In this document: positions 1 to 64,000 of the stretch, piece after piece
How positions within the stretch are numbered: the stretch's first letter is position 1
How the letters are laid out: each line of letters opens with the position of its first letter
Assembly (NCBI RefSeq): GCF_002494345.1
Contig: NZ_NXNI01000001.1
Location: forward strand, 682,001-746,000
Direction of reading: 5' to 3'
Length of the DNA stretch: 64,000 nucleotides
DNA from: Natrinema ejinorense
Lineage (GTDB): Archaea > Halobacteriota > Halobacteria > Halobacteriales > Natrialbaceae
Made by a program: the position numbers and the translations under genes
Notes under the pieces: model-generated
Database searches by the model: none
Told to the model about the DNA's origin: nothing
The model's input: only the letters and a program-made list of their open reading frames with translations

Positions 1-1
1 C

Positions 2-82
2 CGCGACCTCTCCGAGGCGGAGGAGACCTTCCTTCGCTCCCGGCGCGAGGCCGAGCCCCCCGCCCTCGAGTCCGGCGAGTAG
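2..82 (+). CDS. C-terminal end of an unidentified protein (partial)
   Basis: An open frame enters from the left edge and ends at TAG (80-82). The 26 visible residues are charged and end in ALESGE. The codons are GC-rich at the third position, as in the neighbouring genes, so this is probably the tail of a real gene. It is too short to assign a function. The next gene starts 80 bases later on the same strand. Confidence 0.5.
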   Translation, partial: RDLSEAEETFLRSRREAEPPALESGE

Positions 83-161
83 CGATCTCGGCTTCGCCGT
101 CGACTGCTCCGCGTTGTGTTCAAGCACCCGATTCAACTCGCTCGGGGGCGAACGCGATGGT

Positions 162-674
162 ATGGTCGATGAGCCACTCGACAATCTCGACCGCCGTATC
201 CTGCACTTGCTCCAGGTGGACGCCCGCGGTGCCAGCGACACGGCCATCGCCGACGAAACCGACGTCACAGGGACGACGATCAACAATCGGATCACGCAAC
301 TGGAGGAGAAGGGCGTCATTCTCGGCTACAATCCCGAGATCAATTACGAGGCCGCGGGGTATCCGATGCGCGTCCTCTTCATTTGCTCGACCGACCTCTC
401 CCGGCGGTCGGAAATGGCGGAGCAGGCACTCGAGGTGCGGGGCGTCGTCAACGTCCGGGAGATGTTGTCCGGCGAGGAGAACCTCCACGTGGAGGTAGTG
501 GCCGAAGCGACGACGGACATCAAGCAAAGCACCGAACAGTTAGACGAGCTGGGGCTACAGCTCGTGAGCAGCAACATCCTGGCGGAGGAACACGTCCAAC
601 CGTGGAATCACTTCCACCAGGAACTCGTCGGCGAGCCCGACGCGCTCTCGGACCGCGAGTCCACCGAAGAGTAG
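162..674 (+). CDS. Lrp/AsnC family transcriptional regulator
   Basis: This 170-residue protein begins with an AsnC-type winged helix-turn-helix (about residues 5-60, starting LDNLDRRILHLLQVDARG). A ligand-sensing-like alpha/beta region follows (about 65-140). Lrp/AsnC proteins bind DNA as dimers or octamers and often sense amino acids; the ligand here cannot be read from the sequence. I chose the ATG at 162 because the DNA-binding domain starts directly after it; an earlier GTG at 114 would add 16 residues that do not fit the family. The C-terminal tail (about 145-170) is acidic and outside the domain. It is probably transcribed alone. Confidence 0.85.
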   Translation: MVDEPLDNLDRRILHLLQVDARGASDTAIADETDVTGTTINNRITQLEEKGVILGYNPEINYEAAGYPMRVLFICSTDLSRRSEMAEQALEVRGVVNVREMLSGEENLHVEVVAEATTDIKQSTEQLDELGLQLVSSNILAEEHVQPWNHFHQELVGEPDALSDRESTEE

Positions 675-846
675 CCATCGAAGCCGATATTGATTGGAGT
701 ATTGAACTGTTACCGGCGAGTCTCCGGCCGAATCGCCCCCGTTCGCTTGAAAAAACCAATCGGCCAGCGGTCTCTCCACAGGATTGTAAAGTATGCAAAG
801 TTATCGCAAAAAAGAGGTTAAGAGGGGCGAGACCAATCGATACGTG

Positions 847-1203
847 ATGGCAGGACCGCATACGTCACGACTGACCGAAACGTTCGATCTTTTGTCGCAT
901 CCCTACCGGCGCTACGTGCTATACTATCTCACGAGAGAATCCGAGGCGGTCGGGATCGACACCCTCGCAGCCGTGATCGCCAACTGGGACGGTGACGGGA
1001 CGATGACGGCTCCCGGGAGCGGTCACGGAGACGTCGAGACCGCGCTCCGTCACACGCACCTCCCGAAACTCGCCGACGCCGGCATCGTACTGTTCGGCGC
1101 GAACGCGGACGCGATCGAGTTCAGGGCAACGGACAGGTTCGACCGGTTTCTCGAGGAGACGGCACGTCTCGACGGCTACGTGCAAACCGCCACCAGCGAG
1201 TGA
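847..1203 (+). CDS. DUF7344-type winged-helix protein
   Basis: This 118-residue protein has the haloarchaeal DUF7344 pattern: an N-terminal helix with LLSHPYRRYVLYYL (about 11-24), a middle region, and the signature RHTHLPKLADAG followed by a beta-wing. These are predicted winged-helix DNA-binding proteins of unknown target. An upstream ATG at 793 is in frame, but it adds a lysine-rich stretch untypical of the family and overlaps an AT-rich promoter-like region (about 785-830), so ATG 847 is preferred. Three more members or fragments of the family occur in this window, near 38.5 kb, 51.3 kb and 54.7 kb. Confidence 0.8.
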   Translation: MAGPHTSRLTETFDLLSHPYRRYVLYYLTRESEAVGIDTLAAVIANWDGDGTMTAPGSGHGDVETALRHTHLPKLADAGIVLFGANADAIEFRATDRFDRFLEETARLDGYVQTATSE

Positions 1204-1235
1204 CTGTGAGAAGCGCACGCGGTCGACTGGATCGT

Positions 1236-1511
1236 TCAATCGTAGCGGATCGTCAATCCATCCTCGGTGATTCGAATCCCGTAATCGGCGATCGAAAACG
1301 AAATAACGAGCCGACTGTCGGCGGTAACGAGCGCATCGAGTGCTTCGGGATCGACGTAATCGTAGAGGGTGTTGTCCAGTGTCGTCGAGAGGTCGGCCGG
1401 TGTAACCTCTTCTAAGGACGCGATCGCTCCGATGATAGCCATACTCGGCTCGGTGGTCGCCCAATCGTAGTGATGGTGGACGGTCTCGGAGTAGGTAGAG
1501 CAGTCACCCAT
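1236..1511 (-). CDS. HalOD1 output-domain protein
   Basis: This 91-residue protein matches the pattern of halobacterial output domain 1 (HalOD1). It has a helical N-terminal half (SMAIIGAIASLEEVTPADLS), a YDYVDPEALDALV core and a C-terminal beta-hairpin resembling ADYGIRITEDGLTI. HalOD1 is found alone or fused to signalling proteins in haloarchaea; its biochemical role is unknown. The start at 1511 is the first ATG. A TATA-like AATTATAA lies about 30 bases upstream on the minus strand (near 1538-1545), which suggests a nearly leaderless mRNA. It is convergent with the DUF7344 gene, 32 bases apart. Confidence 0.75.
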   Translation of the reverse strand: MGDCSTYSETVHHHYDWATTEPSMAIIGAIASLEEVTPADLSTTLDNTLYDYVDPEALDALVTADSRLVISFSIADYGIRITEDGLTIRYD

Positions 1512-1724
1512 AGCCACCAGTAGCGCTGAGTTCGCTTATAATTGCCGTGCCGTGTGAACGAAAGCGACCCCCGCTTGGACGGTCGCTGCCGCTGTGGGGT
1601 CGCCAGTTCCGTCGCCGGGGGTCCGGAAGGGTGAGGACGGTTCGCTCGCTGACCGAACGCGGATCCACGGGGATGCCGACTGCGAAGCCAACGATTCAAA
1701 TCCCAGTCCGCCTAACTGCCGCCA

Positions 1725-2702
1725 ATGGGAAACGCTGCACTTCGGGACATCGCCGTCATCGAGGACATCCCCTTCGCGGACATCGAGGGCGTCGTCGCCG
1801 TCGACGCACACAACTGGCTCTATCGATACCTGACGACGACGGTCAAGTGGACCGACAGCGGCACGTACACGACCGGCGACGGAACCGAGGTCGCCAACCT
1901 CGTCGGGATCGTCCAGGGACTCCCCAAGTTCTTCGAACACGACATCACGCCGGTGATGGTCTTCGACGGCGGTCCCTCGGAGCTCAAAGACGACGAGATC
2001 GAGTCCCGGCGCGAACAGCGCCGCAGCTACGAGGAGCAACTCGAGACCGCCCGCGAGGAGGGCGACGCAGTCGCGATCGCCCAACTCGAGTCTCGTACCC
2101 AGCGACTGACGCCGACGATTCAGGAGACCAGCCGCGAACTCCTGCGACTGCTCGACGTCCCGATCGTCGAAGCGCCGGCGGAGGGCGAGGCTCAGGCCGC
2201 CCACATGGTCACGCGCGGCGACGCCGACTATGTCGGCTCCGAGGACTACGACGCCCTGCTCTTTGGCGCGCCGCTGACGCTACGTCAGCTGACGAGCAAG
2301 GGCGACCCCGAACTGATGGACCTCGAGGCCACGCTCGACCACCACGAGCTCACCCTCGAGCAACTGATCGACGCGGCGATCCTCATCGGGACGGACTTCA
2401 ACGAGGGGGTCTCCGGCATCGGTCCCAAGACGGCGATTTCGGCGATCACCGAACACGGCGACCTCTGGAGCGTCCTCGAGGCCCGGGGTGCACACATCGA
2501 GTACGGTGACCGCGTTCGACAGCTGTTCCGCGACCCGGACGTGACGGACGACTACGAGGTCGACGCGACAATCGAGCCCGACCTCGAGGCCGCACGGGCG
2601 TACGTCACCGAGGAGTGGGGTGTCGATTCCGACGAGGTCGAACGCGGGTTCGAGCGCATCGAGGAGAGCGTCACGCAAACGGGGCTGGATCGCTGGACGT
2701 GA
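1725..2702 (+). CDS. fen: Flap endonuclease 1 (FEN1/XPG family)
   Basis: FEN1 cleaves 5' flaps during Okazaki-fragment maturation and long-patch base excision repair. The protein has 325 residues, the usual archaeal length. The N-terminal nuclease region carries D27 and D81 ([11 protein letters not shown]). The internal region carries E153/E155 ([12 protein letters not shown]) and D174/D176. D224 precedes the helix-hairpin-helix ([11 protein letters not shown]). The last residues, QTGLDRWT (318-325), form a PCNA-interacting box (QxxLxxW). All metal-binding acidic residues seen in the family appear present. The ATG gives the conserved MGN start, where the N-terminal glycine is needed for catalysis in the family. 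Confidence 0.96.
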
Positions 2703-2758
2703 TCGGCGGGACGGACGTTCGCAGCCGCGTTCGACCCGCAGACCCGACCGCGAACCCC

Positions 2759-3910
2759 TCACTGATCGCGCTGCAATCGATCCGGAACGAGATCCCGATA
2801 CGCGAGTTCGGCCGCGTTTCCGGCGTCGCTGACGGCTGAGAGGTAGCCGAGCCCGACGGTCGTCTTCAGCGCCCGTGCCGGTCGTCCCGTCACTACCCGC
2901 GAGCCGATCGTCGCGACCGCGCCGTCCCCGACGCTGACGACCCAGCCGGGCGATTCGAAGGTGAACCGCTCGAGGGAGGGGCTCGCGCGTTCGATATCGC
3001 CACCCGCTGCGACGAGTGTGGCGACGTTTTTCGCGACCGTTCGCGCCTCCCGCACGGCGGCCTGTGCGCTCGCCGGGACCGGCTCCCCGTCGGCGTCGAC
3101 CGCGCGAACCGCATCCCCGAGCGCGAACGTCCGCCCGTCGAGGCGGAGATCGCTCTCGACCGTCGGCCGCTCGCCCCCGAGTGCGTCCGCGCCCCGGATC
3201 CCGCCGGTCCAGACGAACTGATCGTAAGGGACGCGGTCGCCGGACTCGAGTGTGACGTGGGTCTCGTCCGCTCGGAAAACGGCCGCGTCGGTCCGCACGT
3301 CGATTCCCTGGGCCTCGAGTGCGGTCCGAACCGCTCGCTGGAAGTCGGCGGGAAAGTTCGGTGCGACGCTGTCGAGTTGCTCGAGGATCGTGATCGTCGC
3401 CGCACGACGTTCCTCGCGGGCGAGGGCCGCGAGTTCCCCCGCGACCTGCACCCCGGAGAGGCCGGCACCGCCGACGACGATCCGGGGGTCGTCCGAGCGG
3501 AGGGCCGTGAGCGTCCCCGATCGAATTCGATTCGCGTGTGACAGTCGCTTGAGCGGGGTCGCGTGTTCGCGAACCCCCTCGAGCCCGTAGTCGGCCGTCC
3601 GTGCGCCGAGACAGATCGCCGCCACGTCGTAGGACAGCGAGCCAGTAGCGAGGGAGACGACTCGCTCGCTCCGGTCGATCCCCTCGACGCGGGCGATCTG
3701 AACGGTGGCCCGCTCGAGCACCTCGGGCAGCCCGACCGTGATCGCGGCGGCCAGTTCCGGCCGGCGTATCACCCGATGGAGTTCGTGCTGGACGAGGTGG
3801 TCCGGCGACTCGTCGACCAGCGTGATCGCAGCCGTCTCGGGGAGTTGTCGCTCGAGGAGTCGCGTCAGCGTCAGCCCCGCGTAGCCGGCACCGAGGACGA
3901 CGACGTGCAT
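2759..3910 (-). CDS. NAD(P)/FAD-dependent oxidoreductase (type II NADH dehydrogenase-like)
   Basis: This 383-residue protein starts with an FAD-binding Rossmann motif (MHVVVLGAGYAGLTL). A second dinucleotide fold follows near residue 150 (RIVVGGAGLSGVQVAGELA), then the FAD-contacting segment RTFALGDAV near residue 280. This is the layout of the type II NADH dehydrogenase/sulfide-quinone reductase superfamily. Such enzymes pass electrons from NADH to quinone at the inner face of the membrane, but the substrate is not certain from sequence. I see no CxxxC disulfide centre of the sulfide-quinone type. The ATG at 3910 directly precedes the Rossmann motif. The gene is convergent with fen, 56 bases apart. 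Confidence 0.85.
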   Translation of the reverse strand: MHVVVLGAGYAGLTLTRLLERQLPETAAITLVDESPDHLVQHELHRVIRRPELAAAITVGLPEVLERATVQIARVEGIDRSERVVSLATGSLSYDVAAICLGARTADYGLEGVREHATPLKRLSHANRIRSGTLTALRSDDPRIVVGGAGLSGVQVAGELAALAREERRAATITILEQLDSVAPNFPADFQRAVRTALEAQGIDVRTDAAVFRADETHVTLESGDRVPYDQFVWTGGIRGADALGGERPTVESDLRLDGRTFALGDAVRAVDADGEPVPASAQAAVREARTVAKNVATLVAAGGDIERASPSLERFTFESPGWVVSVGDGAVATIGSRVVTGRPARALKTTVGLGYLSAVSDAGNAAELAYRDLVPDRLQRDQ

Positions 3911-3998
3911 ACACGAACTAGACAGCGCTGGAACATAATTTCTCGGCGGATTCGTCGGGGGTGTGGCTCCGCCGCGCCCGCGAGAAACGGATCCGTCG

Positions 3999-4982
3999 TC
4001 AGAACAGGTGGTCGTCTTCCTCGAGCAGGCGAGCGGGGCCGCCGACGTCCCAGACGGTGGTGGAGACGCCACAGTCCGAGACCACTTCTTCGACTTCCTC
4101 GGCGTGTTCCTCGGTGGTGTTGACGTAGACGCTGGCACCGGTGTCCGTCGAGAAGTAAACCGGAACGTCCTCCTCCTCGCGGAGTTCGCGCACGGCGTTG
4201 AAGACCGCGAGGGTGGCCGGCTGCCAGTAGACCCACCCCGAGGGGCCGGTCATGGTCGTCGCGGCCAGCGACAGCGAGTCGTGTTCGGCGCGTTCGAACA
4301 CGCCCTCGAAGTCGTCGTTTCGCAGGGAGTCACGCATCTTCGCGATCTGTTCGTGGATGTGGGCGTTGCGGGCCTGGAACATGTGGCTGTCGGCGGCCTC
4401 GCGGTGGGCGTCGTCGGTGTCCTTGTGGTAGGGGACGAGGCCGACGACGATCTTGAGGTCCTCGTGGAGGTTCGATGGGATCCGCTCGGAACGACAGTCC
4501 TCGTCGTTCATTCCGGTGCGGAGATGCGAGAAGGCACCGGTGACCGCCCGCGCGGCCGAGGCCGACCCGACGCGAGCGATCGTCGAGATCTCTCCCTTGG
4601 AGGCGTCGAGTTCGGCCGCCTCGGCCAGGGCCATCGCCGCGGCCGCAAAGCCGGAGGAGGACGATCCCAGCCCGACGTTGGTCGGGAAACTGTTCTCGCT
4701 CTCGAGGCGGACCGGGTAGACGGTGTGGGCGGCGTCGGACTTCGAGCGGGCCTTCTCGACGACGGCTTCGACCCGTTCGTACGCGCGCCCGTCGAGTTCG
4801 TCGCCGTCGACGACGAAGGTGTCCTCCTCGTAGTCCATCGAGAACTCGACTGTCGTCCGGGTGTGGCTGGGGGCCGTACAGACGCTGATACTGTCGTGAT
4901 AGGGCAGCCGCTTGATGTCGTCGCGCATCCCGTGATACTTGACCAGCCCCTGAATGGGGTGGGCCATGGCCGTGGCTTTCAT
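3999..4982 (-). CDS. mvaD: Phosphomevalonate decarboxylase (alternate archaeal mevalonate pathway)
   Basis: This 327-residue GHMP-kinase-fold protein has the ATP-loop PTNVGLGSSSSGFAAAAMAL near residue 100 and the family start MAHPIQGLVKYHGMRD. Its haloarchaeal relative in Haloferax volcanii was shown to decarboxylate phosphomevalonate to isopentenyl phosphate, not diphosphomevalonate. This gene should therefore supply precursor for archaeal isoprenoid lipids through isopentenyl phosphate kinase. The start is ATG 4982; a second in-frame Met lies four codons later. The gene shares strand with the FAD oxidoreductase (88 bases between). A polyprenyl synthase and a UbiA prenyltransferase elsewhere in the window use the same pathway. 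Confidence 0.9.
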   Translation of the reverse strand: MKATAMAHPIQGLVKYHGMRDDIKRLPYHDSISVCTAPSHTRTTVEFSMDYEEDTFVVDGDELDGRAYERVEAVVEKARSKSDAAHTVYPVRLESENSFPTNVGLGSSSSGFAAAAMALAEAAELDASKGEISTIARVGSASAARAVTGAFSHLRTGMNDEDCRSERIPSNLHEDLKIVVGLVPYHKDTDDAHREAADSHMFQARNAHIHEQIAKMRDSLRNDDFEGVFERAEHDSLSLAATTMTGPSGWVYWQPATLAVFNAVRELREEEDVPVYFSTDTGASVYVNTTEEHAEEVEEVVSDCGVSTTVWDVGGPARLLEEDDHLF

Positions 4983-5198
4983 ACCCACATAGGTGGCTGA
5001 GGGCCGCTTAAAGCTCACGGCATCCGGCGACCGGTTTCGGTCCGGGACTGACTCCCACGTTGGAAATTCGCTACAGCTAACATTCCGCGGCCGACGCTCG
5101 AGTCGCGAGACCAACGCCGAAGGCAGATTGCGTCCGTTCCGCCGCCGAGCCTCTCCGGAATCCGAACGCTAAACAGAACCGGTTCCCACCACCCTCCT

Positions 5199-5882
5199 AT
5201 GGGAACCCCACGCGAGACGCCGCAGGCCCAAGCCGAGGCGGTAGTCGACCGCCTCGAGGCGGAGTATCCCGAGTCGACGATTTCGTTGCGGTACTCGAAC
5301 CGCCTCGAGCTACTGATCGCGGTGATCCTCTCGGCGCAGTGTACGGACGAGCGGGTAAACAAGGAAACGAAGCACCTCTTCGAGACGTACGACGGGGCCG
5401 AGGACTACGCGAACGCGGCACAGGACGAACTCGCGGAGGATCTGAACTCGATCACCTATTACAACAGCAAGGCGGAGTACATCCGCGACTCCTGTGCGAC
5501 GATCCTCGAGGAACACGACGGCGAGGTACCCGATACGATGGACGAATTAACCGAACTCTCGGGTGTCGGCCGAAAGACGGCGAACGTCGTCCTCCAGCAC
5601 GGCCACGATATCGTCGAGGGGATCGTCGTCGACACGCACGTCCAGCGGCTCTCGCGGCGGCTGGGGCTGACCGAGGAAAAGTACCCCGAACGGATCGAGC
5701 AGGATCTGATCGAGATCGTCCCCGAGGCCGATTGGCAGCAGTTTACCCACCTCTGTATCGACCACGGGCGGGCGACCTGTACGGCACAGAATCCCGACTG
5801 TCACGACTGCGTGCTGGCGGACATCTGCCCTTCGGAGAAAGGCGACAGCGAGATCGACCTCGCCTCCGGCGACCCCTGGTAA
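5199..5882 (+). CDS. nth: Endonuclease III (DNA glycosylase/AP lyase)
   Basis: This 227-residue base-excision repair enzyme removes oxidised pyrimidines and nicks the abasic site. It carries the helix-hairpin-helix LSGVGRKTANVV with the catalytic Lys126, and the conserved Asp145 in VVDTHVQRLSRR. The 4Fe-4S ligands C194, C201, C204 and C210 are spaced C-x6-C-x2-C-x5-C, the canonical pattern. The length is normal. No Shine-Dalgarno precedes ATG 5199, and an AT-richer CTAAACAG sits about 25-30 bases upstream, consistent with leaderless translation. The gene is divergent from mvaD with 216 bases between starts. Confidence 0.95.
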   Translation: MGTPRETPQAQAEAVVDRLEAEYPESTISLRYSNRLELLIAVILSAQCTDERVNKETKHLFETYDGAEDYANAAQDELAEDLNSITYYNSKAEYIRDSCATILEEHDGEVPDTMDELTELSGVGRKTANVVLQHGHDIVEGIVVDTHVQRLSRRLGLTEEKYPERIEQDLIEIVPEADWQQFTHLCIDHGRATCTAQNPDCHDCVLADICPSEKGDSEIDLASGDPW

Positions 5883-5980
5883 TCGGCGAGCAGACGGCCG
5901 GAAACGGCACGATCGGTACGCCGACCTTCGCAAGCCCAACGCCCTTTCGGTAGCCGCCGATACCCCACGTCGGGATCACT

Positions 5981-6241
5981 ATGTCCGACACCACTGACGA
6001 ACACGAGACCACCGACAAGGACGAACACGGCCGCGACGTTCAACTCGAGAAGGAGCAAACCGATCCGGAGGAAACGCGAGACGAGGAGGGGCTCACCGAG
6101 GAAGAGAAGGAAGCCCGAGAGCGACGGGACGACGCGCAACGCCGTCAGGACATCGAACAGCAATCCGACGACCGGGAGGACGACGCCCTCGAGAATGCGA
6201 ATCCGGACCACCACCGGGACGAGGAGCCGTACAACAGCTGA
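5981..6241 (+). CDS. Small highly charged hypothetical protein
   Basis: This 86-residue protein is built almost entirely of Asp, Glu, Arg, Lys, Gln and Thr. It has no hydrophobic core, so it is likely disordered or a single long charged helix (about residues 38-70). I do not recognise a family. Codon usage matches the surroundings. Its stop codon TGA (6239-6241) is the first triplet of an intergenic palindromic repeat (6239-6330), an arrangement seen at three other genes in this window. Confidence 0.6.
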   Translation: MSDTTDEHETTDKDEHGRDVQLEKEQTDPEETRDEEGLTEEEKEARERRDDAQRRQDIEQQSDDREDDALENANPDHHRDEEPYNS

Positions 6242-6330
6242 GACGGTTTGTTGTCCCGATGTCCCGGTGGGACCGGGACCGCCGCGACCCCACCGGGACT
6301 GACGGACAGAAGACCGTATGAGACGGTCTG
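6239..6330 (+). repeat. Palindromic intergenic repeat, copy A
   Basis: This 92-base element starts at the stop codon of the gene ending at 6241 (TGAGACGGTTTG, then TTGTCCCGATGTCCCGG). It has a central GC-rich stem (GGTGGG...CCCACC) and ends with a perfect 7-bp inverted repeat AGACCGT-ATGAG-ACGGTCT at 6311-6329. TGAGACGGT occurs at both ends (6239 and 6319). It is homologous to copies at 7329, 16517 and 38877. Orientation is given as that of the adjacent gene. Confidence 0.8.
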
Positions 6331-6352
6331 TCGTATCCCCTCGAGTCACCGG

Positions 6353-7159
6353 CTACGATAGCCGCTCGTCGGGGACGCACAACGTCGAGAGCGTTCCGTC
6401 GGCGGCGACGACAACCCGCGACTCGGGCGTTACCATCCCGGCCGATCGCCCGTCGACGACGAGTGTCACGTCGCCTTCCTCGCGTTCGACCGTAAACGTC
6501 GACTCGTCGTGTGGAAGCACCCATCGGCGCGTCTGGGTGACGAACGGCCCGATCGGCGCGACGGCGATTGCGTCGATGGCCGGCGAGAGCTGTGGTGTAT
6601 CGATAGCACTCGCGTAGCCGTGGCTGCCCGCCGGCGTCGCCGCGACGACGCCATCGGCGCGGAAGGTCGCGACGGGCTCCCCACGGCTTCGGACGCCGTA
6701 CTCGGAGATCCGTGCCGGTTCGTCGGTGATGAGCGTCACGTCGAACAGGGCACGTTCTCGGTCCACGACACTCGCGGGCTCGCCGTCGCGCGTCGACTCG
6801 AGGACGACGTCCAGAACTGGGTGGGACCGACGGACGCTGTCCCCATCGAGGACGGCCGCAAGTGCATCGGGAAGTCGATCGCGATCGATCGACTCGATAC
6901 CGGAGACGGGACCGACCGGCAGGACGGGGGAGTCGACGCCGGCACGGGCGATCGCCGACAGGGCTCGTTCGCCGGCCGTCACCAGCACCGACGGGTCGGC
7001 CGCCAGAACGTCCTCGAGGTCCCCGCTACTGATCGTCCCGCCGGCGTCGACGATTGCCGTCTCGAGAGCCTCGCCGATCCCGATCGCGTCGCTGGCCGCG
7101 TCCTCGGGATCGACGACGCCGACGACGGGAGAACTGCCCGCGCTCCACGCGCCATCCAT
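6353..7159 (-). CDS. NAD kinase-like protein with degenerate catalytic motif
   Basis: This 268-residue protein resembles ATP-NAD kinases most in the C-terminal half: ADGVVAATPAGSHGYASAID matches the family pattern ADGVIVSTPTGSTAYSLS, and AIAVAPIGPF follows as expected. The catalytic GGDGT motif of true NAD kinases is not intact. The aligned stretch, about residues 55-75, reads VLVTAGERALSAIA, so the key aspartate is missing. The usual NE/D motif reads LITDEPAR. I infer a non-catalytic or altered-function paralog, perhaps regulatory. ATG 7159 is chosen; an upstream in-frame start at 7252 would add 31 residues without domain support. It is convergent with the charged protein upstream, with repeat copy A between. 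Confidence 0.7.
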   Translation of the reverse strand: MDGAWSAGSSPVVGVVDPEDAASDAIGIGEALETAIVDAGGTISSGDLEDVLAADPSVLVTAGERALSAIARAGVDSPVLPVGPVSGIESIDRDRLPDALAAVLDGDSVRRSHPVLDVVLESTRDGEPASVVDRERALFDVTLITDEPARISEYGVRSRGEPVATFRADGVVAATPAGSHGYASAIDTPQLSPAIDAIAVAPIGPFVTQTRRWVLPHDESTFTVEREEGDVTLVVDGRSAGMVTPESRVVVAADGTLSTLCVPDERLS

Positions 7160-7328
7160 GGCCGTCAGTTCACACGGCCCGCTCAAAAGCGTACGGTTGT
7201 CGACCGCGTGCCGGCGGTCGATCAACCGATACGAGACCGTCGGCGATTGCATCGGGGGATCGGCTTCCCGATGGAAACGGGACCCGTCTTCGACGGCCGG
7301 TCACAGTCGTAGCGAACGGCCCGCCTCC

Positions 7329-7419
7329 GACGGTCTCATACGGACTCCTCAGTCAGCGCCGGCGCAACCACACGGCGGTTCGCGGTTGCGCCGGGAGATC
7401 GGGACAGGGGACCGTATCA
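7329..7419 (-). repeat. Palindromic intergenic repeat, copy B
   Basis: This 91-base element is read on the minus strand from the stop codon of the peptidase gene (TGATACGGTCCCCTGTCCCG). A central stem of GGCGCAACC and GGTTGCGCC arms follows, and it ends GTCCGTATGAGACCGTC. It has the same plan and the same orientation relative to the adjoining gene as copies A, C and D. Confidence 0.82.
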
Positions 7420-8727
7420 CTCGTCGTAGGGCCAGTCGCCGGTAACCCGCATCCCTTCGGCGAGATCCTGGGACTCGAGATCGGCCGCGATCGCCTCGGG
7501 ATCCCTGTGGTCGACCGTCAGTTCCGTCCGAGCGAGCGCGACGACGTACTCGGTCAGGAGGATGGCCTGCTCGCGCAGCGTTCGGGGCTCGAGTTTCTCG
7601 ATCGTATCGGCGAAGGTGTGTCCCCACCCCCGTCCCGGACCGTCGGCGATCGACTTGACGTGACAGCCGGGGACGCCCCACTGGACGAACGACCAGTGGT
7701 CGCTGTGGGGCCCGACCTTCGGGACCGTCCCGATCGGGTGATCGTACCGGTCCGCGATCTCGTTGGCGACGTCTCGGAGTTCGTCGAAGCCGTGCGTGAT
7801 GATCGAGAGCGTCCGATCGCGGACGACGCCGTCGTTGTTGACGACCGCCGTGATCGCGTCGTGGTCGGCGTCCTCCGCGTAGCGCGTGGATCCGATCAGA
7901 CCGACCTCCTCGGCCCCGAAGGCGACGAACTCGACGCGAGTCTCGAGGTCGTCCTCGCGCGTTGCGAGGGCGTTCGCGATCTCGATCAGCATGGCGGTGC
8001 CGGCGCCGTTGTCCATCGCGCCCTCGGCGATATCGTGGGCGTCGACGTGACTCGTCACGAGGACGCGCTCGTCGGTGTCGGGACCGAGTTCGGCGTGGAC
8101 GTTCTGACTTTCCGCAGGGTGAATCGCCGCGTCGACGGAGACCGTGATCGACTCGCCGTCGAACCGTCTGGCGAGTCGTGCGCCGACCTCGCTCGAGACG
8201 CCGACGGCCGGAATCGGGCCGATCGGCTCTTCCTTCCAGCCCACGCTGCCGGTCGGGGGGAGGCATCCCTCCACGTGGTTTCGGTAGACGAACCCTGCTG
8301 CCCCGTTCTCGATGGCGTAGTGGTATTTCTCCCGGCGGTGGAGGTACCGGTCGTAGTAGTCGGGAACGTCACTGCGGACCATGACGATCGCGTCCTCGAC
8401 GTCGGTGTCGTCGAAATCCTCGGGCAGGCCGTAGCCGAGATCGACCAACGGGGCGACGACGCGGTCGTCGGGGCTGCGCGGAAGGGCGATACAGTCCTGA
8501 CTGGTGTCGCCGGCCAGAATCGCGCTCTCGCCTCGCGTCCAGCCCTGTATCTCGAAGGGCTCGAGGCGGGCGTTTCGCGCGCCAGCGTCGGCCAAGGCGT
8601 CCCGGGTCAGTTCGGCGGCTTCCCGTTCGCCCTCGCTGCCGGCCATCCGGTTGCCGATATCGACGAGCCCCTCGAGGTGAGTCCAGCCACGGTCGCTCTC
8701 GAAGACGGTTCCGATCCAGTCGGTCAT
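7417..8727 (-). CDS. M28 family zinc metallopeptidase (aminopeptidase)
   Basis: This 436-residue protein has a PA-like insert (about 80-200) followed by the M28 di-zinc peptidase core. Probable metal and catalytic residues are H227 and D229 in VTSHVDAHDIAEG, D239 in AMDNGAG, E273/E274 in AFGAEEVGL, D299 in VVNNDGV, and a C-terminal His in GRGWGHTFADT. There is no signal peptide, so it is probably cytoplasmic and involved in peptide turnover. ATG 8727 matches the start of the conserved region; longer in-frame extensions look non-coding. The TGA stop overlaps the end of repeat copy B. It is divergent from the polyprenyl synthase gene. Confidence 0.9.
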   Translation of the reverse strand: MTDWIGTVFESDRGWTHLEGLVDIGNRMAGSEGEREAAELTRDALADAGARNARLEPFEIQGWTRGESAILAGDTSQDCIALPRSPDDRVVAPLVDLGYGLPEDFDDTDVEDAIVMVRSDVPDYYDRYLHRREKYHYAIENGAAGFVYRNHVEGCLPPTGSVGWKEEPIGPIPAVGVSSEVGARLARRFDGESITVSVDAAIHPAESQNVHAELGPDTDERVLVTSHVDAHDIAEGAMDNGAGTAMLIEIANALATREDDLETRVEFVAFGAEEVGLIGSTRYAEDADHDAITAVVNNDGVVRDRTLSIITHGFDELRDVANEIADRYDHPIGTVPKVGPHSDHWSFVQWGVPGCHVKSIADGPGRGWGHTFADTIEKLEPRTLREQAILLTEYVVALARTELTVDHRDPEAIAADLESQDLAEGMRVTGDWPYDE

Positions 8728-8864
8728 AGTTCGACCGTGGAGCGGCGGCCGGGTAATTGTACCGCCCGATCGCGGTCGCTGAGCGGAAACTGAAATTATG
8801 TTGTAAAGTGTTGTTGACACGCCGACTACGAATCTTTTTTACGCCGCTCCATCTCGGAGTCGAT

Positions 8865-9929
8865 ATGCGGGAGACGCTTGCCGACTGGCGGCCGGCCATC
8901 GACGAGGCGATCGCCGATCTGGTCCCACGCGAAATCGACGCCGACTATCTCGAGTCGTTTTTTGGATCCCCGACCTACGAGTACGATCCGACCGGCATCC
9001 AACGCGCGTTAGCGACGCCGCTGTGGGACCTGCTCGACCGGGGTGGGAAACGATGGCGCGCAGTGCTCTTTCTCGTCCTCGTCGAGGGATTCGGCGAGGA
9101 CCCGGCCGAGTACTTGCCCTACGCTTGCATCCCGGAGATCCTGCACAACGGGACGATCATCGTCGACGACGTCGAGGACGGGGCCACGATTCGGCGCGGC
9201 GAGCCGGCGCTCCACCGGATTTACGGCCGCGATATCGCGCTCAACGCCGGCAACGCGATGTATTTCCTGCCGCTGAAGATCCTCACGCGGGATCCGGCCG
9301 ACCTCCCGGCCGAGCGGCGGCTAGCCGCCTACGAAATGCTCATGCACGAACTCAACCGGACACATCTCGGCCAGGGGATGGACATCTGCTGGCACAACGA
9401 AACCGAGGTCCGGATCGGCACCGACGAGTACCTCGAGATGTGTGCGTGCAAGACCGGGTGCCTGGGTCGGATCGTCGCCCGTCTCGCTGCGATCATCACC
9501 GACCAACCCCCCGAGGTCGAGGAGGCCGTCGCCACGTACGCGGAACTGACCGCGATCGCGTTTCAGATCGGCGACGACATCTTGGACGTCGAGCACTCGC
9601 TGGGTCGAGCCGGCGAGTTCGGCAAGGCGTTTGGCAACGACATCCGCGAGGGGAAAACGACCCTCCTGGTCATCCACGCGATACAGGAGAGCGAGCCTGA
9701 CCGCGCCAGCCGGCTCGAGGAAATCCTCGCGAGCGAGGACAACACCGACGACGAGATCCGCGAGGCCCTGTCGATACTCGAGGCGGCCGGTAGCATCGAG
9801 TATGCGCGCGAACGTGCGCTCACGCTGTCCGCACGGGCCCGCGAGGCGATCGACGGGCTGGCCTTCGACCCGGAGACGACCCGCAAATTAAACGAGTTCA
9901 CGGAGTTCGTCATCGAGCGCGATACGTAG
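8865..9929 (+). CDS. Polyprenyl (isoprenyl) diphosphate synthase
   Basis: This 354-residue all-helical trans-prenyltransferase condenses isopentenyl diphosphate with allylic diphosphates. The first aspartate-rich motif, DDVED, is at 101-105 (NGTIIVDDVEDGATIRRGEP). The second, DDILD, is at 237-241 (FQIGDDILDVEHS). Product length cannot be set reliably from sequence. No bulky residue is obvious just before the first motif, so a geranylgeranyl or longer product is possible. The ATG at 8865 follows a TATA-like CTTTTTTA at about 8834-8841, the distance expected for a leaderless haloarchaeal mRNA. Confidence 0.9.
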   Translation: MRETLADWRPAIDEAIADLVPREIDADYLESFFGSPTYEYDPTGIQRALATPLWDLLDRGGKRWRAVLFLVLVEGFGEDPAEYLPYACIPEILHNGTIIVDDVEDGATIRRGEPALHRIYGRDIALNAGNAMYFLPLKILTRDPADLPAERRLAAYEMLMHELNRTHLGQGMDICWHNETEVRIGTDEYLEMCACKTGCLGRIVARLAAIITDQPPEVEEAVATYAELTAIAFQIGDDILDVEHSLGRAGEFGKAFGNDIREGKTTLLVIHAIQESEPDRASRLEEILASEDNTDDEIREALSILEAAGSIEYARERALTLSARAREAIDGLAFDPETTRKLNEFTEFVIERDT

Positions 9930-10004
9930 CGGATCGAACGCCACTGGGATCGAAAACGACGACTGTCTCCGGTGGCCCGCAGTCGCCGCGACCGGGGGCT
10001 GTGG

Positions 10005-11036
10005 TCACCCCAGATCCTCGTCCCGCTGGGACTTCCGGAGGATGAACGGCCCCATCGCGAGCGTTCGCTTCGCGACGGTCACGACCCGGAGGACGTAGAC
10101 GGTGAAGACGACGAACGGCGTGATACCGACGATGAACCCCGTGCTCGTCACCCAGACGAGGTTGTCGACGCCAAGCGTCGTGCCGGGAAACGTGCTGGCA
10201 TCGACGTACATCAGCATGATTCCCGTCAACAAGAGGGCAGGTATCGACGCGTACAGCAACGCCCGTGAGAGATTGATCAGTTCCCACTGGAAGTACAGCG
10301 TCTTGAAGTGCTCCCGAGCGGGGCCGAAGAGCTTCAGGAGCGAAATCATCTCGTCGATCTCTTCGTCGGCGTCGGCCGACAGTTCGTCGTCGTGATCGGC
10401 ACGGAGCTTGCGAGCGTCGTAGATCTTTCGGGAGTAGTTGAATTTGAGCGCGTTCCAGATCACCTCGAACGTGCCGAACTGGGCGCCTTCGAGGTCTTTC
10501 TTGACGCTCCGAGCGTTTTCGGTGATGTCGTCGACGTAGCTGTCGACTTTCCCCTGGAGGTCGTCGCTGTGGCCGGGCTCGGCCGCTATCGCCGACTCGA
10601 ATTCGTTCGCTTCCTCCTGGATGCCGTCGACGAGTTCGTAGAGGAAGGCGGCGGGTTCGGGCGGCGTCACGTCCTCCTCGAGTTTCCCTTCCAGATCCTG
10701 GCGAAACTCCATCGCCGCTTCCATCCGTTCGCGCTGGTCGCCGACCGCGCCGAGTTCCTGGGAGAGCACCAGCTGGTTGATCGTGACGACGATCGACGTT
10801 CCCGTGATGACCGCGCCGATAAAGGCCGAGAAGATCCAGAAGGTCCCGTTGTTCGACGCGACGATCACGCGAAGCGGGGTGAGCCCGACCTGACTGAGGC
10901 CGACGAGAACGACGAACACGACGACGAGTACGATCCCCGTCAACGCCCAGCGGTTTATCCGAAGCAGGAGATACAGCCGCGGGCCGGCAAGCCGTCCGCC
11001 CCGGTTCTCGTCGGCGTCCGAATCCGAGATATCCAT
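10005..11036 (-). CDS. Four-helix haloarchaeal membrane protein, paralog 1
   Basis: I do not recognise a named family for this 343-residue protein. Two membrane helices lie near residues 28-52 and 65-90. A long soluble helical region (about 95-235) follows, then two further helices near 245-268 and 285-310, and a basic amphipathic tail. Shared signatures with its two neighbours are NQLVLSQELGAVGDQRERM after helix 2, TPPEPAAFLYELV, GPAREHFKTLYFQWELI before helix 3, and RVVTVAKRTLAMGPF after helix 4. The plan of paired helices around a cytosolic helical domain suggests a channel or sensor, but this is only inference. It is divergent from paralog 2 with 147 bases between. Confidence 0.8.
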   Translation of the reverse strand: MDISDSDADENRGGRLAGPRLYLLLRINRWALTGIVLVVVFVVLVGLSQVGLTPLRVIVASNNGTFWIFSAFIGAVITGTSIVVTINQLVLSQELGAVGDQRERMEAAMEFRQDLEGKLEEDVTPPEPAAFLYELVDGIQEEANEFESAIAAEPGHSDDLQGKVDSYVDDITENARSVKKDLEGAQFGTFEVIWNALKFNYSRKIYDARKLRADHDDELSADADEEIDEMISLLKLFGPAREHFKTLYFQWELINLSRALLYASIPALLLTGIMLMYVDASTFPGTTLGVDNLVWVTSTGFIVGITPFVVFTVYVLRVVTVAKRTLAMGPFILRKSQRDEDLG

Positions 11037-11183
11037 TCGGCGATCCGAACCGACCACGACGGTGGACAAAAGCGTCGGGCCGGGAGACGACGGGTCGGTA
11101 ACGGTCCGGTCTCGAACGGTGCCCGCGTCCGGTCTCGTGCGAACGACGGAAACGTTTGTCCGAGCGCTCGTGATAGCAGCGGT

Positions 11184-12236
11184 ATGAGCGACCGTAGTGG
11201 GTCTGCGAGCGACGAGACGGCCAATACGATGGCGGATCGCGTTCACGGTGGTCGTCCAGTGCTGTGGTTTCTCGTCAAGGGGAACCGAATTCTCGTCGCC
11301 GGCACGATGCTCGTCGTCGCCTACGTCGTCCTCATCGGCCTCGGCCAGTTCGGCCCCGGTTCGATCGCGAAGCTGTTCGAACCCGACCCGGTCTTCGCAC
11401 TGTTTACGCCGATCATCATCGGGATCATCATCGGCGTCAGTCTCGTGTTGACGTTCAATCAGCTCGTACTCTCCGCAGAACTCGGTCCGATCGGCGACCA
11501 GCGCGAACGGATGACCGACGCGCTCGACTTTCGCCGGGACGCCGAAGCTGCCATCGACCGAAACACGAGCCCGCCGGAGCCCTCCATCTTTCTCCGGGGC
11601 CTCGTCGAATCGACCGAGGAACGGGGGCGGGCCCTCCTCGAGTTGCTCGAGTCCGACCCGGAGATCGAGGAGCGCGCTCGCGAGGACGTCCGCGAGTACG
11701 CCGCGGGTCTCGTGGCGGACGCCGAACGCGTCGCGGCCGACCTCGAGGGCCAGCAGTTCGGCCGGTTCGAGGTCGTCCAGGCCGCCCTCGAGTACAACTA
11801 CTCGTGGAAGATCTACACCGGTCGCCGCGTGCGAAACCGACACGACGAGACGCTGCCGGCGGCCGTCCTCGAGCGACTCGAGGAACTGATCGGGATCCTC
11901 GAGTTCTTCGGACCGGCCCGCGAGCACTTCAAGACGTTGTACTTCCGGTGGGAAATCATCACCATCTCGCGGGCGCTGGCGTATATCGCGTTGCCCGCGC
12001 TCTCGGTCGCTGCGTACATGATCCTGATCTTCGAGACCGGCGATGTCGCCGGGACGACCGCGGGGTTCGACCACGGGCTGTTGGTCGTCGGCCTCGGCTT
12101 CGCAGTCGGTGTCACGCCCTTCGCGATCTTCCTGTCGTACATCCTTCGTATCGTGACCGTCGCGAAGTGGACGCTCGCGATCGGGCCGTTCGTCCTCCGG
12201 GAGACCGACCGCGGGGCCGACGTCGAGTGGGAGTAA
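11184..12236 (+). CDS. Four-helix haloarchaeal membrane protein, paralog 2
   Basis: This 350-residue paralog of the flanking proteins carries NQLVLSAELGPIGDQRERM, SPPEPSIFLRGLV, EGQQFGRFEVV, GPAREHFKTLYFRWEII and RIVTVAKWTLAIGPFVLRE at the same relative positions. Four membrane helices are predicted by eye. It is closer to paralog 1 than to paralog 3. ATG 11184 is used; a second Met at 11229 is possible. The TAA stop (12234-12236) directly abuts the TAG of the convergent paralog 3 gene, with no base between, so transcription of one must run into the other. Confidence 0.8.
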   Translation: MSDRSGSASDETANTMADRVHGGRPVLWFLVKGNRILVAGTMLVVAYVVLIGLGQFGPGSIAKLFEPDPVFALFTPIIIGIIIGVSLVLTFNQLVLSAELGPIGDQRERMTDALDFRRDAEAAIDRNTSPPEPSIFLRGLVESTEERGRALLELLESDPEIEERAREDVREYAAGLVADAERVAADLEGQQFGRFEVVQAALEYNYSWKIYTGRRVRNRHDETLPAAVLERLEELIGILEFFGPAREHFKTLYFRWEIITISRALAYIALPALSVAAYMILIFETGDVAGTTAGFDHGLLVVGLGFAVGVTPFAIFLSYILRIVTVAKWTLAIGPFVLRETDRGADVEWE

Positions 12237-13286
12237 CTACCCGTCTTCCCCATAGGTCACGTCGAACGGCCCTTCGTCGGGTTCTTTCTGGTGCACCATC
12301 GGGCCGACCGACGCGGTTCGGCGCGTAACGGTCGCGGTTCGAAGGATGTAGGAGACGAGGAGCGCAAAGGGTGTGAGGACGACCACGATCAGGACGCTCA
12401 CGACGTAGGGCAGCACGGCAGCGCTGACGCTCGCTCCAGTGACGTCGGCGTACAGGAGGCCGACGAGGATCGCCGACAGGATCGACGGCACGCCACAGTA
12501 GATCGTCAACTGCGAGAATCGGGTGAGCTCCCGCTGCAGGTAGGTCGTCTTGAACTGCTCTCGAGCCACGCTGAACAGTTTCAGGGAGTCGACCAGTTCG
12601 TCGAGCCGTTCGGTAGCGGTCGGAGACAGCGCGTCGGCGTCCTCGCCGCGGAGATGCGTGCCGACGTACAAGTGCCAGGACTCGTCGTACGTGATCGCCG
12701 CCGAAACGGCGGTAAACGTGTCGAAATCGGATTGCTCGATTCGGTCCTCGATCCGATCCGTTCGCTCTTGGACGCCGTTCGTGTACCGAACGACCGTTTC
12801 GCGGACCTCCTCGTCGTGATCCGCAACGGCGTCGGCGAGCGCGGCGGCGTCGTGATGGATCGACTCGACGATCAGCTCGAGTACTCGCGTCGGCGACGCC
12901 GGGCTCGCGGGAACGGCGGCGGCGTCGGCCACGTCCTGGCGGAATTCGATGACTTCCTCGAGTTGATCGCGAGCCTTGCCGGCCGCAGCGAACTCCTGGG
13001 AGAGAATGAGCTGGTTGACCGAGACGACGAGCGTCACGAGCGAAAACGTCCCCGCGATCATGCCGCTTGCTACCCGCGTTACGGAGTTCGGGTTGGCGAA
13101 GTTGATGACGCCGAGTTCGTAGAGTCCGATCACCAGCACCAAAACGAGGCCCGAGAGGGCCCCGGCGACACCTAACCGATTCCCTTTGACCAGCACCCAC
13201 TCATGGAACCGCGTCAGCAACCCGACCTGGCCGCCGATATCGGCACCGTAGGACTCGAGCGTCTCGTCGCTCTCGGAGGTCCCCAT
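12237..13286 (-). CDS. Four-helix haloarchaeal membrane protein, paralog 3
   Basis: This 349-residue protein is the most divergent of the three paralogs. It keeps LVKGNRLGVAGAL at helix 1, SVNQLILSQEFAAAGKARDQ after helix 2, FSVAREQFKTTYLQREL before helix 3 and RTATVTRRTASVGPMVHQ at the end, where the other two have GPAREHFKTLYF and MGPF. The soluble middle (about 100-240) is acidic and helical. Function is unknown. ATG 13286 is preferred over an upstream in-frame start at 13340, which would add 18 residues. Confidence 0.78.
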   Translation of the reverse strand: MGTSESDETLESYGADIGGQVGLLTRFHEWVLVKGNRLGVAGALSGLVLVLVIGLYELGVINFANPNSVTRVASGMIAGTFSLVTLVVSVNQLILSQEFAAAGKARDQLEEVIEFRQDVADAAAVPASPASPTRVLELIVESIHHDAAALADAVADHDEEVRETVVRYTNGVQERTDRIEDRIEQSDFDTFTAVSAAITYDESWHLYVGTHLRGEDADALSPTATERLDELVDSLKLFSVAREQFKTTYLQRELTRFSQLTIYCGVPSILSAILVGLLYADVTGASVSAAVLPYVVSVLIVVVLTPFALLVSYILRTATVTRRTASVGPMVHQKEPDEGPFDVTYGEDG

Positions 13287-13513
13287 GGTGAGAGCATCAA
13301 TGGAACCGACAATAAGGGCCTGCGTTGCACAGTTCGCCACGATTCGAACCGGTGGCAGATGCGAGGGCTACCGCGTGGCTCGTCCCGGAACGACCGAGAC
13401 GTCGCCCGGAAACGAGAACTGCCGCTTCAAGGCCTACACTGAAATGGATCGGCGGTGTCGGTCCGGTGTATGCTCGGTGAGGGAACCAACTCGCGGACGA
13501 TCGGTCGCCGGCC

Positions 13514-14023
13514 ATGACCCGTTCGGAACCGACGAGCCGACGGCGAGTGCTCGCGTCGGTGGGGTCGGGGATCGCAGCCGCGGCCGCCGGCTGTCTCGGC
13601 GGGGGCGGGCTCGACGGCCAGCCGGCCTACGAGGACGGAAACGTCGGCGACGTAAACGCCAGCAACGTCTCCAGCCGGTCGGCGACCCAGCTCTCGGCCG
13701 CCTCGGCACTCGCCCAGCAGGAACCCACTAACTCGGTGACGCCTCTAGATCCGCTCGAGTTGGTCGAACACGAGTTCGTCGTCGAAGACGGCTACCTCGG
13801 CTCGACGGTACAGGGGATCGTCGCGAATACCGGCCGGAATCGGATCCAGACCGTCGAAGTACGGACCCGTATCTACAACCGTTCGGGGAACGTGCTCGGC
13901 CGCTATTTCGCCAGTACCGGCGACCTCGATGGGGGGTCGTCGTGGGAGTTCCAGGTCGTCGTCCTCGAGGCCCCATCGGACGTTGCCGACTACGATATCA
14001 CCGTTCTGGGAACCCCGTCGTGA
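13514..14023 (+). CDS. Tat-exported lipoprotein with FxLYD-like domain
   Basis: This 169-residue protein starts with a twin-arginine-type signal (TSRRRVLASVGSG) and a lipobox AAAAAGC, with the cysteine near residue 28. It is probably lipid-anchored outside the membrane. A Gly/Asn/Ser/Gln linker (about 30-80) is followed by a beta-rich domain with EFVVEDGYLGSTVQGIVANTG and VRTRIYNRSGNVLG, the pattern of FxLYD domains in haloarchaeal lipoproteins. That domain is thought to be a small immunoglobulin-like fold of unknown ligand. No partner is obvious next to it. Confidence 0.82.
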   Translation: MTRSEPTSRRRVLASVGSGIAAAAAGCLGGGGLDGQPAYEDGNVGDVNASNVSSRSATQLSAASALAQQEPTNSVTPLDPLELVEHEFVVEDGYLGSTVQGIVANTGRNRIQTVEVRTRIYNRSGNVLGRYFASTGDLDGGSSWEFQVVVLEAPSDVADYDITVLGTPS

Positions 14024-14356
14024 GTGTCGCGATTCGGTCGCCGGTTCGCGTCTCTGTACGTCGGAGGCTCGACTCCCAGACGATGTCGCGATCACGTCGA
14101 CCTCGATCCCATCTCGAGGACGTTTTTCACCGCCGTTAGCGCCACGGCGTGCCCGATACCGCGATTGGCTGTTCAGGTGATAGAACCTCACGTATATCCG
14201 TATTCGCGCCGAACGGTGGAGTAATATGGAGGGTTTCAGTTCGAGATCGGCAGCGAGCCGAGCGGCGGTGGGAACATCGTCGGCTCCGTCCCCGCCGATC
14301 GACGGGTTCGATCGCGCTGGCCACCACCTCAAACGCGGCGGCGAAACCACCACCCG
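14024..14356 (+). other. 333-base leader region upstream of the response-regulator pair
   Basis: No long gene fits here. A TATA-like GTATAT at 14192-14197 lies about 31 bases before an ATG at 14226, which opens a 44-codon frame running into the next gene (listed separately). The rest shows no clear feature. Confidence 0.5.
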
Positions 14357-14360
14357 ATGA
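14226..14360 (+). CDS. Possible 44-residue leader peptide overlapping the response-regulator gene
   Basis: A short frame starts at ATG 14226, about 31 bases after the TATA-like GTATAT (14192-14197). It ends at TGA 14358-14360, sharing ATGA with the ATG of the response-regulator gene at 14357. The peptide is rich in Ser, Ala, Gly and Arg and has no recognisable fold. Position and overlap suggest it could be a leaderless upstream frame coupled to the regulator. ATGA overlaps also arise by chance, so translation is uncertain. Confidence 0.3.
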   Translation: MEGFSSRSAASRAAVGTSSAPSPPIDGFDRAGHHLKRGGETTTR

Positions 14361-14821
14361 GAGACTCAGACACCGCCGGCGCAGAACCGGTCCGCATCCT
14401 GCTCGTCGAGGACAACCCTGGTGACGTCCGTCTTACCGAGGAAGCGTTCAAACAAGGTCGAATCGAGAACGACATGTACGTCGTCTCGGACGGCAACGAA
14501 GCGCTGGATTTCCTCACCCAGCGTGGCGAGTACGCCGACATGCCACAGCCGGATCTCGTTTTGCTGGATCTCAACCTGCCGGGGAAGGACGGCGAGGAGG
14601 TTCTCGAGGAGCTGAAGGCCGATCCGGCGCTTCGATCGATTCCAATAATCATCCTGACGAGTTCGCAGGCGGAGGAGGATATCGCCACGTCCTACGAACT
14701 TCACGCGAACGCGTATCTCACGAAGCCGGTCGATCCCGATGAGTTCATCGAAACCGTCCGGGCCTTCGAGAAGTTCTGGTTCTCGGTCGTCCGACTCCCG
14801 CCGGGGGTCGATAGCCAATGA
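14357..14821 (+). CDS. Single-domain response regulator (CheY/Rcp-like)
   Basis: This 154-residue receiver domain has the acidic pocket VEDNPGD (18-24), the phosphoacceptor D71 in LVLLDLNLPG, a Thr/Ser in ILTSSQAEED and the conserved Lys in AYLTKPVDP. No output domain is attached. The longer loop between beta-1 and the acceptor resembles the cyanobacterial phytochrome regulator Rcp1, a subgroup frequent in haloarchaea. It overlaps the next gene by ATGA (14818-14821), so the two are translationally coupled and probably act in one signalling pathway. The partner kinase is not beside it. Confidence 0.9.
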   Translation: MRDSDTAGAEPVRILLVEDNPGDVRLTEEAFKQGRIENDMYVVSDGNEALDFLTQRGEYADMPQPDLVLLDLNLPGKDGEEVLEELKADPALRSIPIIILTSSQAEEDIATSYELHANAYLTKPVDPDEFIETVRAFEKFWFSVVRLPPGVDSQ

Positions 14822-16509
14822 GCGAGACGGATGCCCGTATCGGCAGCGAGCACAGCCAAACAGCGACCGATACACTCCACATTCTTCTCATCGAGGACAA
14901 CCCCGGCGATGCCCGCCTGATTCAGGAGATGCTGCGAGATTCCGAGGAACTCGCCCAGCGCGTCAGCCAGGGGACGGCCCCGGGTCCGACGCCCGAAATC
15001 AGCCGTGAGAGCCGCCTCGAGGACGGGATCGAGGCGGTCCGCTCCGAGCCGACGGACATCGTTTTGCTCGACCTGAACCTCCCCGATAGCGAAGGGGTCC
15101 AGACCCTCGAGACGGTCCACGAGGAGGCCGAAGAGACGCCGATCGTGGTCCTGACTGGCGTCCGCGATCAGCAGGTCGGCGTCGAAGCGATCCAGCGCGG
15201 TGCACAGGACTTCCTCGTCAAAGACGAGGTGACGAGCGAACTGCTCGTCCGGACGATCCATCACGCGATCGAACGCGCCCGCCAGCAACGCGAGCGTCGC
15301 CAGCAGCGCGATCACCTCGAGTCGCTCAACCGACTCAACCGGATCGTCCACGACATCACCCACGCGGTGATCACGACCGAGACGCGAGCGGAACTCGAAC
15401 AGCAAGTCTGCGATCGCCTCGCCGAGTCGGACGCCTACCGGTTCGCGTGGATCGGCGGCGTCAAACCGGGCAGCGACCGCGTCGTCCCGAAGGCAGCGGC
15501 CGGCGTCGAGGACGGCTATCTCGACGAGATCGAGATCACCGCCAACGAGGACGAGCAGACCGGCCAGGGGCCAGCGGGGGTGGCGGTCCGAACCGGCCAA
15601 GTGAGGGTCACCAACGACACCGAGAGCGACCCCGATTTCAAACCGTGGCGCGAGGCTGCCTACTCCCGGGGCTACCGGTCGTCAGCAGCGATCCCGATCG
15701 TCCACGAGGATCTCGTCTACGGCGTCTTGAACGTCTACTCCTCGTCGCCACGCGCGTTCGAGGGGCCGGAAGCCGGCGTCCTCGATCGGATCGGCGACAT
15801 CGTCGCCCACGCGATCACGGCGATCGAACGCAAGGACGCGCTGGTCAGCGACGCCGTCGTCGAACTCGAGTTTCGCATCGGGGCGATGGCCGAGGAACTG
15901 GTCGAACTCTCGGCGGCGGAATCGTGTACGATCGAGTTCGAGCAGTTGGTCAGCGGTGACGAGGCCTTGCTCGCGTACGGCTCCGCACACGGCCTCTCCA
16001 AGGAGGAGTTCACCGACGCCATCGACAGGACCGACGGGATCGAGGACGTCCGGTTCCGCTCCGTCAGGCGGGACGAACTCGAGTTCGAACTGATCGCACC
16101 CGCGGCCGTCTCGCTGTTCGAAACGATCGCCACGCACGGCGGTCGCGTCGCGTCGGCGACGATCGCCGACGGGGAGTTCCGGTTCGTCGTCGAACTCCCG
16201 CGTGGCCGGGACACGCGGCGGATGATCGAGCACATCAAGTCCCAGCGCGAGGACGTGACCTATCTCGCTCAACGCACCACCGAGCGGGGGACCCGAACCG
16301 ATACGTCGACCCCGTCCGTGCTCGAAGACGAGTTGACCGACAAACAGCGGGCGGCCCTCGAGACCGCCTACTTCGCGGGCTACTTCGATTGGCCACGCGG
16401 GAGCACGGGCGAGGAGATCGCCGAGCGGCTCGGAATCGCGCCGGCGACGTTCAACCAGCACCTTCGGACCGCCGAGCGGAAGTTCTTCGATTCGGTTTTC
16501 GGCGAGTAG
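14818..16509 (+). CDS. Receiver-GAF-bacterio-opsin activator (Bat) type transcription regulator
   Basis: This 563-residue multidomain regulator has a receiver (about 20-145, phosphoacceptor D85 in IVLLDLNLPDSEG, Lys in DFLVKDEV), a short charged coiled coil (150-175), a GAF domain (about 180-340, with GVAVRTGQV and SAAIPIVHEDLVYGVLNVYS), a Bat-type intermediate domain (about 345-490) and a C-terminal HTH_10 helix-turn-helix (about 510-560, LTDKQRAALETAYFAGYFDWPRG). HTH_10 proteins related to Bat control bacterio-opsin and other haloarchaeal genes in response to light or oxygen. Targets here are unknown. It is in an operon with the single-domain receiver. Confidence 0.9.
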   Translation: MSETDARIGSEHSQTATDTLHILLIEDNPGDARLIQEMLRDSEELAQRVSQGTAPGPTPEISRESRLEDGIEAVRSEPTDIVLLDLNLPDSEGVQTLETVHEEAEETPIVVLTGVRDQQVGVEAIQRGAQDFLVKDEVTSELLVRTIHHAIERARQQRERRQQRDHLESLNRLNRIVHDITHAVITTETRAELEQQVCDRLAESDAYRFAWIGGVKPGSDRVVPKAAAGVEDGYLDEIEITANEDEQTGQGPAGVAVRTGQVRVTNDTESDPDFKPWREAAYSRGYRSSAAIPIVHEDLVYGVLNVYSSSPRAFEGPEAGVLDRIGDIVAHAITAIERKDALVSDAVVELEFRIGAMAEELVELSAAESCTIEFEQLVSGDEALLAYGSAHGLSKEEFTDAIDRTDGIEDVRFRSVRRDELEFELIAPAAVSLFETIATHGGRVASATIADGEFRFVVELPRGRDTRRMIEHIKSQREDVTYLAQRTTERGTRTDTSTPSVLEDELTDKQRAALETAYFAGYFDWPRGSTGEEIAERLGIAPATFNQHLRTAERKFFDSVFGE

Positions 16510-16516
16510 CGGGGCC

Positions 16517-16606
16517 GACGTTTCAGACGGACCGCTGTCAGTCAGTGCCGGCGACCCCGCGACCCGTCCGTGGGGTCGCGGTCGCTCGAGACAGGGGACC
16601 GTCTTA
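16517..16606 (-). repeat. Palindromic intergenic repeat, copy C
   Basis: This element of about 90 bases is read on the minus strand from the TAA stop of the monooxygenase gene (TAAGACGGTCCCCTGTCTCG). A stem with arms GACCGCGACCCC and GGGTCGCGGGGTC follows, then CTGACTGACAGCGGTCCGTC. The plan matches copies A, B and D. The stem sequence differs from copy B, but pairing is kept on both arms. Confidence 0.8.
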
Positions 16607-17623
16607 GAGCCCGACGCCGTCCGCGAGGAGTTCGTGAGAGCGCAGGACGTCGTCGTGATCGGCGATGATGTTCTGGACGATGACGTCGTCGACGCCGACC
16701 CGATCCGTGAGTTGCTCGAGCAACTCGGCTACCGTCTCCGGACTCCCCGAAATCGAGCGCGGCCAGTCGCCGTCGGGAAGCGGGTTCGGCGTTGGCTCCG
16801 GGACGCCGCCGAGTTCCTCGATCGCCGCCTCGACGGACGGTGGCGATCCGACGACGCCGCGTCGCATCCGCTTGTAGGACGCTTCGGCGGTCGCTCGCAG
16901 CCTGGCCGCTTCGTCGTCGCTGTCCCCACAGGCAACGTTCATCGCGAGCATTCCGGTCGGTTCGTCCGGGCCAGCACCGAGCGGCGACGGGTCGAACGTG
17001 TCGCGATACGTCTCGAACGCGCGCTCGGCGAGAGTCGGTCGGATGAACCCGGCAAAACAGTACCGGAGGCCGAGTTTGCCGGCGATCTCGGCGCTCGAGG
17101 GGCTCGAGCCGAGGACCCACACCTCGGGAACGTCGTCCGCGGATCGGGGAAGCTGGAGGTCGGCGTAGGCGTGGTCGTCCGGGAACCCGTCGTAGAGGTG
17201 GCTCACGGTCGCGTCGATCTTCTCGGCGTGGTCCTCGTCGGGATTTCGTTTCTGTCGGTCGGTCCCCAGCGCACGGTCCGCGGCCGGGATCCCGGTCGCC
17301 CGCCCGAGGCCGAGATCGACGCGCCCCGGAGCCAGCGCGTCGAGGGAACTGAAGGTCTCCGCGACCTTGAACGGCTGGTAGTGGTTGAGTAAGACCGTGC
17401 CGGAACCCACTCGGATCTCGTCCGTTTCGGCCGCGAGATACGCGATCAGCGTCTCCGGGGTCGTGCTCGCGATCGAGTCCGTCATTCCGTGGTGTTCGGC
17501 CATCCAGAACCGCGTGTAGCCGAGTTCCTCGGCCAACCGGGCGAGCTCGACCGTATTCTCGTAGGCTTCTGTCGCAGTACCGCCTTCCGGTACGGGTGCG
17601 AGGTCGACGATAGAGAGATCCAT
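16604..17623 (-). CDS. Luciferase-like flavin monooxygenase
   Basis: This 339-residue TIM-barrel protein belongs to the bacterial luciferase-like superfamily. It has the start MDLSIVDLAPV, the segment YTRFWMAEHHGM near residue 50, VGSGTVLLNHYQPFKVAE near 90 and GRVDLGLGRATG near 115. These features are typical of FMN-dependent alkane/luciferase-like monooxygenases of the MsnO8 type. The substrate is not determinable. ATG 17623 is at the conserved start; upstream in-frame residues are not family-like. The stop codon overlaps the end of repeat copy C. It is divergent from dpsA (224 bases between starts). Confidence 0.87.
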   Translation of the reverse strand: MDLSIVDLAPVPEGGTATEAYENTVELARLAEELGYTRFWMAEHHGMTDSIASTTPETLIAYLAAETDEIRVGSGTVLLNHYQPFKVAETFSSLDALAPGRVDLGLGRATGIPAADRALGTDRQKRNPDEDHAEKIDATVSHLYDGFPDDHAYADLQLPRSADDVPEVWVLGSSPSSAEIAGKLGLRYCFAGFIRPTLAERAFETYRDTFDPSPLGAGPDEPTGMLAMNVACGDSDDEAARLRATAEASYKRMRRGVVGSPPSVEAAIEELGGVPEPTPNPLPDGDWPRSISGSPETVAELLEQLTDRVGVDDVIVQNIIADHDDVLRSHELLADGVGL

Positions 17624-17774
17624 ATCGACCGCTGGGAAGCGAACGCTCAATAGCCGTTCGATTCGTCGCAATCGTGACTGTGCAAATCACCGACGATCGA
17701 TCCACGTGAGTTCGACGCCACACTGGTGACGGCCGATCGACGAGGGATGTCGTCATCGAAACGGCCGCGAGCGA

Positions 17775-17820
17775 TTTTTAGGTCGTGCGAAAAAATATAA
17801 CTAAATTGAAAACTTATATG
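17775..17820 (+). promoter_or_regulatory. dpsA promoter with two TATA-like boxes and a TTTAGG half-site
   Basis: An AT-rich stretch holds AAAATATA (17792-17799) and TTATAT (17814-17819). The second lies about 30 bases before ATG 17848, the spacing of a nearly leaderless haloarchaeal start. Just upstream is TTTTTAGG (17775-17782), which resembles half of the palindrome in front of the DtxR-type gene at 19092-19107. Iron control through that regulator is an inference. Confidence 0.55.
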
Positions 17821-17847
17821 GGTGAGCAAGTCGTTCTAGAGACTGTG

Positions 17848-18393
17848 ATGAACACGCAGAAGACCGTCCAACAGGAAGCCGGCACCGTCGAGGAGAACGC
17901 ACTCAGGCTCGAGCCCGAGAAGGCAGAACAGATCATCGAGGCGCTGAACAGGGACCTCGCGGATGCGTACGTCCTCTACCACCAGCTCCACAAGCACCAC
18001 TGGAACGTCGAAGGCGCGGAGTTCCTCGACGTCCACGTGTTCCTCCAGGAGGTCTACGAGGACGTCGAGGCGGCAGCCGACGACGTCGCCGAACGGCTGC
18101 AGGCCCTCGGTGGCGTTCCCCACGCGAGCATGACGACGCTGGCCGAGAACGCCACCGTCGAACCCGAAGACGAGGACGTCTACGACATCCGGACATCGCT
18201 CGCGAACGACCTCGAGATGCTGGGCGACATCATCGAGAGCTACCGAGAGCACATCGAACTCGCGGAAGGGCTGGGCGATCACGCGACCGCCCAGATGCTC
18301 CGCGAGCAACTCGAGACGATCGAGGAACACACCCACCACATCGAACACTACCTTGAGGACGATACGCTCGTCCTCGAGTCGGCGACCAACTAA
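17848..18393 (+). CDS. dpsA: DpsA, ferritin-like iron-storage and DNA-protection protein
   Basis: This 181-residue protein closely resembles Halobacterium salinarum DpsA. It forms a dodecameric shell that oxidises and stores iron and protects DNA from Fenton damage. The inter-subunit ferroxidase ligands are visible: histidines in YHQLHKHHWNVEG, then FLDVHVFLQEVYEDVEAAADD. The family strings EDEDVYDIRTSLAND and HHIEHYLEDDTLV are also present. The start at ATG 17848 gives MNTQKTVQ, matching known DpsA starts. In-frame ATGs at 17785 and 17818 overlap the promoter. A DtxR/SirR-type metal regulator lies 182 bases downstream on the other strand. Confidence 0.95.
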   Translation: MNTQKTVQQEAGTVEENALRLEPEKAEQIIEALNRDLADAYVLYHQLHKHHWNVEGAEFLDVHVFLQEVYEDVEAAADDVAERLQALGGVPHASMTTLAENATVEPEDEDVYDIRTSLANDLEMLGDIIESYREHIELAEGLGDHATAQMLREQLETIEEHTHHIEHYLEDDTLVLESATN

Positions 18394-18575
18394 CTGCCGA
18401 TCAGTCGCGGACGGCATCATTGCTCCGACCGCGACGGCCGATCGTCACGTCGGGTGCCGTCTTCCGGGCGGCCGTTATTTTCGCGCTCACCAGCGCAATC
18501 ACTTCCCCCTGTCGGCTGATCGTCGCCGCTGAACCCAGGAACCGCTCGCTCGCGAACCAGCAACCCTGCGCTGGA

Positions 18576-18962
18576 TCAGGCGGAGACGTCCACGGCGTCG
18601 ATGTCCTCGGTCTCGAGAAGGGTTTCCGCGACCCGTTCGGTGACGAGGGCACTGACGTTCCCCGCGAGCGCCATCGCTTCCCGCTCGGGTGCCTCGAGTT
18701 CGAGGACGTCCCGAAAGAACGTCGACAGGACGACGTGGGTTTCGTACAACTCGGCGGCCTTCTCCCGTCCGTGCGCGGTGAGCGTCGCCCCGTCGTACGG
18801 TTCGTAGGTGAGATAGTCGTGGTCCTCGAGTCGCTGGAGCGTTTCCGTCACGACCGCCGGCGACCGGTCGAGTTCGTCCGCGACGTATCCCGGTGGGACC
18901 GGTTCGCCCACGTCCTGAACGGCGAGATAGCACACGAGCAGGTACTGGGAGGCGTCGGTCAT
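18576..18962 (-). CDS. DtxR/SirR-type metal-dependent transcription regulator
   Basis: This 128-residue protein has the N-terminal winged helix (MTDASQYLLVCYLA through DELDRSPAVVTETLQRLEDHDYL, about 1-60) and the helical dimerisation domain of the DtxR/MntR/SirR family (LTAHGREKAAELYETHVVLSTFFRDVL, about 65-125). The C-terminal SH3-like domain of full-length DtxR/IdeR is absent, as in short MntR-like forms. Family members sense iron or manganese. ATG 18962 starts the conserved region. A perfect 7-bp inverted repeat TTTAGGC-AC-GCCTAAA lies upstream at 19092-19107, next to a TATA-like TTTTAA on the minus strand, suggesting autoregulation. Confidence 0.85.
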   Translation of the reverse strand: MTDASQYLLVCYLAVQDVGEPVPPGYVADELDRSPAVVTETLQRLEDHDYLTYEPYDGATLTAHGREKAAELYETHVVLSTFFRDVLELEAPEREAMALAGNVSALVTERVAETLLETEDIDAVDVSA

Positions 18963-19091
18963 GCGTGTCGAGTGGTACAATCGCGGACGAATCGCTGGTG
19001 GTGGGCACGACCCGCGTCGATATCGGGGACGAGCGACGCGGCGACCGACTTCGTCGACCTGCGATCCCGTTTCGGATCGACTGCCATACGA

Positions 19092-19107
19092 TTTAGGCAC
19101 GCCTAAA
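19092..19107. promoter_or_regulatory. Palindromic operator candidate of the DtxR/SirR-type regulator
   Basis: TTTAGGC-AC-GCCTAAA is a perfect inverted repeat (19092-19098 and 19101-19107). It resembles TTAGG...CCTAA sites bound by DtxR-family regulators. It lies between the minus-strand regulator gene (start 18962) and a plus-strand zinc-finger gene (start 19178), directly downstream of a minus-strand TATA-like TTTTAA at 19111-19117. Confidence 0.65.
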
Positions 19108-19177
19108 ACATTAAAACAGTTGCGGATAGGTGTGATCGTTCGAAACGACGAGGGGCCTCGAGCGAGAACGGACGAAC

Positions 19178-19306
19178 GTGACCGATGTCGGCGAGGATCG
19201 TTCCGACGGCGATCGAATCGAGTACCGCGAGTGTGAGCTCTGTGGCGACCGGGTTCCCGCCCCGGTCTATCGCGAACACGTGCTCAAGGAGTGCCCTGGC
19301 CGCTGA
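19178..19306 (+). CDS. 42-residue zinc-finger protein
   Basis: A GTG start at 19178 opens a 43-codon frame to TGA 19304-19306. The peptide contains YRECELCGDRVPAPVYREH and ends VLKECPGR. The C-x2-C pair plus H-x4-C looks like a small zinc site, as in the many tiny haloarchaeal zinc-finger proteins. Codons are GC-rich like neighbouring genes. It is divergent from the DtxR-type gene and shares its operator region. The start codon is uncertain. Confidence 0.6.
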   Translation: MTDVGEDRSDGDRIEYRECELCGDRVPAPVYREHVLKECPGR

Positions 19307-19386
19307 CCGTGGTACCCCTCGAGTCGTTTTCTCGTAGCGAGACGCGGCGAAACCCCTATCCGACTCGTCGAAATCACAGGGAGGTA

Positions 19387-19539
19387 GTGACGAGACGGGT
19401 ACGACCGAGGATCTGGCAGTGTCCGAAGTGTGGACGGCGCGTCAACGGGTTCGTGAACGGCAGTCGGTGTCCGACCTGTCGGGAGGCGGTCTTCGACGAC
19501 TCCGAACACGACGATCGGCGTGACATCGACGGGGAGTGA
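19387..19539 (+). CDS. Small CPxCG-related zinc-ribbon protein
   Basis: This protein of about 50 residues has two zinc knuckles, WQCPKCGRRVNGF and SRCPTCREAVF, and an acidic tail (DDSEHDDRRDIDGE). GTG 19387 is the likely start, since the basic run VTRRVRPRI precedes the first knuckle. A longer in-frame extension to 19291 would overlap the preceding zinc-finger gene. Proteins of this class are common and mostly uncharacterised in haloarchaea; some affect biofilm or stress phenotypes. It is 80 bases downstream of the 42-residue zinc finger and may share its transcript. Confidence 0.65.
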   Translation: MTRRVRPRIWQCPKCGRRVNGFVNGSRCPTCREAVFDDSEHDDRRDIDGE

Positions 19540-19564
19540 TCCGTTTCCTCCTTCCTCCGCCGCG

Positions 19565-21316
19565 TCACGTTTCTTCGACGTGACGGATCTCGCAGGCGAT
19601 CCCGCGGCTACTCTCGGCCATCTCGCGACCGAACATCTCGGCGCGGCCGACGGCGAACGCCTTCGGTCCCTCGACGACCACCTCGTCGCCGACGCGGATG
19701 TCCTCGTCGGCGTCGACGACGCCCGGTGCGAGCACGCTGCCGTGGGGGACGAAGCCGTCGATCTCGACCCGTTTGGTCGGCGCGTCGCTCTCGAGCCAGC
19801 GGCGCGCGCCTTCGAGCGTAAAGGACAGCGTCCCGTACTGGGGGACCATGGTCGCGAGCTGCGCGTCCTCGGGGTCGCGCACCTGGATCTTGGGATACCG
19901 GCTCGTGGTCTGGATGTCCGCGAAGAGTTCGTCGCCGGCCCCGTCGCCGAGCAGGTAGTCCGCGATGGCGCGGACGGTGTTGTGCTCGCGCTCGCGCTTG
20001 GAGTACTTCAACTCGCCCGACAGCGCACTCGAGAGGTTCGCGAGCGACTCGTCGTCGGTCGGATGGTCCGCGACGGTGTAGGTGATATCCAGATCGAGCG
20101 CCTCCTCGACGCGCCCGACGATGTCGCGGTAGCCCTCGTCGGGGACGTGTGCGATGATGGACGGATAGTCGTTGCGCTCGAGGTAGCGCTCCAGCACCTC
20201 GGCGACGAACTGTTTCTCGTCCTCGGACCAGCGACCCGTCACGACGGTGTCGTAGTGCTGGGCGGGGTAGGTCGTCTCGAGTTCCTGGGGGACGACGCCG
20301 ATCGGACTGGTCATCGAGACGAGGTGGGCACGCCACTGGATGGCGTCGTGGAACTGGCGGTGGCTCTGGGATTCGCTGTAGGGCTTGGCGGCCGAACAGG
20401 GGACGAGTACGAGCGGGTTCTGGAAGCGATTGCGGTACCGCGTCGTCACCCGGTCGGCGAAGCGCTGGATCTCCACGCGGCGGAGGGTGTCCGACGTCGC
20501 AGCGTCGATCCGGGCGTCCCGCAGGATCGGCGTCCGCTCCTCGAGGTAGCCCCACTGGGAGTCGAGTTCGCGCACCGCGGCGGTGAGCCACTGGTCGTGA
20601 CGGGCCTGCCCCTCGATGTAATCGCGAAGACGGCCGTCCCGAATCCGGCGGCGGACGATCGCCAGTTCGGCCTCGAGAGCGTTGACGTTGTGTGCGGCGC
20701 AGTCCTCGCGGGTAAACTCCTCGCGGGGCCCCTGGCAGGCGGGACACGAGCAGGGGAGCTCCTCGAGGTCCTCGAGGAAGTACGCCTCGTCGGTCGTGAG
20801 ATAGCGACCTTCGGTACCCTTCACGACGGCCGCAGTCTCGTCGAAGAGGTCGACGCCGGCGTAGGCAAGCAGGGCGACGTTTCGCGGGGTGGCAACCCCC
20901 GAGAACAGCAGGGCGGTGTCGGTAGGGATCGCCTCGCGAACGTTCACGACGGCCTCGACCAGCGCCGCGCCGTGGCCCATCACGGACTGGACGTTCGAGA
21001 CGGCGTAGGCGTCCGTCCCGTGGTCGTCGGCGCTCTCGCTCGAGACGACCGCGACGCTCGGATAGTCGACGTCGGGGGAGTCGACGGCGAACGACTCTCG
21101 AACTTCCTCGGCGGTGCCGCCGGGGAACGCTCGATGGGGGAGTACCGTGAGTTTCGAATCGTCGCCGTCGGGGAGCTCGCGGTCCTCGCTCCAGAGCGAG
21201 CCCGCGTCCTCGAGGACGTCGTCGACGAGTGACGGCGTCGAACGCGGCGACGAGAGGCGGAGTTCGCCCACGCGCGCGGCCCCGTCGCGCTCGTGTACTT
21301 CGAAGTGATCGGTCAT
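19565..21316 (-). CDS. arcS: Archaeosine synthase (ArcS)
   Basis: This 583-residue protein is a TGT paralog that converts preQ0 at position 15 of tRNA to archaeosine, after TgtA has inserted preQ0. Visible features are a TGT-like barrel with a zinc site (LPCSCPACQG at 188-196 and DCAAHN at 205-210), the ArcS-specific motif PCSAAKPY at 306-313, a C1/C2 region, and a C-terminal PUA RNA-binding domain (about 505-583, with VEIDGFVPHGSVLAPGVV and VEGPKAFAVGRAEM). The start is ATG 21316. The partner tgtA is on the same strand, 3.2 kb away at 24476-25969. Confidence 0.95.
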   Translation of the reverse strand: MTDHFEVHERDGAARVGELRLSSPRSTPSLVDDVLEDAGSLWSEDRELPDGDDSKLTVLPHRAFPGGTAEEVRESFAVDSPDVDYPSVAVVSSESADDHGTDAYAVSNVQSVMGHGAALVEAVVNVREAIPTDTALLFSGVATPRNVALLAYAGVDLFDETAAVVKGTEGRYLTTDEAYFLEDLEELPCSCPACQGPREEFTREDCAAHNVNALEAELAIVRRRIRDGRLRDYIEGQARHDQWLTAAVRELDSQWGYLEERTPILRDARIDAATSDTLRRVEIQRFADRVTTRYRNRFQNPLVLVPCSAAKPYSESQSHRQFHDAIQWRAHLVSMTSPIGVVPQELETTYPAQHYDTVVTGRWSEDEKQFVAEVLERYLERNDYPSIIAHVPDEGYRDIVGRVEEALDLDITYTVADHPTDDESLANLSSALSGELKYSKREREHNTVRAIADYLLGDGAGDELFADIQTTSRYPKIQVRDPEDAQLATMVPQYGTLSFTLEGARRWLESDAPTKRVEIDGFVPHGSVLAPGVVDADEDIRVGDEVVVEGPKAFAVGRAEMFGREMAESSRGIACEIRHVEET

Positions 21317-21590
21317 ACCCGATATGATCGGGGCGGGCGAAAGAGGGTGTCGATACGCGGGGCCGGAGAGCGCACCGGTTGACGCGATAGCGGACGCGTC
21401 TCTACCCTCGAAAAGTGGATCGAGACGAGATCCGGCTTCGTACGGTCGACTCAGAAAGCGTCGTATCGAGCGTGTGCTGTCCGACAGCGTACCAGTCGTT
21501 CATCCTGACTGTTAGTCGCTGCATTGTTCTCGATGGGGGCAGAAACCATTCCCGGATATTTGGGAAAATTAACCTTTATGCCTCTCCAGT

Positions 21591-21597
21591 GGGAGGT
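21591..21597 (+). promoter_or_regulatory. Strong Shine-Dalgarno site of the PGF-CTERM protein gene
   Basis: GGGAGGT lies 6 bases before ATG 21604. This is unusual in a window where many genes lack such a site, and it fixes the start over the longer in-frame extension from 21415. An AT-rich AAAATTAACC (21565-21574) is a possible TATA region. Confidence 0.7.
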
Positions 21598-21603
21598 CAA
21601 AGT

Positions 21604-23622
21604 ATGCCATCGGAATCAGAATCGAGATTGCGATCAGGAGGCGGCTATCGGGCATTACTCGCCGTCCTTCTGGTTGCTGCAGTCGGAGTAGCGACGATCG
21701 GAATGCCGGTCGTCAACAGTGGAATGACGACGACCGCTAAAGCGGCGGAAGCGCCGGAGATCGCCGAATCGTACGATTCGGTTTCGCAGGTCGATTCGGA
21801 CCGCGACCCGGCCGACGAGGTCTACCTCGGTGAGAACGGGAGCGCCGTGCTTCAGTACGACGACGACGAGGCCGACGTCAACCAAATCGACGTCGGCATG
21901 GATGTCAGCGAAGGGCTGGCCTACATGCTGGTCGTCGACGATATCGAGAATCAAGACGGGGAGTTCCAAGAAGCGAACTTCTCGGCAGTCCTCGATCAGA
22001 GCGGGTTCTCCGGCGACGGCTCGTTCGTGATGAAACAGCCCGAGGAAGTCGAGAACTTCGAACTCGACGCCTCCGGCGAGGTCACCGACGAGACGAACGA
22101 GTTCGAGGCGACCGCCACCGGCACGTTCGAAAGCCAGGGTGGGGCCGCCGGCACCGTCGATACGGACGGCCAGATTGCTGCGACCGCGGATCGCTTCGAG
22201 ACGAGCGGCTCCGTCTCCGCCGACGGCGCGGCGGGCGCGATGACGGGAGCCAGCAGCGAAGGAGAGAACCTCGAGCTCTCGCTCAACGATACGAGCGACG
22301 GCTACACGCTCGACGTGACCCAGGAGCGGGGCGTCTACGACTGGTCGGCAAGCCAGTGGGAAACCCGTAAGCAAGCCGAGAAGACGCTCCAACAACAGTA
22401 CGGCAGCCTCGCCACGGAGCTCGGTGGAACGAGCGAGATCGAGATCTCGAACTACAACTTCGAAGAACGCAGTTCCGGTCAACACAGGCTCGAACTCGAG
22501 TTTACCGTCGAGTACACCGGAATCGACGACGGTATCGAACAGCAGCTCACGACCGTGCTGGCCAACAGTGAGGAGTACGACCTGAGCCGGTCGGAGGCCG
22601 CGGAGGTCGCCGGCACCGTCACCGACCTCGAGATCCAGACCTTCGAGTTCTCGATGGCCACGAGCGGCGGTTCGATGAACGCCGAGTGGGACATCGCCAT
22701 CGACAACTACGGCGAACTCTCGCTTGCGATGATCGATCTGATGGAGGCGTCGTCGATGAGCGAGGAGATGGCCCAGGAGGACATCGACGATGCCCGAACG
22801 GCGCTCGAAGCCCAGCAGGCAGTGAATCTCAAGTCGGAAATCAAGTGGAGCGCGTCGGTCGAGCAGACCTCCGATCAGAAGATGGAACTCGACGCCGAAC
22901 TGTCGAGTAACACGGAAAACTGGGCCGCCTACATCGACGAACTCGAGGCCAACGACGTCGACCCACAGAACGACGTGACCTTCAGCCTGACGGCGAACAC
23001 CGACGGCGACGAACTCGCGGTCGACGCACAGTTCGAAATCGAGGCCGAGGATATGGCCAGCCAGGCGATCAATTCGTGGGCCAGTTCGGTCCAGAACAAC
23101 CCGACGACGATGTCCTCGGACACCGACGAGTTCATGACGGCACTGTCGGAGTCCGAACTCGAGGTCGCCCGGGTTGACGGTAACATCGCCGACGGGACGG
23201 TTCGCGTCGAAGGTGGAGCGAAGTTCGAGAACATGAGCAAGGTTGCGGGTACCTTCAGCGACAGCGTGTCCATCAGCGGGATGGCATCCGGGTCCGCCGG
23301 TAACAGTACGTCGCTGTACGTCTACGTCGACGACATGGGTGTCGACACCGAGTCGGCCACCAAGTCCGACATCGAACACCTCGACGTGGTCGGTTCCGAG
23401 ACGACGGTCCACGAGGCCGGCGAGTGGGACAAAGAGTTCCCGGAACCGGACACTGACGCCATGAACGAGTACCTCGGCGTCGCCTCCCAGAGCAGCGAAA
23501 GCAGCGAAAGCAACGAAAGCGGCGACGGAAACGGCGGCAGCGATACCGTCCCCGGCTTCGGAGTCGGTGTCACGGCGATCGCAGGACTGCTGACGGCGCT
23601 CGTGCTCCGGCGGCAGGCCTAA
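21604..23622 (+). CDS. Secreted PGF-CTERM surface protein
   Basis: This 672-residue acidic protein has an N-terminal signal (RALLAVLLVAAVGVATIGM, about 16-34), probably Sec-dependent. A long beta-rich ectodomain (about 45-615) follows, then a Ser/Glu/Asn/Gly linker (SSESSESNESGDGNGG) and the C-terminal tripartite sorting signal VPGFGVGVTAIAGLLTALVL with RRQA. PGF-CTERM proteins are cut and lipid-anchored by archaeosortase A. The ectodomain has many Thr/Ser/Asn sites for glycosylation, and no named domain is recognised. It lies divergently between arcS and tgtA, but no functional link to tRNA modification is implied. Confidence 0.85.
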   Translation: MPSESESRLRSGGGYRALLAVLLVAAVGVATIGMPVVNSGMTTTAKAAEAPEIAESYDSVSQVDSDRDPADEVYLGENGSAVLQYDDDEADVNQIDVGMDVSEGLAYMLVVDDIENQDGEFQEANFSAVLDQSGFSGDGSFVMKQPEEVENFELDASGEVTDETNEFEATATGTFESQGGAAGTVDTDGQIAATADRFETSGSVSADGAAGAMTGASSEGENLELSLNDTSDGYTLDVTQERGVYDWSASQWETRKQAEKTLQQQYGSLATELGGTSEIEISNYNFEERSSGQHRLELEFTVEYTGIDDGIEQQLTTVLANSEEYDLSRSEAAEVAGTVTDLEIQTFEFSMATSGGSMNAEWDIAIDNYGELSLAMIDLMEASSMSEEMAQEDIDDARTALEAQQAVNLKSEIKWSASVEQTSDQKMELDAELSSNTENWAAYIDELEANDVDPQNDVTFSLTANTDGDELAVDAQFEIEAEDMASQAINSWASSVQNNPTTMSSDTDEFMTALSESELEVARVDGNIADGTVRVEGGAKFENMSKVAGTFSDSVSISGMASGSAGNSTSLYVYVDDMGVDTESATKSDIEHLDVVGSETTVHEAGEWDKEFPEPDTDAMNEYLGVASQSSESSESNESGDGNGGSDTVPGFGVGVTAIAGLLTALVLRRQA

Positions 23623-23659
23623 CACAGCGGACGACCGTCACGATCGAACCGAACACGTA

Positions 23660-23664
23660 TTTTT
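23660..23664 (+). terminator. Possible T-tract terminator of the PGF-CTERM gene
   Basis: TTTTT occurs 38 bases after the stop at 23622. Archaeal transcription often ends at short T-tracts. No strong hairpin precedes it. Confidence 0.3.
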
Positions 23665-23711
23665 GCGAACGATCACCCCCCAGAAGTACCGACAGTCTCG
23701 GTCCTCGCGTC

Positions 23712-24068
23712 TCAGACCGTCTCGAGACACGTCGCCGTCGCGGACGTCTGACCGCGATTGAACGACAGGATCTTGATCCGGAGCATGTCCGTCGGTTCGC
23801 AGTGGTCGGGGACGTCCTCGACGAAGACGACGAAGCCCTCTATTTTCCCGACCGCACGTCGCTCCCCGGAGTGATGGTCCGTGAATTCGCGGATGGCGAC
23901 CTCCTCGACGTCGCCGATATCGATCGGTGGCTCGCGTTCCTGGGCCTCTCTGTGGCGTTTCCGAGAGCGCCGCTGGTCCGCGGAGCCGCCGCGGACCCGT
24001 TTGAACAGCACCGATACGATCACGAGGGCGAGGACGACGCCACCGGCGAGTGCGACTTGCCCGAGCAT
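23712..24068 (-). CDS. TRAM-domain protein with N-terminal membrane helix
   Basis: This 118-residue protein begins with a membrane helix (MLGQVALAGGVVLALVIVSVLF) and a basic stretch. A C-terminal TRAM-like beta-barrel follows (about 55-116, with VGKIEGFVVFVEDVP and DMLRIKILSFNRGQTSATA). TRAM domains bind RNA, and small TRAM proteins act as archaeal RNA chaperones; the helix would tether this one to the membrane. ATG 24068 gives the helix directly at the N-terminus. An ATG at 24158 would add 30 basic, Thr-rich residues and cannot be excluded. Confidence 0.75.
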   Translation of the reverse strand: MLGQVALAGGVVLALVIVSVLFKRVRGGSADQRRSRKRHREAQEREPPIDIGDVEEVAIREFTDHHSGERRAVGKIEGFVVFVEDVPDHCEPTDMLRIKILSFNRGQTSATATCLETV

Positions 24069-24475
24069 ACCGCTACCGGCTGCCGCCTGGGTCTTCGATG
24101 TTCCGGTCCCGGTCGGCCGTCGACGGGCGAGCAGTCGCCGAGTAGGCGGTGACACCATAGTAGCTACTGAAAATCACTGTACACCCGATCGTACGAGGGC
24201 TACGCGAGTAGCGCGTACATCGTTTCAGTGGCGACGGTCAATCATGGACAACGTCTCAAACGAGATGGTATGGAAAGCGTGTTCTATAAGAGTGTAGCAA
24301 GCAGTTTCTGCTTTCTCATCTACGAGTTAGTGCTTCTGGACACAGTTTCCAAACTCCGTCGCCTTCCGCGGGAAGCTTTCTATGACACGCTCGGAGCGAC
24401 TCTATTCACACACTGTGAAACCCTGCGGCCGGCGCAGGGTCGCTGGCCGCGTCGCGAGCGGGCGTTCAGTGACTG
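24069..24475. other. 407-base intergenic stretch with an AT-richer core
   Basis: From about 24230 to 24420 the sequence is clearly less GC-rich than its surroundings and holds no convincing gene. A plus-strand frame from 24228 reads through it (VFYKSVASSFCFLIYELVLLD within it) but continues antisense into tgtA. It could be a remnant of transferred DNA. The right end carries the hairpin listed at 24421-24439. Confidence 0.4.
24421..24439. terminator. GC hairpin downstream of tgtA
   Basis: CCCTGCG-GCCGG-CGCAGGG is a perfect 7-bp stem with a 5-base loop, 37 bases beyond the tgtA stop codon. It could mark the mRNA 3' end or protect it. No T-tract follows directly on the minus strand. Confidence 0.35.
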
Positions 24476-25969
24476 TCACCGACTGCGATCCCGGTCGTCC
24501 GCAGTGAGATCGACGAGCGCGACGCCGTCGGGAAGCCGGTCGCGAACGCCCGCCGGCCAACCCCGATGGGCGAGCGTCACGGCAGTCTCGGGGTTCGTCT
24601 CGACGAGCCGTGCGACACCGTCGGCCGCGGCCTCGAGTGCAGCCCGATCCGTCCGTGCGGGAACTTCGGCGGTGAGCGGATAGCTCTTCGAGAGCGCCCG
24701 CGGGAAGGGGCCAAACGGCGGCTCGACGCGCCAGGCGTCGTCGAACTCGTCGCCCCGCGGGGAGTCCCCTTCAGTGAGCAGCAGGCTATCGGGGACGGAC
24801 AGCCGTGTGAGACGGTCGTGGTGGCGAACGACTTCGGGCCGCCGAGCGCTCTCGTGGGAGGTGTAGAAAAACGACCCCTTCGAGACCGGATCCGAGCGCT
24901 CGAGTTGTGCGGCGTGATCGAGCAGCGTGCGGTAGCCATCGAGCATCGTCGGGTGGGCGCGGGCGCGTTGCTCGACGAGTTCCAGCAGGTTGCCGGCGCG
25001 GATCGCTTGCTTGATCCGGCGGATTTCGGCGAAGGTGACGTGGAGGTTGTGCGCGGCGAGTTCCGATTCGCGCTCGCGGTCGGGAAGCCCGCGGAGCTCG
25101 GCCGGCGAGTGGTCGGTACAGACCGCACAGGAACAGGGGAGGTAGTCGAGGTCCTCGAGGGCTCGCGTCCCACGGACTGTCAGGTAGCGGTCGTCTCGTG
25201 CGTAGAGCGCGTACGCTGCCGAGTCGAACAGGTCACAGCCCATCGCGACGGCGAGGGCGAACATCATGGGGTGACCGGCGCCGAAGAGATGAACGGGCGC
25301 GTCGGCACCGAGTCCCCGTTTGGCGGCAGCGACGACGTCGATCATGTCGTCGTACCGGTAGTCGTTCATCAACGGGACGACCGCGCCGACCGGGAACACG
25401 TCGAGCCCGGTCCCGTCGGCGTGGCGGCCGGCTCGCTCGCGTAGCTCCGGATACGTCGAGCCCTGAACGGGGGCGCTGACGAGCATCTCGCCCGTGTCGG
25501 CGGCGTCGGCGATCTCGAGTCGTTCCTGGGTGGTCTCGAGGTCGGATTCGGCGCGCTCGCGGGAGACGTCCGGTGGGGTCGGAATGTCGACCGGCGTGGC
25601 GATGTCGGAGCCGATCTCGCGCTGAAACGCGAGGATCTCCTCGGTCGTGACGTCGATCTCGCCGTATTCCGACAGCTGGAACGACCCGGAGTCGGTCATG
25701 ATCGCGCCGGGGAAATCCAGGAGTTCGTGGAGTCCCTCCTCGAGGGCGCGCTCACGGAGGTCGTCGTCGCCGTGGATGATGTAGGAGTTCGTAATGAGGA
25801 TCTCCGCGCCGAACTCCGTGGCGAGTCGGCGAGGGCTGAGCGTATCCAGATTCGGGTTGATAACCGGGAGGAGGGCCGGGGTTTCGACGGTGGCGTCGGC
25901 GCGGGGAACGGTGAGCTCCCCGATACGGCCGCCGGCGTCGGTGTCCCGGACTTCGAAGCAATCGCGCAT
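24476..25969 (-). CDS. tgtA: tRNA-guanine(15) transglycosylase (archaeal TGT)
   Basis: This 497-residue enzyme exchanges guanine 15 of archaeal tRNA for preQ0, the first tRNA-bound step of archaeosine synthesis. The barrel contains [17 protein letters not shown] (general-acid Asp near residue 92), [16 protein letters not shown] and [20 protein letters not shown]. The zinc ligands are in [13 protein letters not shown] and LAAHNLH. The C-terminal part after about residue 360 is shortened compared with forms that carry a PUA domain, as is common in haloarchaea. ATG 25969 gives MRDCFEVRD; in-frame residues further upstream do not fit the family. arcS provides the next step. Confidence 0.93.
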
Positions 25970-26188
25970 CGACCGTCCGTTGGGTCCTCGGACGTAAGTC
26001 AATGAAGGTTTCCGGCCGATCAGCCATCGAGATCGCCGAATCCGTCGTCCGCGGTACGCGACCGCGTATCGATCCAGGGTGAGCGTGGTCGACCCGCGTC
26101 GGTCGTCCCCGTCGGGATCGCTCACCGCCATTTGCTATCGTGTAGACTGTCCAACAGCACTTTACTCCGCGACGGTGACGGCCCGAAT

Positions 26189-27379
26189 ATGATCGCTGCT
26201 GGGATCCTCATCCTCGTCCTCGCGGTCGGTCCATACCTCGGCGGGCGGGCCTACGCCCGGCGCGTCGAGTCGATGAACGAGCCGGTCGAAGACCGGCTGC
26301 ATCGACTCGATCGGGTTCAGCGGGCGGGGGGATTCGGGCTGCCGATCGTCGCCGTCATCGCGCTCTACGCGCTCGGTGTGGTCGATCGGGTGACAGCTCC
26401 CGTCGGGACGGCTGGCCCCGACCTGTTCGGTTTCGCCGTTCTCGAGTTCGCGGTGATCATGCTGGTGGTTTTCGGGATCGTCGCGCTCCCGATCGTCTCG
26501 ATGGCCCTGGGAACGTATCCGGTGGTTCGCTCGCTGCGGGGGACCTCGGCATCGACGTGGCGAGTCATCAAAGGCGTCGTCGCCGTAATGGCGATATCGC
26601 TCGTCTCGGTGGCAATCGCGGTACTCGGGTTCTTCGCGATCACGTCCGTCGTCGGCTCCTCGACTCCCGTTCTCGTCGCCGGGCTCGGCGTGATCGTCTT
26701 CGCCACGTTCGGGCTCTCGCCGTACCTGATCGTACTCTTTCAGGACCGCGTCCCGCTGTCGGGGGAGCACCGTGAGCGCGTCGAACGGGTCTGTACGGAG
26801 TTGGGCTATCGCCCCCGCGGACTCTACGTACTCGAGGGCGAGTCCACCAGAACCGCAAACGCCATCGTCGCGGGGACGCTTCCCGGGTTTCGGTACGTCT
26901 TCCTGACCGACTACTTGCTCGACGAATGCGACGACGACGAACTCCGTGCGGTCGTCGCTCACGAGTTCGGCCACGTCGCCGGCCGTCACCTCTGGCAGCG
27001 GGGCCTCCTGACCGTGGCCGTCTTCGGTGGCTGGGTATTCGGCGCCGAGTACGTCGGGTTCGGCCCGCTCGTGGAGCGGTTGGATTTTCTCGGAATCTTC
27101 CTCCCGCTTATGGGACTTTACGTGCTGTACCACGTCGGCTTGCTGGGCGGGCTCGCACGCTGGCAGGAGTTCCGTGCGGACGCGTACGCGGCACGGGAAG
27201 CCGGCCGCGAGGCGATGATCGGGGCCCTGGAAACGCTCGCCGACGCCAACGACGTGCGCCGCGAGGCGGGCCTGCTCTACAGTCTGGCGACACATCACCC
27301 GCCGATCACGGATCGCATCGAGGCAGTTCGAGCGGGGCGTGGCGAGGACGACTGGTCGCGGGCGACGACGCGCGAGTGA
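26189..27379 (+). CDS. M48 family membrane metalloprotease (HtpX/Ste24-like)
   Basis: This 396-residue integral membrane protein has several hydrophobic helices (about 1-20, 50-70, 80-110, 125-160 and 165-190). The zinc motif is HEFGH in LRAVVAHEFGHVAGRH (about residue 255). Further helices follow, then the third-ligand region RWQEFRADAYAAREAG with Glu and Asp near 330. M48 proteases of the HtpX type degrade misfolded membrane proteins under stress; others process prenylated proteins. ATG 26189 starts with a membrane helix. A TATA-like CTTTACT lies about 28 bases upstream, so the mRNA is probably leaderless. Confidence 0.9.
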   Translation: MIAAGILILVLAVGPYLGGRAYARRVESMNEPVEDRLHRLDRVQRAGGFGLPIVAVIALYALGVVDRVTAPVGTAGPDLFGFAVLEFAVIMLVVFGIVALPIVSMALGTYPVVRSLRGTSASTWRVIKGVVAVMAISLVSVAIAVLGFFAITSVVGSSTPVLVAGLGVIVFATFGLSPYLIVLFQDRVPLSGEHRERVERVCTELGYRPRGLYVLEGESTRTANAIVAGTLPGFRYVFLTDYLLDECDDDELRAVVAHEFGHVAGRHLWQRGLLTVAVFGGWVFGAEYVGFGPLVERLDFLGIFLPLMGLYVLYHVGLLGGLARWQEFRADAYAAREAGREAMIGALETLADANDVRREAGLLYSLATHHPPITDRIEAVRAGRGEDDWSRATTRE

Positions 27380-27436
27380 GCCACTACCCGCCGATAGTAT
27401 GGCAATCCTTACTTTCGAACGGCTCCTACGGCTGGT

Positions 27437-27958
27437 GTGGACAGAATTCTCCTCAGTACGCTCGCCCATCGGTCGCCCGAGGAGGTCTTTCCGTACGTGC
27501 GCTCTTTCACCGACTACCCTCGCTATACGGACCACCTGCGGGAGGTCCGGGTCAACGGCGACGGCGACGTCGGCTCCGTCTACGACCTCGAGTTGGCGTG
27601 GTGGAAACTCAGCTATACGGCTCGCTCGAGGGTGACCGATATTTCGGCCCCGGAATCGCTGTCGTGGCAGTTGGTCAACGATATCGACGCCCACGGCGAG
27701 TGGCGCGTGAAACCGGAGCCGGAGGCCGCGCCGCCGGACGCGGAGACGGCGAGTCGGATCTTCTTCGAGGCTCGCTATGACCCCTACTCGGCCGACAAAA
27801 ACGCGATCTCCCTCCCGCGGTTCGTTTCGCTGGACTGGGTCATCGAGAAGGTCGAGCCCAAGCTACTCGAAGAAGCCCGGACCGTCGTCGAACGACTGGT
27901 CGCGGATATCGAGGGCCGCAAGCGCGAGGTCGAGTTGACGGTTCACGAACTCCCCTGA
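27437..27958 (+). CDS. SRPBCC (START/polyketide cyclase-like) family protein
   Basis: This 173-residue protein has the helix-grip pattern: VDRILLSTLAHRSPEEVFPYVRS at the N-terminus, YPRYTDHLREVRV next, a twisted beta-sheet, and a long C-terminal helix (EKVEPKLLEEARTVVERLVADIEGRKRE). Such domains bind hydrophobic ligands or act in coenzyme Q-related roles; the ligand here is unknown. GTG 27437 is used because the family pattern begins there. It follows the M48 protease by 57 bases on the same strand. Confidence 0.8.
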   Translation: MDRILLSTLAHRSPEEVFPYVRSFTDYPRYTDHLREVRVNGDGDVGSVYDLELAWWKLSYTARSRVTDISAPESLSWQLVNDIDAHGEWRVKPEPEAAPPDAETASRIFFEARYDPYSADKNAISLPRFVSLDWVIEKVEPKLLEEARTVVERLVADIEGRKREVELTVHELP

Positions 27959-28025
27959 ATAGCCGCCCCCGACGACGGCTCAATCAGGCACAATTCACTT
28001 GCTGTTCGGTCGTGACGCCCCCAGT

Positions 28026-28079
28026 ATGACCGATCGAAGAACCGGCTCACGGCTGCGATATCCGCGGGTGAGCCCCTGA
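28026..28079 (+). CDS. Possible 17-residue leader peptide overlapping trkA
   Basis: ATG 28026 opens an 18-codon frame ending at TGA 28077-28079, which overlaps the trkA ATG (28079) as TGATG. The peptide is Arg- and Pro-rich. This overlap allows termination-reinitiation. No clear TATA box was seen, so translation is speculative. Confidence 0.25.
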   Translation: MTDRRTGSRLRYPRVSP

Positions 28080-29416
28080 TGCGTGTGCTCGTCGTCGGTG
28101 CGGGCGACGTCGGCTCGAACATCGCGGCGAGCCTCGACGACGATCACCACGTGGTCGTGATCGATACGGACCCCGATCGGGTTAGTTCGATCACCTACTC
28201 CCACGACGTACTCGCGATGGAGGGTGACGGCACCTCGATCGAGACGCTCAGGGACGCCGGCATCGAGCGCGCGGATATGGTCATCGCGAGCACTGACATC
28301 GACGAGACCAACATCGTCGTCTGCGGTGCGGCGAAGGCGGTCAGCGATCCGTTCACGATCGCTCGGGTCAGGAAGACGACGTTGTTCGGGACCTGGACGC
28401 AGTCCAAGGGGGCGTTCGGCGTCGATTTCATGGTCAGCACTAACCTGCAGACCGCCGAGACGATCGTCCGGATCGCCGGCCTTCCCGGGGCACACGACGT
28501 CGAAACGTTCGCCGACGGGCTGGTTCGGATGGCCGAGTTCGAGATCGGACCCGACAGCCCGATCGCCGGTGAGACGGTCTCCGAAGCCGATCGATTCGAG
28601 TCACTGACCTTCGCCGCCCTGCTGCGTGACGACGACGTCATCGTTCCACAGGGCGACACCGAGATCAGGGACGGCGATGCCGTCGTCGTCATCGGCTCCA
28701 AGGAGAGCGTCCGCGCGTTCGCGGGTTCGCTATCGCCCGAACCGACGGTCGAGGATGCACGCGAGATCGTCGTCGTCGGCGGGACGGATATCGGCTACCA
28801 GGCGGCGCGACTCTTCGAGGCGGAGGGACTCGAGCCGCGACTGGTCGAGCGCGATCCCGGGCGGGCGCGGGAACTGGCCGAGCAGTTGCCGGAGACGCTG
28901 GTCCTGGAAAGCGACGCGACGGATATCGACTTTCTCGTCCGGGAACACGTCGACGACTCCGACATCGTCGTGGCAGCCCTGGAGAGCGACGAGAAGAACC
29001 TGCTCGTCTCCCTGCTGGCAAAGCGGATCGGCGTCAAACGAACCATCGGGATCGTCGAGTCCGGCGAATACGTCGACCTCTTCGAGACGGTCGGGATCGA
29101 CGTGGCCGTCAATCCAAGGCTCGTCACCTCCGAAGAGATCACTCGATTCACCCGCAAGCAGCGGACCGAAAACGTCGCCATGCTTGAGTCCGATCGCGCG
29201 GAGGTCCTCGAGATCGAGGTCGACGCCGAGAGCGTCCTCTTCGAGCGGCGAATTCAGGACGCGATGGCCGGCCTACCCGCCGCCGTGGTCGTCGGCGCGA
29301 TCAGTCGCGACGGCGAGTTGATTACCCCGCGCGGCGAGACGATAGTCGAAGCCGGCGACCACGTGGTCATCTTCGTCGATACCGACGTGCTGGAGACGGT
29401 AATCGAGGCGTTGTGA
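28079..29416 (+). CDS. trkA: TrkA, NAD-binding regulatory subunit of the Trk potassium transporter
   Basis: This 445-residue protein has two TrkA_N (RCK) Rossmann domains, MRVLVVGAGDVGSNIA (1-16) and REIVVVGGTDIGYQAA (about 227-242). Each is followed by a TrkA_C domain (about 140-220 and 365-445, with SVLFERRIQDAM and GDHVVIFVD). This duplicated form binds NAD(H) and nucleotides at the cytoplasmic face and gates a TrkH channel, supporting the molar potassium needed in the salt-in strategy. A trkH gene is in the window at 42826-44373. It is convergent with the next gene, 3 bases between stops. Confidence 0.93.
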   Translation: MRVLVVGAGDVGSNIAASLDDDHHVVVIDTDPDRVSSITYSHDVLAMEGDGTSIETLRDAGIERADMVIASTDIDETNIVVCGAAKAVSDPFTIARVRKTTLFGTWTQSKGAFGVDFMVSTNLQTAETIVRIAGLPGAHDVETFADGLVRMAEFEIGPDSPIAGETVSEADRFESLTFAALLRDDDVIVPQGDTEIRDGDAVVVIGSKESVRAFAGSLSPEPTVEDAREIVVVGGTDIGYQAARLFEAEGLEPRLVERDPGRARELAEQLPETLVLESDATDIDFLVREHVDDSDIVVAALESDEKNLLVSLLAKRIGVKRTIGIVESGEYVDLFETVGIDVAVNPRLVTSEEITRFTRKQRTENVAMLESDRAEVLEIEVDAESVLFERRIQDAMAGLPAAVVVGAISRDGELITPRGETIVEAGDHVVIFVDTDVLETVIEAL

Positions 29417-29419
29417 CCG

Positions 29420-30466
29420 TTATGCGTTCGATATTTGCTCGGCGGTTTCGATCCCGTTCCGGAGCGCTGCGTGGAGTCGCGCCTCGCCGGCAACCCAGTC
29501 GCCGAGACAGTACAGCCCCGCCGCCCGAGCGCGCTGCAGGGGGGCCTCGGGGACGCCGGCCTCGGGTAACGCGTACCGCCACCCCTGGTGGTCGGTCCAG
29601 TCGGGGTCGCGCAGGCGCCGGTCGTCGAGGAGGTCGGCGGTCAGCGCCGCGAGGCGCTCTCCGTTCGCTGCCGGCGGTTCGTCGTACCGATCGACAGACC
29701 ACTCGTGGTTGGCCTGGACGATCAGCAGCGACTCGCCGTCAGGGACGTGGCCGGGTTTGCACTCCTCGCGGCCGATCCAGCCGATTTCGTGGTCTTTGTC
29801 GGTGTTCACGAGCGCGTAGTAGGGTCGATCGAGTTCGAAGGGATAGTGAAAGACCCCGGTCCAGACCGTCCGATAGGGAACCCCCTCGACGGCCTCGGCA
29901 AGGGAATCGCGTTCGTCGGCGTCCCAGTCGGCTGAGCGGAGGAGTTCGGCGGTCTGTGGTGCTGGCGGGTTCAAGAGGAGCGTCTCGAACGGGCCCCAGC
30001 GGGTCCCGTCGGTGTCCTCGAGGTGCCAGACGCCGCCCTCGCCCTCGGCGGTTCGGTGCAGCGTCTCGATCCGGGTCTCCCGGTGGATGGTCGCGTCGGT
30101 TCGATCGAACAGCCGTTTCGCGATCTGTGTCAATCCCTGTCGGTAGGTCCACTTGTGCCCGTGGCGGTCGTCACCCGGCGAAACGTCGCCGTCCCGGTCG
30201 AACGTCCACACCGGGTCGGCGATGTCGACCAGCCCGTCAGCGTCGACGGTTTCGGTCAACAGGTCGACGACCCGTTCGTCGTCGGACGTGACGTAGTTTG
30301 CACCGTAGTCGTAGACGACGTCGTCCCGACGCCTCGTCGCGGCCCGCCCGCAGAGCCCGCGTGATTTCTCGAGGACCGTAATCTCCGTCTCGGTCGCCGT
30401 TCTCTCGAGCCGCTCGGTTGCGGCCGCGGCGGCCGCTCCCGCGCCGACGATTCCGATTCGTTCCAT
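29420..30466 (-). CDS. FAD-dependent amine oxidase-like (renalase-like) protein
   Basis: This 348-residue flavoprotein has an N-terminal dinucleotide fold (MERIGIVGAGAAAAAATERLE), the EKSRGLCGRAATRR segment binding FAD ribose/phosphate, DYGANYVTSD, and a C-terminal GLYCLGDWVAGEARLHAALRNG that closes the FAD site. This is the pattern of the renalase/amine-oxidase group, which oxidises NAD(P)H isomers or amines. The true substrate is unknown. Length is typical of the group. It may be transcribed alone; its stop lies 3 bases from that of trkA. Confidence 0.85.
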   Translation of the reverse strand: MERIGIVGAGAAAAAATERLERTATETEITVLEKSRGLCGRAATRRRDDVVYDYGANYVTSDDERVVDLLTETVDADGLVDIADPVWTFDRDGDVSPGDDRHGHKWTYRQGLTQIAKRLFDRTDATIHRETRIETLHRTAEGEGGVWHLEDTDGTRWGPFETLLLNPPAPQTAELLRSADWDADERDSLAEAVEGVPYRTVWTGVFHYPFELDRPYYALVNTDKDHEIGWIGREECKPGHVPDGESLLIVQANHEWSVDRYDEPPAANGERLAALTADLLDDRRLRDPDWTDHQGWRYALPEAGVPEAPLQRARAAGLYCLGDWVAGEARLHAALRNGIETAEQISNA

Positions 30467-30542
30467 AGTCGAGGTTCGGACTCGAGCCTTGAAATATCGT
30501 GGTTCGAATCAGCCGATTTCCCCGCTCGCTCCGGGTATGACC

Positions 30543-31277
30543 TCAACGCAGAAAGTTCCCGATCCAGCGATACGGGAGGGGGAGCCGGAGGTACCGTTTC
30601 TGTTGGGCTTGCACCCAGCCGATGGTCGTGAGTGAGCCGGCGATCAGCGGCGCGATCGATGCGGTCCCGGCGATGAAGACGTTGCTGCCGACGATCGCGA
30701 CGGTCGTCGCGGCCCCGGCGAGAGCGTAGGTGCGCGTGTATCGAACGTCGGTCCCGCGCCGCCAGGCGATGCCAAAGAGGACTGACCCGACTCCGAACAA
30801 CGCGACGAGAAACGCCGTATGCAGCCAGTAGCCGACGTTGGGTTCGATCACGGTAAAGGCCAGTGTGGCAGCCGTGCTCCCGGGAATCTCCCAGTACAGC
30901 GCGTGCGCCGGGTTGGTTATCGCGAGCGCGATCTCGAGGCCGGCCAGCAGTGCGACGAGCCGATAGACCGTCCGTTGTGCGGGAAGCGCCGGCGTGCTGC
31001 TGGCCGTGCTGGCGAACAACAACCATCCCAGCCCGGCCAAGACGGCACCCAGCGTCGCGATACTGAAGAAGAACCCTTTCACGACCGGGCTCGGATCGAG
31101 GACCTGTGCGGCAAACAAGCCGTTCCAGACCGCGACGCCCATGAGAAACAGAATGTACGAGAGGCCGTTGTCGCGGTCCCGGTAGGCGATCGCGGTCGCC
31201 AGATATGGATAGGTCGTCAGGACGACGAGCACAGCCCCAGTTGCGAGCACCACGGGCGTCAACTGGGTAGTGTTCAT
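30543..31277 (-). CDS. Stand-alone 7TM histidine-kinase-type sensor domain
   Basis: This 244-residue protein consists of about seven hydrophobic helices and little else. The segment ITNPAHALYWEIP and the following FTVIEPNVGYWLHTAF match the N-terminal 7TM sensor of haloarchaeal histidine kinases. A full-length kinase with a similar N-terminus lies at 44458-46308 (INDWTGVLW, EPNVGLFVHLGY). Here no PAS, HisKA or ATPase part follows: the frame stops after ALIGN-like residues PYRWIGNFLR. It may be a truncated kinase or an independent sensor. No partner kinase is adjacent. Confidence 0.75.
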   Translation of the reverse strand: MNTTQLTPVVLATGAVLVVLTTYPYLATAIAYRDRDNGLSYILFLMGVAVWNGLFAAQVLDPSPVVKGFFFSIATLGAVLAGLGWLLFASTASSTPALPAQRTVYRLVALLAGLEIALAITNPAHALYWEIPGSTAATLAFTVIEPNVGYWLHTAFLVALFGVGSVLFGIAWRRGTDVRYTRTYALAGAATTVAIVGSNVFIAGTASIAPLIAGSLTTIGWVQAQQKRYLRLPLPYRWIGNFLR

Positions 31278-31412
31278 ACACCCACTCTCAGTCGAATTGA
31301 CTTGTATATTCTGGCAGATGGCTGGGGAATTCGAGGGCCGGCCCGAAGCCGGCGGCCCACGCGAGTCGATCGATCGAACGGCTTTTGCAACGTCGGCAGG
31401 TAGGAGTGGCCG

Positions 31413-32195
31413 ATGGACGTACTGATCGTCGGTGCGGGCGCGATGGGACGGTGGTTCGGGGCGGCGATCGACGCCCGAATCGCGTTCGCCGACATCGACC
31501 GGGACGCGGCGGCCGCCGCAGCCGAGTCGGTGGGCGGCGACAGCGCCGATCTCGAGGGCGAGACGGCCTACGACGTCGTCTGCCTCGCGGTGCCGATGAC
31601 CCACGTGACCGACGCGATCAGCGAGCAAGCCGGGCGGGCACGACAGGCGATCGTCGACGTCTCGGGCGTGATGGAGCCCGCAATCGCCGCCATGGAGCGA
31701 CACGCGCCGGCCCTCGAACGGGTGAGTCTGCACCCGCTTTTCGCACCCGAACGGGCACCCGGATCGATCGCGGTCGTTCGCGATCAGTCGGGGCCGGTCA
31801 CCGACGAGTTGCTGGCTCGACTCGAGGCTCGAGGGAACGGGTTGCTCGAGACGACGGCCGCGGAGCACGACGAGGCCATGGAGACGGTCCAGGCGGCGAC
31901 CCACGCCGCGGTCCTTTCGTTTGCGCTCGCGGCGGAGTCGGTGCCGGAGGGGTTCGAGACGCCGATATACGAGGGGTTGCGACGGCTCGCCCGGCAAGTG
32001 ACCGGCGGCACGCCGCGGGTGTACGCCGACATTCAGACGACGTTCGACGGTGCCGACGCGGTCGCCGACGCCGCAGCCGAGATCGCGGCCGCCGACGCCG
32101 ACGAACTCGAGGCGCTGTATCGGGAGGCGGCGGCGACCTGGCACGCGGGAAGCGGGGACCGACGCGACGACGAGACCCAGGGTGATTCGGAATGA
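31413..32195 (+). CDS. tyrA: Prephenate dehydrogenase-like protein (TyrA family)
   Basis: This 260-residue protein starts with an NAD(P)-binding fold (MDVLIVGAGAMGRWFG). AYDVVCLAVPMTHVTDAI, VSGVMEPAIAAME and VSLHPLFAPERAPG follow, the pattern of prephenate/arogenate dehydrogenases that make 4-hydroxyphenylpyruvate for tyrosine. The C-terminal helical half is shorter than in many bacterial TyrA proteins, as in haloarchaeal forms. A GGAG Shine-Dalgarno (about 31404) precedes ATG 31413. It overlaps the next gene by ATGA (32192-32195), so the two are coupled. Confidence 0.85.
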   Translation: MDVLIVGAGAMGRWFGAAIDARIAFADIDRDAAAAAAESVGGDSADLEGETAYDVVCLAVPMTHVTDAISEQAGRARQAIVDVSGVMEPAIAAMERHAPALERVSLHPLFAPERAPGSIAVVRDQSGPVTDELLARLEARGNGLLETTAAEHDEAMETVQAATHAAVLSFALAAESVPEGFETPIYEGLRRLARQVTGGTPRVYADIQTTFDGADAVADAAAEIAAADADELEALYREAAATWHAGSGDRRDDETQGDSE

Positions 32196-33757
32196 GCGAT
32201 CAACGCGAATCGATCCGATCGAACGCGAAGTATCTCCGTCACGTCCGACCGATCGATCCCGACGAGATCTGCGAGTACGTCGAGGGGAGCCCCCATCCCG
32301 CCGTCGTCCGCCAACACCTCCGAGAGGACGCCGCGGCCCTCGGGCTGATCGAGCGCGACGACGGCACGTTCGTTCCGGTCGACGACGAGCCGGTTTCGCC
32401 CCGTCGGGGGCCGGTCGAGCGATTCCCCGCCCCCTACGAGCGACGACTCGAGGACGTACTCGCCGACCGGTACGGCCCGAACTGGGAGGCGGGTGCCTCC
32501 GGTGACCTCCTTCGGTCGACGATCCGCCGGTTCAAGGCCGACTATCTCGACGGCCACTCCGTCGAATACGACGCGGACGTCGCGGCCGGCTACGCGATCT
32601 ACCACCTACCGGGCTATTACGCGGCGATCCAGTACGTGCTCGACGACCTGGCGGATCGCGGACTGCTCGGTCGGACCCTCCGCGTGCTCGATATCGGTGC
32701 CGGTGTCGGGGGTCCCGCGCTGGGGCTGTGTGATTACCTCCCCGACGATGCCTTGCTCGAGTACCACGCGATCGAGCCCAGCGCCGCCGGGGACGTACTC
32801 GAGGAACTGCTCGCGGAGACGGGACGGAACGTCCACCCGACGATTCACCGGACGACTGTGGAGGAATTCGACCCCGAATCGGCCGTCAGTGGGACCGACT
32901 CGGCCGACGGGTTCGAGCCGACCGCGCCCGACGACGGGTTCGATCTCGTCCTCGCCTGTAACGTCCTGAGCGAACTCGACGACCCGGTTTCAGTCGGTCG
33001 ATCCGCCCTCGAAGCGCTGGCTCCCGATGGCACCGTCCTCGCAATGGCCCCTGCGGACAAGAACACCAGCGTCGGACTGCGCGAGGTCGAACGCGAACTC
33101 GAGGGGGAACGCCGCTGGGCACGTGCGGCCGTCGACTTCGATGCGGCCGCCGCCGGGGACGCCGAGCGGTACCGACGCGGCGAGGTGACGGTCTACGGGC
33201 CCACCGTTCGGCTCTGGCCCGGCGAAACGCCCGCCGATCGGGGCTGGTCGTTCGACGTGCGGCCCGACCTCGAGGTGCCGACGTTCCAGCGCCGCCTCGA
33301 CGAGGCGACGCCGGACGGCGACGACGACCACGCGCCCGGCGAGTTCGTCAACGTCGACGTCCAGTTTTCCTATTCGCTGCTCCGGCTCGATGGCCGACGG
33401 CGGATCGACATGGCCCTCGGGACGAACGAGTGGGCGAAGATGGCCGAGATGGAGCGCCACGTCACCGAGCGGATCGACCTCGTCGCGGCGAAGCTCAGCC
33501 GATCGCTGAGCGACGGCGACGGGAACGGCGATCGCGGGAGCGGGCGGTCGAACCCCCTGTTCAAGATCAGCGACGGCAGCGAGGACACCGACCACTACGC
33601 CGTCGTCACGAACGAAACCGCGCTCAACCGACCGCTGCTCGAGGCCGACTACGGCGACGTCTGTTCGTTCGAGGGGGCCCTCGCGCTCTGGAACGACGAC
33701 GAGGGCGCCTACAATCTGGTCGTCGACGAGGAGACGATCGTCGACCGGATCGCCTGA
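32192..33757 (+). CDS. Rsm22-like methyltransferase-family protein (small ribosomal subunit)
   Basis: This 521-residue protein has a class I methyltransferase core, RVLDIGAGVGGPALGLCDYL (about 165-185). LEYHAIEPS follows, then a split FDLVLACNVLSELDDPVSVG, as in the Rsm22 family linked to mitochondrial and archaeal small ribosomal subunits. The N-terminal 60 residues resemble a small helical DNA/RNA-binding module, and a beta-rich tail ends in YNLVVDEETIVDRIA. The enzymatic target is not established. It is translationally coupled to tyrA. Confidence 0.8.
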   Translation: MSDQRESIRSNAKYLRHVRPIDPDEICEYVEGSPHPAVVRQHLREDAAALGLIERDDGTFVPVDDEPVSPRRGPVERFPAPYERRLEDVLADRYGPNWEAGASGDLLRSTIRRFKADYLDGHSVEYDADVAAGYAIYHLPGYYAAIQYVLDDLADRGLLGRTLRVLDIGAGVGGPALGLCDYLPDDALLEYHAIEPSAAGDVLEELLAETGRNVHPTIHRTTVEEFDPESAVSGTDSADGFEPTAPDDGFDLVLACNVLSELDDPVSVGRSALEALAPDGTVLAMAPADKNTSVGLREVERELEGERRWARAAVDFDAAAAGDAERYRRGEVTVYGPTVRLWPGETPADRGWSFDVRPDLEVPTFQRRLDEATPDGDDDHAPGEFVNVDVQFSYSLLRLDGRRRIDMALGTNEWAKMAEMERHVTERIDLVAAKLSRSLSDGDGNGDRGSGRSNPLFKISDGSEDTDHYAVVTNETALNRPLLEADYGDVCSFEGALALWNDDEGAYNLVVDEETIVDRIA

Positions 33758-33808
33758 ATAGCGTCCGGAAGCGGTGGGCTTTTCGCGCCGCCGGCCAACC
33801 GACACGAC

Positions 33809-34615
33809 ATGAGCGACGACCTCGAGATCCTGTTGACAAACGACGACGGGATCGACAGCACCGGTATCAGGGCACTGCACGACGCCCTCTCCGAGCACGC
33901 CAACGTGACCGTCGTCGCTCCGGCCGACGACCGGAGCGCCTGTGGCCGCTCGCTCTCCCACGAGGTCCAGGTCGACGAACGCGAGCTAGGGTATGCAGTC
34001 CACGGAACGCCAGCCGACTGCGTCGTCGCCGGCCTCGCCGAACTCGGCCCCTTCCCCGACCTCGTCGTTGCGGGCTGTAACAAGGGCGCGAACCTCGGGG
34101 AGTACGTCCTCGGTCGGTCGGGGACGATCAGCGCGGCCGTCGAGGCCGCCTTCTTCGACGTTCCCGCGATCGCGACGTCGCTGTACGTTCCCGTCGACGA
34201 CACCCCCTTCCAGGAGATCGATGTCACGGCCGACGAGTACGCCGAAGCGGCCCGCGTAACGTCGTATTTCGCCGAACACGCGCTCGAGGCCGGTGTCTTC
34301 GAGCACGCGGCCTATCTCAACATCAACGTCCCGCTCCCGGACGGCGAGCCCGCTCCGATCGAGATCACGCAGCCCTCGAAACGCTACGAGATGGACGCCG
34401 AGCGTGACGGCGCTCACGTCACGCTCCACGACCGCGTCTGGGACGACATGGATCCCGACTCGCTTCCCGATGCAGCGGGAACGGACCGCCGTGCCGTCGT
34501 CGAGGGTCGTATCAGCGTCTCACCGCTGACGGCACCACATTCGACGAACCACCACGAGGTACTCACCGAACTCGCCGACGGGTACCTCGAGACGGTCGCG
34601 TCGGGCGACCGCTGA
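33809..34615 (+). CDS. surE: SurE, 5'/3'-nucleotidase
   Basis: This 268-residue protein has the SurE metal site TNDDGIDS (10-17), the serine of ADDRSACGRSLSHE, and the signature VVAGCNKGANLGEYVLGRSGT with the metal-binding Asn. SurE removes phosphate from nucleoside monophosphates and helps in stationary-phase survival. Length is normal. ATG 33809 follows the Rsm22-like gene by 51 bases on the same strand, and no Shine-Dalgarno is evident. Confidence 0.95.
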   Translation: MSDDLEILLTNDDGIDSTGIRALHDALSEHANVTVVAPADDRSACGRSLSHEVQVDERELGYAVHGTPADCVVAGLAELGPFPDLVVAGCNKGANLGEYVLGRSGTISAAVEAAFFDVPAIATSLYVPVDDTPFQEIDVTADEYAEAARVTSYFAEHALEAGVFEHAAYLNINVPLPDGEPAPIEITQPSKRYEMDAERDGAHVTLHDRVWDDMDPDSLPDAAGTDRRAVVEGRISVSPLTAPHSTNHHEVLTELADGYLETVASGDR

Positions 34616-34884
34616 CGACCGTTCCGACTCGAGTCGCGGTCTGTCTCCGCGGAAATCGGAGACTACCGCAGTATCGGACGGTTGGCAACTCTCGATCGCT
34701 CGGTCAGCGGTGGTCGACGGGTCTGTCGATCGCCGGACGTGATGACTGACTTGCGGGTCGCAAGGTGGCCGCTATTCGATGACGGTACCGTCAGGATAAT
34801 CACAACGTAACCGGTGGAACCCAATCATGTATTATAGTAAACATAAAATCAAGGTAGGTGGGCGTTCAAGCTGTGGTAGTTCCA

Positions 34885-34902
34885 ATGGAGCGTGATCAAT
34901 AG
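34885..34902 (+). CDS. Possible five-residue leader frame before the HTH gene
   Basis: ATG-GAG-CGT-GAT-CAA-TAG ends directly before the ATG at 34903. It sits downstream of an AT-rich promoter (TATTATAGTAAACATAAAAT, about 34830-34850). The GGAG within it may instead serve as the ribosome site of the HTH gene. Chance is a fair explanation. Confidence 0.2.
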   Translation: MERDQ

Positions 34903-35298
34903 ATGGTATTCAATACACTCTGGACCCGCATTTCGTCTCTCTGGAGCAGTTCGGGCGAGGACTCCCGTTCGGGTGAGTCCGCGGCGACATCGAGCGAGGA
35001 ATCGAGCGAGCAAACGGACGACGAGACGTTAAGCTACGCCGAAGAGATCGAGTACGGCGTCGACGAACGCGAACTCCCCGACGAGGACAAGATTCTTCGA
35101 TTACTCGTCAAACGCGGCGGCCGCGTCGACCAATCGACCGTCCGCGAGGAAACCGGCTGGTCCCAGGATCGCCTCGAGGAGGTCATCGACCGCATGGAAG
35201 ACGACGATCAGATCAGCGCGATCACCGTCGGTCGCAAACGCGTAATCTGTCGGCGCGGGTTCGAACCCAACGGCTATCGCGGCCACCTCAACGAGTAA
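34903..35298 (+). CDS. Winged-helix protein (DUF7343-like)
   Basis: This 131-residue protein has a Ser/Glu-rich disordered N-terminal third (about 12-45) and a C-terminal winged helix: EDKILRLLVKRGGRVDQ, STVREETGWSQDRLEEVIDRME and a wing ISAITVGRKRVICRRG. It resembles DUF7343 domains, which in haloarchaea often sit at the end of membrane or export proteins; here no signal or membrane helix is present. A clear AT-rich promoter lies at about 34830-34850. Targets are unknown. Confidence 0.75.
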   Translation: MVFNTLWTRISSLWSSSGEDSRSGESAATSSEESSEQTDDETLSYAEEIEYGVDERELPDEDKILRLLVKRGGRVDQSTVREETGWSQDRLEEVIDRMEDDDQISAITVGRKRVICRRGFEPNGYRGHLNE

Positions 35299-35539
35299 CG
35301 CTCCGGCCAAGCGCCGCGACGGTCTCGCTATTCGACGCTCGGAATCCCGTCAGGGGAGCCGACTGCGGTTTCCGTTCTGCCACGCCCGTCGTCGAGTCGC
35401 GTCCGCGTGCCGCCGACGGGAAGTGTGTCCCTCCTCGGAACGATCGCCTGCGCCCGGCTGTCGGACTCGGTTGCCCGTCGTGACGGGTCGGCTGACGTGA
35501 CCATCATATTTATGGAAGCGAGTTGTGAAGCCAGCTAGC

Positions 35540-35668
35540 ATGCCTTCAGACGAGTTCCTCGATGGAGAATCGCTCACTGGACGACAAGCAGCGGTCATCT
35601 TTGCGGGATTTCTCAGTTTCATTCTCCTCTCCGGCCTCGCGCTGGTCCTCTTCAGAGGGCTGTTCTGA
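35540..35668 (+). CDS. 42-residue single-span membrane protein
   Basis: ATG 35540 opens a 43-codon frame to TGA 35666-35668. Residues 1-16 are polar (MPSDEFLDGESLTGRQ). Residues 17-37 form one membrane helix (AAVIFAGFLSFILLSGLALVL), and the end is FRGLF. A TATA-like CATATTTATG lies about 30 bases upstream (35505-35515), fitting a leaderless or short-leader mRNA. Small single-span proteins of this kind are conserved but uncharacterised in haloarchaea. It is convergent with nreA, 60 bases apart. Confidence 0.65.
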   Translation: MPSDEFLDGESLTGRQAAVIFAGFLSFILLSGLALVLFRGLF

Positions 35669-35728
35669 CGGTCGGCTACCGGCGGGTTCCTGCGCTCTCG
35701 GGATCGGTCTCCCGGTCGCAGTTTCCGG

Positions 35729-37063
35729 TCAGTCTCGAGTCGAAAACGCGTTCAAGTTCGACTGCAAGCCGGCCGCGAGCGCCGATTTGCGCCGCAATCG
35801 TGCCTCCGAGACCGGCAACTGCGTCGCGATCGTCGACACGGCCTCGTGGAAGGTCTCGGCTTCGCCGTACTCGCCGGCGAGCGACCGTCGGTCGCCGCCG
35901 GGAGGGCCGTCGAACGCGTTGCGGACGCTCTCGCGGACCTGCCAGACGCCGACCGGAGCCCAGTAGTCGTCGGACACCTCGCGCAAGACGAGACACTTCG
36001 CCTGCCGACCGATCGACTCGAGGTGCTCGAGGACGCCCAGTCGGGCGGCGTAGTACGCCCCCGCGGTCTCTTCGACGTAACTCGAGCGCCCCTCGTACCC
36101 CTCCGCGGCGCTCGCCATCCAGACGTCGTCGTGGGGGTCGGGGTTCCAGATGCTGCCCGGTGCTTTCATCTCGACGAGCTCGAACTCCCAGTTACCGGGC
36201 GTGAGAACGATCCAGTAGCGGTTGCCGACGTACTCGTTGGCCCAGACCTGCACCTCGTCGATGCTGGGCGCGTTGTGGATGCGACCGCGCAGGAACTTGC
36301 CGATCGCGTCGTCCACCGCGGTGATCGACCACCGCGTGGGTACCAGCCGGCGCTGTTTGGTCTGCCCGAGCGCGCCCGCCGAGAGGATCGAGTTGATATC
36401 GTAGATGTCGAATCCACGCCGGTAGAGGTAGGTCATCGCCCCCTCCGCCCGCCAGTCGTCGTCCTCCAGGGTCTTCTTGATCGGGCGGGGAACGTAGGGG
36501 TTCTCCCGCAACTCCGCGTTGCTGGCAGTGGCCCGAGGCCCACGCGGCGTCGCCACGTCCGTTCCCGCATCGAGCCCGAGGTCCGGTTTGCCGTCCAGCC
36601 CGATCTCGAGGTCGACCGGCCGATCGGCGATGGCGACCTCGCGTTGGACGCCGACGAAGCCGTCCCAGACGTCGTCGACGTTCGGCGTCAGCCGACTCGC
36701 GATGGACGGCGACTCGACGTTCGCACGCTTGCTCGAGTTCAGGAGACCGGTCCGCCGCTGGAGCACGTCGTCGATGGCGTACCCCTGCTGGTACCAGTCG
36801 CCGTCGGTGACGTAGTCCTCGGCGGCGGCCTCGTCGCCGACCGGCGAGAGCAGTCCCACGGGAATGTCGGGATAGTTCGACCGGCCGACGAAAATCGAGG
36901 GCGAGGTCGAGCCGACGAGCGTGTCGCCACTCAGGGCGTCGTCGAACTGGCGTTCGAACTCCTCGAGGTGATCCGTAATCGCGTAGGACTTCTCCTTGGC
37001 GAGGCGTCGACGCTCGGCTTCCGCGTCGGGTTCCAAGTCCTCGATGTAGTCGTCGAGGCGCAT
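35729..37063 (-). CDS. nreA: NreA, archaeal DNA-repair protein with PCNA-interacting tail
   Basis: This 444-residue protein belongs to the archaeal Nre family. It shows SPSIFVGRSNYPDIPVGLLSPV near residue 55, RRGFDIYDINSIL near 220 and YWIVLTPGNWEFELVEMKAPGSIW near 290. The final residues QSNLNAFS (434-441) form a QxxLxxF PCNA-interacting box, as reported for NreA proteins. In Haloferax volcanii, Nre proteins matter for tolerance of DNA damage; the biochemical activity is unknown. With fen it is the second PCNA-box protein in the window. ATG 37063 begins the conserved region. Confidence 0.9.
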   Translation of the reverse strand: MRLDDYIEDLEPDAEAERRRLAKEKSYAITDHLEEFERQFDDALSGDTLVGSTSPSIFVGRSNYPDIPVGLLSPVGDEAAAEDYVTDGDWYQQGYAIDDVLQRRTGLLNSSKRANVESPSIASRLTPNVDDVWDGFVGVQREVAIADRPVDLEIGLDGKPDLGLDAGTDVATPRGPRATASNAELRENPYVPRPIKKTLEDDDWRAEGAMTYLYRRGFDIYDINSILSAGALGQTKQRRLVPTRWSITAVDDAIGKFLRGRIHNAPSIDEVQVWANEYVGNRYWIVLTPGNWEFELVEMKAPGSIWNPDPHDDVWMASAAEGYEGRSSYVEETAGAYYAARLGVLEHLESIGRQAKCLVLREVSDDYWAPVGVWQVRESVRNAFDGPPGGDRRSLAGEYGEAETFHEAVSTIATQLPVSEARLRRKSALAAGLQSNLNAFSTRD

Positions 37064-37153
37064 TCATCGATACCACGCGGGGCACGGCTTTGAATGTTGA
37101 GTTCTGGAGGGCCGACGACCGTCAGTCACCGACCGGGGAAGATGTCAGAGGCA

Positions 37154-37186
37154 GAGGTTCGGGTGGGCGTCGGATCACCGAACCTC
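37154..37186. promoter_or_regulatory. Inverted repeat between nreA and the quinone oxidoreductase gene
   Basis: GAGGTTCGG and CCGAACCTC (with a looser GTG/CAC extension) face each other around a spacer of about 15 bases. It lies about 90 bases upstream of the nreA start. It could be an operator or an RNA hairpin; the factor is unknown. Confidence 0.4.
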
Positions 37187-37224
37187 ACTCCTTCGTTCGT
37201 ACCGGGTGGTAAAATACCCGTCAG

Positions 37225-37249
37225 CGCGTTTTCAGAGTCGGAAAACGCG
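37225..37249. promoter_or_regulatory. Perfect 9-bp inverted repeat
   Basis: CGCGTTTTC-AGAGTCG-GAAAACGCG is a perfect palindrome with a 7-base spacer, in the divergent region between nreA and the quinone oxidoreductase gene, about 100 bases upstream of ATG 37353. The T-run in one arm also allows a terminator reading. Confidence 0.45.
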
Positions 37250-37352
37250 GTGGCGCGCCGCCGCTGACTGTCCATAGCCACGCGACGCTCGAGGCGTGTC
37301 CGCTGCCGCCACGTGCACCATTATACGTCCCTGGTACGTTCTCGCAACCAGT

Positions 37353-38315
37353 ATGCGTGCTGTCCGTCTTCACGAACACGGCGACGCGGATGTACTGCAG
37401 GTAGACGAAATCGACCGCCCGGAGCCCGCCGAGGACGAACTCCTGGTCGAGGTCGCGGCTGCGGGGGTCAACCCCGTCGATACCTACTTTCGGGACGGAT
37501 CGTACGAACCGGTCGCCGTTCCCTTCACGCCGGGCGTCGATTTCGCGGGCGTCGTCGCGGACACCGGAGCGGCCGTCGACGACTTCGAGGACGGCGACCG
37601 CGTCTACGGTACCGGGATCGGAAACGCCTCCTCGCAGGGATCCTACGCCGAGTACGCGACGGTCCCGACCGATCGGGTCGTCGAACTCCCCGCCGACGCC
37701 GACCTGACCGAAGCGGGGGCCGCGGGCGTCGCGGCCGTCACCGCCTGGCGCGCGCTGATCGATCACGCCGACCTCGAGCCCGCCGAGTACTGCCTGATCC
37801 ACGGGGGGTCGGGCGGGGTCGGGCACGCCGCCGTCCAGATCGGTGCTGCCGTGAGCGGCCGGGTGATCACGACGGCCGCCGAGGAGTACCACGAGACGCT
37901 GGTCGATCGAGGGGCGGAAACCGTCCTCGACTACGCCCGCGACGATCTCGCGGACGCCGTTCTCGAGGCGTCGGACGGCGGCGTCGACGTCGTCCTCGAT
38001 CACCGGCTCGACGACTATCTACAGTTCGATGCGGACGTCGCCGCGCTGGGCGCTCGCGTGGTCGGCATCGGGGAGCGAAGCCCCGATCCGGGCTTCACGA
38101 ACGACGGTGCCGCCCGGTCGAAGGACGTCTCCTACCAGTTCATGAGCATGTTCAACACGCCGGACCTGCGCGTTCCCCTCCGGGGGATCGGCCACCTCCT
38201 GACCGACGCGGTTTCGATCGACATCGCGCGGACGTACGACCTCGAGGAAGCCGCCGACGCACAGCGTGCTGTCATGGACGATAGCTTCCTCGGAAAACTC
38301 GTCATCGAGCCCTAA
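37353..38315 (+). CDS. Quinone oxidoreductase-like zinc-free alcohol dehydrogenase (MDR family)
   Basis: This 320-residue medium-chain dehydrogenase starts MRAVRLHEHGDADVLQVDEI and has AAAGVNPVDTYFRDG. The NADP-binding motif is HGGSGGVGHAAVQIGAA near residue 155. The catalytic zinc ligands of alcohol dehydrogenases are absent, as in NADPH:quinone reductases (Qor/zeta-crystallin type). Length is normal. A TATA-like TTATAC (37321-37326) lies about 30 bases before ATG 37353, so the mRNA is probably leaderless; this argues against the longer in-frame start at 37296. Confidence 0.9.
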   Translation: MRAVRLHEHGDADVLQVDEIDRPEPAEDELLVEVAAAGVNPVDTYFRDGSYEPVAVPFTPGVDFAGVVADTGAAVDDFEDGDRVYGTGIGNASSQGSYAEYATVPTDRVVELPADADLTEAGAAGVAAVTAWRALIDHADLEPAEYCLIHGGSGGVGHAAVQIGAAVSGRVITTAAEEYHETLVDRGAETVLDYARDDLADAVLEASDGGVDVVLDHRLDDYLQFDADVAALGARVVGIGERSPDPGFTNDGAARSKDVSYQFMSMFNTPDLRVPLRGIGHLLTDAVSIDIARTYDLEEAADAQRAVMDDSFLGKLVIEP

Positions 38316-38352
38316 CGATCGTCGGGCCGTGGCCGATCTACCGCGATCACTT

Positions 38353-38742
38353 TTATATGGGTTCGGAAACCGCGTTCTGTCGATCGAGCAGCGCCCGTCC
38401 GCGATCGCGGAGCGTGACCGTTTCCGTCTCGGTTGCGTAATCGACGACGTCCGCGTTCGCCAACTTCGGGATGTGAGTGTGGTGCAGCGAGATGCTGACG
38501 GCCCGTCGGTCCCTCGAGGAGACATCGGCATGGTCCGAAATTACGTTCGGCTCCGTGCGCGTCTCTCGAGTCGCGATCTCGACTGCGAGCTCCGTGAGCG
38601 TCGCGGACCCACCGACCTCCTCGAGGTATTCCAACACTGCGCGCCGTCGCCGATTCGCCAACAGATCCAGTGCCGTCTCTACGGCGTCGGCACGCTCACC
38701 GAACGTCGTGAGGCTTTCGGGTGAATTCAGTAGCGGGATCAT
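38353..38742 (-). CDS. DUF7344-type winged-helix protein
   Basis: This 129-residue protein has the family pattern: DLLANRRRRAVLEYLEEVGG, TLTELAVEIATRE, then SISLHHTHIPKLANADVVDYATETETVTL. It is a predicted DNA-binding regulator without known target. The ATG at 38742 is followed by a polar lead (about 1-22). A TATA-like TATATATAC on the minus strand (about 38762-38770) lies about 25 bases upstream of the start, the position for a leaderless mRNA. It is convergent with the quinone oxidoreductase gene. Confidence 0.8.
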   Translation of the reverse strand: MIPLLNSPESLTTFGERADAVETALDLLANRRRRAVLEYLEEVGGSATLTELAVEIATRETRTEPNVISDHADVSSRDRRAVSISLHHTHIPKLANADVVDYATETETVTLRDRGRALLDRQNAVSEPI

Positions 38743-38876
38743 ACACCCGGTAGGCCCCGGTTCGTATATATACAGCGTGTGAGTGAGATCGAAACACTAC
38801 GTTCCGTTGGCACTATCGGGGATCGTCGCGTCGACCACCTCTCCCGTGCGATACCGCGACACGAGGGCAAAACGGG

Positions 38877-38967
38877 GACGCGTCGTACGGGCTGGTGTCC
38901 GTCGTTGACGGCGCAACCGCGACCCGTCTTGGGGTTGGACCGGGGCATCGGGCAGGAGACCGTCTCA
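38877..38967 (-). repeat. Palindromic intergenic repeat, copy D
   Basis: This 91-base element is read on the minus strand from the TGA stop of the F420-type monooxygenase gene (TGAGACGGTCTCCTGCCCGAT). A stem built from CCAACCCC / GGCGCAACCGCG-type arms follows, then CAACGACGGACACCAGCCCGTACG. It is the most diverged copy, but the plan, length and position at a stop codon match copies A to C. Confidence 0.72.
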
Positions 38968-39972
38968 GGACAACTCGGCGACTGCTTCCATCGTCGTCCG
39001 CTTGTCTTCCTCGGTCATTCCGTTGACGAAGCCGACGCGAACGGCGTCGACACCCTCGATTTCGCTGTATTCTTCGACCCACTCGCGGACTTCCTCGGGA
39101 GTCCCCGCGGGAGCCAGTTCGTCGAGCACGTCTTCGGGCAAGGCCGCGGCCATCGCGTCGGTATCCCGTTCCTCCCAGGCGGCCCGGATCTCGTCGACGA
39201 CGTCGGGATAGCCCTGCTCGGCGACCGAGTTCCCGTAATACGGGCCGTAGGCCCCGAGCAGGAAGGCGATAGTGCTGCGGGCCTTCTCGCGTGCTACTTC
39301 GCGGTCCTCCGAGGCGATCCCGCGGACGATCGGGGCCACTCGCAGCTCCGAGAGGTCTTTTCCGCCGAGTTCGGCGCCGCGTTCCAGGTCCTCGAGTCGA
39401 TCCCGGAGCCCGTCTCGCGTGAACAGCTGCGGTGCCCAGCCGTCACCGAAGCGACCGGCCATCTCGGTGGCCTTGGGCCCGAGCGTGCCGACATCGATCG
39501 GCGGCGGGTTCTCGCTGGGTCCCCGTTCGTATCCCAGACCGGGGATCTCGAAGATCTCGCCGTCGTAGGCGGGGTTGCCCTCCTCGTAGACCGCGCGCAT
39601 GATCTCGATCACCTCGCGCGTGCGGCGAAGCGGCCGGTCGAACTCCTGGCCGTGCCAGCGTTCCGTGATCGCGGGCGAACTCGGGCCGATGCCGAACCGG
39701 AACCGACCGTCGGCGGCCGCCTGCATCGTCAGCGCGGTCTGGGCGAGCATCGCCGGCGTCCGCCCGTACGGCGAGATGACGTCGTTGGAGATCCCGAGGT
39801 CCTCGGTCCGGTCGGCGGCCAGCGTCAGCGGCGGCACGATGTTCCAGCCCGTCGTCTCTCCGACCGTGATCCGGTCGAAGCCCAGGTCCTCCGCCTGCAC
39901 GGCCCGGTCGGCGACGCCCTGTGGCCGCTCGTAGTCACCGAGTCTGACCAGCAGATCCAGTTCGGCGTTCAC
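38965..39972 (-). CDS. LLM-class F420-dependent oxidoreductase
   Basis: This 335-residue luciferase-like TIM-barrel protein has ELDLLVRLGDYERPQGVAD at the start, GFDRITVGETTGWN near residue 35, RTPAMLAQTALTMQAAADGRF near 80 and the family GIGPSSPAITERWHG. It resembles the methylene-H4MPT-reductase-like F420-dependent enzymes that haloarchaea carry in many copies; the substrate is unknown. GTG 39972 is chosen because GGAGGGGAG lies 4 bases upstream on the minus strand. An in-frame GTG at 40041 would add 23 charged residues. The stop overlaps the end of repeat copy D. Confidence 0.88.
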   Translation of the reverse strand: MNAELDLLVRLGDYERPQGVADRAVQAEDLGFDRITVGETTGWNIVPPLTLAADRTEDLGISNDVISPYGRTPAMLAQTALTMQAAADGRFRFGIGPSSPAITERWHGQEFDRPLRRTREVIEIMRAVYEEGNPAYDGEIFEIPGLGYERGPSENPPPIDVGTLGPKATEMAGRFGDGWAPQLFTRDGLRDRLEDLERGAELGGKDLSELRVAPIVRGIASEDREVAREKARSTIAFLLGAYGPYYGNSVAEQGYPDVVDEIRAAWEERDTDAMAAALPEDVLDELAPAGTPEEVREWVEEYSEIEGVDAVRVGFVNGMTEEDKRTTMEAVAELS

Positions 39973-39976
39973 AGTG

Positions 39977-39985
39977 CTCCCCTCC
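39977..39985 (-). promoter_or_regulatory. Shine-Dalgarno site that sets a GTG start
   Basis: GGAGGGGAG on the minus strand lies 4 bases before GTG 39972 of the F420-type monooxygenase. This supports GTG 39972 over the longer start at 40041. Confidence 0.6.
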
Positions 39986-40133
39986 GCGTCGGCGCTCGAG
40001 TCGCGTCTTGACGTATCATCATCCTTGACCGCGTCACGCACTCACATAAAATTGTAGCGTTTCCGTCCAGTCACGGATTCGGAGACGAACCGATCGGTCG
40101 CGAACTCGTCTCACTGGGTTCCCAGTCGACGGG

Positions 40134-40697
40134 TCAGGGTTCGCCTTCGATCGTCCAGTCCTCGCGAAGCAGTCCGTACTGGATCGTATCGATGTACTCG
40201 CCGTCGACGAATCGGTCCTTTCGGATCCGGCCTTCCTCCTCGAACCCGAGCGATTCGAGCAACCCACGAGAGGCGTCGTTGAAGTCGTACGCCACCGCAC
40301 CGATGGCCGGCGTATCGTACGTTCGGAAGACGTAGTCGACGACCAGCGAGACGGCTTCGCTCCCGAACCCCTCGCCGTGGACCGCTGGGACGAGCCAGTA
40401 GCCGAGTTCGGGACGCCGCCAGTCGGCGTCCGCCACGGAGACGACGCCGATCGGTCGGACGTCGTCGGCATCCGTCGGCTGTCCGGGACCAGCACACTCG
40501 TCGTCGAGACAGACGAGGAACCGATCCGTGTCGTCGTCCTCGAGCAACTCCTCGAGGGTCGACTCGTTCCGTACCGGCGTTCCCAGCGGGTAGCGAAGCT
40601 CGGGATTCGCTGAGGCCCGCTGTAGAAAGCCGATGTCCTCGCGCTCGACCGTTCGGAGCGTCACTCGAGGACCGTTCGTAATTCGGGCTCCCGGCAC
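40134..40697 (-). CDS. GNAT family N-acetyltransferase (RimJ-like)
   Basis: This 187-residue protein has the RimJ/RimL-type pattern: VTLRTVEREDIGFLQRASANPELRYPLG at the N-terminus, RPELGYWLVPAVHGEGFGSEAV with the acetyl-CoA pyrophosphate loop, and AYDFNDASRGLLESLGFEEEGRIRKDRFVDG. It probably acetylates a protein N-terminus or a small amine. No ATG is in frame near the domain start. GTG 40697 (VPGARITNGPR) matches the usual lead of haloarchaeal members; GTG 40661-region (VTLRTVE) is an alternative. Confidence 0.82.
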   Translation of the reverse strand: MPGARITNGPRVTLRTVEREDIGFLQRASANPELRYPLGTPVRNESTLEELLEDDDTDRFLVCLDDECAGPGQPTDADDVRPIGVVSVADADWRRPELGYWLVPAVHGEGFGSEAVSLVVDYVFRTYDTPAIGAVAYDFNDASRGLLESLGFEEEGRIRKDRFVDGEYIDTIQYGLLREDWTIEGEP

Positions 40698-40791
40698 ACT
40701 CGCTGCCGACGGGAGTAATCGACATATGTTTTCTGCACTGAACGATGCGTGGAGAACAGTACCTGCGGCTGCCCTCGAGTGATGGGCAGGG

Positions 40792-41208
40792 TCACGAACT
40801 CGTCGGATCCCCCCGCTCGTTGCCCTCGAGAATCTCCGTACAGAGCCGCCGGGCCGCCTCAAGGTGTTCGCGAGCCTCGTCGTGGGCCGGTTCGTCGGCT
40901 TCGGAGAGGAGGTCGCTGACCGTCTCGACGCGCTCGCGAACGATGTCGGCCTCGAGGTCGCTCGTCGCGGCGTCGCGAGCGACCGCTTCGGCCTCGCCGA
41001 GCCAGCGGCTCGTCGCTCGCTCGAGGGGCAGTTCGGCGGTCGCCTCGAGGTGGCGGGAAAGCGAGCGGGTTCGGTCTTCGAGGGATGTCGACGCGTCACT
41101 GTCGGACGGAGCGGGGGAGGAGTCGTCGGTCACAGTCGGACGTTCGGTCGCGAGCACCGTGATGGTTTCCGCTATCGACCCCGTCCAGAGCGCCCGTCGT
41201 TCCGCCAC
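40792..41208 (-). CDS. Hypothetical acidic helical protein
   Basis: This 138-residue protein is mostly helical and acidic, with a Ser/Asp-rich linker (about 30-45). The C-terminal helices are SRHLEATAELPLERATSRWL, VETVSDLLSEADEPAHDEA and REHLEAARRLCTEILEGN. I do not recognise a characterised family; similar short proteins occur in haloarchaea. The start is GTG 41208, the only plausible one. It is divergent from the FAD oxidase gene at 41259 with only 50 bases between, so the two share a promoter region. Confidence 0.65.
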   Translation of the reverse strand: MAERRALWTGSIAETITVLATERPTVTDDSSPAPSDSDASTSLEDRTRSLSRHLEATAELPLERATSRWLGEAEAVARDAATSDLEADIVRERVETVSDLLSEADEPAHDEAREHLEAARRLCTEILEGNERGDPTSS

Positions 41209-41258
41209 CGTTCGAACTGGTGGGAAACGTTGATACTGGTCGTGACTAACGTGGTCCT

Positions 41259-42686
41259 ATGACACATGATTGTTCGTTCCTCGAGGACCTCGACCTCGCG
41301 GACGAGCAGCTATCGTTCGCGGACGGGCGACGGGAATCACACGCGGCCGACTGGGGGACGGAACACAACGACGGCGACGGCGTCGTTCCGGACGCCGTCG
41401 TCTGGCCCGAGAGTACCGACGACGTCTCGGCAGTGCTCGCTGCTGCACAGGATCGTGGTGTCCCGGTAACTCCGTACGCTGCGGGGACCGGACTCGAGGG
41501 CAACGCCGTCCCGGCTCACGGGGGGATCAGCCTGGATCTCACGCGCATGGACGACGTCGTCGACTACCGGCCCGAGGACTTCCAGATCGACGTCGGCCCG
41601 GGGATCATCGGCTCCGACGTCGACGAGTACGTCGCCAGCGATGGGCTGTTCTTTCCGCCCCTGCCCTCTTCGGGCGACATCTCGACGATCGGCGGGATGA
41701 TCGCGACCGACGCCAGCGGGATGCAGACCGTCCGGTACGGCGAGATCGCCGACTGGGTGCTCGGACTCGAGGCAGTGTTGGCCGACGGGACCGTCATCGA
41801 GACGGGATCGCGGGCGATCAAGACCTCGAGTGGCTACAACCTGACCGATCTGCTCGTCGGCAGCGAGGGGACGCTGGCGGTCGTCACCGAGGCGACGTTG
41901 GAACTCGCCGGCCGGCCCGAACAGATCCGCGGCGGGCGAGCCATCTTCGAGACGCTCGACGACGCCGCCGAAGCGGTCTTCGACGCGGTCCGGACCGACG
42001 TCGGCGTCGCCAAAATCGAACTCGTCGACGGACTGAGCGCGACGATGGCCAACGAGTATCTCGGGAGCGAACTTCCCGACGCGCCGATGGTCTTCCTCGA
42101 ATTCCACGCCAACCACGGGGTCGACGAGGAGATCGAGCTCTGCCGGACGATCTTCGAGAATCACGACGTCGTCCGCTTCGAGATGAGCGACGACGACAGC
42201 GAGATGGACGACCTCTGGCAGGCCCGTCGTGAACTCGCCTACGCCGTCGCGAGCTACGATCCTGACCTCGAGCCGCTCCATCCCGGCGACGTAACGGTCC
42301 CGATCAGCTCCTACCCGGAAATGGTACACGAGACGAAGCGGCTCGCCGACGAGTCCGACCTCCTCGTGCCCTGCTTTGGCCACGCAGGCGACGGCAACCT
42401 CCACTACAGCGTCCTCGTCGACCCCGACGATCCAGAGCAGGTCGAGCGCGGTGAGGAGCTGTATCGGACCCTCGTCGACCTCGCGATCGAACTCGGCGGA
42501 ACCGCGACGGGGGAACACGGCATCGGGCAAGGCAAACAGGCCTACCTCGAGCCGGAGCACGGTGCCGGCGCGGTTGAGGCCATGCGGACGATCAAACGAG
42601 CGCTGGATCCGTCCGACACGCTCAATCCGGGGAAGATCTTCCCCGAGACGGCCGACGGCGAGCGGATCCGCGACCCCGAGCAATAG
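41259..42686 (+). CDS. FAD-linked oxidase, glycolate oxidase/D-lactate dehydrogenase (GlcD) type
   Basis: This 475-residue protein has the PCMH-type FAD domain: VVWPESTDDVSAVLAAAQDRGVPVTPYAAGTGLEG, then SSGDISTIGGMIATDASG and SSGYNLTDLLVGSEGTLAVV. The C-terminal substrate domain has PCFGHAGDGNLHYSVLVD and GGTATGEHGIGQGK, with histidines typical of 2-hydroxyacid oxidation. It probably oxidises D-lactate or glycolate to the keto acid. No separate iron-sulfur subunit is adjacent. The length suits the single-subunit D-lactate dehydrogenase (cytochrome) group. Confidence 0.9.
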   Translation: MTHDCSFLEDLDLADEQLSFADGRRESHAADWGTEHNDGDGVVPDAVVWPESTDDVSAVLAAAQDRGVPVTPYAAGTGLEGNAVPAHGGISLDLTRMDDVVDYRPEDFQIDVGPGIIGSDVDEYVASDGLFFPPLPSSGDISTIGGMIATDASGMQTVRYGEIADWVLGLEAVLADGTVIETGSRAIKTSSGYNLTDLLVGSEGTLAVVTEATLELAGRPEQIRGGRAIFETLDDAAEAVFDAVRTDVGVAKIELVDGLSATMANEYLGSELPDAPMVFLEFHANHGVDEEIELCRTIFENHDVVRFEMSDDDSEMDDLWQARRELAYAVASYDPDLEPLHPGDVTVPISSYPEMVHETKRLADESDLLVPCFGHAGDGNLHYSVLVDPDDPEQVERGEELYRTLVDLAIELGGTATGEHGIGQGKQAYLEPEHGAGAVEAMRTIKRALDPSDTLNPGKIFPETADGERIRDPEQ

Positions 42687-42825
42687 GGTTGTACTGGATC
42701 ACCGGCCGCCGTACGGTGCATGCCGACCGTAACGCAGTTTTTATTGAAGATCCGTGATTCCGATCGGGTACTCACGCACGGGCGGCACATCGACGAGGTT
42801 GTAGTTCGCTCGAAACCCGATATCT

Positions 42826-44373
42826 ATGAGACACAGGATTCGCGTCGATGTCCGGTCCAGTTGTAGCCTCGTCGGAACCGTACTGAAGTATCTCTCGTTG
42901 ACGCTGCTGGTTCCGACCGTCGTCGCGCTGTACTACCGGGAGAGCCCGCTGCCGTTCCTCGTCGCCCTTGCCGTTGCCGTCGCCGTCGGCACTGGGCTCG
43001 AGCGTCTCGAACCCGATCCCTCGCTCGAGCACCGCGAGGCGTTCCTCATGGTGGCGCTGACGTGGCTCGTGGTTCCCCTCGTCGGAACGATTCCGTACCT
43101 CGTCGCGGGGACGGGAACGATCGCCCATCCCGTCAACGCCTTCTTCGAGAGCATGAGCGGGTTCACGACGACCGGCGCGACGGTCATGGGCGAGATCTCC
43201 GTCGAGACGCACTCGCGGTCGATCATGCTGTGGCGACAGCTCACCCAGTGGCTGGGCGGAATGGGGATCCTCGTACTCATGGTCGCGATCCTCTCGGAGC
43301 TCTCCGTCGGTGGGACACAGCTCATCCGCGAGGAAGCGCCGGGCATCCAGGTCGAGAAACTGACGCCACGGATCAGGCAGACCGCGCGGGCGCTGTGGCT
43401 GATTTACGCCGCGTTCACGCTCGCCGCCGTGGTCGTCTACTACGGGCTCAATATCGTCGGAATGGCTCCGAAAATGACGTTCTACAACGCCGTCGCCCAC
43501 GCGCTCACGACGCTGCCGACCGGCGGCTTCTCGCCGGAGGGGCGCAGCGTCGAGGCCTTCGAACCGATCGTGCAGTGGGCGTTCATGCCCTTCATGATCA
43601 TCGCCGGGACGAACTTCGCCCTCTACTGGTACGCCTGGCGCGGCGAGCCCAGGCGCCTGACCGACAACGCCGAGTTTCGGTCGTACATCCTGTCGATGGG
43701 GATCGTCGGCGGCCTCCTCTCCCTCCTGTTGTTCCTCGGGGTCGGCCTCGCGACGGTCCCCGAAAACGTCGGTCTGATTCCGGGGAGTCTCGAGCGCTCG
43801 CTGCGCCACGGCCTCTTTCAGACGCTCGCGATCGTGACGACGACCGGCTACGCCAGCATGGACTTCAATACGTGGAGCGAATCGACGCAGGTCATCCTCC
43901 TGTTCGCGATGTTTCTGGGGGGCTCGGCCGGCTCCGCTGCCGGCTCGATCAAGATCATCCGCTGGTACGTCGTCGGCAAATCGATTCGGCGCGAACTCTT
44001 CACGACGATCCACCCACAGGCTGTCCGTCCGGTTCGGATGGGCGGGGTCGGCGACGTCATCGACGAGGAAGCGATCCACAGCATCTTCGTCTTCGTCGTG
44101 CTCTTTCTGGCCCTGTTCGTCGTCTCGACCGTCCTGTTGTTCCTCGATGCCTACAGAACTCCCGACCTCTCGCTATCGGCGCTCGAGGCGATCAGCGCCA
44201 CGATCGCGACGCTCGGAAACGTCGGTCCGGGCGTCGGCGTCGTCGGCCCGATGAACAGCTACGACCCCTTCTCTAGAGCCGCGAAGCTGTACATGATCGT
44301 TCTCATGTGGATCGGTCGGCTGGAGATCCTCTCCGTGCTGGTCGTCCTGACGCCGGCGTACTGGCGGTCGTAG
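42826..44373 (+). CDS. trkH: TrkH, potassium transporter membrane subunit
   Basis: This 515-residue protein has about ten membrane helices in four membrane-pore-membrane repeats. The selectivity-filter segments are visible: SGFTTTGATVM, LTTLPTGGFSPEG, VTTTGYASMDF and ATLGNVGPGVG. The conserved GGSAGSAAGSIKIIRW lies near residue 370. It conducts potassium inward under control of TrkA. trkA is not adjacent but 13.4 kb upstream (28079-29416). The family length is usual. The downstream strand change leaves it monocistronic. Confidence 0.93.
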   Translation: MRHRIRVDVRSSCSLVGTVLKYLSLTLLVPTVVALYYRESPLPFLVALAVAVAVGTGLERLEPDPSLEHREAFLMVALTWLVVPLVGTIPYLVAGTGTIAHPVNAFFESMSGFTTTGATVMGEISVETHSRSIMLWRQLTQWLGGMGILVLMVAILSELSVGGTQLIREEAPGIQVEKLTPRIRQTARALWLIYAAFTLAAVVVYYGLNIVGMAPKMTFYNAVAHALTTLPTGGFSPEGRSVEAFEPIVQWAFMPFMIIAGTNFALYWYAWRGEPRRLTDNAEFRSYILSMGIVGGLLSLLLFLGVGLATVPENVGLIPGSLERSLRHGLFQTLAIVTTTGYASMDFNTWSESTQVILLFAMFLGGSAGSAAGSIKIIRWYVVGKSIRRELFTTIHPQAVRPVRMGGVGDVIDEEAIHSIFVFVVLFLALFVVSTVLLFLDAYRTPDLSLSALEAISATIATLGNVGPGVGVVGPMNSYDPFSRAAKLYMIVLMWIGRLEILSVLVVLTPAYWRS

Positions 44374-44457
44374 CGGCACGCCCGCTTGCAGAGACGCCAT
44401 TCGTCCGCACCGGAATAGAAGCGACTGCACCGCCCGTCCCACCGCTCCGCGTTCGGA

Positions 44458-46308
44458 TCACTCGACACCGGTGATCTCGAAGCGCACACCGGCCGCCGCG
44501 CTCTCGAGCGCCGTGATCTCCCACCCGTGGCGGTCGCAGATATCCGCGACGATCGAGAGGCCGAGTCCCGTCCCGTCGTCGCTCGTCGTGTATCCCGACG
44601 TGAAAATCGACGACGGATCCCCCTCGAGTCCGGTTCCCGAGTCTGCGACGTAGAACCCGTCCTCGAGCGCGCCGACAGTAACGGTGAGCCCGCTCTCGTC
44701 GTGGCGGGGTTCGGTAGCGTTCCGCGAGCGCGGGTCCGACAGGTCGTGGTCCACAGCGTCCTCGTGGGTGCACGAAGGAGAGTTCCTCGAACCGTGTTCG
44801 ACGGCATTTCGGAACAGGTTCTCGAGCAACCGGCGGAGCTGGGCCCGGTCCGCTTCCACTACCCGTTCGTCGACGATCGTTAACGTCGCCCCGTCGGTCT
44901 CGACCGTCGACCAGGCGTCGCTCGCGACCGCCTCGAGTGCGACCGGGTCGAGTTCGATGGCGACCCGCCCTTGCCGTGTGAGCGTCAATACGTCCTCGAT
45001 CAGGTGTTCCATGCGTTCGTGTGACTCCGCGATCGTTCGGACGTAATCGGGATCGTACTCCTCCTCGAGGAGTTCGAGATACCCCTTCGAGACCGTCAGC
45101 GGGTTCCGCAGGTCGTGGCTAACCACGCCGGCGAACTCGTCTAGTTTGCGGTTCTTGCGCTCGAGTTCGCGTTCCCGTCGGACGCGCTCGGTCACGTCGT
45201 GGATGACGACCGTCCACCCGATCGGCCGGCCGCGGCCATCGTCGATCGGCGAGGCCGTGAGGTCGTAGTGGCGGCGATCGGGACCGTTCCCGAGTTCGAA
45301 CTGGCCGGAGGGGCTGTCGGCGGTGGATTCACCGGCGACAGCATCCACGTCCTCCTCACACCAGGTTTCGACCCGTCCCGCCACCTCACCAGCATCCGCC
45401 CGGCTGGCGTCTTCGATCACCGACTCGATATCGACCGCGGGAACGATCGACGCGATCGGCTCGCCGACGAGTCCGTCCCGAGGCCGCCCGAAAAGTGCCT
45501 GTGCGGTGGGATTGCTGTCGACGATTCGGCGATCGCCGTCGACGACGAGCACCCCGTCCTCGAGGTTCGCGACGACCTCGCTGCGTGCGATCGGCGCGAT
45601 CTCGAGGAGGCGGTACCGATAGAGGCCGAACGTGATCGCGAGCCCGGTGACGGTAAACCCCATCGGCGTCGTGCCGATGATCTCGAGCGAGGAGGAAGAC
45701 ACCACGGCCGTCGCCCAGGGCACCGCGATCGCGACGAGCACGACGACCCCCTGCCAGCGGTAGAGGCGTTCGCTTCGCACGACCAGATCGAGGACGAGCA
45801 CGGACGCGGCCGCGAGACAGATCGTCGCGTATCCGAGGTGGACGAACAGCCCGACGTTCGGCTCCGAGGTTGCGACCGTCGCGGTCGACGCCCACCAGCC
45901 GCCGAGCGAGACCGTCTCCTCGAACGCCGATCCCCAGAGGACGCCGGTCCAGTCGTTGATCGCCAACAGCCCCACCATGAGCAGCGGTTCGATCGCGAGC
46001 AGGCCCCGCCGGCGACGGGTCAGCCATCGGTCGTTGCCCGTGTACTGCAGCGCGAACACGAGAAACAGGGTCGGAATCGCGGCGGCACACAGCCACTGGA
46101 CGTCCGCCCAGCGCAGTTTCCAGGCCAGCGTCGTCGATTCGATCTCGAGGACGTGTGCACCCAGCCAGACGGCGACGCTCGCCATGAGTGCGGTCAGCGC
46201 CGCCGAGCCGGCGGCTGGACGTGTCCGCCACGCGGCCACTGCAGTGCCGACGGCGACGACGAACGAGAACAACAGGACGATGCTGTAGGGATTGATCTCC
46301 CAGCCCAT
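44458..46308 (-). CDS. 7TM-PAS histidine kinase
   Basis: This 616-residue membrane histidine kinase has an N-terminal 7TM sensor (1-235), a PAS domain (about 243-378, VVANLEDGVLVVDGDRRIVDSNP), a HisKA helix with phosphoacceptor H398 in FAGVVSHDLRNPL, and a HATPase: N-box LLENLFRNAVEHG (about 510), G1 YVADSGTG and G2 DDGTGLGLSIV. An insertion rich in His, Asp, Ser and Arg sits between N-box and G1 (about 520-550). No response regulator is adjacent; the single-domain receiver at 14357 is a candidate only by type. The stand-alone 7TM protein at 30543 resembles its sensor part. Confidence 0.9.
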   Translation of the reverse strand: MGWEINPYSIVLLFSFVVAVGTAVAAWRTRPAAGSAALTALMASVAVWLGAHVLEIESTTLAWKLRWADVQWLCAAAIPTLFLVFALQYTGNDRWLTRRRRGLLAIEPLLMVGLLAINDWTGVLWGSAFEETVSLGGWWASTATVATSEPNVGLFVHLGYATICLAAASVLVLDLVVRSERLYRWQGVVVLVAIAVPWATAVVSSSSLEIIGTTPMGFTVTGLAITFGLYRYRLLEIAPIARSEVVANLEDGVLVVDGDRRIVDSNPTAQALFGRPRDGLVGEPIASIVPAVDIESVIEDASRADAGEVAGRVETWCEEDVDAVAGESTADSPSGQFELGNGPDRRHYDLTASPIDDGRGRPIGWTVVIHDVTERVRRERELERKNRKLDEFAGVVSHDLRNPLTVSKGYLELLEEEYDPDYVRTIAESHERMEHLIEDVLTLTRQGRVAIELDPVALEAVASDAWSTVETDGATLTIVDERVVEADRAQLRRLLENLFRNAVEHGSRNSPSCTHEDAVDHDLSDPRSRNATEPRHDESGLTVTVGALEDGFYVADSGTGLEGDPSSIFTSGYTTSDDGTGLGLSIVADICDRHGWEITALESAAAGVRFEITGVE

Positions 46309-46424
46309 CCGTTCGTAGCTACCCTTGCACCAACGACACCCAAGTGTCTACCGGCCAAACGGCGACCCAAAAGGGGTAGACGGACGAAAAGAGTGAACCG
46401 GGCCCTGCTCGGGGCGGCGACGGA

Positions 46425-48116
46425 TCAGTCGTGGACCAGCACGTCGAGCACGTCCGGGCCGTCGCGATCGAGCGCGCCCTCGAGTGCCCCCTCGATTCCG
46501 TCCGGCGTCTCGACGCGTTCGGCGCGCGCGCCGTGGCTCTCGGCGTTTTGCACGAGGTCGACGGCGGGCTCGAAGTCCATGCCGACGAACTCGTAGTCGT
46601 CTTCCTCGCCGCCCATGATGGAGAGCGTGTTGTCCTTCAGGATGCGGTAGTTGCGGTTGTCCGAGATGACGACCGTCAGGTCGAGATCGTACCGTGCAGC
46701 GCTGTAGATCGAGTGGGGGTAGTACTGGTAGGAGCCGTCGCCGATGAAGCCGATCACGTCGTCGGGATCGTCCCGCTGGGCCTCCGCGACGGCGGCACCG
46801 ACTGCCGCCGGCAGCCCGTAGCCGAGGCCACCGCCCTTGTTCGAGATGTACTGTTCGGGAGCGAGATCCCAGCGGGTCAACATGGCGTACTTCGAGGTGA
46901 CTCCCTCGTCGACGATGGCGGCATCGCCCGCGACGCGCTCCATCGCGTCGACCAGCTCCGCCTTCGAGGCGCGGGGATCGTCCTCCGCGTCGCCTTCGCC
47001 GTAGCCGGCCATCTTGGCTTCTGCCAGCTCTTTAACCTCGGCGACCGCCTCGAGGCGATCGGCCACGACATCGTCCGAGAGTCGCTCCTGAACGCGTTCG
47101 GTGATCCCCTGCATGACGAGGCCCGGATCGCCGATCACGGCTGCGTCGGCCGGCTGGTTCTTGCCCACCTGCCAGCTGTCGTCGCTCAGGTGGATGCAGG
47201 TCGTCTCGGGATCGACCAGCGCCTCCTCGTGGCGGGTCAGCGTCGTGTTCGTCGAGACGCCCGCAAAGCAGATCGTATCGGTATCCATCAACATCGCGGC
47301 CAGCTCCTCGCTGGTCGGCAGGTAGGAGACCCACTGCTCGTGGTCGGTCGGGAAATCCACTTCACAGGAGAGAATCTCGCCGTGGACGCGGGCCCCCGTC
47401 GCCTCCGCGAGGTCGACCGCCGCGGCGACGGCGTCGGCTCCCGAGCGGGCGACGTGGTCGCCGACGACCATCACCGGGTCGTCGGCTTCGGCAAGCAGGT
47501 CGGCGGCCCGCTCGAGTTGGGCCGGATCGCCGCTGCCGCCGTTCGGAATCGGGCCGAGCCGTTCGGGCTCGGCGTCGGTTTCGCTCATCATCACGTCGAG
47601 GGGGAGCCCCAGGAAGACCGGACCGGTCGGGGGCGTCATCGCGACGCGGAAGGCCCGCCGGAGCATCGCCGGCAGCGCCGAGACGTCGAGTACCTCGTCG
47701 GACCACTTGCAGAACTCCTCGGCCATATCGACCAGGTTTCCCGAGAGAATGGGCTCCTCGTGGCGGAAATCCGTGCTGTGATTGCCCGCCGTCACGACCA
47801 GCGGCGCACCGGCGATCTTGGCCGCATAGAGGTTGCCGAGTCCGTGGGCCAGGCCGGGCGCGATGTGGAGGTTCGCCACCCCGACCGGGGTAACGGAGTC
47901 GTCGTGGTGTGCGTGATACCGCCGCCGCTGGGCGTAGCCGCCGGCCATCCCGACCGCGATGTCCTCGTGGAGGCCGAGCCGGTACTCGAGGTCGCTCTCG
48001 CCGATCGCGTCCATGATCGGGAGCTCGGTCGTCCCCGGATTGCCGAAGACGTAGTCGACCCCGTAGTACTCGAGCGCGTCAGTGAAGAGATCCGCACCGG
48101 TGTAGCTATCCGTCAT
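46425..48116 (-). CDS. TPP-dependent enzyme of the acetolactate synthase/benzoylformate decarboxylase type
   Basis: This 563-residue protein has the three-domain plan of thiamine-diphosphate enzymes. The N-terminal domain carries VFGNPGTTELPIMDAIG and the catalytic Glu in LGLHEDIAVGMAGGYA. A central domain binds nucleotide or is structural (about 195-330). The C-terminal domain has GGGLGYGLPAAVGAAVAE and the cofactor motif GDGSYQYYPHS ending in ISDNRNYRI. The NPGTTELP string is typical of benzoylformate decarboxylase-like members; acetolactate synthase is less likely, as no small subunit is adjacent. The substrate remains open. ATG 48116 begins the domain. Confidence 0.85.
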   Translation of the reverse strand: MTDSYTGADLFTDALEYYGVDYVFGNPGTTELPIMDAIGESDLEYRLGLHEDIAVGMAGGYAQRRRYHAHHDDSVTPVGVANLHIAPGLAHGLGNLYAAKIAGAPLVVTAGNHSTDFRHEEPILSGNLVDMAEEFCKWSDEVLDVSALPAMLRRAFRVAMTPPTGPVFLGLPLDVMMSETDAEPERLGPIPNGGSGDPAQLERAADLLAEADDPVMVVGDHVARSGADAVAAAVDLAEATGARVHGEILSCEVDFPTDHEQWVSYLPTSEELAAMLMDTDTICFAGVSTNTTLTRHEEALVDPETTCIHLSDDSWQVGKNQPADAAVIGDPGLVMQGITERVQERLSDDVVADRLEAVAEVKELAEAKMAGYGEGDAEDDPRASKAELVDAMERVAGDAAIVDEGVTSKYAMLTRWDLAPEQYISNKGGGLGYGLPAAVGAAVAEAQRDDPDDVIGFIGDGSYQYYPHSIYSAARYDLDLTVVISDNRNYRILKDNTLSIMGGEEDDYEFVGMDFEPAVDLVQNAESHGARAERVETPDGIEGALEGALDRDGPDVLDVLVHD

Positions 48117-48246
48117 GCACCCTCGTGATAGGCCACACCACATCAAACTGTGTGTTTCGGAAGCCCGAACGCCGTCTTTCGGATCGTCGCCGTGGCATGG
48201 GTCCCCCACCCGAGTTATTATACGTCAGTTCGTTGTCGCTCGGGAT

Positions 48247-49107
48247 ATGCCCCTCGCGAGGGACGGCTCCGGCATCGATGCGACGGCTCGAGCGTTCTGG
48301 TCGCAGGTCCATCCCGTCTTCATGACGCCGCCGCTTGCCGCGTCGCTGTTCGGAGCGATCCTCGCCGGAAGCGTCGATCCGCTGCTCGCCGGGGTCCACG
48401 TCGTCGCGATGTTCGCGGCGGTCTACACGGCCCACGTGAAAGACGGCTACGTCGATTTCCACGTTCGAGGGGAGGACGACGACCACCCCTTGACCGAACG
48501 CGGCTGTCGGACGGCACTCACACTGTCGACGGCAGTGTTCACGCTGTGTTGTGCCGTCCTCGGCGTCCTCGTCGGACCGATCGCGGTCGCGGTGACCCTC
48601 CCGACCTGGCTGATCGCCTACCACCACGCGCCCCAGCTCGACACGAATCCGGTGACGGCGACGACCGGCTACCCGCTTGGCATCGCCCTGTCGGTCCTCG
48701 GTGGCTTCTACGTCCAGGCCGCGACGATCACCGCCGTCCCGCTTGGCTTCGCCGTCGTCTTCCTCACGCTCCTCTCGGGGATCAAGGTGATCGACGACGC
48801 ACAGGACTACGCCTACGACCGCTCGATCGAAAAGCGGACCGTCGCAGTGGCGGTCGGTCCCGATCGCGCTTACGACGTCGCGTACGGACTCATGACCGTC
48901 GCGTTAGGGGCCGTCGTCGCCTTCGTGGCCGCCCGGGTATTCCCCATCACGGCGCTTCTCGCGGCCCTCGCGTTCGCCGCGGTCGCCGGTATCGCGCGGC
49001 GAGCCGAGCCGGAACTCGCGACGATGTTGCTCATCCGCGGCTCGTACGTCTTCTTGGCCGTACTCGTGGCGGCGGTCCGGTTCGATCCGATCGGCCGACT
49101 GCTGTGA
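48247..49107 (+). CDS. UbiA family prenyltransferase
   Basis: This 286-residue membrane protein has about eight helices. The cytoplasmic aspartate-rich loops are HVKDGYVDFHVRGEDDDHPLT (within about 60-82) and GIKVIDDAQDYAYDRSIEKRT (within about 175-197), which bind magnesium-diphosphate. UbiA enzymes attach prenyl chains to aromatic or lipid acceptors; the acceptor here is unknown, and the first motif departs from the canonical NxxxDxxxD. A TATA-like TTATTATAC (48215-48223) is about 28 bases before ATG 48247, suggesting a leaderless mRNA. It is divergent from the TPP enzyme. Confidence 0.8.
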   Translation: MPLARDGSGIDATARAFWSQVHPVFMTPPLAASLFGAILAGSVDPLLAGVHVVAMFAAVYTAHVKDGYVDFHVRGEDDDHPLTERGCRTALTLSTAVFTLCCAVLGVLVGPIAVAVTLPTWLIAYHHAPQLDTNPVTATTGYPLGIALSVLGGFYVQAATITAVPLGFAVVFLTLLSGIKVIDDAQDYAYDRSIEKRTVAVAVGPDRAYDVAYGLMTVALGAVVAFVAARVFPITALLAALAFAAVAGIARRAEPELATMLLIRGSYVFLAVLVAAVRFDPIGRLL

Positions 49108-49144
49108 GCGACACCGTCCCCGACGAGGCCGTCTCGAGTCGGTC

Positions 49145-49396
49145 TCACAGCGACTGGCCGTGTCCACACTTCGGACAGTACATACGGCCCGCTTTGACGA
49201 GCGTGAAGCTTTCATCACAGTGGCCACACAGACAGCCGACCGAGACGCCGACTTCTCGGCCGAGTGCAGCGACCGTATTCTGGAGTTGCCGTTGCCGACG
49301 CTCCGCAGCCTCGAGGCGGTCGTTGAGGACGGCTAACTCTACCGGAGTCGCTCGGTCGCGCCGGGGACCTGAAACACGGGTTGGACGAGGGGTCAT
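49145..49396 (-). CDS. Small coiled-coil zinc-ribbon protein
   Basis: This 83-residue protein has a predicted coiled coil (LAVLNDRLEAAERRQRQLQN, about 20-40) followed by a zinc ribbon: CLCGHC and MYCPKCGHG, two C-x2-C-type knuckles separated by about 15 residues. It is probably a dimeric nucleic-acid- or protein-binding protein of unknown role. The stop codon lies 37 bases from that of the UbiA gene (convergent). Confidence 0.7.
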   Translation of the reverse strand: MTPRPTRVSGPRRDRATPVELAVLNDRLEAAERRQRQLQNTVAALGREVGVSVGCLCGHCDESFTLVKAGRMYCPKCGHGQSL

Positions 49397-49616
49397 GGCA
49401 CCTGTAGGAGGCCAACAGTCAAAAGCTACTCTCTACCCGATAGAAGGCCTGATACTGCGAAAAATAGTCGGATACACTCCTCCGGACACTGGCCGTTGAC
49501 CGCGTCGCCTCTCGGTTCCGAATTCGCCACGACTGCAACGAGCAGGGCTCCGTGAGCCCCGATTCGCCGTCGCCAGTCGCTTTCGCGGTGTCTCTCCGGT
49601 GGAATTCCGAAGTTGC

Positions 49617-49624
49617 GTTTACCC
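49617..49624. repeat. Target-site duplication, left copy
   Basis: GTTTACCC directly precedes the left inverted repeat of the IS5-like element and recurs directly after its right inverted repeat (51614-51621). Eight bases is the duplication size of the ISH1 group of IS5. Confidence 0.85.
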
Positions 49625-49676
49625 GGCTCTGTTGAAATCCTCAGAGGGTTACAGATTCGCCCGGTAGTCTAATCGG

Positions 49677-50498
49677 ATGAAAGCCCTCCCGAAGTCGCGG
49701 TTACTCCGGTTCGTTGAGCAAGCGATGCACTTGGCTCGGCGAGCTGTCACTCGTTACTCTTCTAAGTTCTCGAAACAGCGGTACACACTTCACCAGCACA
49801 TCGTCCTGCTTTGTCTCAAGGTTCGGAAGAATACGACGTATCGGACGATTCTTGACGAACTTATCGAGATGCCTCGGATTCGGAGCGCCCTCGATCTTGA
49901 AGAAATTCCGGCCCCTTCGACGTTGTGTAAGGCGTTCAGCTGCCTTGACATGGCTGTTTGGCGGGTTCTTCTCAATCTCTCAGTCACGCTTCTCCCAACC
50001 AACGGTGTCGTCGGAATCGACGCCTCCGGCTTTGATCGCAGTCACGCTTCGAAACACTACACCAAACGAACTGAACTTACGATTCAGCAGCTCAAAGTGA
50101 CGCTGTTGGTTGATGCGAAGGTAAACGTAATTCTCGATTTACACGTGACGACGATACGAAAACACGATAGCCAGATCGCTCCATCGTTGATCAAGCGCAA
50201 TCCCGAGAGTATCGATATTCTGCTCGGTGACAAGGGGTACGACGACCAGAAGATCAGACGACTTGCCCGTCAATATGAGGTTCGTCCACTGATCAAGCAT
50301 CGTGAGTTCACATCGCTCCATAAGGCATGGAACGCGCGCTTAGACGCTGATCTCTACGGCCAGCGGAGTCAATCCGAGACTGTCAACTCAACGCTCAAGC
50401 GGAAGTACGGTGCGTTCGTCCGGTCACGACGCTGGTGGAAACAGTTCCGTGAACTCACCATCGCCTGTCTCATTCATAATGTAGACCGATCACTCTGA
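49677..50498 (+). CDS. IS5-family transposase
   Basis: This 273-residue DDE transposase has the first Asp in GVVGIDASGFDRSHASKHY (about 120), the second in DILLGDKGYDDQKIRRL (about 188) and the Glu in RSQSETVNSTLKRKYGAFVR (about 238), which matches IS5 signatures (Y-(2)-R-(3)-E-(6)-K-like). The basic N-terminus (MKALPKSRLLRFVEQ) probably binds the terminal repeats. The reading frame is intact, so it could be active. It ends 2 bases before the IS6-like element. Confidence 0.92.
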   Translation: MKALPKSRLLRFVEQAMHLARRAVTRYSSKFSKQRYTLHQHIVLLCLKVRKNTTYRTILDELIEMPRIRSALDLEEIPAPSTLCKAFSCLDMAVWRVLLNLSVTLLPTNGVVGIDASGFDRSHASKHYTKRTELTIQQLKVTLLVDAKVNVILDLHVTTIRKHDSQIAPSLIKRNPESIDILLGDKGYDDQKIRRLARQYEVRPLIKHREFTSLHKAWNARLDADLYGQRSQSETVNSTLKRKYGAFVRSRRWWKQFRELTIACLIHNVDRSL

Positions 50499-50500
50499 GC

Positions 50501-51242
50501 GGCACTGTCTAGTTTAGCACCTCGGCGGGAGTCTGTCCGTTAAGTGACTGGTGCGGTCGTTGTGTGTTATAGTAGTGTACAAACTGTTCAAGCCATTCTC
50601 TGACGCTCGCCCGACTGCCCACCCACGAGTTATGGAAGCGGTCAACTCGCATCTTCAAGGTGTGAAACCACTTTTCGATCAGGTTTCTTTCGACGTAGTT
50701 GAGCTGACCGCTCAATCCTAATCGAGAGAGGGCAGTCAGATAGCCGTAGCCATCGACGAGAAACACCGTGTCAGAGCGATCGTGTTTCTCGGTCAATCGA
50801 TGGAGGAACGCAGCGGCTGGATCGGTGCCTCGGCGTCCAAAGACTGCGACATCGAGAATCAACCGTGCGTCTAGGTCGATTGCAGCGTATACCCAAGACC
50901 AATCGCCGTTAATCTTGACAGCGGTTTCATCAATGGCGACCCGCGACGGCTTCGCCGTCGGCGGGTCTGGCACGCTGTCAGCCAGCCGATGTACCCAGTG
51001 ACAGATCGCTTGATGAGAGCGTTTTACGCCGATCAAGCGAAGAATCGCTTGTGTCTCTCGAAGCGAACAACCGGTCGCGTGAAGACGGACAGCGAACACC
51101 CTGACGGGCGTCGCCGTCCGCTCACGCTCCCAAGCTTCATCAAATTCCGCCGCGTAACACTCGCTGAGCAGGTCTGCGAGCATCATCCTCAACTCACTCC
51201 ATGACCTGCTCGCTTCTCAAACCGCGCTAACTAGACGGTGCC
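50501..51242 (-). mobile_element. IS6-family insertion sequence
   Basis: The element is 742 bp with imperfect terminal inverted repeats: GGCACTGTCTAGTTTAGCAC at the left and GGCACCGTCTAGTTAGCGC read inward from the right. It holds one transposase gene. Flanking bases (CTCTGAGC and TGCTGACC) are not an identical duplication, so the junctions may come from recombination or intramolecular IS6 transposition instead of simple insertion. Confidence 0.85.
50509..51186 (-). CDS. IS6-family transposase
   Basis: This DDE transposase of about 225 residues has an N-terminal helix-turn-helix (RVFAVRLHATGCSLRETQAI). The first Asp is in RVAIDETAVKINGDWSWVYA, the second in VFLVDGYGYLTAL, and the Glu in RNLIEKWFHTLKMRVDRFHN. 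The ending VHYYNTQRPHQSLNGQTPAE is typical. The frame is intact. ATG 51186 is used (MMLADLL); the stop codon lies in the left terminal repeat. Confidence 0.92.
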   Translation of the reverse strand: MMLADLLSECYAAEFDEAWERERTATPVRVFAVRLHATGCSLRETQAILRLIGVKRSHQAICHWVHRLADSVPDPPTAKPSRVAIDETAVKINGDWSWVYAAIDLDARLILDVAVFGRRGTDPAAAFLHRLTEKHDRSDTVFLVDGYGYLTALSRLGLSGQLNYVERNLIEKWFHTLKMRVDRFHNSWVGSRASVREWLEQFVHYYNTQRPHQSLNGQTPAEVLN

Positions 51243-51597
51243 TGCTGACCCGATTCTTCGTAAGGGAGAGACTCTCAACTCCGGGGAGTACCTCACGATT
51301 TGTTACGAACTCCATCACGTCCTACTTCCCGAATTATCGGATGAGGGGTTCGTCGAGTTCGACAGGTTCGAAGACAAGGTACGGCGAGGAATGAAATTCA
51401 ACGAGGTACGTCGGTTTCTTGAACAGATCGATGACGATCATGACGAGTAACCTGGTCCTGTAATCGATTTGCTACTGAATGCGCGCTTTGGGCTTGCACG
51501 ACTACTTGAACAACTATCAGAACTGGCAGAACCCTCAGCGATCGATACGCAACTCTCATCGACCGGCTGTTTCAGGCGATAGTTCATCTGAAGAATG
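51243..51597 (+). other. Passenger segment between the IS6-like end and the right IS5 repeat
   Basis: These 355 bases hold a 5'-truncated DUF7344 gene (51244-51450) and a second short frame (about 51451-51570, containing LLLNARFGLARLLEQLSEL). Neither belongs to the IS5 transposase, whose gene ends at 50498. The segment is bounded by element ends on both sides and appears to be captured chromosomal DNA. Confidence 0.5.
51244..51450 (+). pseudogene. 5'-truncated DUF7344 gene fragment inside the IS island
   Basis: The frame enters from the IS6 terminal repeat and encodes ICYELHHVLLPELSDEGFVEF, then KFNEVRRFLEQIDDD, ending at TAA 51448-51450. It aligns with the C-terminal part of the DUF7344 protein at 847-1203 (RHTHLPKLADAGIVLF ... 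RFDRFLEETARLD). The N-terminal helix-turn-helix is missing, so it is a remnant cut by the IS6-like element. Confidence 0.6.
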
Positions 51598-51613
51598 GGA
51601 TTTCAACAGAGCC

Positions 51614-51621
51614 GTTTACCC
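51614..51621. repeat. Target-site duplication, right copy
   Basis: GTTTACCC matches the left copy at 49617-49624 and directly follows the right inverted repeat of the IS5-like element. The insertion lies about 90 bases beyond the 3' end of ychF. Confidence 0.85.
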
Positions 51622-51704
51622 CTTCTCTCGTTTGATCGTGAGCGTGACTGTGTCGATACCTGCTCCAGTATCGACTCGGGCCACCTCGAGATTATCGTAG
51701 ATTG

Positions 51705-52883
51705 TTAGTTGGTACTCACGATCTTGATCACGTCGCCTTCCTCGAGTTCGTACTCCTCGCCGATCTCTCGATTCGACTTGGCGTTGACCGCGTGGAGGTA
51801 GCCGTCGCCGATATCGGAGTGGACGCTGTAGGCGAGATCGACCGGCGTCGAGCCCTCGGGCAGCAGGAAGGCGTCGGGCAAGACGTTGCCGCTGCCGTCG
51901 GACCACTTCGAGGCGTCCTCGACCGGGTAGGCGGTGAGGTGCTCGAGCAGGTCGTAAACCGCATAATCGAGTGCCGTCTGGACCCCGGTGCCGCCCCACT
52001 CGGCCATGGTGTCCGCGAGGCCCGTTAGGGCCTCCCGTTGGGCGTCGTTGACGTCGTCGCCGATCGCGATCGTCTCGTCGCCGGGGTCGTACTCGACGAG
52101 TCCGTTGTCGGCTGCTCGGCGGAGCGCGAGTTCGCCCTCGGCGGTCGTGGGAATCACGGGTTTGTCCAGTTCGAGCAGGCGATCGACGTTCTCCTCGGGT
52201 GCGACGTCGATCTTGTTCGCCGCGACGACGATCGGTTTGGTCCGCCGGCGAACGTCACGGGCCAGCGCTTCGCGGTGCTCGTCCTCCCACTGGATGGGAT
52301 CGTCGGGATAGTCGAGATCCCGAAGGGTCATCGCGATCTGTTTCGGCGACGCGCCAAAGCCCGAGAGCATATCCGCCAGCGCGTCGTCGATGTCGAAATC
52401 GGGCGAGCGGGACTTGCGTTCGACCGACTCCCAGTTACGATCGACGATGCCCGCCAGCCAGAGGTCCATCTCCTCTTCGACGAAGTCGATGTCCTCGAGC
52501 GGGTCGTGCTCGCCGATGTCGACGGGTTCGCCCTTCTCGTTCGTGCCGCCCGAAGCGTCGACGACGTTGACGATGACGTCGGCGTTCGTGAGCTCGTCCA
52601 GAAACTGGTTGCCGAGCCCCTTCCCTTCGTGGGCACCGGGGACGAGCCCCGCCACGTCCAGGAGTTCGATCGGGACGTAGCGCTTGCCGCCCTCGCAGTT
52701 GTCCGCGTTACAGCGCTCCTCGCGCTCGAGACAGGGGCATTCCGTCCGGACGTAGCTCACCCCGCGGTTGGCGTCGATCGTCGTGAACGGATAGTTGGCG
52801 ACGTCGACCTCCGCCATCGTCGCCGCCGTGTAGAACGTGGACTTGCCGGCGTTTGGCTTCCCGGCAAGCGCGATCGAAAGCAT
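51705..52883 (-). CDS. ychF: YchF/OBG-like redox-regulated ATPase
   Basis: This 392-residue protein is an OBG-family P-loop NTPase. It has the G1 motif ALAGKPNAGKST (7-18), G2 around NYPFTTIDANRG, G3 LLDVAGLVPGA, and VVAANKID at the G4 position. A C-terminal TGS domain (about 320-392) ends EEGDVIKIVSTN. A cysteine cluster after G2 (RTECPCLEREERCNADNCEGG) is part of the archaeal form and could bind metal. YchF proteins associate with ribosomes and prefer ATP. The start is ATG 52883. The IS island is inserted just beyond its 3' end. Confidence 0.92.
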   Translation of the reverse strand: MLSIALAGKPNAGKSTFYTAATMAEVDVANYPFTTIDANRGVSYVRTECPCLEREERCNADNCEGGKRYVPIELLDVAGLVPGAHEGKGLGNQFLDELTNADVIVNVVDASGGTNEKGEPVDIGEHDPLEDIDFVEEEMDLWLAGIVDRNWESVERKSRSPDFDIDDALADMLSGFGASPKQIAMTLRDLDYPDDPIQWEDEHREALARDVRRRTKPIVVAANKIDVAPEENVDRLLELDKPVIPTTAEGELALRRAADNGLVEYDPGDETIAIGDDVNDAQREALTGLADTMAEWGGTGVQTALDYAVYDLLEHLTAYPVEDASKWSDGSGNVLPDAFLLPEGSTPVDLAYSVHSDIGDGYLHAVNAKSNREIGEEYELEEGDVIKIVSTN

Positions 52884-53003
52884 ACCGGTCCGTAGCCCCG
52901 TCGACAGGAATTGTCTTTCGATTCCGCGAATCCGACGGGAGCCGTCGTGGTGGAGTCGGCCACCGGTTCCCGTCGCGACCGTCGCAGGGGTCGATCCGAC
53001 TCG

Positions 53004-53741
53004 TTAGTCTCGGAGTTCGACGGCCATCATCACCTCGTCGACGTAGTGGCCGTCGAGTTTGTAGTGGTCTTCCCGGATCGCTTCGGTCTCCCACTCGTGT
53101 TCCTCGAGGAACGCGATCGCCTCGTCGTTGGTCGAGGGAACGCTCTGGTAGACCTTTTCGTACCCGTTAGAGCCGGCCCACTCGAGGCCCCGCGAGAGGA
53201 GGTGCGAGCCAAGGCCGTGGCCCTGATACTCCTCTAGGACCCCGACGGTGAGTTCGGCGGTGTGGCTCAACTTCTCGAGTTCCGGCGCGTGGAGGTGGAC
53301 CCAGCCGACGACCTCGTCCTCGACCGTCGCGACGAAGAACATCCGGGACTGGAGTTCGTTGTGCCGGAGCAGGGCGTCCTCGTGATCGATCTCGTCGGCG
53401 ACGCTCTCGGCCACGATGTAGGTCTTCTCTTCGGCGACCCGCCGGATCGCGCCGACGATCCCCGACAGGTCCTCCTGGCGCGCCGGCCGGATATGGAACT
53501 CGAGGTCGTCGGAGACGTACTCCTCCTCGGCACCGGCGTCGATCGTGACTCTGAGCTCCCCGTCGTCTTCCTCGAGACGGCCGTCCCGCTTGAGGATCGC
53601 GACGTGATGGCGGAACCCACCGGGGTCGAGGCCCAGGCGGTCCCGTGCCTCGTCGGGGTCGACGACCCCGTGTCGCTCGACGTACTCGTATATCCGTTTC
53701 CGGTCCGTGTGACCGAACTCGAGCGTATCTGTTGACGCCAT
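53004..53741 (-). CDS. Winged-helix-GNAT acetyltransferase fusion
   Basis: This 245-residue protein joins an N-terminal winged-helix-like module (about 8-60, RKRIYEYVERHGVVDPDEAR and GGFRHHVAILKRDGRL) to a GNAT acetyltransferase domain (about 85-245; IRPARQEDLSGIVGAIRR, acetyl-CoA loop EYQGHGLGSHLLSRGLEWA, then KVYQSVPSTNDEAIAFLEEHEWE). Substrate and DNA target are unknown; the fusion suggests acetylation linked to transcription control. ATG 53741 is at the start of the fold. It is divergent from the HExxH membrane protein gene. Confidence 0.85.
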   Translation of the reverse strand: MASTDTLEFGHTDRKRIYEYVERHGVVDPDEARDRLGLDPGGFRHHVAILKRDGRLEEDDGELRVTIDAGAEEEYVSDDLEFHIRPARQEDLSGIVGAIRRVAEEKTYIVAESVADEIDHEDALLRHNELQSRMFFVATVEDEVVGWVHLHAPELEKLSHTAELTVGVLEEYQGHGLGSHLLSRGLEWAGSNGYEKVYQSVPSTNDEAIAFLEEHEWETEAIREDHYKLDGHYVDEVMMAVELRD

Positions 53742-53931
53742 GCTACTTGCTACCACTTTCCAGTACTTAATCTTTGGCCGGCTGAAACGCTCGAACTCGC
53801 CGCTCTCCCGAGCGGACAATTAAATCGAAAACTGGTGCAGGCGGAAGGGTTTGGGCTGGCCGTTCTTCGGCCCGAGCGTGCGGGTCGTCTCCGCCTCGGC
53901 GGGCTCCCGAGGGGTGTGGCTCTCCGGTTCG

Positions 53932-54381
53932 ATGATCGACGCGAACGTGGTGGTCGCTGGCTGTGCGCTCGTCCTCGCGGTAGCGGTCGGGTTGGTTGCC
54001 CACGAGTGGACGCACGCGGCGGTGCTTCGACTCGCACGCGTCGAGTACTCCGTTTCCTACTTTCCTGGACGTTCCGACGGGATCCTCGGACTCCTCGTGG
54101 CACGTCCCTGGGCCGTCGTCTCGCCCCGGCCAACCGGCAGCGAATCTCCCTGGGCGCTCCGTCTGGCAGCACTCGCACCGTTCGTCCTCGCGGTTCCCGT
54201 CTTCGGACTGGCCGGTGCCGGCTACGTGACCACCGAGACACCGATCGTCGCCACGGCGGCTATCGGCTGGCTCGCCTGTGCGCTCCCGAGCCCGCAGGAC
54301 TTCTCGGTCGCCTTCCACGTCCATCGACTTCTCGAGGAGACCGCCGAATCGAACACCGTCGGCCCCGCTCGCGCCGATTGA
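53932..54381 (+). CDS. Small membrane protein with HExxH zinc-protease motif
   Basis: This 149-residue protein has hydrophobic helices at about 5-22, 80-105 and 108-130. Helix 1 ends in VGLVAHEWTHAAVLRLARVEY. HEWTH fits the HExxH zinc motif of intramembrane metalloproteases (M50 and DUF3267-type), where it also sits in a membrane helix near the N-terminus. A second motif, LACALPSPQDFSVAFHVHRL, supplies Asp and His that could complete the site. It is short for a protease, so activity is unproven. ATG 53932 puts the helix first; an earlier in-frame start at 53851 is not needed. Confidence 0.65.
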   Translation: MIDANVVVAGCALVLAVAVGLVAHEWTHAAVLRLARVEYSVSYFPGRSDGILGLLVARPWAVVSPRPTGSESPWALRLAALAPFVLAVPVFGLAGAGYVTTETPIVATAAIGWLACALPSPQDFSVAFHVHRLLEETAESNTVGPARAD

Positions 54382-54422
54382 CGATCGTCGGTTCTGTCCC
54401 TCAGCCGGCTGGCGACCCGAAC

Positions 54423-54974
54423 CTACGCGTGGAGCCAGCCCGTCGACCACGCATGTGCGCCCGTAACGATGGACATCGCGACGAGAACGATCCCTGTGGT
54501 GATGAGTCCGGAGATGGGGACGAGCCCTGCAGCGGTCGTACCGACCAACAGGGTACAGAGGGCGATCGTCGCCGCGTACCGCTGTGGCCACTGATCGGAG
54601 GGAGCGGGCTCACGAGCGGGATCGAGATAGGAGTCGAACTGTGCCGTTTGCGGCGTCGCTTCGACGACGCCACGGTCCTTGTCGTAGTTGATGATCCCGT
54701 GATTGTCGAGTTTCGGAAGGTGGGACTGATATAACGAAATGTAGACCCGCTGGCGTTCGTTGGAACTGAGACTCTCGACGCTCGTTCCCTGCTCCCAGGC
54801 GGCGACCTGTTCGGCGAGCTCCCGCAACCGGACCGGTTCCTCTCCGTCACGAACGTAGCGAATCACGTCTCGACGGCGTTTCGTCTGCAGGAGATGGTAG
54901 ATCTCGTCCAGCGATAGTTCCGGGGGGCTCTCGACCTCGTCGGACGCTCGCGCCGACTCGTCGGCGGTATCCAT
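54423..54974 (-). CDS. DUF7344 winged-helix protein with two C-terminal membrane helices
   Basis: This 183-residue protein has a classical DUF7344 domain: LSLDEIYHLLQTKRRRDVIRYV, RLRELAEQVAAWEQG, SSNERQRVYISLYQSHLPKL and HGIINYDKDRGVVEATPQT (about 20-115). Two hydrophobic helices follow near 135-152 and 156-175 (IALCTLLVGTTAAGLVPISG, TTGIVLVAMSIVTGA). The DNA-binding part would be held at the membrane. ATG 54974 is preferred over GTG 54992. It is convergent with the HExxH protein gene, 41 bases apart. Confidence 0.82.
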   Translation of the reverse strand: MDTADESARASDEVESPPELSLDEIYHLLQTKRRRDVIRYVRDGEEPVRLRELAEQVAAWEQGTSVESLSSNERQRVYISLYQSHLPKLDNHGIINYDKDRGVVEATPQTAQFDSYLDPAREPAPSDQWPQRYAATIALCTLLVGTTAAGLVPISGLITTGIVLVAMSIVTGAHAWSTGWLHA

Positions 54975-55403
54975 CCGGTTGCGTCCGATCACATCGAATC
55001 TCGCTGAACAATATTCTCGTCGAACAAATAAAACTACCCACTATTTACGGGCGACGTTCCGACAGGGCAAAAATCGAACTCCGGGCCGTGAGACGGCCCG
55101 TTATTGGCCCGATAGTGAAGCGGTCACACAGCCACGAATGACCGCGTCACGATGCGTGAGCACGGGTGATCCACCGGCGTTCACAACGCTTCGGCGTGTC
55201 GGGATCGGCATCACGCCGACGTTCTATTGTTACTACGTTCACTAATAAAGCTATTCATTGCCTCAAATTCGAGCGATAGATGGAGAATAGATTGTTTCCG
55301 TGCAGTAATATGCCCGTACGTTGTACGGATTGGCTCGGAGAACGGTTACCGAGACGGATCCGGATCGGGTTCGCAACGCGAGTCGACGACGAGCGTTCGA
55401 TTC
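54975..55403. other. 429-base intergenic region
   Basis: No gene was found. AT-rich stretches at about 55010-55045 (AACAAATAAAAC, the likely promoter of the DUF7344 gene) and 55235-55310 stand out. CGGGCCGT-GAG-ACGGCCCG (55082-55100) is a perfect 8-bp stem with a 3-base loop, possibly a terminator for the Bat-type gene. Confidence 0.5.
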
Positions 55404-56105
55404 TCAGGGATCGATCGTCATCGGGGCGGTTCCATCGGACAACTCCGCGCTGACGAGCGCGGCGTGACTCCGACGGAGCCGTTCGGAGAGCGCCTGATGT
55501 GAAATATCGAGTTCCGCGGCCAATTCCTTGAGTGTCACCCCTCTCGGGACGTCGAAATAGCCGAGTTCGTGGGCCTTGCAGATCGTTTCGTACTGCGTTT
55601 CGGTCAACGGTGTCCGTGCGCTCGCCAGGTCGTTGACGCCGCTGATTCTGGTGACGTCGACGCCGAATTCGTATTGCTCGAGGAGTTCGTGACACGTCGA
55701 GACCGACGCCCGGTCGTGAAAGAGCAGCTTCAGTTTCCAGCGACCCTCTCGGCCCTGGGCCGTCAGGATCGCGCCGTCGTTTTCCGTCACGATCTCCTCG
55801 AACAGCTTCACGCCGTCACCGAACTCGAGTCGGAAAAGCCACCGGTCGTGCTGGCCGATATCGGCTGCGTCGTCCGTCGTGGCGTTCGTCCCGTCAGCGG
55901 CCACGCTCGCGAGGACGTCGACGGACGGATCCGCCTCGAGCGCCCGCCTGAGGGTGTCGCGATCCGGACCACTCGCCCAGACGAGCGGCGGCGATCCACC
56001 GATCATGCCGCCGATCTGGAACTCGAACCCCGACACTCGATCGAACGTGCGAGCGAATCCGAGTCGATCGGTCGGAACCTCGAGTTCGACGACTGTAGTC
56101 ATCAT
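55404..56105 (-). CDS. Bat-type HTH_10 transcription regulator
   Basis: This 233-residue protein has an N-terminal Bat-like sensor/dimer domain (about 1-160; MTTVVELEVPTDRLGFAR, WLFRLEFGDGVKLFEEIV, KLKLLFHDRASVSTCHELL) and a C-terminal HTH_10 (about 175-225; LTETQYETICKAHELGYFDVPRG, ELAAELDISHQALSERLRRSH). Relatives regulate bacterio-opsin and metabolic genes. The start is one of two adjacent ATGs (56105 or 56102). A TATA-like CTATAC lies about 25 bases upstream on the minus strand, so the mRNA is probably leaderless. Targets are unknown. Confidence 0.87.
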   Translation of the reverse strand: MMTTVVELEVPTDRLGFARTFDRVSGFEFQIGGMIGGSPPLVWASGPDRDTLRRALEADPSVDVLASVAADGTNATTDDAADIGQHDRWLFRLEFGDGVKLFEEIVTENDGAILTAQGREGRWKLKLLFHDRASVSTCHELLEQYEFGVDVTRISGVNDLASARTPLTETQYETICKAHELGYFDVPRGVTLKELAAELDISHQALSERLRRSHAALVSAELSDGTAPMTIDP

Positions 56106-56636
56106 CGGGTTCCACCACAAAGACGTATAGACGGATTTGGTTTCCGGTAGCCTTTCCCGCAACCCAATTCCGATGACTGTCACTTCCGGGTGAGCCTCAG
56201 CTATCACAACCGATTGCACCACAGGAACGTCGAGACTGCTATTGACGACCGAAGGAGAACGGTCCGTAGCCCCAATATATAAATTCACAAACAAGTCTCG
56301 TGACTCCCTCCGGACACCACCCGAGCATCGGGGCCGATCCATCGCGTTCTCACTCCCTGCGACTCCCGGCCAGAGACAAGTACGATCCCGGTCTTCGTCC
56401 GGCTGGCCACGGGTGAGCGATCGACCGACAGGGACTGCACGGCATCACTCGCGTGGCCGCTTGCGTGGGGTGGGTGCCGACCGGGGGTCGAAACCGCGAG
56501 CTTCGTCGCTGCCTCGACCGTCACCGTGTTATGCGGTCGATTCGCACGGCTCTCTTCGGAAAGCAGGACTTTTAGCCACTGGTGGACTGGGATTCGTCAT
56601 GATGACTCGCGACTCGCTCGAGCGGAGGTGGCAGCG
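56106..56636. other. 531-base intergenic region between the Bat-type gene and purU
   Basis: No long gene fits. An AT-rich AATATATAAATTC lies at 56272-56284. The right end holds the purU promoter (CTTTTAG, 56568-56574), a 13-residue leader frame and a ribosome site, listed separately. The part from about 56300 to 56560 shows nothing I can assign. Confidence 0.45.
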
Positions 56637-56640
56637 ATGA
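56599..56640 (+). CDS. Possible 13-residue leaderless upstream peptide of purU
   Basis: ATG 56599 opens MMTRDSLERRWQR, ending at TGA 56638-56640, which overlaps the purU ATG (56637) as ATGA. A TATA-like CTTTTAG (56568-56574) lies about 28 bases upstream, so transcription may start right at this ATG. The frame contains the purU Shine-Dalgarno (GGAGGTG). It could couple or regulate purU translation. Confidence 0.35.
   Translation: MMTRDSLERRWQR
56624..56630 (+). promoter_or_regulatory. Shine-Dalgarno site of purU
   Basis: GGAGGTG lies 6 bases before ATG 56637 and sets the purU start. It is inside the 13-residue upstream frame. Confidence 0.7.
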
Positions 56641-57587
56641 CGACCGACGTGACCGAAATTACGGTGATCGGAGACGACGACACCGGGCTGGTTGCCAACG
56701 TGACCAGCCTCCTGTTCGAGCGTGGGATCAACATCGAGGACCTCGATCAGGCGGTCCGGGACGGCGTCTTCCGGATGTATCTCGCCGTCGACACCAGCGA
56801 GATGGTCTGTACGGAGGAGACGCTCCGCGAGGACCTTCACGACCTCGGCGACGACCTCGGACTGGACGTCCAGGTCCGGTTCCCCGCCGACCGCGAGACC
56901 CAGCAGATCGCCGTCCTCGTCACGAAGGAGAGCCACTGCCTCGAGGTGCTGTTCGAGGCCTGGGCCAACGATGAACTCGGCGCGGACATCGGGGTGGTCA
57001 TCGGCAACCACGACGATCTGCAGCCGCTGGCCGAACACTACGACGTCCCCTTCCACGACATCGGCGACGAGGGCGGCCAGCAAAACGAGGACCGACTCCT
57101 CGAACTCCTCGCGGAGTACGACGTCGACCTGATCGTCCTCGCGCGGTACATGCGGATTCTCAGCCCCAACGTCGTCTTCCGCTACGAGGACCGCATCATC
57201 AACGTCCATCCCTCCCTGCTGCCGGCGTTCCCCGGTGCGGAAGCCTATCGGCAGGCGATCGAAGAGGGCGTCCGCGTGGCCGGCGTCACCGCCCACTACG
57301 TCACGACCGACCTCGACCAGGGACCGATCATCACCCAGCGCGCGTTCGACGTCCCCGACGACGCGGATCTCGAGGGCATGAAACGCCGCGGTCAACCACT
57401 GGAGGCCGACGCCTTACTCGAGGCCGTCCAGCTCCACCTCAACGGCGACGTCTCCGTCCACCGCGGTCGGACCTCCGTCCGGGAGAACGGCACCCGCTAC
57501 CAGCTCGGTCTCCCCGAAGAGATCGAGGAGTTCACGCCCGATCGACCGGTCGACGGCATCGGCAGTGCGGTCGCCGACGACCAGTAA
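56637..57587 (+). CDS. purU: Formyltetrahydrofolate deformylase (PurU)
   Basis: This 316-residue protein has an N-terminal ACT domain (1-80, ITVIGDDDTGLVANVTSLLF) and a GART-type formyltransferase/hydrolase domain (about 85-270). Active-site segments are VLARYMRILSP, IINVHPSLLPAFPGAEAYRQ with the Asn-His pair, and ARVAGVTAHYV...DQGPII-like residues with the Asp. PurU hydrolyses 10-formyl-THF, giving formate for purine synthesis and balancing one-carbon folates; ACT domains bind Met or Gly in relatives. A C-terminal extension of about 45 residues exceeds bacterial PurU. Confidence 0.88.
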   Translation: MTTDVTEITVIGDDDTGLVANVTSLLFERGINIEDLDQAVRDGVFRMYLAVDTSEMVCTEETLREDLHDLGDDLGLDVQVRFPADRETQQIAVLVTKESHCLEVLFEAWANDELGADIGVVIGNHDDLQPLAEHYDVPFHDIGDEGGQQNEDRLLELLAEYDVDLIVLARYMRILSPNVVFRYEDRIINVHPSLLPAFPGAEAYRQAIEEGVRVAGVTAHYVTTDLDQGPIITQRAFDVPDDADLEGMKRRGQPLEADALLEAVQLHLNGDVSVHRGRTSVRENGTRYQLGLPEEIEEFTPDRPVDGIGSAVADDQ

Positions 57588-57630
57588 CGGACACCCCGCG
57601 GAGAGCGAGTCACCGCCCACGAACTACCGG

Positions 57631-58677
57631 TTACGACGAGTCGAGGACGGCACCCGTTCCCGGCCGTTCGAGGCCGGCGAGATCGATCCGGCCGTCGGGC
57701 ATCGGGACGCCGTCGGCGGGATCGTCGGCCAACAGCAAGGAGCCGTCGAGGTCGGCGTAATCGAGCAGCGGCGCGAGGTGACAGGCCGCCGCGATCGAGG
57801 CGTTCGATTCGGTCATACAGCCACACATGACCTCGAGACCGTGGGCACGGGCGGCACTGATCATCCGTCTGGCTTCCCGGAGCCCGCCACATTTCATGAG
57901 TTTCAGGTTCGCGATGTCACAGCGGTCCGCGATCTGCGGGATATCCGCGAGCGTCACGCAGGACTCGTCGGCGGCGATCGGCAGCGCCGAGCGCTCGTAG
58001 ACGAACTGCAGCCCCTCGGGATCCTCCGCGGGGACCGGCTGTTCGACGAACGCGAGGTCGAACTCCGCGAGCCGGTCGATCTTCGTGAGCGCTTCCTGGG
58101 GCGTCCAGGCCTCGTTCGCATCGACGAACAGCCGGGCGTCGGGCGCAACTGACCGGATCGTCCGGACGATCTCGAGATCTCGGCCGGTGCCGAGTTTGAC
58201 CTTGAGCGTCCCGTAGCCGCGGTCGACGGCCGTCGTCGCCTTCTCGCGCATCGTCTCGAGGTCGTCCAGCCCGATGGTGTAGGACGTTTCGAGGGTCTCG
58301 GTCGGGTCGAGTCCCCAGTATCGATACAGCGGGACGTCGAACCGTTTCGCGACGAGATCGTGTAAGGCGATGCTCACTGCGGTCCGAGCGGCCGGATTCC
58401 GCCGGACCGTCTCACGCATGCGACGCTCGATCCGCTCCAGTTGGTGAGGATCGCCGATGTCTTCGACGATCGCACAGAGGTCGGGCAGGACGGCCGCGAC
58501 GGTCGCGGCAGTCTCACCGTAGTGTGCCGACGGCGCTGCCGCGCCGACGCCGGTCGTTCCGTCGTCGGCCCGGATCCGGACGAGCACGATCTCGGTCTCG
58601 GTCGTCGTCCCGCGGGCGATCCCGAACGGATACTCGAGGGGAAGCGAGCGACGTTCGACGGCGGTCTCGAGGGACAT
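57631..58677 (-). CDS. dgcA: DgcA, N-acetyl-D-glutamate racemase (enolase superfamily)
   Basis: This 348-residue enolase-superfamily protein has the muconate-lactonising/dipeptide-epimerase layout: a capping domain (1-120), then the barrel with the KxK pair in GTLKVKLGTG, metal ligands in LFVDANEAW, FVEQPV and AADESC, and the opposing Lys in NLKLMKCGG. Alone it would be called dipeptide epimerase. The neighbour 1 base away encodes the DgcN-like DUF1611 protein, and that pair makes up the D-glutamate pathway described in marine proteobacteria and halophilic archaea. DgcA would racemise N-acetyl-D-glutamate to the L form. Confidence 0.82.
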   Translation of the reverse strand: MSLETAVERRSLPLEYPFGIARGTTTETEIVLVRIRADDGTTGVGAAAPSAHYGETAATVAAVLPDLCAIVEDIGDPHQLERIERRMRETVRRNPAARTAVSIALHDLVAKRFDVPLYRYWGLDPTETLETSYTIGLDDLETMREKATTAVDRGYGTLKVKLGTGRDLEIVRTIRSVAPDARLFVDANEAWTPQEALTKIDRLAEFDLAFVEQPVPAEDPEGLQFVYERSALPIAADESCVTLADIPQIADRCDIANLKLMKCGGLREARRMISAARAHGLEVMCGCMTESNASIAAACHLAPLLDYADLDGSLLLADDPADGVPMPDGRIDLAGLERPGTGAVLDSS

Positions 58678-58678
58678 C

Positions 58679-59698
58679 TCAGCAGAGCACCTCGAGCAAC
58701 TCGTCGGTTCCAAAGCGGAGCACGTCGCTCGCGGGCGTGCCCAGCGCGTCGGCGTACTCGTCGACGGCCGTGCGGGCGTGTTCGTCGTCCTCGAGGCCGG
58801 CGGTGTTGAGCGCGCCGGCGACGACCTGACTCTCGGCGACCGGCGCGGCGATGCGCTCGTAGAGGTCGACGTACGTCGGGATCGACGGCAGCGAGAACGA
58901 CTCGTAGCCGTGGATTTCCTCCCGGCCGGCCTCGTGACAGAGCACGAGGGCGTCGGGCATCGACCCGTGGAGTATCCCCAGCGTAACCGGTGAGTACGCG
59001 GGATGAACGATGCTCCCTTGCCCCTCGACGAACAGGTAGTCGTGATCGTCACCCTTCTCGAGGATCATCGCTTCGACCGCACCCGCCGTGAAGTCGCTGA
59101 CGACCCGATCGATCGGGTTGCCCCAACCCTCGATCACGATCCCCGTCTGCCCGGTCGGGATCACGGCGGCGTCGTGGCCGGCCCGGCGGGCGTCGCGAGC
59201 CAACTCCATCGTGGTCGTCATCTTGCCGACCGAGCAGTCCGTACCGACGGTGAGGATCACCTCGGCGTCGACCTCGCCGGCGACGCCGTCCGCGACCGTG
59301 AGATCGGCCGGCGGATCCCGAATATCTCGGAGCTCGCAGTCGTTTTCCGCCGCCAGTCGGGCGAACTCCTCGTCGTCGGCGAGGAAGTAATGCAGTCCCG
59401 AGATCACGTCACAGCCGACCTCGAGAGCCGTTCGGACGTCTTCACGCCACTGTTCGTCGAAGCCGCCGCCGATCGGAGCGATCCCGATCACGAGCGCATC
59501 GACATCGGTCGGGTCGAGATCGGCCATCCCGGCGACGATCGGTGCGTCCTGGACGTCGGGGACGAACTCGGCGACCCGTCGGCCGGTATTCGCGCGGTCG
59601 AGAACGGCGACGGCTTCGTGGTCGGAATACCGGAGCACGCCGAGAGCGGTCTTGGCCTGGTCGGGAAACAGTTCGTGGGCGAGGATGGCAACGCGCAT
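58679..59698 (-). CDS. dgcN: DgcN, D-glutamate N-acetyltransferase (DUF1611)
   Basis: This 339-residue protein has an N-terminal Rossmann-like domain (1-140; MRVAILAHELFPDQAKTALGVL, VIGIAPIGGGFDEQWREDV) and a C-terminal P-loop NTPase-like domain with VGTDCSVGKMTTTMELAR near residue 150 and YLFVEGQGSIVHPAYSPV near 220. This is the DUF1611/DgcN family. DgcN acetylates D-glutamate using acetyl-CoA, the first step before DgcA. The gene is upstream of dgcA in the same transcript, 1 base apart, so the genes are coupled. No dedicated transporter or deacetylase is adjacent. Confidence 0.85.
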   Translation of the reverse strand: MRVAILAHELFPDQAKTALGVLRYSDHEAVAVLDRANTGRRVAEFVPDVQDAPIVAGMADLDPTDVDALVIGIAPIGGGFDEQWREDVRTALEVGCDVISGLHYFLADDEEFARLAAENDCELRDIRDPPADLTVADGVAGEVDAEVILTVGTDCSVGKMTTTMELARDARRAGHDAAVIPTGQTGIVIEGWGNPIDRVVSDFTAGAVEAMILEKGDDHDYLFVEGQGSIVHPAYSPVTLGILHGSMPDALVLCHEAGREEIHGYESFSLPSIPTYVDLYERIAAPVAESQVVAGALNTAGLEDDEHARTAVDEYADALGTPASDVLRFGTDELLEVLC

Positions 59699-60071
59699 AT
59701 CCGAACATGAGCGAGGGGCTACTTAACGATAGAGACACGGAACCGAGAGCAGGGAGACGACCCGGCCGAGGAGGCGACTGCTCGGCGTCGTGGTTCGGAT
59801 CACGTCGGATACTGTAATGAGTGCCGAACTGTTCGATACCGTGATTGTCTCAGCTGCTGAGTGCATATTTGAGGGAGTATCGTATTAGCATAAATATATC
59901 AATTCGCCGATACCGAAACCCTCATTCCAATTACTCACCGATTCGGTTGCAACGAAATGGTTCACCAGTTCGGACAGGCCGATCTCGCCCCGCTCTTCGG
60001 CACGTCCGTCGTTGCTCGGTGGAACCGCAGTATCGTGACGAACCGCCGACCGGTGGAGTAACTGGATATAT
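59699..60071. other. 373-base intergenic region upstream of the sulfatase-family operon
   Basis: No convincing gene is present; short frames such as ATG 59707 look random. The AT-rich ATAAATATATC (59890-59900) and GGATATATATGG (60064-60075) may hold promoter elements for the divergent dgcN gene and the plus-strand operon. Confidence 0.45.
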
Positions 60072-61508
60072 ATGGCAACTGATTCCTCAGTCTCGAACGT
60101 CGTGCTCGTGACGGTCGACTCCCTGCGGGCGGACGCGATCGGTCCATACGATGCCGACCGCCATACGCCAGTGATGGACTCACTCGCCGACCGTGGAACC
60201 GTTTTCGAACGAGCGTTCGCGACCGGCAACTGGACGCCGTTCTCGTTTCCGTCGATGCTGGCTTCGCGCCCCGTATTTGGGGATAGTGGACGGATCGGCG
60301 TCGAGCATTCGCCGACGCTCGCGGAAGCGGTCTCCGAGGCGGGCGTTTCGACCGGTGGCTTCAACGCCGCAAACGGGTTCCTCACGACACACTGGGGATA
60401 CGACGACGGGTTCGACGAGTTCGACTCCTTCGTCGCGAACGTCGGTTCCAACGTCTACAGCCGGTATCTCGCGACCCACCCCACCGTCGAGGCGTGGCTC
60501 CAGTTGGCCGCGTCGCCGATCCGACGGGTCGGCTCGTGGCTCCGTGGGGAAACCGACGACCGTCCGTTCCTGGACACGTCACGGATGTTCGACGTCGAAC
60601 ACGCCGCGTGTTCGTTCGTCGAAACGTCGGAATCGCCGTTTTTCCTCTGGGTCCATTACATGGACGTCCACACGCCGTACGTCCCTGCGCCGCGGTACAT
60701 CCGTGAGGTTTCCTCCGATCGGCTCGGGACGCATCGAATGCTGCTCGCCCATACCCGGACCGGGCTGGGATTGGACGTCAGCGATCGAACGCTGACGGAC
60801 CTTCGAACCCTCTACCAGGCGTCGGTTCGGCAGGTCGACGCGAGCATCGGACGGCTACTCGAGACGCTCTCGGCGAACGGACTCGACGACGAAACGGCCG
60901 TTATCGTGGCCGGAGACCACGGCGAAGAGTTTCAGGAACACGGTCACCTCGCGCACTACCCGAAGCTGTACGACGAACTGATTCGGGTCCCGCTGATCGT
61001 CGACGTGCCCGGTGCCGAGGGGAGACGGGTAGCGAGACAGGTCGGGCTCGATGCGCTTCCACCGACCGTCACCGACTTGCTCGACGTCCAGCCATCGGAT
61101 TCTTGGACCGGCGACACGCTCGTTCCGAGCGTGATCGGGGGTGACTCGCCGACGGACGAGCCGATCGTCTCGGTCACCGTTCGTGACGACTCCGTGACGG
61201 CACAGCCGATTCCACGATCGCTCGCGGACGGCGACCTCCTCGTCAGTGTCCGGGACCGGGACTGGACGTACATCGAAAACGTCGACACGGACGAAACCGA
61301 ACTGTATTACCGGCCCGACGATCCGCGCCAACAAACCAACCTCGCTCCCGATCCGACCCCCGAGCAACGGGACCGAGTCGACTCGTTCGCACCGATCGCG
61401 ACGGAGCATGCGACCATGATACGGGCACAGGACTCCGAGGAGACGGCCGACGATGGGGCGGTCGACGAGGACCTCGAGGCCCGATTGTCGGCCCTCGGCT
61501 ATCGATAA
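60072..61508 (+). CDS. Sulfatase/alkaline phosphatase-superfamily hydrolase
   Basis: This 478-residue protein has metal ligands in VVLVTVDSLRADAIG at the start and IVAGDHGEEFQEHGHLAHY near residue 280, the sulfatase-superfamily signature. The position of the formylglycine Cys/Ser (CxPxR) reads GNWTPFSFPSMLASR, so a Thr is the probable nucleophile, as in phosphodiesterase- and phosphoglycerol-transferase-like members. FLWVHYMDVHTPYVP is typical. There is no signal peptide or membrane helix. It is the first gene of a cluster (TAATG overlap with the GtrA gene), so a role in envelope glycan or lipid head-group processing is inferred. Confidence 0.82.
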   Translation: MATDSSVSNVVLVTVDSLRADAIGPYDADRHTPVMDSLADRGTVFERAFATGNWTPFSFPSMLASRPVFGDSGRIGVEHSPTLAEAVSEAGVSTGGFNAANGFLTTHWGYDDGFDEFDSFVANVGSNVYSRYLATHPTVEAWLQLAASPIRRVGSWLRGETDDRPFLDTSRMFDVEHAACSFVETSESPFFLWVHYMDVHTPYVPAPRYIREVSSDRLGTHRMLLAHTRTGLGLDVSDRTLTDLRTLYQASVRQVDASIGRLLETLSANGLDDETAVIVAGDHGEEFQEHGHLAHYPKLYDELIRVPLIVDVPGAEGRRVARQVGLDALPPTVTDLLDVQPSDSWTGDTLVPSVIGGDSPTDEPIVSVTVRDDSVTAQPIPRSLADGDLLVSVRDRDWTYIENVDTDETELYYRPDDPRQQTNLAPDPTPEQRDRVDSFAPIATEHATMIRAQDSEETADDGAVDEDLEARLSALGYR

Positions 61509-61933
61509 TGATCCGATCGTTCCTTCGCAGTCTCCACGACGGGCCGTTTGCCCGCCAGCTACGCCGGTTCGTTATCGTCGGGGCCGTCGCCGCCGGCGTA
61601 CAGTTGGTGTTGCTGTGGGCGTTCGTGGACAGTGCCGGGCTGCACTACCTGCTCGGTGCGTTGCTGGCAATCGAGATTACGATCGTCCTCTCCTACGTTC
61701 TCAACAACGCGTGGACGTTCCAGCGGTCTCAAAACACCGGGACCGTCGACTATCTCGTCGGATTGCTCAAGACGAACGTCGTCCGCGGGACGGCGATCCC
61801 GATCCAGATCGCCGTGCTCTTCAGCATCGTCGAGTGGGCACACGCGCCGTATCTGGTGGCCAACGGGATCGCCATCGTTCTCAGCGGCGTCTATCGGTAC
61901 GTCCTCGATGCGCGATGGACGTGGGGGACGTGA
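61508..61933 (+). CDS. GtrA family membrane protein
   Basis: This 141-residue protein has four membrane helices: FVIVGAVAAGVQLVLLWAFV, LHYLLGALLAIEITIVLSYVL, RGTAIPIQIAVLFSIVEW and YLVANGIAIVLSGVYRYVL. The family motif NNAWTFQRS follows helix 2 and YRYVLDARWTWG ends the protein. GtrA-like proteins help move lipid-linked sugars across the membrane. The start overlaps the stop of the sulfatase-family gene (TAATG), so they are coupled. Confidence 0.88.
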   Translation: MIRSFLRSLHDGPFARQLRRFVIVGAVAAGVQLVLLWAFVDSAGLHYLLGALLAIEITIVLSYVLNNAWTFQRSQNTGTVDYLVGLLKTNVVRGTAIPIQIAVLFSIVEWAHAPYLVANGIAIVLSGVYRYVLDARWTWGT

Positions 61934-62032
61934 CGGCTCGGATCCGTCTCGACTCGGTAGCGTCCCGATCGCGACGACGTATCGAACGATTAAACGGAAC
62001 GGAAGTCGAGTATCCGACAAACGATACAAGCA

Positions 62033-62593
62033 ATGGTCGCGATATCCGTGGTCCTCATCCTCGATGGGTTGACTGCCCTCCTCGCCGGAAGCACCGAGAC
62101 GATCGTCGATTCCGCGACCGGTTGGCCCGGCATGGGAATCGTCTTCCTCTACTCGTTCCTGATCGCGTTCGCGCTTCCCGGCCCCAGCGAGGTCGTCCTT
62201 TTCGCACCGATCGACCTCGGGTTCCCGCGGTGGCTGGCGCTCTCGAGCATCATGCTCGTCAGCGCGATCGGAAAGGCAGCTGGCAGCGTTTTCGCGTTCC
62301 ATATCGGGCAGGAGGTCAAGCAATCCGGGCCGGTAACTCGGTGGCTACGGCAGTCCAGATGGGACGTCCTGGGGTGGTCGGAAAAGCGCTCCCTCCAGCT
62401 CGCACGACGCTACGGCTACGGCGGACTCGCGATCGCCCTGTCCGTGCCGTTCTTTCCCGACACGATCTCGATATACGCGTTTGCCGTCCTCGAGCGGGAT
62501 TACCCGAAGTTCGCCGCGGCCACGTTTCTCGGGAGCCTCGGACGGCTCGTCGTGACGGTCGCCTTCGTCGGCGGTCTCGCGAGCGTGTTTTGA
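62033..62593 (+). CDS. VTT/DedA-like membrane protein
   Basis: This 186-residue membrane protein has helices near 1-20, 35-55, 65-90, 125-145 and 155-185. The pattern FALPGPSEVVLFAPIDLGFP, MLVSAIGKAAGSVFAFHIG and FFPDTISIYAFAVLERD fits the VTT (SNARE-associated/DedA) family. DedA proteins act in lipid-carrier or phospholipid flipping in relatives. It follows GtrA by 99 bases on the same strand. The lipid-carrier theme supports a shared envelope function for the cluster, though this is inference. Confidence 0.8.
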   Translation: MVAISVVLILDGLTALLAGSTETIVDSATGWPGMGIVFLYSFLIAFALPGPSEVVLFAPIDLGFPRWLALSSIMLVSAIGKAAGSVFAFHIGQEVKQSGPVTRWLRQSRWDVLGWSEKRSLQLARRYGYGGLAIALSVPFFPDTISIYAFAVLERDYPKFAAATFLGSLGRLVVTVAFVGGLASVF

Positions 62594-62678
62594 GCGCGCC
62601 GCCGGGTCGACCGCTGGAACGGTTCGGCTCGAGACACATATCACCAGTGTTTACCAGTTCGCAGCCGACCGCTACGTA

Positions 62679-64000
62679 ATGACTGACCGCTGGCTCGTCG
62701 CCTGGGGGCTGGGCTCGGTCGCATTCGGGGGCGCATCGCTACTGGTCCCCCTCTATATCGTCCTGCTCGGTGCATCGCCCGTACAGCTCGGGGTGTTGGC
62801 CGCGACGGCAGCCATCGTCGGCGCACCCGGTGCGATCGCGTTCGGTCGACTCGCGAACCGTGTCGATAGCCGTCGACCGCTGGTACTCGTGACGCTGATC
62901 GGCGTTTCGGCATCGCTCGTCGTCATCCCGTTGCTGTCGTCGATTACCGCGGTCATCGTCGCGAACGCGGTCCTCTGGCTGTTCGTCTCGTCGGTCGGCC
63001 CCGTCTTGACCATGCTCGTCGTCGACGATGCGCCGGAGTCCCGCTGGAGCGAACGGATCGGGCTCGTCAATAAGTATCAGGGCTACGGCTGGGCCGGCGG
63101 CCTCGTCCTCGGAACGGTCTGGCCGTTCGTCGGGAGCCGACTGCTCGCAGCCGACGCGGTGACCAGAACCCTGTTCTGGGTACTCGCAGCCTGTGCCGGC
63201 GTGAGTGCGGTCCTCGCGGCACGAACGCTCCCGCGGCCCGCACCGTCGGACCACGTCACCGACGATCGTGCCGTTCGACGGATCGGTCGACTCCTCACGA
63301 GTTCGGGTCGTGGCATCAAGGGTGCGACGTTCGTGTTCGCACCGAACCGGCTCTACTGGACGACGCGTGGGATCGATCCACGACGGCTGGCCACTCGTTT
63401 CGATCCGGCACTGACGACCTACTTCGTCGCCGGACTCTTCTTCTTTACCGGCTCCGCAGCGTTCTGGGCTCCGCTCCCGCTGTTTCTGACCGATGTCGGG
63501 TTCGACTCGGGGCAGGTGTTCGGGCTCTATCTCGCCTCGAGTCTCGGCTCCGCGGTCTGTTATGAGGGCGCTGGCAGTCTCTCCGCTCGATACGACCTCC
63601 GGCACCTGCAAGGGGGGGTATTGGCCGCGAGGGCGGTATTGTTCCCGTCGATTGTCGCCATCACGGGGCTGGGAGTCTCCGTCGCCTTCGGCACTGCGGG
63701 CCTCGCTCTGGCACTCGTCGGGGTCACCTGGGCCGGAATCGCCGTCGTCGGGACGGCGATCGTCACCCGGCTCGCACCGCCGAGCGTCCGCGGCGAGATG
63801 CTCGGGGGCTACGTCGCCCTGGGGGCGGTCGGCGGCGGTCTCGGGGGCGTTCTCGGCGGCTGGGTGGCGACTCTCGGCTATCTCGCTGCGTTCGTCGTCG
63901 CCGGTGGACTCGTCTCGATCGGTGCGCTCCTCGTCCTCTCGCTCGAGGCGATCTCTCCGAGCGATCCCGTTGGGTCGCCGTCAGCGTCGAGGGCTACCGA
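62679..64000 (+). CDS. Major facilitator superfamily transporter (partial, runs off the right edge)
   Basis: ATG 62679 opens a frame that remains open to the end (440 codons visible). The protein has about twelve hydrophobic helices: it starts MTDRWLVAWGLGSVAFGG, has the loop FGRLANRVDSRRPLVLV after helix 2 (MFS motif A-like), and a second half from about residue 245 (FFFTGSAAFWAPLPLFLTDVG). The loop RLAPPSVRGEMLGG resembles drug:proton or sugar efflux members. Substrate is unknown. It is 85 bases downstream of the VTT gene on the same strand and may belong to that cluster. Confidence 0.85.
   Translation, partial: MTDRWLVAWGLGSVAFGGASLLVPLYIVLLGASPVQLGVLAATAAIVGAPGAIAFGRLANRVDSRRPLVLVTLIGVSASLVVIPLLSSITAVIVANAVLWLFVSSVGPVLTMLVVDDAPESRWSERIGLVNKYQGYGWAGGLVLGTVWPFVGSRLLAADAVTRTLFWVLAACAGVSAVLAARTLPRPAPSDHVTDDRAVRRIGRLLTSSGRGIKGATFVFAPNRLYWTTRGIDPRRLATRFDPALTTYFVAGLFFFTGSAAFWAPLPLFLTDVGFDSGQVFGLYLASSLGSAVCYEGAGSLSARYDLRHLQGGVLAARAVLFPSIVAITGLGVSVAFGTAGLALALVGVTWAGIAVVGTAIVTRLAPPSVRGEMLGGYVALGAVGGGLGGVLGGWVATLGYLAAFVVAGGLVSIGALLVLSLEAISPSDPVGSPSASRAT

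Follow-up and report, generated by a model that had tools for sequence, protein, structure and literature searches.

Why do four palindromic repeats in one stretch of haloarchaeal DNA each begin exactly where a neighboring gene ends? The window that we analyzed (64,000 nucleotides of the Natrinema ejinorense genome, G000:C1:682001-746000) contains copies that a sequence-only reading had placed at 6239 (copy A, + strand) and at 7329, 16517 and 38877 (copies B, C and D, - strand), and we confirmed that all four begin with the stop codon of a neighboring gene: TGA for A, B and D, and TAA for C. That reading had proposed either a mobile palindromic element that targets the ends of genes or a terminator or 3'-end stabilizer. 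The best explanation, to which we give a probability of about 0.85, is that these repeats are MITE-like non-autonomous palindromes that duplicate a TGA when they insert, that are concentrated at stop codons by a target motif together with selection, and that decay once they are resident.

The four copies belong to a large family. A covariance model (R1) built from 21 copies gave at least 150 scored matches, with rough E-values, and these correspond to at least ~130 distinct places in the 4.48-Mb genome once palindromes read on both strands were removed. The repeat is a near-perfect palindrome of 57-83 bp, typically 79-80 bp, and a pattern for its left end (GACGGTYNNNTGYCCCGA, with up to 2 mismatches) had 200 matches in the genome versus 24 for the reversed control, which is far beyond chance. 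Flanks were compared for 114 copies of this genome (110 sampled as fetched loci and the 4 copies of the window) and for 60 copies from five other Natrinema genomes. The 114 own-genome copies share the plan K-ACGGT...ACCGT-M, with KACGGTYTSCTGTCC as ends, and measure 57-81 bp, mostly 77-81 bp; one seed copy has 83 bp by its outer bounds. The element is thus short, lacks coding capacity and is palindromic over most of its length. Three 57-bp copies (L099, L119 and L129) are internal-deletion variants that retain both ends. The outermost base of the element is a T or a G (A or C at the opposite end, as at window positions 6242 and 6318), G being commoner on the gene side (38/66) and T on the far side (46/66).

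These boundaries are not those of the 92-base unit described earlier, which contains both copies of the target and 9 further bases, whereas copy A itself has 77 bp (Table 1). Similarly, the terminal hairpin AGACCGT-ATGAG-ACGGTCT had been taken as part of a general plan but is particular to copy A, where it exists because what follows the second TGA (GACGGTCTG) looks like an end of the element. That flank, which restarts with the end-like TGAGACGGTCTG and lies outside the general unit, is possibly the remnant of a second copy; an end-like right flank was found in 6/174 copies, and in at least one of these six (L033) it is followed by another copy. At four loci (L033, L039, L300 and L303), copies directly abut, with one T-S-A triplet in common. 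Such tandem insertion may be favored by the likeness between the target consensus (TGA-GACG) and the end of the element.

Table 1. Positions of the stop-codon element copies, their flanks and other features in the 64-kb window.
Feature	Position	Strand	Length	Description
Copy A	6242-6318	+	77 bp	mobile palindrome, GACGGT...ACCGTA
Copy A, gene-side TGA	6239-6241	+		target duplication; stop of the small charged-protein gene (5981-6241)
Copy A, distal TGA	6319-6321	+		target duplication
Copy A, right flank	6322-6330	+		end-like, GACGGTCTG
Copy B	7339-7416	-	78 bp	
Copy B, gene-side TGA	7417-7419	-		target duplication; stop of the peptidase-like gene
Copy B, distal TGA	7336-7338	-		target duplication
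Copy C	16526-16603	-	78 bp	
Copy C, gene-side TAA	16604-16606	-		stop; duplication no longer perfect
Copy C, distal TGA	16523-16525	-		duplication no longer perfect
Copy D	38886-38964	-	79 bp	decayed, without stable fold
Copy D, gene-side TGA	38965-38967	-		stop
Copy D, distal CGA	38883-38885	-		
Second repeat family	24163-24235			one 75% copy, family with centre CTGATCGCACGACAGCGTTGCGATCAG
PF01609 transposase domain	50013-50480	+		in a 276-aa open frame; G000:C1:732013-732480

Perfect 3-bp direct duplications flank 66 of the 114 own-genome copies, and the triplet is TGA in 34 of them and TCA in the other 32, to the exclusion of any other triplet; most of the copies without a perfect duplication are one or two changes away from it. 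In the five other Natrinema genomes, identical duplications were found for 51/60 copies, 50 of these being TGA or TCA. Since the triplet is repeated directly (TGA..TGA or TCA..TCA) rather than inverted, it reads as a 3-bp target duplication, of which the "stop codon" where gene and element join is the gene-side copy. A duplication of more than 3 bp was not supported, as no correlation was seen between the outermost element base and the flanking bases of own-genome copies.

Empty sites were found as well. At one locus (L041), the own genome reads GACTCA-[79 bp]-TCAGTCC, while another genome of this species is uninterrupted there (GACTCAGTCC), and several further sites are empty in other species. 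Sites A and B lack the element in seven other Natrinema; coding sequences can be aligned up to the stop codon at both sites, showing that insertion left the C-termini unchanged. Altered C-termini at A and B are ruled out by orthologs that end at the same place. The gene between these two copies has close orthologs (65-71% identity) that all come from Natrinema. The number of copies is patchy within this genus, from 0 in four genomes to at least 77. With one insertion that differs between two genomes of the same species and many near-identical copies in one relative, the family is recently active. Altogether, target duplications, the empty site within a species and the patchy copy number bear out the suggestion of a mobile palindromic element at gene ends. 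The sequences show that the element inserts with a 3-bp stagger at the TGA of a preferred target, CGAC-TGA-RnCG, and thereby duplicates this triplet; a transposase would presumably act in trans. Whenever the TGA is a stop codon, the duplication keeps one full stop ahead of the element and the protein does not change, as is shown for A and B. A mobile element can in this way gain a safe harbor without reading genes, since an insertion that doubles a stop codon is harmless to the protein.

Searches with end patterns in the own genome, the genus and the family detected no autonomous element with these ends and yielded just decayed, nested or internally different copies; these searches, like those among sampled transposases, would miss a partner that shares few terminal bases. 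PF13340 and PF13586 were absent from the genomes searched, and the sampled PF01609 insertion sequence copies had other ends, with neither a TGA duplication nor an ACGG end seen. A PF01609 domain is also encoded in the window (Table 1), with no end of the stop-codon element nearby. The hairpin shape of the element, the strand-specific TGA and the fact that the search turned up no DDE partner would all suit mobilization of a single strand by an HUH/Y1 enzyme (IS200/IS605- or REP-like), in which case the hairpin would be joined 3' of a TGA and the second TGA would be the element's own 3' end instead of a duplication. Such a reaction would likewise yield TGA-element-TGA and leave empty sites no different from those seen, but we consider it unlikely: the element is asymmetric inside and yet found in both orientations relative to the TGA (34:32 among own-genome copies with a perfect duplication), and the target consensus extends roughly symmetrically on both sides of the TGA, as in a two-ended reaction. 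Since an asymmetric element is found equally often both ways, we favor a mobilizing enzyme that would choose its target symmetrically and act on two ends.

That insertion duplicates a TGA does not by itself say why this TGA should so often be a stop codon. The window served to train the codon-usage predictor with which genes near the copies were called, so that some "intergenic" copies may adjoin the stops of missed genes. With these calls, 85/114 own-genome copies exactly abut a predicted stop (81 TGA, 4 TAA and no TAG), as do 37/60 copies from the other Natrinema genomes, which amounts to 122/174 copies (70%) and agrees with the earlier idea of gene-end targeting; a single copy of the 174, in the own genome, lies within a predicted gene. 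As a background from the same DNA, 185/1952 non-coding TGAs (9.5%) are stops, while 6585/8537 of all TGAs (77%) are intragenic. The fraction at stops reaches 88/116 (76%) for copies with a perfect duplication. In other genera, 21/35 TGA-type ends with the same end motif are at stops versus 77/866 non-coding TGAs, and two copies on annotated plasmids, one of Natrinema thermotolerans and one of Natronorubrum bangense, begin precisely where a deposited CDS ends.

Pre-insertion sites of copies away from stops have the consensus C-G-A-C-TGA-R-n-C-G, with a rough two-fold symmetry around the triplet, and the same consensus is found for copies at stop codons. CGACTGA is present at 24-25% of target sites; in the background, it is present at 7.6% of stops, at 1.2% of TGAs between genes and at 0.4% of those within genes. 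Since haloarchaeal genes often end in ...GAC TGA, the motif by itself directs many insertions to stop codons. An additive matrix of 8 positions, built from 28 non-stop sites, predicts that 40% of non-coding insertions should be at stops (bootstrap 28-52%), or 45% with another pseudocount. The 76% observed for perfect copies exceeds this prediction (p about 1e-14 under that model), indicating that the motif accounts for much, but not all, of the stop enrichment. We also found that none of the 67 tandem stop-side copies lies less than 35 bp from the next gene, versus 24 of 105 TGA stops in the background. Most of the remaining enrichment is thus likely to come from purging: insertions within genes or tight operons would be lost by selection, and motif and selective loss together would leave 70-76% of the surviving copies at stops.

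The excess over the motif prediction could instead mean that gene ends are actively recognized beyond the DNA motif, through the transcript 3' end or translation termination. We find this highly improbable, as copies away from stops are found in all intergenic classes and have the same duplication and motif there, as the predominance of TGA and the lack of TAG among occupied stops suggest that the DNA triplet counts and not termination, and as purging near promoters and in operons, combined with the limits of an additive 8-position matrix, can cover the excess. A version in which the integration system senses gene ends in addition to the motif, as a built-in safe harbor at stops, is very unlikely too. 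Active recognition of gene ends is not needed to account for the data.

In the MITE-like reading, the palindromes are passengers that decay once resident. Young copies fold strongly (copy A at -47.4 kcal/mol, z -5.0), but the fold of copy D is no more stable than that of shuffled sequence (z = +1.0). The sequence-only reading had noted that stem arms differ between copies while pairing is kept, and had seen in this a sign of selection on structure. Covariation in the inner stem is real across the family, even if its counts in the alignment used (A4) are inflated by some copies present as both strand readings; not every copy keeps its pairing, as copy D shows. Between nearest copies, changes on one side that disrupt or restore a pair were counted 139 and 151 times in two length classes, versus 12 and 16 paired double changes in the same classes. 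Structure therefore appears to be maintained in the transposing lineage and not at resident sites, which agrees with constraint on that lineage rather than with selection on each resident copy. In that lineage, structure may be kept through recognition of the ends or through hairpin-templated homogenization. Likewise, the orientation that the four copies of the window share is not general: copies at stops are weakly biased (79:43 among 122), and own-genome copies with a perfect duplication are almost evenly split. The refutation named in the sequence-only reading, copies mostly away from stops or oriented at random, therefore applies by half: the copies do lie at stops, with a weak bias in orientation. 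A T-tract (T4) lies within 30 nt of 8/122 stop copies, no terminator-like site was found at copy A or B, and a search of the 64-kb window against Rfam matched no family. A functional 3'-end RNA element (a terminator or an mRNA 3' stabilizer) under selection behind stops would agree with the 70% of copies placed there, with the strong folds of young copies and with the inner-stem covariation, but it is not supported and very improbable, since pairing is lost in resident copies (D does not fold), T-tracts are rare and both orientations occur, and since empty alleles are common in relatives and copies in divergent and tandem intergenic DNA carry the same TGA duplication. Stop-adjacent palindromes in haloarchaea should accordingly be checked for TGA duplications before they are called terminators.

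The stop-codon element resembles known repeats in several ways. Like MITEs, it is short and non-coding, has inverted repeats and a 3-bp target duplication, and occurs in many dispersed copies that are polymorphic between genomes. It differs from them in that the searches made found no autonomous element with related ends, in that nearly all of it is one palindrome and in that most of its sites have a stop codon as the triplet that is duplicated. By its anatomy it is a MITE for which these searches found no parent, and we do not file it as a proven one. The MIRUs of Mycobacterium are dispersed repeats of 77-101 bp that have been proposed to spread into DTGA sites at stop codons; they are found at overlapping, translationally coupled stop/start junctions of operons and contain small ORFs. 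Our element is of similar size and also dispersed at TGA stop sites, but it is a palindrome without an ORF and avoids tight operon junctions. Integron attC-like sites were ruled out, as the copies are single and dispersed with TGA duplications. Also close in kind are the SMR-A and SMR-B repeats of Haloquadratum walsbyi, which measure 80-110 bp and number up to 54 copies, with prominent terminal inverted repeats that are not related to any known transposon, a strong target preference and an unknown mode of mobilization (PMC3119063). They share with our element the haloarchaeal host, the size, prominent inverted repeats, for which our searches found no related transposon either, and the strong targeting; however, no target duplication was reported for them and their targets are palindromes of IS605-type elements (PMC3119063), whereas the stop-codon element has a 3-bp TGA duplication and gene-end targets. 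In the scheme of that study, it is between MITEs (target duplication, though no related transposon was found) and SMRs (orphan inverted repeats and strong targeting, with no target duplication reported). GTAG-REPs are palindromic as well, and the ORF next to them often takes its stop codon from their terminus; they are hairpins of 20-40 bp with GTAG at one end and are tied to Y1 (RAYT) enzymes (PMC3733652). The stop codon provided at a palindrome terminus is common to both, but our element has about 79 bp, no GTAG, and its TGA is a direct repeat on both sides. In the literature that we searched, with incomplete coverage, we found no earlier description of this repeat family.

The end motif TSAKACGGWYTNCTGTNNCG, whose reversed pattern had no matches, is nearly confined to the taxonomic family to which the window belongs (f1), where single genomes have up to 161 matches; members of that family named through plasmid records are Natrialbaceae, with plasmid matches in Natrinema, Natronorubrum and Halomontanus. 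Beyond this family, 13 matches were found in one genome and one or two in a few others. The genome with 13 matches (G210, family f14) is an assembly that is 61% complete, and its matches possibly reflect horizontal spread or a mixed assembly. Sinorhizobium plasmids gave partial matches at E 0.01; phages gave no match and one end pattern, searched for in viral contigs, occurred in none of them. A large and recently active repeat family across one haloarchaeal family is a tractable case for studying orphan archaeal small mobile repeats. A second dispersed palindromic family, with CTGATCGCACGACAGCGTTGCGATCAG at its centre, has dozens of copies in several Natrinema genomes besides the one in the window (Table 1). 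One stop-codon element (L040) sits inside such a repeat, with flanks around 1501-1579, and, in other genera, sequences like this second family are found within the stop-codon element itself (L295, L305 and L306).

Follow-up and report, generated by a model that had tools for sequence, protein, structure and literature searches.

A locally expanded, unnamed family of four-helix membrane proteins in Natrinema that is recurrently encoded beside pspA in haloarchaea

How archaea sense and repair damage to their membranes is poorly known, and salt and PspA were reportedly the topic of a study by Bidle et al. in 2008. The partners of PspA in bacterial Psp systems are integral membrane proteins encoded beside pspA (PMC9239133, PMC11237479). 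Archaeal Psp networks have been called largely unknown (PMC9239133), and the relevant passages of PMC11237479 name PspAA and other partners, with no haloarchaeal four-helix protein among them. In Haloferax volcanii, PspA increases upon salt stress, and a 2022 paper noted a membrane protein, Hvo2637, encoded downstream of pspA, with domain calls for bPH_4 (60% probability) and EphA2_TM (80% probability) (PMC9239133).

We have analysed a window of 64,000 nucleotides from Natrinema ejinorense (contig NZ_NXNI01000001.1), in which three neighbouring genes encode homologous membrane proteins, here called P1, P2 and P3. P1 (10005..11036, minus strand, 343 aa) was defined by ORF list, BLASTP, AlphaFold model and tree, P2 (11184..12236, plus strand, 350 aa) by ORF list, BLASTP and tree, and P3 (12237..13286, minus strand, 349 aa), the most divergent of the three, by the same means as P2 together with an AlphaFold model. 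P1 and P2 diverge from an intergenic region of 147 bp (11037..11183), and upstream sequences read directly contain T-rich promoter-like boxes approximately 30-35 bp before the start of each gene. P2 and P3 are convergent and their stop codons abut (12236 and 12237). In full-length pairwise BLASTP, P1 and P2 share 44% identity (E 2e-98), P2 and P3 33% (E 4e-46), and P1 and P3 31% (E 1e-44); judged on these alignments, the similarity is far above chance. Three motifs recur in the order P1, P2, P3: NQLVLSQE, NQLVLSAE and NQLILSQE; GPAREHFKTLYF in both P1 and P2, with SVAREQFKTTYL in P3; and a C-terminal tail RVVTVAK, RIVTVAK and RTATVTR. A sequence-only reading of the span 10005-13286 had described three paralogs of about 345 residues in minus-plus-minus order, with abutting stops of copies 2 and 3, shared NQL, FKTLYF-like and tail motifs, and two N-terminal plus two C-terminal helices. 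All of these features were recovered, the helices by hydropathy for P1-P3 and in the AlphaFold models of P1 and P3.

The same genome holds two further full-length members on the same contig, and a further 41-residue match elsewhere (E 7.6e-7). P3 is adjoined by a divergent gene for a twin-arginine-type lipoprotein (13514..14023, plus strand), recognised from an RR motif and an AGC lipobox read by eye. This lipoprotein gave a sub-threshold DUF3426 match only (Pfam), and in 30 of 100 loci a relative of it lies next to family members.

By hydropathy, P1, P2 and P3 each carry four predicted membrane helices, one pair towards either terminus, and helices 2 and 3 are separated by a helical domain of about 140 residues. 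In the AlphaFold model of P1 (pLDDT 83.8, pTM 0.76; 94-row alignment), helices at residues 29-49 and 64-94 are followed by six helices between 98 and 235, and these by the long helices 237-277 and 292-327. The model of P3 (pLDDT 82.4, pTM 0.75) resembles it. Lysine and arginine are scarce in the outer loops, with family means of 0.87 and 0.26, and commoner beside the inner helix ends, and the middle domain is therefore predicted to be cytosolic. The family is thus predicted to consist of integral membrane proteins with a cytosolic face. Across 94 members R29, K245, P266, P307, R317 and G329 (P1 numbering) are invariant, and E94, R241, T246, Y248, E252 and S257 nearly so; by the helix limits of the P1 model, the conserved charged residues are located near the inner helix ends.

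The family was matched in 274 of the 292 genomes of the haloarchaeal class, and is almost absent outside haloarchaea. A phylum sample gave matches in 29 of 196 genomes, of which 28 belong to the same order and one, G309, does not. A scan of named genomes confirmed 245 relatives among 284 candidate stretches, and the 79 loci kept from it all carry haloarchaeal names, except for one nanohaloarchaeon (L099, an AT-rich locus for which genes were taken from the ORF list) and one 'uncultured archaeon' (L133). Relatives were found in 62 plasmid records, so that some members reside on megaplasmids. An origin from a mobile element or virus was set aside, since the phage collection gave no match, no match in viral contigs was confirmed, and the three genes of the window lie on a 4.0-Mb contig.

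A midpoint-rooted tree of 200 members assigns P1, P2 and P3 to three distinct clades, with 35, 16 and 36 sequences (supports 0.998, 1.0 and 1.0, respectively). The P1 clade occurs in pspA-linked arrays of many Natrialbaceae. A frequent arrangement has P3 followed by P1 in the same orientation, with P2 between them and convergent to P3. The paralogs do co-occur: P2-clade genes stand tail-to-tail with P3 in 15 of 16 cases, with 0 to 66 bp between the stops (0 in seven pairs), a pairing in favour of some tie between the copies. The sixteenth, in Halovivax sp. KZCA124 (L063), is a P2 without P3. Another genome of the species in the window (L057) has kept P3 and P1 and lacks P2, and in 19 of 77 genera the representative shows a single member among the matches listed. 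These three observations weaken an obligate three-chain complex, and leave the dedicated, possibly hetero-oligomeric complex of the sequence-only reading weakly supported. In G118, which belongs to the same genus as the window, about 2.5 kb separate the array from pspA; in the window genome pspA is 404 kb from the array, with other genes beside it. The array of the window has therefore probably moved, and is probably a Natrialbaceae expansion of a pspA-linked locus, here relocated.

We searched for a named family to which these proteins could belong. For P1-P3, all Pfam and NCBIfam matches listed were under their curated cut-off. Further members were judged on E-values, and neither 41 members, 94 members nor a consensus gave a convincing match to a Pfam or NCBIfam family, the best among the 94 being E 5.4e-5 (YtxH, 4 of 94 members) and 0.0047. 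DUF6376, DUF7261, YtxH, apolipoprotein and ThiT were discarded as stray low scores resembling helix or composition matches. A DUF2721 lead (1 of 41 members, E 0.06) was also dropped, as the best match in the window genome (E 0.03) lies elsewhere and is not a member. The PDB searched by sequence gave E 0.031 at best, with apolipophorin, tropomyosin and designed bundles in the top rows. Foldseek with the P1 and P3 models gave no match at E 0.001 against the PDB, and a search of viral structures likewise gave nothing at E 0.001. A literature search, thin on subscription journals, found no publication naming the family. The family is thus unnamed, as had been proposed from the sequence, and combines strong motif conservation with local expansion; no characterised family was matched by the profile searches or by Foldseek on the predicted structures.

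Two structural likenesses bear on function. Bestrophins are built of two helices, cytosolic helices and two helices, a layout similar to that predicted for the family. The proteins could accordingly form a channel or a small-solute or ion conductance: their helices would oligomerise to a pore, bestrophin-like or of another kind, which the cytosolic bundle would gate and to which the paralogs would contribute the subunits. Polar and charged residues conserved within and next to the helices, and the P2-P3 pairing in 15 of 16, would be in line with this. However, neither bestrophin nor any other channel appeared among the Pfam matches listed for 41 members, 94 members and the consensus. Bestrophin in particular gave no match with the 94 members at E 0.01 or the consensus at E 10, and was absent from the best 25 of 36 families for the 41 members at E 0.1; the channel fold gave no Foldseek match at E 0.001 for P1 and P3, although absence from such lists is not exclusion. 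As 19 of 77 genera also have one member only among the matches listed, we consider a channel unlikely.

The second likeness came from VIA-align 2, which matched the models to generic four-helix bundles and to chains of tweety (TTYH) proteins, raising the idea of a lipid-handling protein with a TTYH-like helix arrangement. The best values were Z 13.3, rmsd 11.6 and 194 aligned residues for P3 (9g71), and Z 11.6, rmsd 15.0 and 213 aligned for P1 (7rtt). The likeness to TTYH is a loose one of helix arrangement (Z 9.8-13.3, rmsd mostly 11-15 Å), in which the rmsd is very large and Z below about 13 may, according to VIA-align 2, mean just an arrangement common to helical bundles; designed and generic four-helix bundles scored about equally. 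The Foldseek E-values were about 0.3 or worse and not significant, no Tweety match by sequence was listed, and the soluble domain, extracellular in TTYH, is predicted to be cytosolic here. A TTYH-like role is therefore very improbable.

The best functional lead, absent from the sequence-only reading, is the neighbourhood of pspA. Neighbour genes were identified with a codon-position gene caller and named queries, the pspA query being PspA_IM30 (Pfam, E 2.2e-34), in 99 loci of 7 to 18 kb (L043-L141) and the window, with the 42 short loci L001-L042 left out. A PspA/IM30 gene was found in the flanks of 63 of these 100 loci. To lessen the bias of locus sampling, one genome per genus was then surveyed in 77 genera, 71 of which had both a family member and pspA listed. 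A member was located within 6 kb of pspA in at least 47 of the 71, where random placement would give approximately 0.55. In 40 of these linked genera pspA precedes the member on the same strand, and in 24 the two genes lie within 300 bp of each other. A second sample, comprising the family and pspA matches listed in the class genomes plus 14 places from the phylum sample, gave at least 47 of 74 within 5 kb, and the link is present in 8 of the 9 families (f1-f10) having both genes. Phyletic co-occurrence, on the other hand, is uninformative because both genes are near universal: pspA is still present in 16 of 18 genomes without the family, and the family in 5 of 7 without a pspA match.

These data show a long-lived adjacency of the core member of the family to pspA, seen across distant genomes, although the copies in the window lie 404 kb away. 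Because members so often adjoin pspA, they may serve an archaeal membrane-stress system as anchors or sensors, and we tentatively favour, with somewhat less than even confidence, a core member that acts as a membrane anchor or sensor working with PspA; binding, sensing and regulation are what we infer from the data above. Gene order alone may, however, reflect an inherited syntenic block. An alpha/beta hydrolase gene that flanks pspA on the opposite side shows such linkage still more frequently than the family does (59 of 66 genera), whereas just 14 of 69 have thrS, which is the right-hand neighbour in some genera, close to pspA. The adjacency of member and pspA, viewed with these controls, is real and old but not unique to the family. 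It is accordingly quite possible, though short of probable, that these membrane proteins act independently, for example with a housekeeping role in osmotic or lipid stress, and have remained in an old and slowly decaying block that also holds pspA, CTP synthase, guaA and the hydrolase, with no functional tie. The 24 of 71 genera showing no link to pspA among the matches listed would fit such a block, as would the promoter-like box of the member itself. It accommodates less readily the four genera that keep the adjacency of pspA and member although the hydrolase has moved, two more that keep it with no hydrolase match, the scarcity of thrS, and the recurrent order with pspA first on the same strand.

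The promoter-like box emerged from a scan of 193 of 200 distinct members with a usable ATG and flank. In the 17 members with pspA within 300 bp upstream, position -27 is A or T in 17 of 17, against a 60-base background of 37% A+T, and a weaker AT peak occurs at the same position in 176 other members. About -27 is the expected place of the TATA box in a leaderless haloarchaeal promoter. The tightest gaps between pspA and the member are tens of bp. Given this TATA-like peak, the pspA-adjacent members are probably transcribed separately from pspA, from promoters of their own, and a simple pspA-member operon was set aside.

Another branch of the family is coupled to DUF4177-like genes instead, which also counts against a partnership with PspA. 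The name rests on a sub-threshold Pfam match (E 0.01) and public annotation of the short proteins. In the window genome, such a gene (68 or 65 codons) precedes each of the two other full-length members and overlaps the start of the member. Among further members, a DUF4177-like gene immediately precedes the member in the same orientation in 15 of 20 whose match crosses a stop codon and in 7 of 20 whose match crosses none; in many pairs stop and start overlap by 4-20 bp, and in an annotated pair on plasmid pHTUR02 by 4 bp. These pairs could mean that the cytosolic domain is a platform for small soluble partners, DUF4177-like in one branch and others elsewhere, with PspA as one of several neighbours. 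But in a first, differently chosen set a DUF4177-like gene accompanied only 5 of 199 members, and none precedes P1, P2 or P3. We find a general platform of this kind improbable.

Returning to the partnership with PspA, the P1-P3 family would be the membrane component of a Psp-type (PspA/IM30) system that handles membrane stress in haloarchaea. The condition of the bilayer would be registered by the membrane helices, and the signal would reach the cytosolic bundle through the conserved Arg/Lys/Glu girdle; this bundle would recruit or release PspA polymers at the damaged membrane. In Natrialbaceae the locus would have been duplicated into P3, P1 and P2, presumably variants with differing triggers or partners, and in the window genome the array would since have moved away from pspA. 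A bolder form of this reading is that haloarchaea have their own class of partner for PspA, a bacterial-type ESCRT-III protein: a four-helix sensor-anchor unrelated to PspB/PspC, which multiplied in Natrialbaceae into variants tuning one PspA to several membrane stresses. This larger claim is less likely than not to hold.

Hvo2637 of H. volcanii is a membrane protein encoded downstream of pspA, and so is the family member in G266 (family f4), which follows pspA on the same strand after 122 bp. The position of Hvo2637 therefore suggests membership, and judged by gene position it may belong to the family, although its bPH_4 and EphA2_TM calls were not seen in P1-P3 relatives. The bacterial Psp partners compared here, PspB, PspC, LiaI-LiaF-TM and the membrane proteins of the B. 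subtilis pspA-ydjGHI operon, have in common with the family that they are integral membrane proteins encoded beside pspA. They differ from it in sequence: with 41 members, 94 members and the consensus, Pfam gave no homology at threshold to PspB, PspC, LiaI-LiaF or Toastrack, the best score for the LiaI-LiaF-TM_PspC model being 1 of 41 members at E 0.031 and below the curated cut-off. An unnamed and near-universal haloarchaeal family with a predicted fold and a recurrent address at pspA thus offers a concrete experimental target in a tractable model archaeon. Compared with the bacterial partners, it is distinguished by its four helices, its large, predicted cytosolic helical domain and its nearly exclusive occurrence in haloarchaea.

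Two further kinds of gene recur near members of the family. The first encodes a twin-arginine lipoprotein, represented in the window by the gene at 13514-14023, and its relatives adjoin family members in 30 of the 100 loci, mostly in divergent orientation. The C-terminal part of this lipoprotein gives a weak DUF3426-like match, and the protein may serve as an outside partner of the family members. The second, found near family members in 23/100 loci and in varying orientation, encodes an HPP-type (TM_HPP) membrane protein, as exemplified by L096 3155-3649.

Both of the other full-length members in the window genome are preceded by a DUF4177-like gene that overlaps their start, of 68 codons in one case (L043 6255-6461, near 1508254 on contig C1) and of 65 codons in the other (L043 9636-9833, C1 near 1511635). 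The same pairing of a DUF4177-like gene with a family member was observed on haloarchaeal megaplasmids, and the two genes probably form a translationally coupled pair. At the pspA locus of this genome (L143 8642-13631; C1 1098641-1103630) a winged-helix-like gene remains adjacent to pspA, and three other genes separate pspA from the hydrolase.

On both strands of window 10005-12236, the P1 and P2 frames remain open far upstream of their starts and through the opposite gene (689 and 642 codons, respectively). These long upstream frames are shadow frames of GC-rich coding DNA, which can distort neighbour counts based on open frames.

Loss of family members by decay also seems to occur, since broken, split or partial copies are present at L096 7290-8277, L103 8794-9051 and L062 5055-6185. 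A 43%-identical member is encoded by nanohaloarchaeon M3_22 (L099 5965-7008, contig CP046106.1), next to an msrA-like gene and with no PspA match within the L099 stretch; it was probably acquired from a haloarchaeal host. The sole member found outside the order in the phylum sample of 196 genomes (L044; G309 C2 322045-323031) likely represents a transfer as well.
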